From: Pseudomonadota bacterium
GTDB lineage: Bacteria > Pseudomonadota > Alphaproteobacteria > Rhizobiales > Pleomorphomonadaceae
Length of the DNA: 36,334 bases
NCBI GenBank assembly: GCA_018262575.1
Contig: JAGSYU010000016.1
Coordinates: 1 to 36,334, forward strand
Direction: 5' to 3'
Shown here: piece by piece, positions 1 to 36,334 of the stretch
Position numbering within the stretch: position 1 is the stretch's first letter
Layout: every line of letters starts with the position of its first letter
Position numbers and translations under genes: made by a program
Notes under the pieces: model-generated
Databases searched by the model: none
Told to the model about the DNA's origin: nothing
Seen by the model: the letters and a program-made list of their open reading frames with translations, nothing else

Positions 1-505
1 CTGGCCTTTCGGAAAAATCGCGCAGGAATTCAGTGACATGCTTTCGCAGCGACAGCGCTTGTTCCGACAGATTGCCGGACAGATTCATTAATTCGCCGGA
101 GGCAGCACGTGTCGCCGCCGCCGCCGATCCGACGACCGCGATGTTCTTGGTCACTTCGCTGGCCCCCACCGCTACCTGCTGGCAGCTGGCAGCAATTTCG
201 CTGGTCGCCAGCTCCTGTTCCTTCATCGAATCCGCGATATGGCCGGTAAGTTCGTTGATTTCCGAAATGACGTCGACGACCCGTACCATTTCATCGACCG
301 ATTCATTGGTAACGCGCTGAATTTCCGAAATCTTGGAACGGATTTCCTCAGTCGCCTCGCCGGTCTGAGAAGCGAGTTGCTTGACCTCGGCAGCGACGAT
401 TGCAAAGCCCTTGCCCGATTCTCCGGCACGGGCCGCCTCGATGGTGGCGTTGAGCGCCAGCAGGTGGGTCTGGTCGGCAACGTGCTCGACGGCGTCGGTC
501 GCGAC
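1..505 (-). pseudogene. Methyl-accepting chemotaxis protein, C-terminal signalling-domain remnant
   Basis: The reverse strand reads an uninterrupted MCP signalling domain: a hairpin-tip-like segment [19 protein letters not shown], then [17 protein letters not shown], then a long alanine- and serine-rich coiled coil ending in [16 protein letters not shown] at the window edge. MCPs are membrane or cytoplasmic receptors that control CheA through this domain. Homology starts only about 15 residues before the tip, so the N-terminal sensor, membrane, HAMP and first coiled-coil parts are missing. Upstream of about base 505 the DNA belongs to a different gene on the other strand. An in-frame ATG exists at 523 but lies in that foreign DNA. 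The left end is open. Probably non-functional, or one half of an assembly chimera. Confidence 0.75.
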
Positions 506-655
506 GATTTGATGGCTGGCCATCAGTCCAACCACGTCACCATCGCCTATGTCGCCGAGGACCAGCTTTCCGAGGTGCTCAAGGCCTTCGTCGCCCAGGC
601 GATCACCCAGAACATCAAGGTCCAGGTGGCTGGCGACGCGCGGAAGCTGTTCTGA
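499..655 (+). pseudogene. C-terminal remnant of a probable sugar isomerase (L-fucose/L-arabinose isomerase-like)
   Basis: From about base 499 the plus strand encodes a protein tail with segment [15 protein letters not shown] followed by an alpha/beta segment, ending at TGA 653-655. The MAGHQSNH stretch resembles the C-terminal domain of L-fucose/L-arabinose isomerase family proteins; this is from memory and is the weakest family call here. The same frame stays open to the left, but there it is only antisense to the chemotaxis receptor. About 50 residues remain of an enzyme usually above 400 residues. A strong stem-loop follows the stop, as expected for a genuine gene end. Confidence 0.45.
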
Positions 656-661
656 CGGATT

Positions 662-693
662 GGTCCCCGCGCTCGGCACCGTTCGCGGGGACC
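662..693 (+). terminator. Stem-loop after isomerase remnant
   Basis: GGTCCCCGCG and CGCGGGGACC form a perfect 10-bp stem with a 12-nt loop, 7 nt after the stop codon. No T-run follows, so this is a terminator or 3'-end stabiliser by position only. Confidence 0.55.
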
Positions 694-837
694 GTCTTCG
701 GATTCGCCTTTACCGGAACAAGGAGTATAAGCGCCCTCAGTCCTGCTGCCGGACGCGCCCGCCGGCAGACGTCCCGCGCGATGGAGCTTGGCGAGACTGT
801 GGTGACACCTCCCGATCCGAATAGACCGGCCACCCCA

Positions 838-1839
838 ATGACGCTCGACGAGATTGCGGCGGCCACCGGCTTCTCGCGCACCACGGTTCGCTTCGTCGTC
901 AATGGCCAAGCTGAGCGCTATCGCATCAAGGCCAAGACACGTGAGCAGATCGAGCGCTTCATCAGCGAACATGGCATCGTCATCGATCGCACGGCGCGCA
1001 GTTTGCGCCTCAAACGCTCGGATGCTGTCGGTCTTGTGCTGCCGGACCTCGCCAATCCCTTCTTCGCCCATCTCACTGCCGCGCTGGAAGATCTCTGCCA
1101 CGCTGCCGGGCTCGTCCTACTCACCACCTCCTCGCACGACGATCCGGCGGGGGAGGCGAGGGCGGTAGCGCGCCTCCTCGAGCGAGGCGTCGATGGCATG
1201 GTAATCGCTCCCTGCTCTCCGATGACGGCCATCCCCATGACCGGTGGTCGCAAGTCCTGCGCTGTCGTCATTGCCGACCGTGCCTTCCCCGGCCAACCCT
1301 ATCCGATGGTAGTGACCGACAACGAGGCGGTGGGCCGGCGGCTGGCCGATATCCTGCTTTCTGAACGCGGAGATGCCGTATTCCTAGCCGCCAGCCGCTG
1401 GCTCCCCAGCATCGAAGAGCGCATCCGGGGGTTTCTGGCCGCTTGCGCTGCGCATCGCCTCGACGATGCCGAAAGCCGCATCTTTAGCTCCAACACAGAC
1501 GACGTCGCCGCAGGCAAGCATCTGATGGAAGAAGTCATAACCCGCCGTGGCGGGCCGCCGGCCGCCTTTGTCTGCTCATCGCTGCTAGTGTTCGAGGGTG
1601 CGCTTCAGGCGATCGGCGCCCAGACCGGCCGACTGCCATCGGATCTTCTGCTCGGCACCTTCGACCACCATCCCCTCCTCGATTTCTTGCCCAACAGGGT
1701 CGTTTCCGCCCGGCAGGACGAGGTCGCAATCGCGGCTGCCATCTTCCATAGCCTTACCGAGCAGATGCGGGGCAAACCAGCGCATGCCGAACGCTTGGTG
1801 ATCGACGGTCGCATATGGAGCAACGGCCATCCTCTCTGA
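838..1839 (+). CDS. LacI-family transcriptional regulator, Cra/FruR-like
   Basis: Likely DNA-binding repressor/activator with a sugar-phosphate effector. The N-terminus MTLDEIAAATGFSRTTVRFV followed by VNGQAERYRI closely follows the Cra (FruR) helix-turn-helix pattern, including the extended linker typical of that subfamily. GLVLPDLANPFF opens the periplasmic-binding-protein-like effector domain, and LLLGTFDHHPLLDFL matches the C-terminal Cra pattern. Starting at the ATG at 838 gives 333 residues, almost the length of E. coli Cra. An upstream ATG at 781 would add 19 residues of unconserved sequence; neither start has a clear ribosome site. The gene is convergent with the SIS-domain gene and isolated between stem-loops. 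Known Cra proteins answer to fructose 1-phosphate or fructose 1,6-bisphosphate; that this one controls the neighbouring sugar-phosphate genes is inference. Confidence 0.85.
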   Translation: MTLDEIAAATGFSRTTVRFVVNGQAERYRIKAKTREQIERFISEHGIVIDRTARSLRLKRSDAVGLVLPDLANPFFAHLTAALEDLCHAAGLVLLTTSSHDDPAGEARAVARLLERGVDGMVIAPCSPMTAIPMTGGRKSCAVVIADRAFPGQPYPMVVTDNEAVGRRLADILLSERGDAVFLAASRWLPSIEERIRGFLAACAAHRLDDAESRIFSSNTDDVAAGKHLMEEVITRRGGPPAAFVCSSLLVFEGALQAIGAQTGRLPSDLLLGTFDHHPLLDFLPNRVVSARQDEVAIAAAIFHSLTEQMRGKPAHAERLVIDGRIWSNGHPL

Positions 1840-2011
1840 AACAAGCCAGCATGTGTGATGCCCTCTTCTGGCGGGTCGTCCAGTCAACGAATGGCGCGTC
1901 CCGTGTAGTCATTGCCACAGAGGCCGAGCAGGTGGGGCTGCGGTCATCCTCTGGCCGCCTCGACGACAGCGAGGTCAAACAAGCTGGCTACGCGCTCGAT
2001 CACACATGACG

Positions 2012-2035
2012 AAAGACCGCGCTTACGCGGCTTTT
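2012..2035 (+). terminator. Probable rho-independent terminator of the LacI-family gene
   Basis: CCGCG-CTTA-CGCGG (2017-2030) is preceded by AAAG and followed by CTTTT, so the stem extends weakly through A-T pairs. The gap 1840-2084 contains nothing else recognisable. Confidence 0.5.
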
Positions 2036-2084
2036 GCTCCAGACTTACGGCCGGTGATGGTGAAGCCGATGGGACGAAGCGAGT

Positions 2085-2636
2085 TCACTCCAGGTTGGTG
2101 TGATTTGCGCGCATTGCCTCCGGATCGACCTTCAGGGCCTCGCGCAGCTTGAGGACGAGGCATTCAAACAGCACGTACTCAGCGCCCTCGAACAGCGAGC
2201 CCATCGGCAGCACTGAGGTTGCTGGGCCGGAATCGTTGGCCATGGTCTGTGCCGGAATTGTCAGGACGATGTCGGCTACCCGAGGGCAGGCGCCGTCAGG
2301 CTGTGCCGTTATACAGAGCGTTTGCGCGCCGGCATCGGTAGCGGTCTTCATCAACGCAGCGACCGTCGAGAAAAATCCCGGCCCCGCTGAAACGACCAGC
2401 AGATCCCCTCGACCAAGTGGCGGCGTATTCATGTCCCCCACGACCGACGCCGAGAGTCCCAGATGATGGAGCCGCATCGCGAGCCCCTTGATCTGCAGTC
2501 CCTCCCGCCCGACGCCATAGAGCGCTATTCGCCTGGCCGCGGCCAGTGCGGCAACGCTCCGATCAACCTCGGTTCCGTTGATGCGGGTGAAGACGGCAGC
2601 CAGATCGTCAAGCGCCTGCTGATACATCGTTACCAT
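2085..2636 (-). CDS. SIS-domain sugar-phosphate isomerase, 6-phospho-3-hexuloisomerase (HxlB)-like
   Basis: Protein of 183 residues, the usual HxlB length. SIS-fold markers are IALYGVGREGLQIKGLAMRL (HxlB pattern GxGRSGLxxKxFAMRLxHLG), then HHLGLSASVVGDMNTPPLGRGDLLVV. HxlB interconverts 3-hexulose 6-phosphate and fructose 6-phosphate. Here the usual sugar-phosphate loop SGSGET reads SAGPGFF, so the substrate may differ. The start at 2636 has AGGAGG at good spacing. It is the last gene of the minus-strand set, 51 bp after the TPI-like gene. No HxlA-type synthase gene is present, so formaldehyde fixation is unlikely; an isomerase or binding role in the same sugar-phosphate route is inferred. Confidence 0.75.
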   Translation of the reverse strand: MVTMYQQALDDLAAVFTRINGTEVDRSVAALAAARRIALYGVGREGLQIKGLAMRLHHLGLSASVVGDMNTPPLGRGDLLVVSAGPGFFSTVAALMKTATDAGAQTLCITAQPDGACPRVADIVLTIPAQTMANDSGPATSVLPMGSLFEGAEYVLFECLVLKLREALKVDPEAMRANHTNLE

Positions 2637-2687
2637 CGTCCATCCTCCTATTTGACGCCCCGCCCGCCGGAGCAGGCTGATTTTCGA

Positions 2688-3461
2688 TCAGCGGCGATAG
2701 GCGCGTGCCGACAGCGCTGCGGCGATGAGGCCGGCAAACTCCACGGCCTGCCAAGCGGCTCGCCCGATGAACAGGCCGTCGATCTCGGACTCGCCGGCAA
2801 GGGACCGAATATTGTCTGCGTTGACGCTGCCGCCGTAGAGAAGCGGTACCTTGTGGTCGCTGAGCTCGGCCAATACGGCTTTGACACGCCGATGTACGGC
2901 GACAACGTGGTCCGGTTCGGCGGGAACGCCCGCATCGCCGATGGCCCAGATTGGTTCGTAAGCGATGAGGCAGCGGCCGATCTCGGGCGCAGTCAGGCGG
3001 AAAAAGGCCATGCGAATCTGCCGGATGATCGCTTCTGCCGATGCACCGGCATTGCGTTCGGCCGCCGAGTCGCCGACACAAACCAGCGGCGTCAGGCCGT
3101 GCGTCAGTGCCAGCCTGACCTTAAGGTTGATCGCTTCGTCGGTTTCCCCGAAATGCTGGCGGCGCTCGCTATGCCCGAGTTCCACCAAGTCGACACCGGC
3201 ATCCTTGAGCATGCGCGCGGAAATTTCACCCGTGAACGAGCCTTCCTCCTCCCAGTGCATGTTCTGTGCGCCGACCAGTATCGGACCGGTCGTGCCAAGC
3301 GTCTCCCGTACCGCTGACAGGGCCGTGAACGGAGGAACGACGAAAGCTGCGGCGTCCTCGGGCATCTTGGGCAACAGCGGCAACAGCGTTGCAATGTAAT
3401 CTCGCGCTTCGGTCGCGGTCTTGTTCATCTTCCAGCCGGTGCCGATCCAAAAGTCCTTCAT
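2688..3461 (-). CDS. Triosephosphate-isomerase-family enzyme, EryH (TpiA2)-like tetrulose-phosphate isomerase candidate
   Basis: TIM-barrel protein of 257 residues. Catalytic residues of the family are present: Lys11 in GWKMN, His97 in ELGHSERR and Glu169 in AYEPIWAIG; the phosphate loop is LLYGGSVNADN. Two classical TPI features are altered: the Asn before WKMN is Gly (GTGWKMNKT), and flexible loop 6, normally GTGKTA, is GDAGVPAEP. As I recall, the rhizobial/Brucella TpiA2 (EryH) group, which isomerises C4 sugar phosphates, has similar changes. The start at 3461 has AAGGAAAG upstream. It lies between an EryC-like epimerase and a SIS isomerase in an operon with a DhaKL kinase, which favours a tetrulose phosphate rather than glycolytic role. 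A plain TPI is the alternative. Confidence 0.85.
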   Translation of the reverse strand: MKDFWIGTGWKMNKTATEARDYIATLLPLLPKMPEDAAAFVVPPFTALSAVRETLGTTGPILVGAQNMHWEEEGSFTGEISARMLKDAGVDLVELGHSERRQHFGETDEAINLKVRLALTHGLTPLVCVGDSAAERNAGASAEAIIRQIRMAFFRLTAPEIGRCLIAYEPIWAIGDAGVPAEPDHVVAVHRRVKAVLAELSDHKVPLLYGGSVNADNIRSLAGESEIDGLFIGRAAWQAVEFAGLIAAALSARAYRR

Positions 3462-3573
3462 GACGTTCTTTCCTTCAGGCGCGGGCGGATACCCCCGAGC
3501 CTTGCCGCCCCCGCCGGCCGTGAAAGGCATGAGCGGTGCGCTGGCCTGCAAGTCGTTGATCGCTGTTCCGATG

Positions 3574-3604
3574 GATCGGGGACGGCGGCAAGCCGCCCCC
3601 GATC
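3574..3604. other. Intra-operon GC stem-loop
   Basis: GATCGGGG pairs with CCCCGATC, then one mismatch, then CGGC with GCCG around a short loop. It sits in the 274-bp gap between the epimerase and TPI-like genes (3462-3735), which has no other recognisable content. A role in mRNA processing, stabilisation or partial termination is inferred. Confidence 0.55.
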
Positions 3605-3735
3605 CGCCGTACGCCCTTTTTCTGAGGCCTGCCCTGTTTGGTCTGGCCTTTGCCACTGCGCTTGGAGGAGAGGGCCGAGGAGGAAGCCCTGGCACAGCGG
3701 GGCACCGGTGGGTCGTCTGCCGGCTATAAATCGGC

Positions 3736-4620
3736 TCAGGCGGATCTGAGCAGGGACATTGCCGCCTTCATGTCGGAAAGGACGGTGGCGTCCGGCTCTT
3801 CGAAGGCATAGACCACCTCAAGGAAGAAGGTTTGCTCCTTCAGCTTGTAGCGGCTCCAGAAGGCCGACAGATCGGCCGGGCTGACCAGTCCGCCGTCATG
3901 CGTGAAGTTCCAGTGCCGATCGTACAGGCCGTCGGTTTGCTGGATATGGTAGGCGGCAATGTAGCTGCCGCAGACGGCCATCCAATGATCCATGTTGGCA
4001 TCGCCGCCGAACAGCGGCTTGAACATGGCATGCCCCCAGTCGACATTGAGGCGCACGGGCACATCTGTCGCTCCGTCCAGGTCGCGCATCAGGCGCAGCG
4101 CGTCGGCGGCCGTCGAGGGGAACTCGGTCGACAGCGGTACCGGCTCGACCATCAGCATCTTGAGGCCGCGCGCCTTGGCATGGCGGGAAAGCCCGACGTA
4201 GATGTCGAGCGCCGTCTTGTATATTTCCTCGCGTTTTCTGGGATCGACGGCATCGTCGGCGCTGAATGAGCCGAACGGCATGCCGGCGACCGGGACCTCC
4301 ATGGCGGCGGTCATGTCGATCGCCCGAGCAAGATGCTGGCGGCCGAGGTCGCGCAGTTCCGGCGTTGGCGCCAGGACGTGGTTGTAGCTGTAACTTGCAA
4401 GGCCGCCGAAGCTGCTTTCGATGGTGACGCCGGCCCGGGCGAAGGCCCGGGTATAGGCGAGGGCCAACTGGTCGCGCTGGGCCTCCGGCCACCAAGGGTC
4501 GACAAGATCCCAGGTGAACTGAACGTAGCGGGTGTTGAGGTCGTCGGCTACCAAGGCGGCCAGACGCTCGGCTTCCAGCCAGCGCTTGACGGCGAAGGAG
4601 AGGTTTAGTCCGAGTTTCAT
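3736..4620 (-). CDS. TIM-barrel sugar-phosphate isomerase/epimerase (AP-endonuclease-2 superfamily), EryC/LerI-like candidate
   Basis: Protein of 294 residues with the divalent-metal site pattern of xylose-isomerase-like epimerases: Glu159 in MLMVEPVPL, Asp194 and His197 in NVDWGHAM, His225 in AAYHIQQTDG and Glu268 in FFLEVVYAFEE. Such enzymes epimerise or isomerise ketoses and ketose phosphates. Brucella EryC and mycobacterial LerI, which act on erythrulose phosphates, belong to this superfamily. The gene follows the ABC permease by 23 bp and precedes the TPI-like gene, matching a kinase, epimerase, isomerase order. Family membership is clear; the C4 substrate is inferred from context. A free-ketose 3-epimerase is the main alternative. 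Confidence 0.8.
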   Translation of the reverse strand: MKLGLNLSFAVKRWLEAERLAALVADDLNTRYVQFTWDLVDPWWPEAQRDQLALAYTRAFARAGVTIESSFGGLASYSYNHVLAPTPELRDLGRQHLARAIDMTAAMEVPVAGMPFGSFSADDAVDPRKREEIYKTALDIYVGLSRHAKARGLKMLMVEPVPLSTEFPSTAADALRLMRDLDGATDVPVRLNVDWGHAMFKPLFGGDANMDHWMAVCGSYIAAYHIQQTDGLYDRHWNFTHDGGLVSPADLSAFWSRYKLKEQTFFLEVVYAFEEPDATVLSDMKAAMSLLRSA

Positions 4621-4643
4621 GGGAATCCTCGTTGGTCTTCAGT

Positions 4644-5606
4644 TCAGGCGTCGCGGCGCATATAGCGGCGAGAGATGGCGTCGAACGAGATGGCCAGAAC
4701 CACGATGGTGCCGCTGACGACCCCCTGCCAGTAAGGCGACACGCCGAAGAGGACGATGATGTTCTCGATAATGCCGATGATGGCGGCACCGAGGATGGCG
4801 CCGACCGGTGTGCCGACGCCACCGGTGGTGGCGACGCCGCCGATGACCGATGCGGCGATCGGCGGCAGTACCCAGGTGTCGCCGATAGATGGCTGGGCCG
4901 TGCCAAGGCGGGAGACCATCAGCAGACCGGCGAGGGCTGCCAGCATGCCAGCTGCGGTGAATGTCAGGACGCGCACCCGATTGACCTTGATGCCCAGCAT
5001 GGCGGCGGCGGCCGGGTTATTGCCGATGGCATAGAGATAGCGGCCGAACGGCGTCTTCAGCGTGACGAAGGCGGCAATCGCCAACACCACGATCATGATG
5101 ATGAACGGCACCGGAATACCGACTATGTCGCCGCGTCCAAGGAACTGGATCTGCTTGGGAATGTTGGTGATGGCCACGCCTTTGGTCAGCACGAGATTGA
5201 TACCGCCGTAAATGCCGGCTGTGCCGATGGTCAGCACCAACGAGTGCAGGCCGAGCTGGGTAACCATGATGCCGTTGAAAAAGCCGAGGACGCCGCCGAA
5301 GGCGAGGCCGAGGACGATGGCGACCCAGGGATTGACGCCGACGGTCATCATCAGCATTCCCGCGACGACACCGCAAAGGCCGCCGATCACGCCGAGCGAC
5401 AGGTCGAGTTCGCCGAGGATCAGCAACATCGACTGGCCGACCGTCACCAGGCCGACGAAGGCCAGCGATCGGGCGATCACCGACATGTTGTAGGACGTGA
5501 GAAAATAAGGTGACAGCAGGGCCGACAGCACGAAAATGATCAACAGGGCAACGAATACGCCGGCAAGCGGGTTCGCCAGGAGGAAGGAAAGGTTCTTACG
5601 CTGCAT
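4644..5606 (-). CDS. Sugar ABC transporter permease, RbsC-like (system 1)
   Basis: Inner-membrane protein of 320 residues with about 8-10 hydrophobic segments. It carries the BPD_transp_2 family pattern: LGELDLSLGVIGGLCGVVAG, then LGLHSLVLTIGTAGIYGGIN, YAIGNNPAAAAMLGI, and the C-terminal GGVATTGGVGTPVGAILGA. It forms the channel for the sugar delivered by the binding protein at 7246-8190. The start at 5606 (MQRKNLSFLLANP) overlaps the ATPase end by 11 nt, indicating translational coupling; longer starts add unconserved residues. System 1 has a single permease, so a homodimer is likely. Confidence 0.9.
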   Translation of the reverse strand: MQRKNLSFLLANPLAGVFVALLIIFVLSALLSPYFLTSYNMSVIARSLAFVGLVTVGQSMLLILGELDLSLGVIGGLCGVVAGMLMMTVGVNPWVAIVLGLAFGGVLGFFNGIMVTQLGLHSLVLTIGTAGIYGGINLVLTKGVAITNIPKQIQFLGRGDIVGIPVPFIIMIVVLAIAAFVTLKTPFGRYLYAIGNNPAAAAMLGIKVNRVRVLTFTAAGMLAALAGLLMVSRLGTAQPSIGDTWVLPPIAASVIGGVATTGGVGTPVGAILGAAIIGIIENIIVLFGVSPYWQGVVSGTIVVLAISFDAISRRYMRRDA

Positions 5607-7110
5607 TGGAATGACTCCCAGAGCCGAAGATGGCGCCGATAAGTGTCTCGTTGCTGGTGGTGGCGTTGTCGAAACTGCCCGTTTGACGGCCGGCATACAT
5701 CGTCACGATGCGGCTCGCGCACTTGCGCAACTCGTCCATTTCCGAAGAGATCAGGATGATGCCGACGCCGGATTCGGCGAGGCGCTTCATGATTTTGTAG
5801 ATTTCCGCCTTGGTGCGGACGTCGATGCCCTTGGTCGGCTCGTCGAAGATCAGCACTGACGGCGATGTGGCCATGGCCCGGCCGATGATCGCCTTCTGCT
5901 GGTTGCCACCCGACAGGAAGAAGATCTTCTTTTCCATGCTGGCTGTCTTGATGTCGTAAGCGGCGATGATCTGCTTGACCAGAGCCCGTTCCTTGCTCGA
6001 GGAGATGCCGAACCGCGCCATCGTCTGCTTCAGAATCGAGACACCGATGTTCTCGCGCACGGAAAGCTGCGGCAGAATTCCATGTAGCTTGCGCTCTTCC
6101 GACAGATAGAGCAGGCCGTGGCCAACCGAATGGCTGGTGTCGCCAAGCACGTGGGGCTGGCCACGCAGTCTGACTGTGCCCGTCTTGGCCTTGAGATAGC
6201 CGAAGATCGTCTGCATCACTTCCGAACGGCCAGCCCCGAGCAAACCGGCAAAGCCCAGGATTTCGCCATGGCGAAGCTCAAAGCTTACATCGTGGAAGCG
6301 GTGGCCGCTGAGGTTCTTGACTTCAAGGACCGGCGGGCCGGATGGCGGCTCGGCTGGCGGTGTCGGACGGAAATGCTCCTCGAACGACACCTCGGAACCG
6401 CTCATGGCGCGGATGAGGTCGCGCTCGGTGATATCGGCGATCCGACCATCGGCCACTTTCTCGCCATTGCGCAATACTGTGAAGTCGTCGCCGATTTCCA
6501 GCACCTCGCCCATCTTGTGCGAGATGAAAACAATGGCATGGCCGGTGTCGCGAAACGACTTGACGACGCTGAAGACTCGCTCGACCTCTGTCGTCGTCAG
6601 CGATGACGTCGGTTCATCGAGGATCAGCACCTTCATATGCTTATTGGTCGAGGCGCGCGCGATCTGCAACAACTGCTGGTCGGGCACCGAAATGTTGCGC
6701 ACCAACGCCGACGGTTTGGCGGTGATGGCAAAGCGATCGAGATAAACCTGCGCCTCGCGCTCGAGGGCGCGCTGACTGACCAGGCGGCCGGTGAAGTCGG
6801 CGCGATCGTAGGGAATGAACAGGTTTTCCGCCACCGACAGGTGGGGGAATAGGCTAAGTTCCTGAGGCACGTAGGCAATAAAGCGGAACTTCTCCGGGTT
6901 TTCGGCGACGTCCTTGCCGTCGATGACGATACGGCCGCGGGTGGGCGACGGATCGGAGCCCGTGATCAGTTTGACCAGGGTAGACTTGCCGGCGCCGTTT
7001 TCGCCGGCCAGTACATGGACGCGACCAAGCTCCAGCTTGAGACTGACGTCGTCCAGCGCGCGGACACCGGGAAAGTCGCGTCCTAAACCTTCAACTTCGA
7101 GAAATGCCAT
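5596..7110 (-). CDS. Sugar ABC transporter ATP-binding protein, RbsA/MglA-like, two nucleotide-binding domains (system 1)
   Basis: Duplicated ABC ATPase of 504 residues, the usual size. NBD1 has Walker A GENGAGKST (36-44), a degenerate signature (ISVPDQQL) and Walker B VLILDEPTSSL. NBD2 has the usual degenerate Walker A (GLLGAGRSE), an intact signature FLSGGNQQKA and Walker B VLIFDEPTKGIDV. It powers import of a carbohydrate at the cytoplasmic membrane. The start at 7110 (MAFLEVEGLGRDF) is where family similarity begins. It overlaps the permease start and follows the binding-protein gene after a gap with two stem-loops. Confidence 0.92.
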   Translation of the reverse strand: MAFLEVEGLGRDFPGVRALDDVSLKLELGRVHVLAGENGAGKSTLVKLITGSDPSPTRGRIVIDGKDVAENPEKFRFIAYVPQELSLFPHLSVAENLFIPYDRADFTGRLVSQRALEREAQVYLDRFAITAKPSALVRNISVPDQQLLQIARASTNKHMKVLILDEPTSSLTTTEVERVFSVVKSFRDTGHAIVFISHKMGEVLEIGDDFTVLRNGEKVADGRIADITERDLIRAMSGSEVSFEEHFRPTPPAEPPSGPPVLEVKNLSGHRFHDVSFELRHGEILGFAGLLGAGRSEVMQTIFGYLKAKTGTVRLRGQPHVLGDTSHSVGHGLLYLSEERKLHGILPQLSVRENIGVSILKQTMARFGISSSKERALVKQIIAAYDIKTASMEKKIFFLSGGNQQKAIIGRAMATSPSVLIFDEPTKGIDVRTKAEIYKIMKRLAESGVGIILISSEMDELRKCASRIVTMYAGRQTGSFDNATTSNETLIGAIFGSGSHSNAA

Positions 7111-7149
7111 GGTTCGTGTCCTGGAGGCTGATGCGGCCAGCCTTTGCCG

Positions 7150-7167
7150 GGGCGGGATAGCCCGCCC
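7150..7167. other. Stem-loop in binding-protein/ATPase gap
   Basis: GGGCGGG-ATAG-CCCGCCC, a perfect 7-bp stem with a tetraloop, between the binding-protein stop and the ATPase start. Such hairpins commonly protect the upstream binding-protein mRNA. Confidence 0.55.
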
Positions 7168-7189
7168 ATCGCGCCGCCGCCGGGGCGCC

Positions 7190-7210
7190 GGCCTGCCGAC
7201 GAGGCAGGCC
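7190..7210. other. Second stem-loop in binding-protein/ATPase gap
   Basis: GGCCTGCC-GACGA-GGCAGGCC, a perfect 8-bp stem with a 5-nt loop, directly after the binding-protein gene. With the neighbouring hairpin it probably lets the binding protein be made in excess over the ATPase and permease (inference). Confidence 0.6.
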
Positions 7211-7245
7211 GACGTCCATGGCGGCACGCGCCGCTGGGCTGATCG

Positions 7246-8190
7246 TCAGTCGATGTTGTCCTTGGTCAGCACTGCGATGCCGGTATCGATGGTCTTCGGC
7301 GTCTCGACACCGAGAGCCTTCTGCCACATGGTCATGACCGCCCAGTAGCCCTGCATCTGCGGCTTGGTCGACGATGAACTGTCGGCCACGCCATCGCGGA
7401 TGGCCTGCAGCATCTCCGGCAGGTTGTCGAGGCCGACCAGGGTAATCTTGCCGGCCTTGCCAGCTTCGGTGATGGCTTGGGCGACGCCGATCGGGCCGGC
7501 TGCGTCGCAGGCGACCCAACCCTTGAGGTTCGGGTTGGCCTGCATGATGGCCGCCGCCTGCTTCTGGGCCGTCTCAATGTCGTCGTTGTCGATGCCAGTG
7601 GCGACCAGTTTGATCTTCGGGTACTTCTCAAACACTTTCTTATGGCATTCAGCGCGGATCGCGTGGTTCGGCGCGCTCGGCACGCCCATCATGATGGCGA
7701 CTTCGCCTTCTTCGTTGAGCAATTTGACCAGACGTTCGGAGGCGATCTCCGCCTGCTCGCAGAAGTCGTTGCCGATTGCCGTCAGTGCCATGCCTTCGGG
7801 GGGGACGGAGTCGAACACGGACACCTGGATTCCCTGTTCCACGGCTTCTTCAAGCGGCGCGCGGTTGCCCGACGGGTCGAGTAAGTCGATGGCGATGCCA
7901 TCCGGACGGGTGGCGATCGTCGACTCGAGGATCTGGTTCTGCTGGACGACATCGGCCTGCTGCGGCGCGCTGTACTCAATGGTCACCTTGGCGCCGGTCT
8001 GGGCCTCGATCACTGCGGCGGCATGCTTGGCGCCGTCGTTCACCAGGTCGAACCAGGGATGGACAACTTTCGGAACGATGACGAAGCGGAAGCTGTCCTT
8101 CTTGATCAGGCCTGGCAGGTCGCCGGCGAAGGCGGCGCCGGTGAACAAAATGGCGGAAGCGGTCAGCAGAGCTACGGTAAGCTTTTTCAT
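7246..8190 (-). CDS. Periplasmic sugar-binding protein, RbsB/LacI-type fold (system 1)
   Basis: Exported protein of 314 residues. The N-terminus MKKLTVALLTASAILFTGAA FAG is a Sec signal peptide with probable cleavage after AFA. The mature part follows the Peripla_BP_4 pattern: FVIVPKVVHPWFDLVNDGA, RPDGIAIDLLDPSG, VSVFDS, WVACDAAGPIGVAQAI and TLVGLDNLPEMLQAI. It delivers a sugar to the permease and ATPase that follow. The start at 8190 has a very strong AAGGAGGAG ribosome site. The 379-bp upstream gap carries a large inverted repeat, so it probably has its own promoter besides readthrough from dhaL1. The ligand is not readable from sequence; the downstream enzymes suggest a short ketose. Confidence 0.92.
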   Translation of the reverse strand: MKKLTVALLTASAILFTGAAFAGDLPGLIKKDSFRFVIVPKVVHPWFDLVNDGAKHAAAVIEAQTGAKVTIEYSAPQQADVVQQNQILESTIATRPDGIAIDLLDPSGNRAPLEEAVEQGIQVSVFDSVPPEGMALTAIGNDFCEQAEIASERLVKLLNEEGEVAIMMGVPSAPNHAIRAECHKKVFEKYPKIKLVATGIDNDDIETAQKQAAAIMQANPNLKGWVACDAAGPIGVAQAITEAGKAGKITLVGLDNLPEMLQAIRDGVADSSSSTKPQMQGYWAVMTMWQKALGVETPKTIDTGIAVLTKDNID

Positions 8191-8328
8191 GGGGTACTCC
8201 TCCTTGGTTTTCACGCTTTCTTTATTCCCGGGCATTCCCGGCAGAGCCGGACGAAGAGGGGAAAAGAGTTTGTCGTGAAGTGTGGACCTTTCCTCCAGGT
8301 CTTGATCTCTTTTACCAACGACCGGATC

Positions 8329-8370
8329 GAAGTTTTCTGCACTTGTCAGAAAAATAAGTGCATAAACTTC
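8329..8370. promoter_or_regulatory. Large AT-rich inverted repeat upstream of the system 1 binding protein
   Basis: GAAGTTT and AAACTTC (8329-8335, 8364-8370) flank TGCACTT and AAGTGCA (8338-8344, 8356-8362), giving 14 paired positions with a small internal bulge and an 11-nt centre. It lies about 140 bp before the binding-protein start in an otherwise featureless AT-rich gap (8191-8569). A repressor operator or a leader hairpin is likely; I cannot tell which. Confidence 0.6.
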
Positions 8371-8569
8371 AATTTAAACCAAAAATCTCATGTAGGTGGA
8401 AGCGTAATACTTGGTTGTACGTCGGCCATTTCGGCAACAAAAATCCGTTTCGCACGGTTCTCCGGGCGATCATTCAAGCTCTGGTTTTGGTTCGACGGCA
8501 GGGCGGGGCTTGGGAGACCTCTGTCTCCGCGGTGGTCCGCTCAGGCGCTGATCGATAGTCTCCTGCCGA

Positions 8570-9193
8570 TCAGGCGGTAGTCGAGAGGCCTTCGAAGATC
8601 AGGGCGACCGAGATCGCTCCCGGATCGGGGAACCCGAGACTGCGTTCGCCAAGCGTCTTGGCCTTGCCCTTGGTGGCAATCATCTGGCGCGTGGCGTCGA
8701 CTCCGGCCTTAGCGGCGACCGCCGCCTGTTTCAGTGCGGCGTCGGCACCATTGCCAACCGCGGCCGTGAGGGCTTCGACGGCAGGGCTCAGCGCGTCGAA
8801 CATCGTCTTCTCCCCGAGAACCACCTTACCGCGCGCCTGCACATTCTGAGCGGCGGCGGTCATGCCGGCGGCAAGCGTTCCTGCATCGAGCGCTCGGTCG
8901 GCGACGGTGCGGCCGAGCGTGGAGAACCAGGTGCCGAAGACGATGCCGGCTGTACCACCGGCTCCCATCAGCTTGCTGCCGATCATGGAGAAGTCGGCGC
9001 CGGCCGAAACCGGGGCGGAGGCTTCGAGTCCTTCCTTGGCAGCGGTGAAAGCCCTCGCCATGGTCACGCCGTGGTCGCCATCACCGAGGTCGCGATCGGC
9101 CTGACAGAGTAGATCGCAACTGTCGATGATCGATTGGCAGGTCCGCAGCAGGCGGGCTCGCAATTCGGCGGCAGAAAGCACCTCGTTGGTCAT
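8570..9193 (-). CDS. DhaL-type ADP/ATP-binding kinase subunit (DhaL1)
   Basis: Nucleotide-binding subunit of a dihydroxyacetone-type kinase, 207 residues. The metal-binding acidic set of DhaL is present as Asp33, Asp38 and Asp40 in ADRDLGDGDHG. The nucleotide-contact turn is GGTAGIVFGTW, unlike the usual GGASGPLYG, and GERSLGFPDPGAISV is the conserved C-terminal motif. E. coli DhaL holds ADP that is rephosphorylated by DhaM; no DhaM gene occurs in the window, so use of free ATP is inferred. It starts immediately after the DhaK1 stop (TAA then ATG), showing strict coupling. The altered GGASGP turn marks this as the most divergent of the three DhaL copies here. Confidence 0.88.
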   Translation of the reverse strand: MTNEVLSAAELRARLLRTCQSIIDSCDLLCQADRDLGDGDHGVTMARAFTAAKEGLEASAPVSAGADFSMIGSKLMGAGGTAGIVFGTWFSTLGRTVADRALDAGTLAAGMTAAAQNVQARGKVVLGEKTMFDALSPAVEALTAAVGNGADAALKQAAVAAKAGVDATRQMIATKGKAKTLGERSLGFPDPGAISVALIFEGLSTTA

Positions 9194-10198
9194 TTAAACT
9201 CCTCCGAACTGACCGACGCCCGGCACATAGGCAGGCGCGTTCAGTGCGACTTTCAGGTCCGGATTGAGACGCAGGAAGCTCAGCGAGAAGCCGGACATTT
9301 CCTGGCAGGTGAAGTAGGCGCCGATGTCGAAGCGCGACACGACAATTCCTCGCTCGTTGAGGATCATGCGCATCTTGCGGTTGACGATCATCAGTTCCGC
9401 GTAGGTTGCGCTGCCAAAGTTGTCGAGCAGAACGGCGATCTCGTCGCCTGCCTTGAGATTCAGATCGGCGACCAGGTGGTCGGTGATCTCAGCGGTCAAG
9501 TCATCGGCCAGCGGCAACTTCTGGCGCTTGACACCGCGCTCGCCATGCATGCCCATCCCGATCTCGATCTCGTCATCGCCGATCTCGAAGGTCGGCGTTC
9601 CGGTGTGCGGCAACGAACCGGCGCGAACAGCGACGCCAAAGGTCGAGAGGTTTTTCTTGGCCGTTTCGACGAAGGCGAGAACCTCATCGAGCGTATCGAG
9701 ATGCTCGCAGGCCCAGGCTGCCAGCTTGACCTGATAGACGGCGCCGGCAATGCCTCGCTTGAGGTCCGGATCGGCGATGGCGGCATCGTCGGCGACCAGC
9801 GACGTGGCGCAGCGAATGCCTTCCTCGGCCAGAATCTCGGACGCTACCTCGAAGTTCATTACGTCACCGGCGTAGTTACCGAAGACGAACAGCACGCCCT
9901 TGCCGGTGTCGACCGCGCGGGCCGCCACGGCGATCTGATCAGGAGAGGGGGCGGCGAAGATCTCACCGGCCACCGAGGCATCGGCGAAACCTTCGCCGAC
10001 GAACGCCGTATACATCGGCTCGTGACCCGAGCCGCCGCCAATCACCAGAGCGACCTTGCCTGTACGCTTGACGGACCGGCGCAACACCGGCCACATCCCT
10101 TCGCGAACCACCGCGCCGTTGGACAACGCGACAAGCCCGTCGAGCGTCTCGTCGACGATTCTGGCTGGCGCGTTGAAGATCTTCTTGACCTTACTCAT
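9194..10198 (-). CDS. DhaK-type ketose-binding kinase subunit (DhaK1)
   Basis: Substrate subunit of a DhaKL kinase, 334 residues. GGGSGHEP occupies 54-61 and FGNYAGDVMNFE follows. His218 in GMGMHGERG corresponds to the E. coli DhaK histidine that binds dihydroxyacetone covalently as a hemiaminal, so carbonyl substrates fit. The usual GEPG is GERG, and the C-terminal segment (AYFTCQEMSGFSLSFLRLNP) diverges from classical DhaK. Members of this family also phosphorylate erythrulose. The start at 10198 overlaps the DeoR1 stop by 8 nt (ATGAGTAA), so kinase and regulator are translationally coupled. Context favours a tetrulose or dihydroxyacetone as substrate. Confidence 0.9.
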   Translation of the reverse strand: MSKVKKIFNAPARIVDETLDGLVALSNGAVVREGMWPVLRRSVKRTGKVALVIGGGSGHEPMYTAFVGEGFADASVAGEIFAAPSPDQIAVAARAVDTGKGVLFVFGNYAGDVMNFEVASEILAEEGIRCATSLVADDAAIADPDLKRGIAGAVYQVKLAAWACEHLDTLDEVLAFVETAKKNLSTFGVAVRAGSLPHTGTPTFEIGDDEIEIGMGMHGERGVKRQKLPLADDLTAEITDHLVADLNLKAGDEIAVLLDNFGSATYAELMIVNRKMRMILNERGIVVSRFDIGAYFTCQEMSGFSLSFLRLNPDLKVALNAPAYVPGVGQFGGV

Positions 10199-11012
10199 CT
10201 CGGATCTCTTCCCCTTTTGACGGAGTATCGGCCTGCATCGGCACGACCTCGATCGGAACACCGTCGTTGCGCAAACGGTTGATCTCGTTGGCATCGGCAC
10301 CCTCGGTGGTGAAGACGCGGTCGAACTCCTTGAGCTGACCAAACAGGTGCAGCGCCGACTTGCCGAACTTCGAATGGTCGAACAGCAGGAACGACCGCTC
10401 GACGGCCGCCTTCATGGCAATCTTGGTGCGCGTCAAATCGCCCTGGTGCAGGTAGGCCGATCCGTTCCGTACACCGGCCGTGGAAAAGATGCCGAGGTCG
10501 GCCCTGAGGCGAGCCAGGGCAAGTTCACAGTCAATGCCAAGGAAGGCATCCATCACGACATCGTATTGGCCTCCCAAGCAGATGACGGTGAGCTCCTCGC
10601 GGCGGATCATGCTGGTGACCACGCGCGCGGCATTGGTGATCACCGTAAGTGGCTTGCGTAGCGGCAGGAACTCGATCAGAGCGCCGGTGGTCGAACTATC
10701 GTCGATGATCAGTGTCATTCCCGGCTCGATCAACTCGGAAACGTGTCGAGCCAGTGCGCGTTTCTCTTCCTGATGACGGCGGCCGCGATAGTTGAAGTTG
10801 CTGTCGAACACCACGCTCGGCAGGATCGTCACGCCGCCGTGCGTCTTTCGAACGCACTGCATCGCCACCAGTTGCTCAAGGTCGCGATGAATGGTCATGC
10901 GGCTCACAGCGAACTGACTGGCTAACTCATCGACCGAAGAGGACTCGCGCTCGCACAGGTAGTCGAGAATCTGGAGTCGTCTCTGTTCGCCGCTGATCGG
11001 TGTAGATGTCAT
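10191..11012 (-). CDS. DeoR/GlpR-family transcriptional regulator (DeoR1)
   Basis: Protein of 273 residues. The N-terminal winged HTH reads RRLQILDYLCERESSSVDEL and then FAVSRMTIHRDLEQL, the DeoR signature. The C-terminal phosphosugar-sensing domain includes LIIDDSSTTGALIEFL, LTVITNAARVV and LLFDHSKFGKSAL. Such repressors are usually released by a sugar phosphate made by the operon they control. The start at 11012 has GGGAG upstream; a further ATG at 11051 would cross an inverted repeat. It is the first gene of the DhaK1-DhaL1 operon and diverges from the aldolase gene, so it probably controls both. Confidence 0.9.
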   Translation of the reverse strand: MTSTPISGEQRRLQILDYLCERESSSVDELASQFAVSRMTIHRDLEQLVAMQCVRKTHGGVTILPSVVFDSNFNYRGRRHQEEKRALARHVSELIEPGMTLIIDDSSTTGALIEFLPLRKPLTVITNAARVVTSMIRREELTVICLGGQYDVVMDAFLGIDCELALARLRADLGIFSTAGVRNGSAYLHQGDLTRTKIAMKAAVERSFLLFDHSKFGKSALHLFGQLKEFDRVFTTEGADANEINRLRNDGVPIEVVPMQADTPSKGEEIRDE

Positions 11013-11033
11013 CAACTCCCACTCCGAAAACTT

Positions 11034-11052
11034 GGTGGTCGATGTGACCACC
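11034..11052. promoter_or_regulatory. Inverted repeat before DeoR1, possible autoregulatory operator
   Basis: GGTGGTC-GATGT-GACCACC, perfect 7-bp arms with a 5-bp spacer, 22 bp upstream of the DeoR1 start. Position fits autoregulation or a leader hairpin. Confidence 0.5.
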
Positions 11053-11284
11053 TCAGATTTACGGAATCACACTAGCACCAAACGACGGCTTTCTCCGTCG
11101 CCCGCATCGCCTTCTGCCGTCTGGGAAATTCTGCCTTATGCCGTTATCCGGGCTGCCAGCGGTCTCGCGGTATCAAGAGCTGAACAGGTTCGTTACGTCG
11201 GAAACGTGGCGGCCAAGCGCATCCTTCTCCCACTAGAACCACAACTGGGCTTCTCCTCCCCGGCGGCAGTTCGTATCACGTTTT

Positions 11285-11315
11285 ATGTTATTATTACCGT
11301 ATTTATTGGTAACAT
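11285..11315. promoter_or_regulatory. AT-rich ATGTTA...TAACAT inverted repeat in the DeoR1/aldolase intergenic region
   Basis: ATGTTATT (11285-11292) and GGTAACAT (11308-11315) form an inverted pair, with a nested TTACC...GGTAA. ATGTT...AACAT half-sites resemble GlpR-type operators (family knowledge). The 11-mer ATGTTATTATT recurs, on the other strand, in the DeoR2/transaldolase intergenic region. Confidence 0.5.
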
Positions 11316-11483
11316 GTATCGCGCCAATGTCAAGGGTGGGCCTGCGGTAACCGGCGTGGGCCAGGAACGGAATTCGTTGAGGGCGTGTCTTTTAAAAAGC
11401 TGCTTTGAAACAGTCACTTATAAGAAAGGTGAGGTCGGCGCATTATGTCTGGTGTCCGTGAATCTCATCTCAGATGTAGTTTT

Positions 11484-11502
11484 ATCACATATTTTTTGTG
11501 AT
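11484..11502. promoter_or_regulatory. ATCACA-N7-TGTGAT inverted repeat upstream of the aldolase gene
   Basis: Perfect 6-bp arms with an AT-only 7-bp centre, about 95 bp before the aldolase start. The arm order is opposite to that of CRP sites. A second inverted pair, TATTTCA (11544-11550) and TGAAATA (11568-11574), ends 22 bp before the start codon. The rest of the 11013-11596 gap shows no gene. Confidence 0.45.
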
Positions 11503-11596
11503 TTGTAGCAGGCGTTCTTGCGCAAAACGCCGCGTGTCGATTATATTTCACATCATGGTAGGCGTTATGAAATAACAACCAGCGAGGCCCACGGCG

Positions 11597-12586
11597 ATGT
11601 CCGAAACGAGATTTGATGACAAGTTGGCTCGCATTCGCGCCGGGGGATATCGGCGCGGCGACTTCATTATCGCCGATGCCAAAGATGCCGACATGAGCAG
11701 CGGCATCCCGTCCGTCGGCTTGTTGCGGTTGCCCGACGGCGGTACACCGCGTTACCGCACGCGTCCGGAGTATCTCGCCAGCATCGAGGAACTCGTGCGT
11801 CATGACGCCGTCGACATCATGTTGCTGTCGGTCTCGAACCTCGAAGCCATCACCAGACGTGGTGCGCTCGAAGGTTCGAAGGTCAAATTCGCGATCCGCG
11901 CCAACGACGCTACCGATATCTGGCGCCTGCGTGGGGCGGTCTACAAGGATTTGCCTTCGCAAGCCTTCCGGACGTCATCGATCAGGCGGGCTCTTCGCTA
12001 CACCGATCTCGGCCTCTATTCGATCACCTTCAACAACAATCTCGATGCCGATTACGCATCCCTGCAAGCCTTTGCGGCTTTTCGGGAACAAGCATTGGAG
12101 CTGGGCTTCACCTATTTTCTCGAGGTGTTCAATCCCAATGCTTCCACTCTGTCGCCAGAGGACTTGCCGTCCTTTGTCAACGACGCCATCGTTCGCTGCC
12201 TTGCCGGCTTGACGGACGAGGAGAAGCCGCGCTTCCTCAAGATCGCCTACAATGGGCCGAAGGCGCTTGAGGAACTGGCAAGCTTCGATCCCGAAATGGT
12301 GGTCGGTGTGCTCGGCGGTGGCGCCGGCACAACGCGCGATTGTTTTGAACTGGTCTATCAAGCCGAGAAATACGGCGCGCGGGTTGCTCTATTCGGGCGC
12401 AAAATCAATTTGGCCGAATGGCCACTGGAGATGGTGCGCCACATGCGCGCCGTCGCCGACGGCGATCTGACGCCAGCCGACGCCGTTGCTTCCTATCACG
12501 ATATGCTGCGGAAGGCAGGGATCGTGCCCCTCCGCCCCCTGGTGGAGGACTGCAGGGTCACCGAGCCGGTGCTGGAACGCGGCTGA
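11597..12586 (+). CDS. Uncharacterised class I aldolase-like (beta/alpha)8 protein
   Basis: Protein of 329 residues that I cannot assign to a named enzyme. Successive strand-like segments (DIMLLS, VKFAIRAND, LYSITFNNN, FTYFLEVFNP, RFLKIAYNG, VVGVLGGGAGT, VALFGRKI) follow a beta/alpha barrel. The Lys in RFLKIAYNG is placed like the Schiff-base lysine of DeoC/LacD/DhnA-type class I aldolases. GGGAGT and FGRKI at the C-terminal side resemble a phosphate-binding site. It diverges from DeoR1-DhaK1-DhaL1 and is convergent with PfkB. An aldolase that makes or uses dihydroxyacetone (phosphate) or a tetrose phosphate would fit, but this is inference. The ATG start has a weak GCGAGG site. Confidence 0.6.
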   Translation: MSETRFDDKLARIRAGGYRRGDFIIADAKDADMSSGIPSVGLLRLPDGGTPRYRTRPEYLASIEELVRHDAVDIMLLSVSNLEAITRRGALEGSKVKFAIRANDATDIWRLRGAVYKDLPSQAFRTSSIRRALRYTDLGLYSITFNNNLDADYASLQAFAAFREQALELGFTYFLEVFNPNASTLSPEDLPSFVNDAIVRCLAGLTDEEKPRFLKIAYNGPKALEELASFDPEMVVGVLGGGAGTTRDCFELVYQAEKYGARVALFGRKINLAEWPLEMVRHMRAVADGDLTPADAVASYHDMLRKAGIVPLRPLVEDCRVTEPVLERG

Positions 12587-12671
12587 TATCCGGCGGCTTC
12601 GCCAGGCCGAGCATAACGAACTCGATAGCCTGCGCAGCGTCGCCGTTATCAATCGGACACACATGTCGGTG

Positions 12672-12737
12672 TTCATCCGATCCTCCCGGTAGGCTGAAGC
12701 GTCACAACGTCAGCATACGAGGTTCGGATCGGATGAA
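12672..12737. repeat. Spaced 12-bp inverted repeat between convergent genes
   Basis: TTCATCCGATCC (12672-12683) and GGATCGGATGAA (12726-12737) are perfect inverted copies 42 bp apart, between the aldolase and PfkB stops. They could form a bidirectional terminator-like structure or be the ends of a small mobile remnant. No T-run is present. Confidence 0.55.
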
Positions 12738-12756
12738 ACTCTGGCGAAAGGCATGC

Positions 12757-13707
12757 CTAGAGCGAAATCGGCCGCGTGCGGCCGGTGTTCATCAGCTTTT
12801 CGGTTCCGGCGAAGTCGATGATACCGGCGTCGGAGCCGAGACCGGTGGCCACCAGGCCGCCGCAGGCCGAAGCGAAGCGGGCGGATTTCTCAATATCCCA
12901 ACCATGATTGAGGCCGGCAATCAGCCCGGCGGTAAAGGCATCGCCACAGCCGGTCGTGTCCTTCACGTCGATATCAAAGGCCGGCAGCCGGAAGACATTG
13001 TCTGGCGTTACCACCATGCAGCCGTCGCCGCCACGGGTCAGCAGACAGTTGCGAGCCCCTAGATCGCGGAAGAAACGGGCGGCATCCTCGGGATTGGAGT
13101 AGCCGCTCATGGCCGTGGCATCCTCAATGCTCGGCACGAAATAATCGACGTGGGGTAGCGACGGCTTCAACATCTGGGTTGTCGCGGAGGTGGCCGACAG
13201 CAGGTCAAAGGTCGTAATGCAGCCGGCCGCCTTGGCCGCCTTGAGGAAGGCCGTCGTGGGCGCTCCGTCGAACTTGGCGAGCAGCGGCATGCCACCGACA
13301 TGGACGAACTTGGCATCGAGCACACCGGCATATTCTGCAGGCGTGAGTGTGAACTCGTCCGATGCGCCGCGACGATGAAGCGCCGGCCGGTCGCCGTTCG
13401 GGCGGACGTTGAGAATGGTGGCCGATGTCGGGACACCGGTTATCCGCCGCATCGATGCGACATCGACGCCGAAACCCTTCAAGGTCATCAGGATGAAGTC
13501 GGCCTTTTCGTCCTCACCCACCGCCCCGACGGCCTTGGTCCTGAGACCGAGCTTGGCGCAGTCCACTGCCGTGCCGCCGGCAGTGCCGGCGACCGTGAGG
13601 CGGATTTCGTCGATGAACCGCAATTCCCCACCGGGCGGAATGCCATCGACCGGGCGTCCCAGAACATCGAGAATGTACAGCCCGACGACGCTGACATCAA
13701 AAGCCAT
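12757..13707 (-). CDS. PfkB/ribokinase-family carbohydrate kinase
   Basis: Cytoplasmic ATP-dependent sugar kinase of 316 residues. PfkB signature 1 is near TAGGTAVDCAKLGLRTKAVG, and signature 2 is DTTGCGDAFTAGL with catalytic base Asp256; the glycine-rich anion hole is GCGD rather than GAGD. The start at 13707 has GGAGG upstream (TGGAGGTTTCGTC). It is the last gene of the operon with importer 2 and DhaK2-DhaL2, 163 bp after the permease. The operon therefore encodes two unrelated kinases, suggesting sequential phosphorylations or two substrates. Substrate unknown. Confidence 0.88.
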   Translation of the reverse strand: MAFDVSVVGLYILDVLGRPVDGIPPGGELRFIDEIRLTVAGTAGGTAVDCAKLGLRTKAVGAVGEDEKADFILMTLKGFGVDVASMRRITGVPTSATILNVRPNGDRPALHRRGASDEFTLTPAEYAGVLDAKFVHVGGMPLLAKFDGAPTTAFLKAAKAAGCITTFDLLSATSATTQMLKPSLPHVDYFVPSIEDATAMSGYSNPEDAARFFRDLGARNCLLTRGGDGCMVVTPDNVFRLPAFDIDVKDTTGCGDAFTAGLIAGLNHGWDIEKSARFASACGGLVATGLGSDAGIIDFAGTEKLMNTGRTRPISL

Positions 13708-13823
13708 GACGAAACCTCCATGCCAAACCAAGGGACGGCCGGAATCCGCTTGTCGATCCGTTGTGCCGTCGGCCTCGGTCGTGTTTCACCGACCCGGCGC
13801 GATATCTCGCTGCCGGGACACTG

Positions 13824-13850
13824 ATCCGGCCCATGTGTAACGGGCCGGAT
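13824..13850. terminator. Stem-loop between permease and PfkB genes
   Basis: ATCCGGCCC-N9-GGGCCGGAT, a perfect 9-bp stem just downstream of the permease stop (minus-strand direction). A partial terminator or processing site within the operon is possible. Confidence 0.5.
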
Positions 13851-13870
13851 GCGTTTAGTTTGAGCGACCC

Positions 13871-14899
13871 TCAGGTGCGTTCGCGTGAGGCGAACACCGT
13901 ACCGGCGAGGATGATGAAGCACCCGACGACGAAGGTTTGCCAGGAGCTCGGAATGCCGGCGAGGATCAGGACGTTGTTGACCAGCGTCACCAGGATCACG
14001 CCGAGGATCGTGCCGATCACAGTGCCCGAGCCACCGGTGATCCGCGCACCGCCAAGCACCACGGCTGCGATGACGCCGAGTTCGGACCCGGAAAGGTCGA
14101 ACGGGTTGGCGAGGCGATTGCTCGACACATGCAGCATGCCAGCGACGCCCGCCAGAAGGCCAGCATAGGCGAAGATGAAGACATGAACCTTGCGGAGATC
14201 GTAGCCGAGCCGCTCGGCGATGGACGAATTGCCTCCGATGGCGAAGATGGCACGGCCCATCAGGGTACGGTTGAGAATCCACCAGGTAACAATAGCGGCG
14301 ACGACCAGCACCAGCACATAGGCCGGCAGTACGGCGATCGATCCGCTGTCGGTTTCAACCTGCCAGAGTTCGTATTTGCCGAAGCTTTCGATCGATGTCG
14401 GCACATTGACGAAAAGCTCGGTACCAATGAATGTCAGCAGGAAGCCGCGGATGACATATTGCGTGCCGATCGTCACGATCAGTGCAGGGGCGCGGAGATA
14501 GTGCACCAGCAGGCCGTTGCAGACGCCGAGCAGTGTGCCGCCGGCCGCGGCCATCAGCAGGATCAGCGGCATGGGCATTGATGGCATGTAGGCCGCCACC
14601 GCCGTGGTGATCCAATACATCACCAGCGCTGCGATGGCGGTGAATGACATGTCGATGCCGCCAGCCGCCAGAATCATGAGAAAGCCGAGCCCGAACATTC
14701 CCGTGACCACCGAGGCGCGGGCCATGTCGAATATGTTGGAGATCTGCCAGAATTCCGGTGAAATGGCGCCGACGATCACGCTCACCAGTACGATCAGTAT
14801 CAGCGTGAATGCCGGAGGATGGCGGACGAGCCATGCGACGATGCGCTTTGGCCATGCCGCCCCCTCGGAGGTAGAGTTACCCCAGGTAAAATCACTCAT
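13871..14899 (-). CDS. Sugar ABC transporter permease, RbsC-like (system 2, permease A)
   Basis: Inner-membrane protein of 342 residues with the family pattern AAGGIDMSFTAIAALVMY, VTIGTQYVIRGFLL, FAIGGNSSIAERLGYDLR and VVLGGARITGGSGTVIGTIL. It overlaps the ATPase stop by 4 nt (ATGA), so translation is coupled. A second, different permease (17839-18822) belongs to the same operon, so the channel is probably a heterodimer, as in LsrCD-type or RhaPQ-type importers. Confidence 0.9.
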   Translation of the reverse strand: MSDFTWGNSTSEGAAWPKRIVAWLVRHPPAFTLILIVLVSVIVGAISPEFWQISNIFDMARASVVTGMFGLGFLMILAAGGIDMSFTAIAALVMYWITTAVAAYMPSMPMPLILLMAAAGGTLLGVCNGLLVHYLRAPALIVTIGTQYVIRGFLLTFIGTELFVNVPTSIESFGKYELWQVETDSGSIAVLPAYVLVLVVAAIVTWWILNRTLMGRAIFAIGGNSSIAERLGYDLRKVHVFIFAYAGLLAGVAGMLHVSSNRLANPFDLSGSELGVIAAVVLGGARITGGSGTVIGTILGVILVTLVNNVLILAGIPSSWQTFVVGCFIILAGTVFASRERT

Positions 14900-16470
14900 G
14901 ATAGCGTCCTTGATGGCTCGTCGGTGACCAGCGCGTGATAGAGCGTGTCCTCGTCAACGTGCTCGGCATCGAACACCTTGGCGATCGTTCCCTTGCTCAT
15001 CACCATTATGCGGTCGCAGTTTTGCAGGAGCTCTGGCAGGTCGTCGCTGACAATAATGACGCCCATGCCATCGGCCGCCAGCTTTTGGATGATGCGGAAG
15101 ATCGTATCTTTGGAACCGACGTCGACGCCGACCGTCGGCCCGTGCAACACGAAGAGCTTCGGCTTGATCATCAGGCCGCGGCCGATCAGCACGCGCTGTT
15201 GATTGCCCCCCGATAGCGATTGCACGGGATTGTCGAGATTGGCGGCGACGATCTGCAGATCGGCAGCGATGTCCTTGGACAAATTGCGGCTGCGGGTTTC
15301 GTCGATGGCGCCCCAGCGGTTCTTGATGCGGTCGAGAATTTCGACGACGATATTGGTCCGTATGGGCTTTTCTAAAAACAGCCCTTCCGAGAGGCGATCC
15401 TCAGGGACGTAACCGATGCCGGCATTGATGGCGTCGATTGGTCGCCTGAGCGCGACGGCCTCGCCATTGATCATCAGCGTGCCGCCATCGGCGGGCGTGA
15501 TGCCGGCGAGCGCCCGTGCAAGTTCGTTGCGGCCGGAATCGAGCAGGCCAGTGACGCCGAGGATTTCACCATGGGCGAGGGAGAAGCTTACGTTGCTGAA
15601 AGCCTGTGACCGACTTAGGCCGTTCACCGTCAGCAGATTGTCGGCGCCACGTTCGGCCCGGCGATAGCGGGCCACGTCGAGCTGCCGGCCCGTCATCCAA
15701 TAGCTGAGCTCGCTCTTGGAATGGTCTTTGATGTCGCCTTCCATCACCTTTTGGCCGTCGCGCATGATGATGAACTGGCCGCCGATCGATTTGGATTCGT
15801 CGAGCTTGTGGGTGACGAACAGGACGGCGACGCCATTAGCGCGCAGTCGGCCAACCACACTGATCAAGTTGTCGATCTCGCGCTTGGTCAGCGCTGATGT
15901 CGGCTCGTCCATGATCACCAGCTTGGCGTCGGTGGCGATGGCGCGGGCGATGGCCACCAGCTGGCGCGTTGCAATCGGAAGTTCCTCGATCGCCAGCGAC
16001 CAGAAACGCGGATCAGCCGGCAGGTTGACCGCCTCGAGCGCCTTGACAGCTGTCGAGATCAACCGGGCACGGTCGATGCGCCTGGCGAGCTTGCCGCCGG
16101 ATTCCACCAGTTGCTGGGTGAGAGAGATGTTCTCGGCAACCGAAAGGTTGGGCAGAAGCGACAGGTCTTGATAGACCGTCTCAATGCCGGCCGACAGGGC
16201 GCCTATTGGCGACAGGGCGGTGACTTCCTTTCCTCCGATAAGGATGCTCCCTTCGTCAGCCGGCTGTGCGCCGGAAATGATCTTGATCAGGGTGCTCTTG
16301 CCGCAGCCGTTCTCGCCCATCAGGTGATAGATCTGGCCGGCTTCGATCGATGTGCTGACGCCGCGCAGGGCGTGCACGCCGGCAAACCGCTTATGAATGC
16401 CCCGAAGTTCGAGGAACGGAGGTCCTCCCGCGGCCGTCGGGGAGAACTGGGACGATTTGCTGCTTTCCAT
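14896..16470 (-). CDS. Sugar ABC transporter ATP-binding protein, RbsA-like, second ATP site degenerate (system 2)
   Basis: Duplicated ATPase of 524 residues. NBD1 is complete: Walker A GENGCGKST, Walker B LVIMDEPTSAL and H-loop LFVTHK. NBD2 keeps SLSGGNQQRVLIGRG, but its Walker B reads LFVLHGPTVGVDVG where DEPTRGIDVG is usual, so both the Mg-binding Asp and the catalytic Glu are missing. That implies one hydrolytic site per subunit; related sugar importers show similar degeneracy. It follows the binding-protein gene after a 293-bp gap with three strong stem-loops and is coupled to permease A. Confidence 0.92.
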   Translation of the reverse strand: MESSKSSQFSPTAAGGPPFLELRGIHKRFAGVHALRGVSTSIEAGQIYHLMGENGCGKSTLIKIISGAQPADEGSILIGGKEVTALSPIGALSAGIETVYQDLSLLPNLSVAENISLTQQLVESGGKLARRIDRARLISTAVKALEAVNLPADPRFWSLAIEELPIATRQLVAIARAIATDAKLVIMDEPTSALTKREIDNLISVVGRLRANGVAVLFVTHKLDESKSIGGQFIIMRDGQKVMEGDIKDHSKSELSYWMTGRQLDVARYRRAERGADNLLTVNGLSRSQAFSNVSFSLAHGEILGVTGLLDSGRNELARALAGITPADGGTLMINGEAVALRRPIDAINAGIGYVPEDRLSEGLFLEKPIRTNIVVEILDRIKNRWGAIDETRSRNLSKDIAADLQIVAANLDNPVQSLSGGNQQRVLIGRGLMIKPKLFVLHGPTVGVDVGSKDTIFRIIQKLAADGMGVIIVSDDLPELLQNCDRIMVMSKGTIAKVFDAEHVDEDTLYHALVTDEPSRTLS

Positions 16471-16552
16471 TCAAACGCCCGGAAAAACCGGCTCCGACAT
16501 GTTCGGTTGGCGGTCCGCGCCGGTATTTGGCCGTTGGCGAACCCGATGATAT

Positions 16553-16578
16553 CCTCGCAGGGCCATGGTCCTGCGAGG
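16553..16578. other. Stem-loop 1 in system 2 binding-protein/ATPase gap
   Basis: CCTCGCAGG-N8-CCTGCGAGG, a perfect 9-bp stem. The gap 16471-16763 has no gene; it holds this and two further hairpins. Confidence 0.55.
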
Positions 16579-16619
16579 TTCGAGAGCGTTCCTTCCGTGG
16601 AGCCGTCGGCAGTCCGCAT

Positions 16620-16640
16620 GGGGACCTGTGAACTGTCCCC
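16620..16640. other. Stem-loop 2 in system 2 gap
   Basis: GGGGAC-N9-GTCCCC, a perfect 6-bp stem between the other two hairpins. Confidence 0.4.
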
Positions 16641-16719
16641 AATCGTCGCGGGTTCACCGGCATCCGGCCTGGCTTGTCCGTCGCAATGACGGCCGAGGTT
16701 GGTCCGGTGCGGTGGTGAC

Positions 16720-16745
16720 GGCCGTCGCGTGTCCGCGCGACGGCC
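16720..16745. other. Stem-loop 3, directly after the system 2 binding protein
   Basis: GGCCGTCGCG-TGTCCG-CGCGACGGCC, a perfect 10-bp stem about 20 nt downstream of the binding-protein stop. It probably stabilises that mRNA or attenuates readthrough to the ATPase gene. Confidence 0.6.
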
Positions 16746-16763
16746 GCTTGCGGCCTGACGAAC

Positions 16764-17765
16764 TCAGAAGTCGTACTTGTCGAGGTTATCCTTGTTGACG
16801 TCGATCCAGGCCTGTCCGGTCAGGATGATGCCCTTGCCCGGGCCCTGCTTGAGCTGCATGTTGGTGTAGCCGGGCACGCCGAGATCCATGCCGTCCTTGA
16901 ACTCCTGGCCGTCGATCAGCATCTTGGCGATCTTGTTCATCACGAAGCCGGCATCCTTGGGATCCCACAGGCTGATGCCGGTGACGGCCCCGCTCTGCAG
17001 CCAGCGGCTTGTGTCCTTGGGCATGCCGATGCCGTAGACGCAGATCTTGCCGGTGAGGCCGGCTTCCTCGATGGCACGACCGATGCCGATCGGGTCGACG
17101 GCCGAGCCGCCCTCAATACCCTTGAGATCGGGATACTTCTTCAGCAGCTCCTTGGTCTTGTTGTAGGCGGTGTTGGCGTCGTTGAACGACTCGTTCTTTG
17201 GCGACACCAGCTTCATTCCGGGATATTTGGCTTCGGCGTTGGCGGCGGACGCATCGGCCCACTGGACGTGGGTGAGGCTGCCAAGGGAGCCGACGAAGCT
17301 CGTCCACGTGCCCTTCTCGCCCATGCACTTGGCAAGCTGGTCGTTGAAGTGAGCGCCGAAGGCCGCGTTGTCGAACGCTTCCATGTCGACCATGGTGTTC
17401 TTGAGGTTGTTGGCCTCGTGCGTCATCACCTTGATGCCGCGGTCCATGGCCCGCTTGAGCACGCCTTCGAGCATCGGCGGATCGAACGGAACGACGGCGA
17501 TGGCGTCGACCTTCTTGGCAATCAGATCTTCGATCAGGCGTTCCTGCTGGGCGGCGTCGGCCTTTCCTGGACCGACCTGAGTGGCGGCCACGCCCTCGGT
17601 CTTCTCGCCGTATTCCTTGACGCCCTGTTCCATGCGAGTGAACCAGGTTTCACCGGCGAGCTTGACGACCGTGGTGATCGTCTGATCGGCGGCGAAGGTG
17701 CTGCTGGTACCAAAGGCGGTGCCAAGCATCAGGGCACCCAGAGCCAGTTTGTTCAATATGGCCAT
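16764..17765 (-). CDS. Periplasmic sugar-binding protein, RhaS/LsrB-like (system 2)
   Basis: Exported protein of 333 residues. The signal peptide is roughly residues 1-25, ending SSTFAA before DQTITTVVK. The mature part follows the Peripla_BP_4 pattern: WFTRMEQGVKEYGEKTEGV, KKVDAIAVVPFDPPMLEGVL, KVMTHEANNLKNTMVDMEAF, IGIGRAIEEAGL and QAWIDVNKDNLDKYDF at the C-terminus. The HEANN and AVDPIGIGRAIEEAG segments recall the AI-2/rhamnose-binding (LsrB/RhaS) group. The start at 17765 has GGAAGGAGAA upstream. The ligand is unknown; a position between two permeases and near DhaKL2 suggests a ketose or a polyol-derived sugar. Confidence 0.9.
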   Translation of the reverse strand: MAILNKLALGALMLGTAFGTSSTFAADQTITTVVKLAGETWFTRMEQGVKEYGEKTEGVAATQVGPGKADAAQQERLIEDLIAKKVDAIAVVPFDPPMLEGVLKRAMDRGIKVMTHEANNLKNTMVDMEAFDNAAFGAHFNDQLAKCMGEKGTWTSFVGSLGSLTHVQWADASAANAEAKYPGMKLVSPKNESFNDANTAYNKTKELLKKYPDLKGIEGGSAVDPIGIGRAIEEAGLTGKICVYGIGMPKDTSRWLQSGAVTGISLWDPKDAGFVMNKIAKMLIDGQEFKDGMDLGVPGYTNMQLKQGPGKGIILTGQAWIDVNKDNLDKYDF

Positions 17766-17838
17766 GATAGTTCTCCTTCCTCTCCTAAAAACCCTCGTTG
17801 GAATTGTGAGCACGAGAGGGTGATCGCGCCGAACCCTT

Positions 17839-18822
17839 TCAGCTGCCGGCCCGAGGCCGGAGCGCGAACAGGGTCCGAAGGTCGATTCCGGATACCCAGA
17901 GAAAGATCAGCAGCAGCAATCCCCAGGCAAAATCCCGGAAGAAATTCGAGATGTTGAGGAAATTGAACATGCTTGAAAGCATCTGCAGTGCTACCGCCGA
18001 CAGGACGACGCAGGTGATCTTGCCATAGCCACCGCTGGGGCGAACGCCGGCCATGACGGTGATCAGGATGGCAATCAGCACGTAGGATGTACCGTAGTCC
18101 CATTTGACGCTGGAAATGCGAGCGGCAATGATGAACCCGGCCACCGAGGCGAACAGGCTGGAGAGCGTGTAAGTCACCATCAGCAAGCGGATCTGATTGA
18201 AGCCGGCAAAGCGAGCCGCCTTGGCGTTGCTGCCAAGCATGTAAAGGCGCATTCCGAATGGAGAGAAGCGCAACACGCAGCCGACGATCACCGCAAGGAC
18301 GATGAACACGGCAAAGCACATCGGTATGCCGAGGATCGGCATGTGGCCGAAATTGTCGAGCGGTTCGATATAGCCCAGGCGGACGCCGGACCCGTTGGTC
18401 AGCACGACCGACAGGCCGGTATAGGCAAGCGAGGTACCGAGCGTGGCGATGATCGGAGTCAGCGAGGCGCGCGACACCAGGAACCCGTTGACGAGGCCGC
18501 ACAGCAACCCGACGGCGAGGCAGGCAGCGGCGAAGACGAAGGCGTAGGTCATCGGGCTGTCGTCGGCGGAAATCCATAGCGGTACGGTGAGTGCCGCGAC
18601 GATGCCGGCAAGGTTGGCGACGGCGATGCCCGACAGGTCGATGCCGCCGTTGCCTGAGATCATGGTCAGAGTGACGCCGATTGCCAGCAAGCCGAGTTCG
18701 GGAACCTGCACTGCCATGGACTGCAGATTGTAGATGCCGGCGAAGTCCGTGCCGGCGATCGCCACAGCGGCGAGCAGCACGAGTGCATTGACAGCGACGA
18801 GAAAATTCAGTTGGCGATCCAC
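17839..18822 (-). CDS. Sugar ABC transporter permease, RbsC-like (system 2, permease B)
   Basis: Inner-membrane protein of 327 residues with family segments LGVTLTMISGNGGIDLSGIA-like, IIATLGTSLAYTGLSVVLTN, YMLGSNAKAARFAGFN and MAGVRPSGGYGKITCVVLSA. I place the start at the GTG at 18822 because AGGGAGAGG lies just upstream and the membrane segment begins there (VDRQLNFLVAVNALVLL); the open frame runs on to 18936 without conserved content. It lies between DhaL2 and the binding-protein gene and pairs with permease A. Confidence 0.88.
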   Translation of the reverse strand: MDRQLNFLVAVNALVLLAAVAIAGTDFAGIYNLQSMAVQVPELGLLAIGVTLTMISGNGGIDLSGIAVANLAGIVAALTVPLWISADDSPMTYAFVFAAACLAVGLLCGLVNGFLVSRASLTPIIATLGTSLAYTGLSVVLTNGSGVRLGYIEPLDNFGHMPILGIPMCFAVFIVLAVIVGCVLRFSPFGMRLYMLGSNAKAARFAGFNQIRLLMVTYTLSSLFASVAGFIIAARISSVKWDYGTSYVLIAILITVMAGVRPSGGYGKITCVVLSAVALQMLSSMFNFLNISNFFRDFAWGLLLLIFLWVSGIDLRTLFALRPRAGS

Positions 18823-18862
18823 CGCGCCTCTCCCTGACTTAAAATCTCGAACCTGGCCTCGG

Positions 18863-18885
18863 GCACCTTTCCGGTGGAAAGGTGC
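18863..18885. other. Stem-loop upstream of permease B
   Basis: GCACCTTTCC-GGT-GGAAAGGTGC, a perfect 10-bp stem, in the 171-bp gap between DhaL2 and permease B. Confidence 0.6.
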
Positions 18886-18954
18886 TTCCGAGTCCCGAAC
18901 CGTCGTTCGCGGGCGCCGGCCTCGACCGACTGGCATCTCCCGGGAGCGACCTTG

Positions 18955-18974
18955 CCGGAGCGATGACGCTCCGG
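18955..18974. other. Stem-loop directly after DhaL2
   Basis: CCGGAGCG-ATGA-CGCTCCGG, a perfect 8-bp stem with a tetraloop, 20 nt beyond the DhaL2 stop. Confidence 0.55.
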
Positions 18975-18993
18975 ATCGGCTTGTTGCGACTAT

Positions 18994-19641
18994 CTAGGCG
19001 GCCGTCAGCCGCGCCTTGGCGCCAAGCGCCATGGTTCTGAGGATCAGCGCGCAGGATGTCGCTCCGGCATCGAGCACACCGACCGACCGTTCGCCCAGGC
19101 GGCTGGCCCGACCGATCTTGGCCACCATGGCCTTGGTGCTGTCGCGTCCCTTTTCCGCTGCCTCGATCAGTGCATCGAGGGCATCTGCGAAGGAGAGTCC
19201 GGCGGCATTGGCGGCGTTGAAGGCGGCGAGAGCGGGAACCAGCGCATCGAGCAGCGTCTTGTCGCCAACTTTGGCCGCGCCGATCGACTGGATGCCGTCG
19301 AGGCCGTTTGCCAGCATGTTGGCGAAGGCTTTGGGGTCGATGTCGGCGACGGCTTCGATCGCTTCGGAAAACTGGATGAACATCACGCCATAGAGTGGGC
19401 CCATCGAACCGCCGATTTCGGTCATGAGCACCGTGCCGAGCGTATCAAGGGCGGCTGTCAGCGACATGTCCCGCCCCCGGATGCGCTCGGCGGTCATGCC
19501 GAAGCCCTTGGCCATGTTGACGCCATGGTCTCCGTCGCCGATCTTGCCGTCGATTTCGGAAAGGTAGGCGCGGTTGTCGATGATCGTGTCGGCCAGTTCC
19601 AGGACAATGCTGCCGGCTGTGGCATTCGCAAAGGTCTGCAT
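18994..19641 (-). CDS. DhaL-type nucleotide-binding kinase subunit (DhaL2)
   Basis: Protein of 215 residues with the full DhaL signature: Asp31, Asp36 and Asp38 in EIDGKIGDGDHG, the turn EIGGSMGPLYGVM, VGDKTLLDALVPAL and GERSVGVLDAGATSC. It provides the ADP/ATP site that phosphorylates the ketose held by DhaK2. It follows DhaK2 by 15 bp on the same strand and leads the importer 2 operon. More canonical than DhaL1. No DhaM phosphodonor gene is near, so ATP is the likely phosphate source. Confidence 0.9.
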   Translation of the reverse strand: MQTFANATAGSIVLELADTIIDNRAYLSEIDGKIGDGDHGVNMAKGFGMTAERIRGRDMSLTAALDTLGTVLMTEIGGSMGPLYGVMFIQFSEAIEAVADIDPKAFANMLANGLDGIQSIGAAKVGDKTLLDALVPALAAFNAANAAGLSFADALDALIEAAEKGRDSTKAMVAKIGRASRLGERSVGVLDAGATSCALILRTMALGAKARLTAA

Positions 19642-19656
19642 CTCTCTTTCCTTCGC

Positions 19657-20652
19657 TCAGAGCGCTGCCGGACAAGTGACGTCGACGTCGAGAAACCTTT
19701 TGAGTTCCTCGTCCAGCGCCATCACGGTCAGCGTGGCGCCGACCATCTCGAGCGAGCTGAAATAATTGCCGATGTAGGTGCGGTGAATCTTCAGCCCACG
19801 CGCGGTTATGGCCGCCTCGATGCTGTCGTTGAGGATGTAGAGTTCGTTGAGCGGCGTGGCGCCGAGACCCGAGATCAGCACCGCCACTTCCGTCCCGGGC
19901 GAAAGACCGTGGTCGGCGAGGACGATATCGGCCATCTCTTTGCCAACCTCGGATGCACTCTTCAGTGGCTCGACGCGGACGCCCGGTTCGCCATGATGGC
20001 CGATGCCGACTTCCATCGTGCCGGGCTCGATGGCGAAGTTGGGGTGACCCACGGCCGGCAGCGTGCACGGCCCCAGCCCCACGCCGATCGAACGGCAGTT
20101 GTCGATCGCTTTCTGAGCTGCGGCGCGGACTTCGGCGAGGCTGGCGCCTTCGGCAGCCTTGGCCCCGCCGACCTTCCACATGAAGATTTCGCCAGCCACG
20201 CCGCGGCGCTTCTCGCGCTCGTCAGGGGAGGCGGAGCAGACATCGTCGTTGGCGACAACGGTCGCGATCTCGATGCCTTCTTTTGCCGCCAGCTTGATCG
20301 CCATTTTGACGTTCATATTGTCGCCGGCATAGTTGCCATAGAGGCAGACCACGCCCTTGCCGTTGTTGGCTTCGCGAGCGGCGTCGAGGAAACTCTTGGC
20401 AGTCGGCGAGGAAAACAGCTCCCCCACAGCGACGGCATCAAGCATGTTACGGCCAACATATCCGATGAAGGCGGGTTCGTGGCCTGAGCCGCCACCGGTG
20501 ATCACACCGACCTTGCCGGCGCTCGGTGCCGACCGGGCGACAACGACGCGCGAGTTATCCTCGGAGAGGCGAAGAATATCGGCGTGGGCTTTGATGAACC
20601 CCTTGACCGTATCCTCGACGACCTCGTCGGGATTGTTGATGAAGCGCTGCAT
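19657..20652 (-). CDS. DhaK-type ketose-binding kinase subunit (DhaK2)
   Basis: Protein of 331 residues: ITGGGSGHEPAFIGYVGR (motif 53-60), LYGNYAGDNMNVKMA, and substrate His220 in GIGHHGEPGV. All landmarks of an active covalent-ketose kinase are present. It is the first gene of the operon DhaK2, DhaL2, permease B, binding protein, ATPase, permease A, PfkB. Upstream on the minus strand, TTGACA (20985 down to 20980) is a possible -35 box without a convincing -10. Dihydroxyacetone, L-erythrulose or D-erythrulose are the candidate substrates; sequence alone cannot choose. Confidence 0.9.
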   Translation of the reverse strand: MQRFINNPDEVVEDTVKGFIKAHADILRLSEDNSRVVVARSAPSAGKVGVITGGGSGHEPAFIGYVGRNMLDAVAVGELFSSPTAKSFLDAAREANNGKGVVCLYGNYAGDNMNVKMAIKLAAKEGIEIATVVANDDVCSASPDEREKRRGVAGEIFMWKVGGAKAAEGASLAEVRAAAQKAIDNCRSIGVGLGPCTLPAVGHPNFAIEPGTMEVGIGHHGEPGVRVEPLKSASEVGKEMADIVLADHGLSPGTEVAVLISGLGATPLNELYILNDSIEAAITARGLKIHRTYIGNYFSSLEMVGATLTVMALDEELKRFLDVDVTCPAAL

Positions 20653-21168
20653 GATGCCTTCCTATTTCCTCGGATCAGACAAGTAGTTGACCTTCACCGG
20701 TTCCAAACACCGGCGCAGGCCAAGGGGATGGCTTTCGTGAACCCGGCATGCGCCCACCTTCCGCCCCCGTGCTTGCACGGGAGTCGCAACAGCGGCGCGC
20801 CGTTGGCTTGGCCACAAAGCAAATCCATCCCGGCGCCAAAAGACGTCCGTCCTTCGACTTCAAGAAAAAGATTTCGGTGAGGATCCTCCAGGCGCCCCGC
20901 GCATTTGCCCAGGGCCCCATCGGTCAGCGCAGCCTCCATCCGCCCTGATGTTTACAATGTTCGCCTCATCACTGACTTTTGTCAACGGTAGAATAATCGC
21001 ATAGACGAAAGGTGTGGAAGCGACGCCGGAATGTCGGAAAGCCGGCCTTCGGATGAACTCGAACCTTGGAAGAAAGTTCACCGGAAGAGCAGGTAGCCGG
21101 ATTCAAGTAAAAATTGAAAATCATCTGCCCGGGACAAGCCGTGGTGTACATCGAACGAACACAACGGT

Positions 21169-21202
21169 CCGCCATCCGTTTGAATGGGCTGACGGATGGC
21201 GG
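21169..21202. other. Long stem-loop in DhaK2/RpiB gap
   Basis: CCGCCATCCGT and ACGGATGGCGG form a perfect 11-bp stem with a 12-nt loop. It is too far (about 280 nt) from RpiB to be its obvious terminator; function unknown. Confidence 0.5.
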
Positions 21203-21401
21203 CTTCCGAAAAATGGAAACGATATTAGGTGCTTATATTGAAAGCGAAACGGCGAAGTCGTCGTAGACGAGCTCTCGCTTGCCCCGATAGCCGGATGGAC
21301 TTTGCCAACATCACCGGGCGAGCAGCCGCGCAATCCGTCGGGGCGACTCACGGCGGACCGGATTTTTACTTCAGGACAAGAAGGAAATAGGATCGAGCAG
21401 A

Positions 21402-21445
21402 CAAAAATACATAAGCCCATTGCGCAGCCATCGGCGGCGCAATGG
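21402..21445 (-). terminator. Rho-independent terminator of RpiB
   Basis: On the minus strand CCATTGCGC-N11-GCGCAATGG (21445 down to 21417) is followed by a T-rich tail containing GTATTTTTGT. It begins 40 nt after the RpiB stop. Confidence 0.7.
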
Positions 21446-21484
21446 TTTCAGGAACGACGTTTGCCGAGCCTCGGCGTTTCAATC

Positions 21485-21946
21485 TCAAGGCGCGGTATAT
21501 TTCTCATCCACGCCGTCGATCGCCTTGACGTTGCCGGCTGATGGTCCGGCTGGATCGAAATGTCCGGTGTTCTGCAGGAAGGCGTCGGCGACGGTCTTGG
21601 CCAGTTCGACTCCGATGACGCGGGCGCCCATGGTGATGATCTGCGCATCGTTTGACAGGGCTGCTCGCTGAGCCGAATAGGTATCATGGGTCAGGGCTGC
21701 GCGAATGCCGCGCACCTTGTTGGCGCTGATGCACACGCCAATGCCGGTGCCACAGATCAAAATAGCCCGATCATATAGTCCGTCACGAACCCCGGATGCT
21801 ACGCGATCGGCCATATTGGCATAGAACGGGTCGGCGCCGTGTTCAGTTCTGGACACTTCGAACACATCAAAGCGCCCTTTGAGATGCTCAGCCAACAGAT
21901 GTGCGAGGCCTTCGCCTGCACTGTCGCCCGCAAGAGCAATTTTCAT
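21485..21946 (-). CDS. rpiB: Ribose-5-phosphate isomerase B-family protein, EryI-like candidate
   Basis: LacAB/RpiB fold of 153 residues. Catalytic Cys65 lies in [17 protein letters not shown], followed by [17 protein letters not shown] and [18 protein letters not shown]. RpiB interconverts aldose and ketose 5-phosphates. The Brucella paralogue EryI makes D-erythrose 4-phosphate from its ketose isomer. GGAAGGTAGGA precedes the ATG. It is transcribed divergently from transketolase across a 233-bp region and has its own terminator. The presence of EryC-like and EryH-like genes in the window supports the EryI role, but ordinary ribose 5-phosphate isomerisation is equally possible from sequence alone. 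Confidence 0.88.
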
Positions 21947-22179
21947 AGTGGTCCTACCTTCCGGAAACCCGGGCTTTTTGAAGCTCGACCGCCACTGACG
22001 TCATGCAGTGGGCAACCTTGTTACGTGCTGCCTTCGGAATATCAAAATGAGATTCTCCCAGCGGCTTCACCGCTAACGTAACACGTATATCGTGATAATC
22101 AACGCTTTGATGTGATTTTGGTATATTTATGTGGGATTGTTGTGGCATAAATTGAGCATCCGTACACAGGAAGATCACA
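21947..22179. promoter_or_regulatory. Divergent promoter region of RpiB and transketolase
   Basis: An AT-rich core lies at 22080-22165. An inverted pair ATCAA-CGCT-TTGAT (22098-22111) lies centrally, suggesting a shared operator. No clear -35/-10 pair could be chosen. Confidence 0.4.
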
Positions 22180-24207
22180 ATGCCCAACAATGACAAGGTC
22201 GGCGTCGATGCCGAAACGACGCCCGAGATCCGTAGGCTGGCCAACTGCATCCGCGCTCTGGCTATCGACGGCGTCGAGGCCGCCAACTCCGGTCACCCAG
22301 GCGCTCCGCTCGGCATGGCCGATGCCGCCACCGTGTTGTTTGCCAACCACCTGAAGTTCGATGCGAGCCGGCCCGACTGGCCCGATCGCGACCGCTTCGT
22401 TCTGTCAAACGGCCACGCGTCGATGCTGCTCTATGCATTGCTGTATCTGACCGGCTACGCCGACATGACGCTTGACCAGATGAAAGCGTTTCGCCAGTTG
22501 GGGTCAAAGGCTGCCGGCCACCCGGAATACGGCCACGCCAAAGGCATCGAGACCACGACCGGTCCGTTGGGGCAGGGCATTGCCGGCGCCGTCGGCATGG
22601 CGATGGCCGAGCGTCGTCTCGCCGACGAGTTCGGAGCCGATATCGTCGATCACTACACCTACGTGTTTGTTGGCGACGGCTGTCTTGAAGAGGGCGTCGG
22701 TCACGAGGCAGTTTCGCTGGCCGGCCATCTCGGGCTCGGCAAGCTGATTGTGCTCTATGACGACAATGGCATTACCATCGATGGGCCGACCTCTGTCAGC
22801 TTCTCCGAAGACGTCGGTGCCCGTTTCGCCGCCTGCGGCTGGCATGTCCAGGCTTGCGACGGCCACGCCGCTGCTGCCGTCGACGCGGCGATCGCCGCCG
22901 CGCGCAAGGAAACGGCCCGCCCCTCGCTGATCGCCATGCGGACGGTGATCGGCTACGGCTCGCCCAACAAGGCGGGCAAGGAATCCTCGCATGGCTCGCC
23001 GCTCGGTGCGAAGGAAGCTGCCGCGACCAAGGCGGCGCTCCATTGGACCGGTGGTCCGTTTGAGATTCCCGAGAATCTGCTGGTACGCTGGCGAGAGATG
23101 GGCGCGCGTGGCGCAACAGCCCGGCTCGCCTGGGAGAGGCGCCTTGCCTCGAAGCCAGCGGACGTTCGCGACGAATTCGTTCGCAGAGACCGGCGGGCGT
23201 TGCCCGCTAACTATGCCGCGGCTGTCGGTGAGCTCAAGGCGAAGCTGTTCGCCGAACCGCAGAAGGTCGCGACGCGCCGGGCGAGTCAGATCGCGTTGGA
23301 GGCGTTGACGGCGGCGGTTCCGGAGATGGTTGGTGGTTCTGCCGATCTCACCGGTTCCAACCTGACTCGCGTGCCGTCGGTGGACAGCCAGTTCAGTCGC
23401 AAGACGTCAGGCCGCTACGTCGGCTATGGCGTGCGCGAGTTCGCCATGGGCGCCGCCATGAACGGCATGTCGGTACATGGCGGTCTTATTCCCTACGGCG
23501 GCACTTTTCTGGTCTTTTCCGATTATGCCCGCGGTGCCATCCGTCTATCAGCCCTGATGGGGGCTGGGACCATCTATGTCATGACCCACGATTCAATCGG
23601 CCTTGGCGAGGATGGTCCGACCCATCAGCCGGTCGAACACCTCGCCTCGCTGCGGGCCATCCCCAATCTCATGGTATTCCGACCGGCCGATGCGGTCGAA
23701 ACGCTGGAATGCTGGGATATCGCCGTTCGCAACCGTAACCGGCCATCGCTTCTGGCCCTGTCGCGCCAGGCAGTGCCACAATTGCGCGAAAAGGGCGAAC
23801 CGATTGCCGACAATCGGGCTGAGCGCGGCGCCTATGTCATCCGAACCTATGGTGGCCGCAGGGACGTGACAATTTTAGCTACGGGCACGGAAGTGGCGCT
23901 CGCCGTCGAGGCGGCAGAGACGCTCCATGCAGGTGGGGTCGCCGTGGCGGTTGTATCGATGCCGTCGTGGGAACTGTTCGAGGCGCAGTCGAAGGCTTAT
24001 CGCGCCGAGGTGCTCGGACATGCCCCGCGCCTCGCCGTCGAAGCTGCCGGCAAGTTCGGCTGGACCCGTTACGTGGACAGTGAATCCGACGTGATCGGCC
24101 TCGAGGGGTTCGGCGAATCGGGGCCTGCCGAGCAGCTCTACGCCAAGTTCGGCATCACCCGGCAAGCCATCGTCGACAAGGCCAAGGCGCTGATCGCAGG
24201 CGACTGA
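22180..24207 (+). CDS. tkt: Transketolase
   Basis: Full-length thiamine-diphosphate enzyme of 675 residues that transfers C2 ketol units between ketose and aldose phosphates, using D-erythrose 4-phosphate among others. The N-terminal domain has [36 protein letters not shown] and the ThDP/metal motif [13 protein letters not shown]...[10 protein letters not shown]. The pyrimidine domain has [21 protein letters not shown] and [20 protein letters not shown]; the C-terminal domain ends near [19 protein letters not shown] precedes the ATG. Divergent from RpiB and convergent with DhaL3. Probably an accessory, pathway-specific copy given its catabolic neighbours (inference). Confidence 0.96.
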
Positions 24208-24217
24208 GGCACTCACG

Positions 24218-24241
24218 GGCCGCGGGCATTGGCCCGCGGCC
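24218..24241. terminator. Bidirectional stem-loop between transketolase and DhaL3
   Basis: GGCCGCGGGC-ATTG-GCCCGCGGCC, a perfect 10-bp stem flanked by CACGG and CCGTG that can extend it, between two convergent stops. No T-run on either side. Confidence 0.6.
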
Positions 24242-24250
24242 ATCCGTGGT

Positions 24251-24895
24251 TCATACGGCGGGTAAGGCTTCGGCCATCGCCTTGAGAATGATGACGGCCG
24301 ACGCCGCACCCGGGTCGACATGGCCGAGTGAACGCTCGCCCACGCGCGCGGCGCGGCCGCGCACGGCGACCATCGACGAAGTCGCGTTGGCGCCGTGTTC
24401 CGCAGCGGAAACCACCTCCTGCCAGAAGGCTGGTCCGACGAGGTTCCGGGTTTGGGCGAGGGCGGCGGCTTCGGCGGCCGGCAGCCAGGCATCAAGCATG
24501 GTCTTGTCGCCGCGCTGACCTTTGCCGCGCTCGCGGATACCGGTGGCTATCGCTTGCAACATGATGGTAATGGCGGCCCGATCGATCTCCTGCACTCCAG
24601 CCAGACTCTGGGCCGCCTGCCGGAAGGCGGTCGCATAAAGCGGGCCGATCGAAGCGCCAACCGCGTTGAGAAAAGCAATGGCCACGACATTCATCACGGC
24701 GCTCGCCGACGAGAGGTCATGGCGCGGATGGCTGAGTTCGGCGACTACGGCTTTGAATCCGAGCGCCATCGAAATTCCGTGATCGGCGTCGCCTATGGCC
24801 CCGTCGAGATCGGATAGCCGGTCCTCCGCCGACTCCATGGCTTCGGCAATCCTGGAGAATAGGGCGGTGAGGTTGCGAACCGCGCTATCGGACAT
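24251..24895 (-). CDS. DhaL-type nucleotide-binding kinase subunit (DhaL3)
   Basis: Protein of 214 residues. Asp31, Asp36 and Asp38 lie in DLDGAIGDADHGISMALGF, followed by NAVGASIGPLYATAF, RGDKTMLDAWLPAAEAA and GERSLGHVDPGAASA. It should pair with the DhaK domain of the SorC fusion encoded 119 bp upstream on the same strand. Closest of the three copies to the E. coli DhaL motif spacing (IGDADHG). No DhaM in the window. Confidence 0.9.
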   Translation of the reverse strand: MSDSAVRNLTALFSRIAEAMESAEDRLSDLDGAIGDADHGISMALGFKAVVAELSHPRHDLSSASAVMNVVAIAFLNAVGASIGPLYATAFRQAAQSLAGVQEIDRAAITIMLQAIATGIRERGKGQRGDKTMLDAWLPAAEAAALAQTRNLVGPAFWQEVVSAAEHGANATSSMVAVRGRAARVGERSLGHVDPGAASAVIILKAMAEALPAV

Positions 24896-25014
24896 GTTGA
24901 TCCTCCCTCAGTGCTGTGTTCTGCAGGCGTTGAAAGACTTCCGGGAACCCTCCCGCCCCCACAAGTCTTCGTCATCATCCGGCGCGATCTGGGCGGCCTT
25001 CGCGTCGGCGCAGT

Positions 25015-27111
25015 CTACAGCACGGTCAAAAATGCTGATTCGCATGGATGCTCCAGAAGTTTCGCCAACTCGTCGTCCAGGTGCATCACGGTGATCGACG
25101 CCCCCGCCATATCCAGTGAGGTGCAGTAGGGGCCAACCCAGTTGGCACTGACGGTGATGCCCCGCGCTGCGAGGCGTTGCTCGACGCGCCGGTAGATGAT
25201 GAAAAGCTCCATCATCGGCGTGGCGCCAAATGAGTTGATCAGAACGGCGACGCGATCGCCCGCCACTGCGTCCATCTCCTTGAGGATGGCATCCATGACG
25301 GTGTCGACAATGGCGTCGGCGGTGCGGAGGCGCTCGCGCGCCACGCCGGGCTCGCCATGGATGCCGATGCCGACTTCTATGTCATCGGGCCCAAGATCGA
25401 ACGTCGGCCGGCCAATCTGTGGCAACGAGCAAGGCTCGAGCGCGACGCCGAACGTATAGGTGCGAGCGTTGGCCTTGCGCGTCACGGCCTCGCAGGCATC
25501 GAGCGGCAGACCGAGGTCGCAGGCGGCCCCCGCGATCTTGAAGATCAGCACGTTGCCGGCAACGCCACGTCGGCCTTCGCGACTTTCGATCGGTGAGGAC
25601 GCTATATCGTCGGTGGTCAGCACCGTCCGTACGCTGATACCGCGGCTTTCGACGATCTCGGCCGCCATCTCGAAGTTCATCACGTCCCCGGCATAGTTGC
25701 CGTAGACGAACAGAACACCGGCGCCGCCGGACGCTGCTTCGGCGCTAAGAGCGATCGGATCGGGTGGCGGAGATGAAAAGATGTTGCCGATAGCCACGGC
25801 ATCGGCAAGTCCGCGACCGACATAGCCGAGAAAGCAGGGTTCGTGCCCGGAGCCACCGCCGATGACCAGGCCGACTTTGCCCTGACGCGGCCCGGTGCGG
25901 GCGACGAACACACGTTTGGCATCGGCGACGGGAACGATGTACCGGGCATAGGCCTTCTGAGCCCCATCGAGCATTTCATCGACGGCATCGCCAGGGCGAT
26001 TGAGGAACTTCTTGATATGGGTGCGAGCCGGGACCAGAGGCCGGGGCGGCGCGTCGGGACGCTGGTGGATGCTCGTGACGCCGTCGGCGTTGAGGATGCC
26101 GCGGGCAGTGGCCGCGTCGGTGATCAGGACGCTGGCATAACCGCCGCGCAACAGCGCCAATAACGCGGGCACCTTGTCGAAGCCGCCCGCGACGGCGATG
26201 CGGGTCCGAATCGCCGCGAGGCTGTCGAGTGAAATTCCGATCGTGCGGGCGTCGAGCGGGCCTTCGACCAGATTACCCCGCTCGTCGATGAACCGCCCGG
26301 CCATTACGCCCACGGCACCACGAGCAAGATAGTGCTGCAGCGATACCGATTCGAAGAAGCCGCTGGCGTGGATCGTGGAATTGGGCCGGAGCGACGAGAT
26401 CCCGAAGACGATCCGGTTGGCCTCGGCCAGTTCCGCAAATTGGCCGGCGATCAGCGGTTCGCTCATCAAGGCCCGGGCCATTTCCGGTGAGCCGACGATA
26501 GCCGGCGCCGTGATATTGACGCATCTTGCTGACAGCGCCTTGGCAAAGGCCGAGGCGCAGAGGTCTGGCGTGTAGGGAAAGGTCGCCATTGTCGACCCGG
26601 TGGCCTGGATAACCGTCACGTCCTGCAGAGCCGACGCGCCGAGCCGTTCGGCCACGGCCATCACCGTCCGGCCCCAGACAACGCCGAGCCTGTCGCCGGA
26701 CTTGATCAGGTTGCTGATGGAGAGTGCGCCGGCGATGGCGAGGCGGCCGATCAGCGGTCGCGTCTCCTCGCTGGGCACGACGAGACACTCGTCGAGGCCG
26801 AAATGGCGCTTGAGTTCGTCGGCGATGGTGAGCGAGGCAAGGTGGGCGGGGTCGAGCGAAATGTTGACGATGCCGCGATCACGAGCCTCCTGCAAATAGG
26901 CGTTCACCGTGGCGCGTGACACGCCCATGGCGTCAGCGATCTCGCCTTGCGTCAACCCGTCTTCGTAGTACAGCCAGCAGGCCCAGACATAAGGGTCGTT
27001 GCCGAAGCGCAACGGAATGCCCGATTGACCGACGTCGCCACCCTGTCGGGAGGGATTTGCTACGCGCTGCGAGGGCGTTTTGGCGGCCATGTCCCGGGGA
27101 TCTCGTCGCAT
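25015..27111 (-). CDS. SorC-family regulator fused to DhaK-type kinase subunit (SorC-DhaK3)
   Basis: One uninterrupted 698-residue polypeptide. Residues about 50-80 are a SorC/DeoR-type HTH (LTQGEIADAMGVSRATVNAY). About 95-345 are the SorC sugar-phosphate-binding domain (GRLAIAGALSISNLIKSGDR, VVWGRTVMAVAERL, GVMAGRFIDERGN). About 365-698 are a complete DhaK with GGGSGHEP (418-425), GNYAGDVMNFE and substrate His585 in GIGIHGEPGV. Stand-alone SorC regulators and DhaK subunits each match their part in full, so this is a true fusion. It could sense its own product or substrate and control DhaL3 and neighbours. ATG at 27090 is an alternative start. It follows DeoR2 by about 95 bp. Similar fusions have, I believe, been annotated in rhizobia, but I know of no characterised one. 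Confidence 0.9.
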   Translation of the reverse strand: MRRDPRDMAAKTPSQRVANPSRQGGDVGQSGIPLRFGNDPYVWACWLYYEDGLTQGEIADAMGVSRATVNAYLQEARDRGIVNISLDPAHLASLTIADELKRHFGLDECLVVPSEETRPLIGRLAIAGALSISNLIKSGDRLGVVWGRTVMAVAERLGASALQDVTVIQATGSTMATFPYTPDLCASAFAKALSARCVNITAPAIVGSPEMARALMSEPLIAGQFAELAEANRIVFGISSLRPNSTIHASGFFESVSLQHYLARGAVGVMAGRFIDERGNLVEGPLDARTIGISLDSLAAIRTRIAVAGGFDKVPALLALLRGGYASVLITDAATARGILNADGVTSIHQRPDAPPRPLVPARTHIKKFLNRPGDAVDEMLDGAQKAYARYIVPVADAKRVFVARTGPRQGKVGLVIGGGSGHEPCFLGYVGRGLADAVAIGNIFSSPPPDPIALSAEAASGGAGVLFVYGNYAGDVMNFEMAAEIVESRGISVRTVLTTDDIASSPIESREGRRGVAGNVLIFKIAGAACDLGLPLDACEAVTRKANARTYTFGVALEPCSLPQIGRPTFDLGPDDIEVGIGIHGEPGVARERLRTADAIVDTVMDAILKEMDAVAGDRVAVLINSFGATPMMELFIIYRRVEQRLAARGITVSANWVGPYCTSLDMAGASITVMHLDDELAKLLEHPCESAFLTVL

Positions 27112-27206
27112 TCGGTAAATTTGGAGGATGACGGCTTTTCGGGGGCGACGAAATCCTACGTTCGAACGTTGCTCTAGGTCCGGTCAATCGCCTGGTCTGA
27201 ACAGGA

Positions 27207-28097
27207 TCAGGGCTCGACGATACGCAACTGTACGCCGCTCTGGCGCAGGCTTTCCGCCTCGGAGGGAGCAATTCCGCTGTCGGTGATCACCAAGTCGAAT
27301 TCATGAAGGGTCGCGAGCTTGATCAGCGCCGTCTTGCTGAATTTGGAACTGTCGATCAGCAAAACCCGCTTTTCGGCTGAGTCCATCAGGGCGCGTTTGG
27401 TCTTCACCACCTCCTCCTGCTGATGATACGCGGTCGTCCCCTGCACCGTCGAGGTCGACATAAACAGGATGTTGGCCCTGAGCGAGCCCACCGCCTGCTC
27501 GCACACGTACCCGAAGAAGCCATTGAAGCGCGGGTTGTAACGGCCGCCAAGGCAGATCACCTCAATGCCGTGACTGTCCTTGAGCTTGTCGACAACGGTT
27601 AGGCTGTTGGTGATGACAGTGAGCGGCTGGATGCCGACAAGTCGCGACGCGACGCGAACGGCGGTCGTCGAATCGTCAAGAATGATCGCCTGGCCCGGCT
27701 CGATCAGTTCCGCGGCGCCGCGTGCCAAAGCGTCTTTCTCGCGGTCGGCGAGGCGGGAGCGGTAGAGGATGGTGCTGTCAGCAAGATTGGACGAGCGCAC
27801 GGTTACCCCACCGTGGACTCGGCGGACGATGCCCTGTTCCTCGAGAACCTTGAGATCTCGGTGCACTGTCATCCGGCTGACGGCGAAATGATCGGCGAGT
27901 TCCTCGACCTGCGCTGAGCCGACCGGCAGCAGATAATCGAGCAAGGCTTTGCGCCGGCCAGTCGGGCCAGCCGAAGACCTCACGTTCCGGTGCGCGTCGT
28001 CGTCGATATCCAAGATCGTCTTACCTTTCTTGTAAGCTACGGAATGCCTTAGCACGGTTTTCCTACGAAGGTAATCTTCACTGGTCTTGCAGGGCAT
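27207..28097 (-). CDS. DeoR/GlpR-family transcriptional regulator (DeoR2)
   Basis: HTH segment RRKALLDYLLPVGSAQVEEL then HFAVSRMTVHRDLKVLEEQG, and sensor domain AIILDDSTTAVRVASRLVG, LTVITNSLTVVDKL, ICLGGRYNPRFNGFFG and LLIDSSKFSKTALI. The start is uncertain. The ATG at 28097 gives 296 residues but has GGAGG only 2 nt away. A TTG at 28013 gives 268 residues, the usual DeoR length. An ATG at 28208 gives 333. First gene before SorC-DhaK3 and DhaL3, and divergent from transaldolase; a palindrome overlapping the transaldolase promoter region is its likely operator. The likely inducer is a sugar phosphate. Confidence 0.85.
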   Translation of the reverse strand: MPCKTSEDYLRRKTVLRHSVAYKKGKTILDIDDDAHRNVRSSAGPTGRRKALLDYLLPVGSAQVEELADHFAVSRMTVHRDLKVLEEQGIVRRVHGGVTVRSSNLADSTILYRSRLADREKDALARGAAELIEPGQAIILDDSTTAVRVASRLVGIQPLTVITNSLTVVDKLKDSHGIEVICLGGRYNPRFNGFFGYVCEQAVGSLRANILFMSTSTVQGTTAYHQQEEVVKTKRALMDSAEKRVLLIDSSKFSKTALIKLATLHEFDLVITDSGIAPSEAESLRQSGVQLRIVEP

Positions 28098-28205
28098 TAC
28101 CTCCGACAGGCATCCGGATGGATGCGGTCTTGGTGGCGGGCGGTCGCGCCGGATACCGACGTCCGGTGAAGTGTTACAATGTTGTGGTGTTTTCCAATGA
28201 ACCGT

Positions 28206-28221
28206 CACATGACGTGATGTG
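28206..28221. promoter_or_regulatory. CACAT-N6-ATGTG inverted repeat
   Basis: Inverted repeat in the DeoR2/transaldolase intergenic region (28098-28542), nested inside ACCGT...ACGGT (28201-28230). Possible operator on the DeoR2 side. Confidence 0.35.
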
Positions 28222-28318
28222 GCGCACGGTGGTGAATGTCATATCTATCTGTTTTTAAATATATTTTCTCATTTGTGCCTCACAGAAAACCACAAACTAA
28301 TCGTGCTAATGATACAAT

Positions 28319-28338
28319 AATAACATTATTATGTTATT
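28319..28338. promoter_or_regulatory. Perfect AT-rich palindrome, candidate DeoR-type operator
   Basis: AATAACAT-TATT-ATGTTATT, two perfect 8-bp arms with a 4-bp spacer, ending 6 bp before a -35-like TTGACC. Its sequence shares an 11-mer with the DeoR1 intergenic region. Position fits repression of transaldolase by DeoR2 or DeoR1. Confidence 0.6.
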
Positions 28339-28344
28339 TTAGTG

Positions 28345-28372
28345 TTGACCTGCTCATGTTGGGTGTTATTCT
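28345..28372 (+). promoter_or_regulatory. Candidate transaldolase promoter
   Basis: TTGACC, a 16-bp spacer and TATTCT form a sigma-70-like promoter about 170 bp before the transaldolase start, directly beside the palindrome. Confidence 0.5.
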
Positions 28373-28542
28373 GCCGACCGTTCACAGAAAGGGCGCGACG
28401 GTTGGCAGAGCATAAAGCCAGACATAACGGCGCCTTGAATCAGGTTTGGATCGCAAGTCCCGCCTCCTCCCCGGCCAGGCAGGAGTGACGTCGTTCATCA
28501 CGCTCCGGCCGGCCACCCGGGGGAGCCAAGAGACTGGAGATC

Positions 28543-29502
28543 ATGGCAGACAAGCTTACCGAACTCGCTCGGCATACCATTATCGTGGCCGACAGCGGCG
28601 ATATCGCGCAGATCAAGGCCGTCAAGGCCGAAGATTGCACCACCAACCCGAGCCTGATCCTGAAGGCGGCCAGCAAGCCCGAGTATGACGCCCTGATGGA
28701 CAACGCGGTGGCCTACGCCATCGCGCACGAGGGCGAACCGGAGAAGCGTCTTGAGTTGGCGCTCGATAAGCTTGCCGTCAATTTTGGCGGTGAACTGTCG
28801 CGGATCGTCGCCGGCTACGTCTCGACCGAGGTCGACGCCCGCCTATCCTTCGACGTGGATGCGACGGTGCGTCGTGCCGAGCGAATGATCGCCCTTTATC
28901 GCGAGGCCGGAGTGGACCCCAAGCGCATCCTTATCAAGATTGCCGCCACCTGGGAGGGTGTGCAAGCCGCTGCGGCTCTCAAGGAGAAGGGCATCGCCTG
29001 TAACCTAACTCTGATTTTCGCCAAGGCACAGGCCGCCCTGTGCGGTGCGGCTGGTGTTTTTCTGATCTCGCCGTTCGTCGGTCGCATCACTGACTGGTAC
29101 AAGGCTCACGGCGTCACCGTGACGTCGGCTGAGGACGATCCTGGTGTTCGCTCGGTGCGGGAAATCTACGACTACTTCCGGGCCATGAACTATAAGACCG
29201 TCGTAATGGGCGCGTCCTTCCGCAGCGTCGATCAAGTGCTCGGCCTCGCCGGATGCGATCGCCTGACTATCAGCCCCAATCTGCTGGAAGACCTGCGGGC
29301 CACCGAAGGCCCCGTCGAACGCAAGCTTGGTGCCCTGCCGCCCTCGGCGAACATCAGGCCGCTGACGCTCGATGAGAAAAGTTTCCGCTGGCAGATGAAC
29401 GAGGATGCCATGGCTACCGAGAAGCTGGCCGAAGGCATTCGTTCCTTCGCAAAGGATACGGAGACACTTCTGAGTCTCATCCGCGCCAAGTTGCCGGCCT
29501 GA
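28543..29502 (+). CDS. tal: Transaldolase (TalB-type)
   Basis: Protein of 319 residues, the TalB length class. Schiff-base Lys132 lies in RILIKIAATWEG, at the same number as in E. coli TalB. The N-terminal KAEDCTTNPSLIL supplies the active-site Asp region; CNLTLIFAKAQAA, ISPFVGRITDW and GASFRSVDQV are conserved. It moves a dihydroxyacetone unit between sedoheptulose 7-phosphate/fructose 6-phosphate and erythrose 4-phosphate/glyceraldehyde 3-phosphate. GGAG precedes the ATG. The gene ends just before an IS200 remnant but is complete. With transketolase it would consume erythrose 4-phosphate made by the other enzymes here. Confidence 0.95.
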   Translation: MADKLTELARHTIIVADSGDIAQIKAVKAEDCTTNPSLILKAASKPEYDALMDNAVAYAIAHEGEPEKRLELALDKLAVNFGGELSRIVAGYVSTEVDARLSFDVDATVRRAERMIALYREAGVDPKRILIKIAATWEGVQAAAALKEKGIACNLTLIFAKAQAALCGAAGVFLISPFVGRITDWYKAHGVTVTSAEDDPGVRSVREIYDYFRAMNYKTVVMGASFRSVDQVLGLAGCDRLTISPNLLEDLRATEGPVERKLGALPPSANIRPLTLDEKSFRWQMNEDAMATEKLAEGIRSFAKDTETLLSLIRAKLPA

Positions 29503-29503
29503 G

Positions 29504-29806
29504 AAAGCCAGGCACCGGGAAAGCTGTGTGGAAGAAGGTCACCTGATGGCCGACCATGTCCACATGCTGCTGTCGGTCCCGCCGAAATACGGCGTGTCGC
29601 AAGTGGTCGGGTATATCAAGGGCAAGAGTGCCATCCACTTGGCGCGGACCTCTGCAGAGCGGAAGCGGAATTTTGTCGGTCAGCATTTCTGGGCGAAGGG
29701 CTGTTTCGTCTCGACCGTCGGGAGAGACGAAGAGGCGATCCGTGCCTACATCCGCAACCGGGAAAAAGAGGATGCGCGCCTGAAGCAGCTTGCACTATGG
29801 CGATAA
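29504..29806 (+). pseudogene. 5'-truncated IS200/IS605-family TnpA transposase
   Basis: The C-terminal two thirds of an IS200-type single-strand transposase: HUH motif in EEGHLMADHVHMLL, then SVPPKYGVSQVVGYIKGKSA, RKRNFVGQHFWAKG, VSTVGRDEEAIRAYI with the probable nucleophilic Tyr, and a basic end KQLALWR. The N-terminal part (about 40-50 residues) and the left end are missing; similarity fades at about 29519, right after the transaldolase stop. It cannot be active alone. Confidence 0.85.
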
Positions 29807-29851
29807 ACGCCTTCAAGCGGCGCAAACTCGGGGGGCGCGCATCCCCTAACA

Positions 29852-29866
29852 GCCGCTTTGAGCGGC
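29852..29866. repeat. IS200-type right-end hairpin
   Basis: GCCGCT-TTG-AGCGGC, 45 bp after the TnpA stop. IS200/IS605 elements use subterminal hairpins; position fits the right end. Confidence 0.45.
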
Positions 29867-29890
29867 CATAATCATAAAAGCTCCCGGCTT

Positions 29891-29996
29891 TGAACTGCCC
29901 CCCGAAAGTTGGAGACCAACCTTCGGGGGTTTTGCATGTCCAAATATGGCGCGTCTTTCAAACAGCGCGTCGTTTCGTTCTACGGTGACGGCGCCG
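29891..29996 (+). pseudogene. IS3-family (IS150-like) left end with OrfA start
   Basis: TGAACTGCCCCCCGAAAGTT at 29891 looks like an IS3/IS150-type terminal repeat. It is followed by an OrfA start at ATG 29937 (MSKYGASFKQRVVSFYGDGA), the typical MSKYS-EFK-VV helix-turn-helix opening. Frame and similarity then break down within about 20 residues, so only the left tip survives. Confidence 0.65.
29899..29935 (+). terminator. Terminator-like hairpin at the IS3-type left end
   Basis: CCCCCGAAAGTTGG pairs with CCAACCTTCGGGGG (13 of 14 positions, 3-nt loop) and is followed by TTTTG. IS3-family ends often carry such structures, which block readthrough; here it may also end transaldolase transcripts. 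Confidence 0.6.
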
Positions 29997-30082
29997 CGTA
30001 CCCATCGCTGCGCCTCGCTGCGCGGCGTCGATGTTCGCCGCCGATTGAGTTGGCAGCGAACCAACGGTCGCGATTGCTGAAC

Positions 30083-30211
30083 CAGTCGACCCCAGGCAGT
30101 CGCTCGCTCCAGCGAATGGTCTTTCCACTGTTTGGTCTGGTTGGCATGCAGGTCAAACCCTTGTGCCAGTTCGACCATGGTCTTCTCGCCCCCGATCATT
30201 ACGGCGGGGAC
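30083..30211 (-). pseudogene. IS3-family OrfA fragment, opposite orientation
   Basis: The minus strand reads MIGGEKTMVELAQGFDLHAN then QTKQWKDHSLERATAWG, matching the middle of IS3-type OrfA (EKT-AELA-F-VHPNQI-QWK). No start region, OrfB or ends are visible. A separate insertion from the plus-strand fragment. Confidence 0.7.
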
Positions 30212-30614
30212 GGAGTGTCACCTTGGCTCCTATGCATAGGCATCTTGCTGATTTCAAAAGCTAAAAGCCACCCACAGGATCTGTTCCGAATTCCCGAGGC
30301 CAACTCGCTTAAGCGCACGGGGGAATGTCATCCGGGTCATACTAAGTGGCCTTCTCCGCTCAGAATATATGAGATTGCGCATACCATACGTCGGTATTGA
30401 CATAAGGAGTTCTGGCATCCTAAACACCAGCTGTGACTTCATTGGATGAATTAATTCATCTAATGTATCATTTCGGAGGAAAGTTTAAGGCTACTGTTCT
30501 GATCGGAAACTGGGTTTCCGGTCGCGCTAGAGCTTTGCCGATGGTGTCGATCTGGTGACCCGCCGCTCGATCACTTCGTGTGAAGCTCGCCAAACTCTCA
30601 ATGTGGAGGAACAC
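30212..30614. promoter_or_regulatory. Upstream region of the ChvE-like operon
   Basis: No gene recognised. It contains a CCTATGCATAGG palindrome (30230-30241), a candidate promoter (TTGACA 30397-30402, 17-bp spacer, CTAAAC 30420-30425) and the operator-like palindrome at 30445. Confidence 0.4.
30445..30460. promoter_or_regulatory. Perfect 16-bp palindrome, candidate ROK-regulator operator
   Basis: GATGAATTAATTCATC, extendable outward by ATT/AAT with one mismatch pair. It lies about 20 bp after the candidate -10 box and 155 bp before the ChvE-like gene, where a repressor would block transcription. The ROK regulator at 35196 is the natural candidate to bind it. Confidence 0.6.
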
Positions 30615-31700
30615 ATGAAGATCTCTTCGCTCCTGACAGCCAGCGTCTTCGCGCTGCTGACGCTCGGTTCGGCCGCCCTGGCCGCAGATGTCCAAGTCGG
30701 AATTGTTCTCCCGACCAAGGATGAGCCGCGTTGGATTCAGGACCAGACCCGCTTCGAAGATGCGCTCAAGACCGCGGGTTTCTCCGCCGAGGTGCTGTTC
30801 AGCCAGGGCGACTCGGCTCGCGAGAAAACCAATGTCGAGACGCTGATCTCCAAGGGCATCAAGGTGCTGGTGATCTGCCCGCAAGACGCCACCGCCGCCG
30901 CCGCTGCCGCTGACGCCGCCAAGGCCGCCGGCGTCAAGGTAATCTCCTACGACCGTCTCATCCGCGACACGGCGGCCATTGACTATTATGTCACCTTCGA
31001 CTCGGTCCAGGTCGGTGCTGCCTGGGGCGACTACCTGATCTCCAAGGCCGAGGGCAAGGGCAACAACCTATACTTCTACGCCGGTGCCGCTTCGGACAAT
31101 AATGCCTTCCTGTTCTTCCAGGGTGCCTGGCAGGAACTGCAGCCGAAGATCGCCGATGGGACTTTCATCGTCCGCAACTCCGACAAGGCCGCCAGCTTTG
31201 CCGACAAGCGCGACCTGACCCGTGACGAACAGTCGCAGATCATTGGACAGATCACCACCAACTGGGACTCCAATGTCGCTCGCAGCAAGGCGGAAGCCAA
31301 CCTGACGGCCGTCGGTCCGGAGGCCAAGGGCACGGTATTCATCGTCGGTCCGAACGACGGCGGCTCGCGCGCCATGGCTGACGCCTTCGCGGTCGATAAG
31401 GACGTCAAGACTTACTACATCACCGGTCAGGACGCCGAGATCGCGTCAATCCAGTATATCATCGACGGCAAGCAGTCGATGACTGTCCTCAAGGATGTCC
31501 GCACCCTGGTCAATGATGCCATCGCCGCGGCAATCTCCTTCATCGACGGAAAGACGCCCGACAAGACCATGGTTTACAATAACGGCGCCGTCGATGTTCC
31601 CGCAAAGCCGACGCCGATCGTTACGGTGACCAAGGAAAATCTGAAGTCGGCGATCATCGACTCCGGTTACTGGTCCGCCGACAAGTTTACCGGGCTTTGA
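30615..31700 (+). CDS. Periplasmic sugar-binding protein, ChvE/XylF-like (system 3)
   Basis: Exported protein of 361 residues. The signal peptide MKISSLLTASVFALLTLGSA is cleaved probably after ALAA. Mature segments parallel ChvE/XylF: VGIVLPTKDEPRWIQDQTRF, SKGIKVLVICPQDATAA, VKVISYDRLIRDTAAIDYYV with FDSVQVG, YAGAASDNNAFLFFQGA and ITGQDAEIASIQYIIDGKQS. ChvE-type proteins bind glucose, galactose, xylose or arabinose. GGAGG precedes the ATG. First gene of the operon with GguA-like and GguB-like genes; a 230-bp gap with a short GGCGGA/TCCGCC hairpin (31754-31773) follows. Confidence 0.92.
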   Translation: MKISSLLTASVFALLTLGSAALAADVQVGIVLPTKDEPRWIQDQTRFEDALKTAGFSAEVLFSQGDSAREKTNVETLISKGIKVLVICPQDATAAAAAADAAKAAGVKVISYDRLIRDTAAIDYYVTFDSVQVGAAWGDYLISKAEGKGNNLYFYAGAASDNNAFLFFQGAWQELQPKIADGTFIVRNSDKAASFADKRDLTRDEQSQIIGQITTNWDSNVARSKAEANLTAVGPEAKGTVFIVGPNDGGSRAMADAFAVDKDVKTYYITGQDAEIASIQYIIDGKQSMTVLKDVRTLVNDAIAAAISFIDGKTPDKTMVYNNGAVDVPAKPTPIVTVTKENLKSAIIDSGYWSADKFTGL

Positions 31701-31930
31701 GCCTGCTCGGTTGCTGAAAGTCGATCAGGGACGCGGAGAACCAGCCGACCAGAGGCGGAACCTCCTGTCCGCCCGAGGAAAGAGACCGAGCAAGGGCTTC
31801 CCCCCGACCTCAGCCTAGGCCTCCTTCGATACCGCCGGACGAATGGTCCCGCGCTCCTGATCGACCCCTTTGTCTTCACTGTCGGCGCCTTGAGGCCGGC
31901 GAGAGAAGCCTTTACCGGAGATCGCTCCGC

Positions 31931-33451
31931 ATGATCACACCAGTCCTCGAAATGCGCCGTATCGTGAAGACCTTCCCAGGCGTGAAGGCTCTCAACGATG
32001 TGAGCTTCAGCGTCAGTCGTGGCGAAATCCACTGTCTCGTCGGCGAGAATGGCGCGGGCAAATCGACGCTAATGAAAGTGCTGAGTGGACTCTACCCGCA
32101 CGGCTCTTATTCTGGAGAAATCCTGCTTGAGGGCGTGCCGCAGCAGTTCAGAAGCATATCCGATAGTACTCGCGCTGGCATCGCCGTTATCTATCAAGAA
32201 CTCGCCTTAGTTCCAGAGATGAGTATCTACGAGAATATCTTTCTCGGCCATGAAGTTCGCAACGGCATGTCTGTTGATTGGAACGAGACGATCAAGCGGG
32301 CCGCCGAGATGCTCCGCAAGGTTCGACTCAACATCAACCCTGCCACCAAAGTCAGAGATCTCGGCGTCGGTCGCCAGCAGTTGGTGGAGATCGCCAAGGC
32401 GCTCAGCAAGAATGTCAAGCTGCTCATTCTCGACGAACCGACGGCGGCCCTCAACGAGGACGATTGTGCCAACCTGTTCGATCTTCTCCGCCATCTCAAG
32501 GACGAAGGGGTGACGTCGATCCTGATCTCCCACAAGCTAAAGGAGGTCATACAGATCGCCGATGCCGTTACCGTGCTGCGCGATGGCCAGACAGTCTGCA
32601 CGCTGAACGCCCGAAGTGATGAAATCAGCGAAGCCGTGCTGATCAAGCAGATGGTCGGTCGCGAGATCAGCAACATCTATCCGCCGCGCGAACGTAATCA
32701 TTTCGACGAGACGATCCTCGAAATCCGCGACTGGAGCGCCTACGACACCAATCTTGGGCGGCCGGTTCTCAAGAGTGTTAATCTCAGAGTCGGTAAAGGT
32801 GAAATCGTCGGCATCGCCGGCCTTATGGGGTCGGGCCGCACCGAATTTGCCAGAAGCATCTTCGGCAATCCCGACCATTACGAGCTCAGCGGCACGCTTT
32901 TCCTGCAAGGTCAGGAACAAACCATTCGCAACCCGAAACAGGCGATCAGTACCGGCATCGCCTACGCGACCGAAGATCGCAAGGGCAACGGCCTCATCCT
33001 GATCCAGGATGTCAAGCAGAACATCACCATCGCCAATCTCAGGGAAATCGCCAAGAGCGGCACGGTTGACGCTAACGCCGAGGTCAAGGTCGCCACCGAG
33101 TTCAAGGATGCCCTCAACATCAAGACACCGAGCGTGGAGCAAACCGTCGTCAATCTGTCGGGCGGCAACCAGCAGAAGGTGTCACTCGCCAAATGGCTGT
33201 TCGTCAAACCAAAGGTACTCATTCTCGATGAGCCGACCCGCGGCATCGATGTCGGCGCCAAATACGAGATCTATTGCATCATGAACGATCTCGTGGCCGA
33301 GGGCATGAGCATCATCATGATCTCGTCGGAACTGCCGGAAATCCTTGGAATGAGTGACCGCATCTACGTGGTCTCGGCTGGCCGGATCACCGGCGAACTA
33401 CAGGCAGCTGAGGCTAACCAGGAAATTATCATGCAAATGGCAACGAGTTGA
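31931..33451 (+). CDS. Sugar ABC transporter ATP-binding protein, GguA/XylG-like (system 3)
   Basis: Duplicated ABC ATPase of 506 residues. NBD1: Walker A GENGAGKST, YQELALVPEMSIYENIFLG, GVGRQQLVEIAKAL, LLILDEPTAAL and H-loop LISHK. NBD2: GLMGSGRTEFARSI, LSGGNQQKVSLAKWL and Walker B VLILDEPTRGIDVG, intact unlike importer 2. Matches the GguA/XylG group that works with ChvE- or XylF-type binding proteins. GGAG lies about 10 nt before the ATG. 10 bp separate it from the permease. Confidence 0.93.
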   Translation: MITPVLEMRRIVKTFPGVKALNDVSFSVSRGEIHCLVGENGAGKSTLMKVLSGLYPHGSYSGEILLEGVPQQFRSISDSTRAGIAVIYQELALVPEMSIYENIFLGHEVRNGMSVDWNETIKRAAEMLRKVRLNINPATKVRDLGVGRQQLVEIAKALSKNVKLLILDEPTAALNEDDCANLFDLLRHLKDEGVTSILISHKLKEVIQIADAVTVLRDGQTVCTLNARSDEISEAVLIKQMVGREISNIYPPRERNHFDETILEIRDWSAYDTNLGRPVLKSVNLRVGKGEIVGIAGLMGSGRTEFARSIFGNPDHYELSGTLFLQGQEQTIRNPKQAISTGIAYATEDRKGNGLILIQDVKQNITIANLREIAKSGTVDANAEVKVATEFKDALNIKTPSVEQTVVNLSGGNQQKVSLAKWLFVKPKVLILDEPTRGIDVGAKYEIYCIMNDLVAEGMSIIMISSELPEILGMSDRIYVVSAGRITGELQAAEANQEIIMQMATS

Positions 33452-33461
33452 GCGGGAGGGC

Positions 33462-34652
33462 ATGAGAGTGATTGTCAAGGATTTGCAGAAGGTTTTCTCG
33501 GCGAACATCCGTGAATACGGAATGTATATCGCGCTGATTGTGATCATGGGGATCTTCCAGTGGATGACGGGTGGACTGTTCCTGTCGTCACGCAATATCG
33601 CCAATCTATTCAACCAGTCTGGTTATGTCGCCGTTCTCGCTGTCGGTATGACGCTGGTCATCGTTATCCGCCAGATCGACCTGTCCGTCGGCTTTCTGGC
33701 CGGGTTCCTCGGCGCCATAGCGGCAATTATGCTGGTGCAATGGCACATCCCGGTGCTGCTGGTCATTCCAATGATCCTGGCGCTCGGCGTTCTGGCCGGC
33801 CTCATCACCGCCTATCCAGTCGCCAAGATGGGGATTCCCTCGTTCGTTACCTCGCTCGCCGGCTGGCTGATCTATCGTGGCCTCCTGCTGATGGTGACCG
33901 GTGCCACCGGCACCATCATCATTCCCGACCCCGTGTTCAATCAGATCGGCAACGGCTTCGTTCCAGATCTGTTTGCCAGCGAAACCTTCCTGCCTGGACT
34001 GCACAAGACGACCTTGGTGCTCGGCTTCATTGCTCTCGTCTGGTTCATGATCTCTGAGACCATCAGCCGGCGGCGTAAGGAGAGCTATGACTTCGAGGTG
34101 CTGCCTTTCTACCTGTTTGTCATGAAGCTTGTCTCGCTCTCTGCCATCATTGCGGCGATCAGCTGGATCGTCTCGGGCTACAACGGTCTCTCCTGGACGG
34201 TGGTGATCGTTCTCCTGGTTGTCATGGCCTACCAGTTCCTGACCACCAAGACGGTCCTCGGCCGGCATATCTACGCCGTCGGTGGCAACCCGGAAGCCGC
34301 CGAGCTCTCCGGCATTTCGGTCAGCAAGATTACCTTCCTGGTGTTCGGATCGATGGGCCTGATGACGGCGCTGTCGGGCATTCTGTTCGCGGCTCGTCTC
34401 AAGTCCGCGATGCCGACCGCCGGCACGCTGTTCGAACTTGACGCCATTGCCGCCTCCTACATCGGTGGCGTCTCGGCAGCCGGCGGCGTGGGTAAGGTAA
34501 CCGGCGCCCTGCTTGGTACCATCGTCTACATGTGCCTGATGAACGGCCTCAATCTGCTCAACACCGACATCGCGCTTCAGTACGTCATCCGTGGCGGTGT
34601 CCTGGTCGCGGCAGTCATCTTCGACGTAACCACTCGACAGGCGCGGAGGTAG
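33462..34652 (+). CDS. Sugar ABC transporter permease, GguB/XylH-like (system 3)
   Basis: Inner-membrane protein of 396 residues, the longer XylH/GguB size class with an extra central loop (ISRRRKESYDFEVLPFYL). Family patterns are VGMTLVIVIRQIDLSVGFLA, GIPSFVTSLAGWLIYRGL, YAVGGNPEAAELSGISVSK and GGVSAAGGVGKVTGALLG. The start at 33462 (MRVIVKDLQKVF) has GGGAGGG directly upstream. A longer open frame from 33354 overlaps the ATPase gene and is not used. Confidence 0.92.
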   Translation: MRVIVKDLQKVFSANIREYGMYIALIVIMGIFQWMTGGLFLSSRNIANLFNQSGYVAVLAVGMTLVIVIRQIDLSVGFLAGFLGAIAAIMLVQWHIPVLLVIPMILALGVLAGLITAYPVAKMGIPSFVTSLAGWLIYRGLLLMVTGATGTIIIPDPVFNQIGNGFVPDLFASETFLPGLHKTTLVLGFIALVWFMISETISRRRKESYDFEVLPFYLFVMKLVSLSAIIAAISWIVSGYNGLSWTVVIVLLVVMAYQFLTTKTVLGRHIYAVGGNPEAAELSGISVSKITFLVFGSMGLMTALSGILFAARLKSAMPTAGTLFELDAIAASYIGGVSAAGGVGKVTGALLGTIVYMCLMNGLNLLNTDIALQYVIRGGVLVAAVIFDVTTRQARR

Positions 34653-35195
34653 GAGGGAGTCGGAACTGAGGGGGCTCGCGGTCGTGGCGTGGACATCGGT
34701 CAATGCTCGGCGCCACGACAATCGCAACGTTTCCAGTCCGGTGGCTGATCGGTGCCCGATAAAATGTCCAATCCTCGGAGCTCTGAGCTTCAGCAAAGCC
34801 TTGACGATCGTCCGGTTGCGAAATCGATGTCGTTTTGGATCCTGGCGTCCAGTCTGTTCCATCGTCAGAGGTAGCAACCCGAAGAGGAGAACGCAGATCG
34901 TGGTGCAATGGTCCGAGTATAAGCAGCGTGAGGAAATCGGCACGATCCTAAAGCACTTGCCGACCAGATTGAATCCCCTGGTCGCCAGCGAATGTACCGG
35001 CGTCGTTTTCTCGAGCCACCGCTTTTCGATCGGGTTGTTTCAGCCTGATCGGCGGGTGCTCTAGGTGACGCAGCCTTGCCAACTCCAACCTTTGCAACTA
35101 GCGATCATGGTATTTGACTCCGCCAGGTGGTGGAACCCAGGTCAAGGATAGCGTGAACTGATTTGGGGCGACGCGGCGGTTGGGAGAGATACAAG
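34653..35195. other. 543-bp intergenic region before the ROK regulator
   Basis: Short open frames on both strands have no recognisable similarity and no good ribosome site. The only clear signal is GGGAGAG (35182-35188) before the ROK start. Confidence 0.4.
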
Positions 35196-36334
35196 GTGAA
35201 TCGGCGAAAAAAAGGGCTCAATCTCAACGATGTTCAGGAGATCAACCGGGGACTTATCCTCTGGTTGCTTCGTCGTGTCCGAGTATCTTCCCGTGCGGAC
35301 CTTTCCAAGACGTCTGGTCTCAAACAAGCGACAATCACCAACATCATCAATGACTTCATCTCCTGGGGCATTGCCATTGAGACGGGTAGCATTGAAGGGA
35401 GCAAAGGCCGTCGGTCAATTGGCGTGGCCCTCAACACGGAGACCCACCGCGTCATGGGCGTTCGCCTGACCCGGAAGTTTTTCACCATCGGCTTGTTCGA
35501 TCTCTATGGCAGCCAGGAAAACTTCCTTGTCGAGCAGATTGACCCCAAGGAGGATGGACACGTCATCGTCGGCAGAATGATCACCGCCATCAGGTCGGTG
35601 ATCGAAAGCGCCTCGAACCGCTTGATCCTTGGTATCGGCGTAGCCATTCCCGGTCCCTATGTTCGTACCGCGCGGACCATGACGTTGATGACCGAGCGTC
35701 CTGGCTGGGAAGGGATCGCCATCGACAAGGAAATCGCCGAGGCGGTGGTGTTGCCGGTTTATCTCGAGCACGACGCCAAGGCCGGTGCGCTGGCTGAATG
35801 GTGGCTGGCACCGGAGCGACAGGACCACGAAACGATCGCCTACATCGCTGCCGGTCAGGGCATCGGCGCCGGCATCATCATCAATGGCCAATTGATCCGT
35901 GGCGCGCTCGGCCTTGCCGGCGAGATCGGTCACATGAGCATTTCCTACGAGGGACACAAGTGCGCCTGCGGCAACCGTGGTTGTCTCGAGCATTATTGCT
36001 CAACCCTTGCCCTCACCCGCTACGCCGAGGAAGCGATTGGAGATCATCCGGACAGCCTGTTGGCCAAAGACCGGTCGTTTTCCGCCATTGTGAAGGCGGT
36101 CAAGAGTGATGATGAACTGGCGCTCGCCATCACCAGAAAGGCAGCCTGGTTCTTGGGTTTCGGCCTGGTGGGGCTCGTCAACGCCTATAATCCGCATCTG
36201 ATCGTCATCGGTGACGAGATGTCCAAGCTGGGCGACGTCTTCCTCGACGGTGTGCGCCGGGCGGTCGAAGACCATGTCCTGCCAAGCGTCTACCGCAGCC
36301 TCCGGATTGAGATCAGTGCGTTCGACGTCGACCC
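35196..36334 (+). CDS. ROK-family transcriptional regulator (XylR/NagC type), 3' end outside window
   Basis: About 379 residues are visible, open at the right edge. N-terminal HTH: NLNDVQEINRGLILWLLRRV and then RADLSKTSGLKQATITNIIN. ROK domain: LGIGVAIPGPY, LEHDAKAGALAEWW, AAGQGIGAGIIINGQLIRG, GEIGHMSISYEG and the zinc motif CACGNRGCLEHYC (35953-35991), with His in GEIGHMS as the fourth-ligand candidate. I start at GTG 35196 because GGGAGAG lies 7 nt upstream. It lies behind the ChvE-like operon in the same direction and probably represses it through the palindrome at 30445. Confidence 0.9.
   Translation, partial: MNRRKKGLNLNDVQEINRGLILWLLRRVRVSSRADLSKTSGLKQATITNIINDFISWGIAIETGSIEGSKGRRSIGVALNTETHRVMGVRLTRKFFTIGLFDLYGSQENFLVEQIDPKEDGHVIVGRMITAIRSVIESASNRLILGIGVAIPGPYVRTARTMTLMTERPGWEGIAIDKEIAEAVVLPVYLEHDAKAGALAEWWLAPERQDHETIAYIAAGQGIGAGIIINGQLIRGALGLAGEIGHMSISYEGHKCACGNRGCLEHYCSTLALTRYAEEAIGDHPDSLLAKDRSFSAIVKAVKSDDELALAITRKAAWFLGFGLVGLVNAYNPHLIVIGDEMSKLGDVFLDGVRRAVEDHVLPSVYRSLRIEISAFDVD

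Follow-up and report, generated by a model that had tools for sequence, protein, structure and literature searches.

A single gene in the window (the whole 36,334-nucleotide stretch of DNA analyzed here) joins a SorC-family transcriptional regulator to a DhaK kinase subunit in one chain, and a gene for a DhaL subunit adjoins it. We put it at slightly below an even chance that this fusion is, with its full mechanism and both of its inferred activities, a bifunctional, trigger-enzyme-like regulator-enzyme of a pathway for a C4 ketose of the erythrulose type, a reading drawn from sequence. The fusion may in this way let the enzyme switch on its own pathway. The architecture itself is not new, being already named in databases: the NCBI product name "bifunctional sugar-binding transcriptional regulator/dihydroxyacetone kinase subunit DhaK" covers the same arrangement with DhaL adjacent, and the window protein is a member. 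Records under this name include UTG96126.1 (S. meliloti ABS7), which shares 70.8% identity with the query across 99% of its length, and WP_084438665.1 (Shinella sp. HZN7). The initial annotation had guessed that such fusions might carry a database annotation, which proved right and lowers the novelty of the find; it also knew of no functional study, and we found none of a SorC-DhaK fusion in the open-access literature.

A regulator and a kinase subunit in one chain

The initial annotation had described regulator and kinase subunit as one chain free of stops and frameshifts, and this held up: the 698-codon frame (Table 1) has no internal stop in the ORF check of the window, neither a stop nor a frameshift was seen near residues 350 to 365, and 67 distinct fused homologues share the arrangement. 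The regulator half has the domain order that marks the SorC family, an HTH followed by Sugar-bind PF04198 (198 bits on the fusion, cut-off 27), and the Pfam model PF02733 (Dak1) matched residues 386 to 693 with an E of 6e-116 (387 bits, cut-off 31.4). The DhaK half fell below the curated DhaK equivalog TIGR02363 (378 versus 406 bits) and is classed as a Dak1-domain protein; the DhaQ co-activator profile TIGR02362 gave 199 bits against a cut-off of 413. His585, said to be intact, indeed sits in a GIHGEPG motif and is kept in every fusion, as are His423 and Asp476. We take His585 to be the ketose-binding His, a role transferred from the E. coli enzyme, and Asp476 to be the equivalent of E. coli DhaK Asp109. 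The conserved portion of the fusion begins near residue 33, and full-length matches, from at least 78 loci, mostly begin at residues 1 to 8 or 32; the true start codon may be Met1 or Met8.

Table 1. Features of the window that are discussed in the text, with positions counted from its first base
Feature	Position	Strand	Evidence
SorC-DhaK fusion gene, 698 aa	25015..27111	(-)	ORF, profile matches
HTH DNA-binding part, residues about 36-88	26848..27006	(-)	HTH-type Pfam/NCBIfam matches, about 46-88
Sugar-bind (SorC effector) domain, residues 93-341	26089..26835	(-)	PF04198, E 2e-58
Flexible linker, residues 342-366	26014..26088	(-)	variable length, low pLDDT
DhaK (Dak1) domain, residues 367-695	25027..26013	(-)	PF02733
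Codon of His423 (equivalent of E. coli DhaK His56)	25843..25845	(-)	kept in 67/67 fusions
Codon of Asp476	25684..25686	(-)	kept in 67/67 fusions
Codon of His585, in GIHGEPG motif	25357..25359	(-)	kept in 67/67 fusions
Dedicated DhaL (ATP-binding subunit)	24251..24895	(-)	TIGR02365, 178 bits vs cut-off 138
DhaK2, free-standing	19657..20652	(-)	profile matches
DhaL2	18994..19641	(-)	profile matches
DerI-like D-erythrulose-4-phosphate isomerase	21485..21946	(-)	NF051858, 232.6 bits, just under cut-off 240
Transketolase	22180..24207	(+)	profile match
DeoR-family regulator upstream of the fusion, longest ORF	27207..28208	(-)	profile match
Transaldolase	28543..29502	(+)	profile match

The AlphaFold model of the fusion shows two confidently predicted bodies (mean pLDDT 84) with a disordered linker between them, where pLDDT falls below 50 at residues 349 to 360. 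The orientation between the bodies is undefined (pTM 0.53), so the model lends no structural support to crosstalk. Among the best 50 Foldseek matches, the closest fold of the DhaK half was L. lactis DhaK 3ct4 (TMt 0.93), with further matches to E. coli DhaK, DhaK-DhaL, the DhaR(N)-DhaK complexes 4lrx and 4lry, and DhaQ 2iu4; the regulator half lay on the folds of DeoR, LsrR, and SorC 2w48, structures that the Sugar-bind half also matched by sequence. None of these 50 matches spans both halves.

We collected 80 fused ORFs, 67 of them distinct including that of the window, from many separate assemblies, which rules out chance and sequencing error as their source. In a plasmid search, 109 of the 1,069 records with any match had one place covering at least 80% of the query, and a scan of genome contigs gave at least 78 loci matching the fusion. 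One match spanned both halves in 20 of 396 other genomes of the order sample, where G317 showed two overlapping partial matches on two contigs, and in 4 of 397 other genomes of the phylum sample; two of these four were already in the order sample, and two belong to the same class but a different order. No genome among the 384 others of the class sample passed an E of 1e-110. The named carriers are mostly Rhizobiales, with a few Roseobacteraceae (Salipiger, Tropicimonas), and the fusion is present on pSymB of Sinorhizobium meliloti 1021, an organism well suited to laboratory work. A full-length fusion was absent from all 13 same-genus and all 6 same-family genomes searched.

In both E. coli and L. 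lactis, contacts with unrelated regulators couple dihydroxyacetone kinases to transcription. The comparison with E. coli DhaR-DhaK made in the initial annotation was apt, given the closest folds listed above. In E. coli, a kinase subunit contacts a transcription factor (4lrx, 4lry; 3pnl), but DhaR and DhaK are separate chains and DhaM is used, whereas the window has a single chain and DhaM was not found in its 86%-complete genome. To our knowledge, DhaR is not a SorC protein. According to PMC6643234, DhaR controls the dhaKLM operon in E. coli. The L. lactis pair DhaQ-DhaS (2iu4, 2iu6) likewise places a DhaK paralogue in transcription control and matches in fold, but the DhaQ profile scores far under its cut-off on the fusion. 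DhaQ and DhaS are separate chains, and the partner is of the TetR type; for a streptococcus, PMC10746215 terms DhaS/DhaQ DeoR/TetR-like factors. The SorC, B. subtilis DeoR, LsrR, and CggR proteins share the HTH and Sugar-bind parts, but the matched chains end after Sugar-bind and carry no kinase. Thr171 of the fusion aligns with the Lys of the DeoR LKG motif, presumably the Schiff-base Lys. BirA and PutA also join a DNA-binding domain to an enzyme-like fold; these proteins and MocR have other folds and ligands than SorC-DhaK. The same kind of joining is described for MocR in PMC5320631. The fusion would add a covalent link to yet another, third type of regulator, spread over many alphaproteobacterial families with DhaL beside it, and would make a natural test of whether an enzyme is able to furnish the inducer of its own regulator.

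A proposed mechanism and a sensor-only alternative

In the mechanism that we propose, DhaK and DhaL would form an ATP-dependent kinase, and the ketose would be bound covalently through His585 and then phosphorylated. The ketose phosphate made on the same chain would be the ligand of the tethered SorC domain, so that the DNA-binding part would report flux through its own kinase and control the surrounding genes and its own gene. Such a protein would work like the DhaR-DhaK-DhaL relay of E. coli or the DhaS-DhaQ relay of L. lactis, though as a single chain whose DNA-binding module is unrelated to theirs. The suggestion of a trigger enzyme in the initial annotation is compatible with these data. 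Phosphosugars are the kind of ligand bound by SorC-family regulators, and the best 50 Foldseek matches include structures whose titles name LsrR bound to phospho-AI-2 and a DeoR effector domain bound to its ligand. Since the product of the kinase is of the ligand type of the regulator family, DhaK-DhaL and SorC fit together logically, and the long, variable linker favors local production of an inducer over rigid mechanical coupling. The strict form of the proposal, a self-informing regulator in which a catalytic DhaK makes the phosphoketose that switches its own SorC domain, gated by the availability of DhaL and with flux rather than ketose concentration being read, is tentative and somewhat improbable. 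If true, the protein would be a single-chain equivalent, ancient and conserved, of the DhaR-DhaK and DhaS-DhaQ relays, built on an unrelated DNA-binding module.

The C4 ketose had been suggested in the initial annotation. DerI connects erythrulose-4-phosphate to erythrose-4-phosphate, which transketolase and transaldolase consume in erythritol and threitol pathways. The window contains a homologue of DerI, just below the cut-off, together with a transketolase and a transaldolase, which supports the suggestion and makes a C4 ketose a likely substrate, whose identity we infer. Genes for a sugar ABC importer and for a sugar kinase of the PfkB type are also present, scoring under the curated cut-offs of named sugars.

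A DhaL gene next door had been reported, and the match over the TIGR02365 cut-off agrees (Table 1). The search for other fusions and their neighbors that had been called for yielded the 67 distinct fusions, with a DhaL adjoining them in all 54 contexts that exceed 12 kb. The gene order is DhaK-DhaL-fusion-DhaL in 38 of these, and DhaL lies upstream of the fusion in a subclade that includes Roseobacteraceae. Judged from longest-ORF starts, the eight loci with DhaL upstream showed an overlap with the fusion of 4 bp in six (L067, L076, L154, L155, L158, L159), of 1 bp in L152, and of larger size in L153. An Asp/Asp/Asp/His motif was retained in 48 of 48 DhaLs of the fusion-partner type that we examined. 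In the 48 of 54 loci that have all parts, the partial mirror-tree correlation was 0.75 for the fused DhaK and its DhaL given DhaK2, and 0.01 for DhaK2 and the fusion's DhaL given the fused DhaK; fused DhaK versus DhaL2 given DhaK2 still gave 0.58, so the signal is not clean. DhaM (TIGR02364) had no match in the genome of the window, and an E. coli positive control was matched; the phosphoryl donor would then be ATP and not the PTS, but with a genome 86% complete this is not proof of absence.

A second kinase is usually present, and this keeps a sensor-only role a serious alternative, if a rather doubtful one. In such a protein, as in L. lactis DhaQ, the DhaK part would bind the ketose covalently but not act as a kinase in the cell, docking of DhaL or occupancy by the ketose would alter DNA binding by SorC, and DhaK2-DhaL2 would metabolize the ketose. 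In 49 of 54 contexts, a further DhaK that might handle the metabolic flux is located within 7 kb of the fusion. The same-genus genomes point the same way. A transaldolase at 82 to 85% identity occurs in 8 of 12 of them, and all five stretches drawn from those eight places contain the transaldolase, a DeoR 74 to 77% identical, and DhaK2-DhaL2 but no fusion; the sole stretch reaching far enough also has DerI and the transketolase. The fusion therefore looks like an add-on rather than the core kinase of the pathway, and these loci fit a window contig that belongs to the genus, with the fusion pair as an addition.

The kinase site itself speaks on both sides. DhaQ 2iu4, a co-activator, is among the closest folds, but the fusion reaches less than half of the DhaQ cut-off, the three catalytic-type residues are invariant, and its own DhaL keeps the motif named above. 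The same His/Asp/His residues are found in 123 of 123 free DhaKs (a set from which the fusion fragment L136 and four distant DhaKs of less than 38% identity were left out), so their conservation indicates an intact kinase site and nothing special to the fusion. The free set has 51 DhaK positions with at least 97% invariance, and the 67 fusions conserve 48 of these to at least the same degree. The three relaxed positions are 421 (Thr, Ala, or Cys in place of Ser in 47 of 67 fusions), 588 (Arg in place of Pro in 20), and 561 (Gly or Ala in place of Cys in 8). Positions 421 and 588 lie beside the catalytic loops and flank the catalytic histidines, so catalysis could be weakened or altered. We regard these changes as the best argument against full catalysis, though the window fusion retains Ser421, Cys561, and Pro588. 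Sixteen further positions between DhaK residues 436 and 690, for example Asn443, Pro449, Trp658, and Cys663, are at least 97% fixed in the fused proteins and occur in less than 25% of the 123 free DhaKs; they may mark substrate choice.

Linker, free-standing relatives, and history of the fusion

Fusion could also have been a matter of convenience, serving only to co-express a working kinase subunit with a SorC regulator of the usual kind, and no functional crosstalk would then occur between them. The linker is compatible with this, being disordered, 25 to 36 aa long among the 67 fusions, and weakly constrained: the median dN/dS was about 0.80 for the linker, about 0.15 for the HTH, 0.26 for the sugar domain, and 0.16 for DhaK, rough values by NG86 from pairs with dS of 0.15 to 1.6 and medians near 1. 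By these ratios, the parts that bind DNA, ligand, and ketose are all maintained, and the tether is barely under constraint. Free-standing relatives are compatible with it as well. L164, which comes from another family, has a 345-aa SorC gene, then 96 in-frame bases containing stops, and then a separate DhaK gene, whose product is 60% identical to the fused DhaK. In L150 and L151, a distant SorC gene (25 to 26%) lies directly upstream of a one-chain DhaK-DhaL gene. Against mere convenience, the persistence of the joined form across many families, with only two changes between fused and free forms required by the DhaK tree, and the DhaL beside the fusion in all 54 long contexts suggest that joining matters, and we consider this explanation unlikely.

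The two changes come from a DhaK tree in which 24 fused rows split into 21 and 3, with 8 free rows adjoining the 3. A single fused clade was not rejected on this tree (AU p 0.187), and the SorC tree grouped the fused rows with weak support (29/82), its free rows including long branches. The contig-edge fragments L072, L074, and L078 and rows at least 80% alike were left out of the trees, and a second DhaK tree comprised 39 of 76 rows. The history may have been one fusion followed by loss or splitting, or two fusions.

It is very unlikely that the SorC part has become a relic, leaving a protein that is simply a kinase subunit. A second regulator, the DeoR-family gene upstream in the window, is the only point in its favor, but the HTH is the most conserved part of the fusion (mean pairwise identity of 0.77 among 67 fusions) and has the low dN/dS given above. 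In the effector part, Trp146, Gly147, Arg148, Gln169, Gly172, Gly309, Gly310, Thr331, and Asp332 are each present in 67 of 67 fusions. A sequencing or assembly artefact that joined two genes, for which the separate genes of L164 might speak, is ruled out by 67 distinct fused homologues, leaving it a vanishing probability.

Upstream regions and other genes of the window

A promoter-like element precedes the fusion in many Rhizobiaceae, about 115 to 185 bases before the start of the SorC domain (e.g., L036, L037, L113). It consists of TTGCAA, 17 bases, and CATcTT, with a conserved CATTGCtT in the spacer; the window lacks the TTGCAA/CATcTT element. A refined matrix had 27 matches in 681 kb, 26 of which sit upstream of the fusion, and one match in the base-shuffled sequence of a not quite identical set of 48 fused loci. 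These very sites had served to build the matrix, so the result is evidence that the fusion gene has a conserved promoter, not that there is an operator. Short palindromes upstream of the fusion were rarer (best in 9 of 48 loci) than in the coding background (best 26), and the window yielded no operator. In rhizobial loci, the region upstream of DhaK2 is coding sequence, as seen by eye in 8 of 35 regions, with an SDR oxidoreductase annotated there in Shinella; no footprint can thus be read at that place.

The DeoR-family gene probably has a true start that gives a shorter gene than the longest ORF of Table 1, and a gene of this family also precedes the fusion in L160. At 2085-2636, the window encodes a 6-phospho-3-hexuloisomerase-like SIS protein that scored under the cut-off. 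The neighbors of the distant SorC genes in L150 and L151 resemble this left part of the window, with an HxlB-like SIS gene 64 to 66% identical to 2085-2636, importer genes (69 to 81%), and an epimerase-like gene (75%). A 329-aa ORF at 11597-12586 had no NCBIfam match at an E of 1e-20. A further DhaK-DhaL pair lies at 8570-10342 beside a DeoR-family regulator (10191-11051), which brings the window to three DhaK domains and three DhaL genes.
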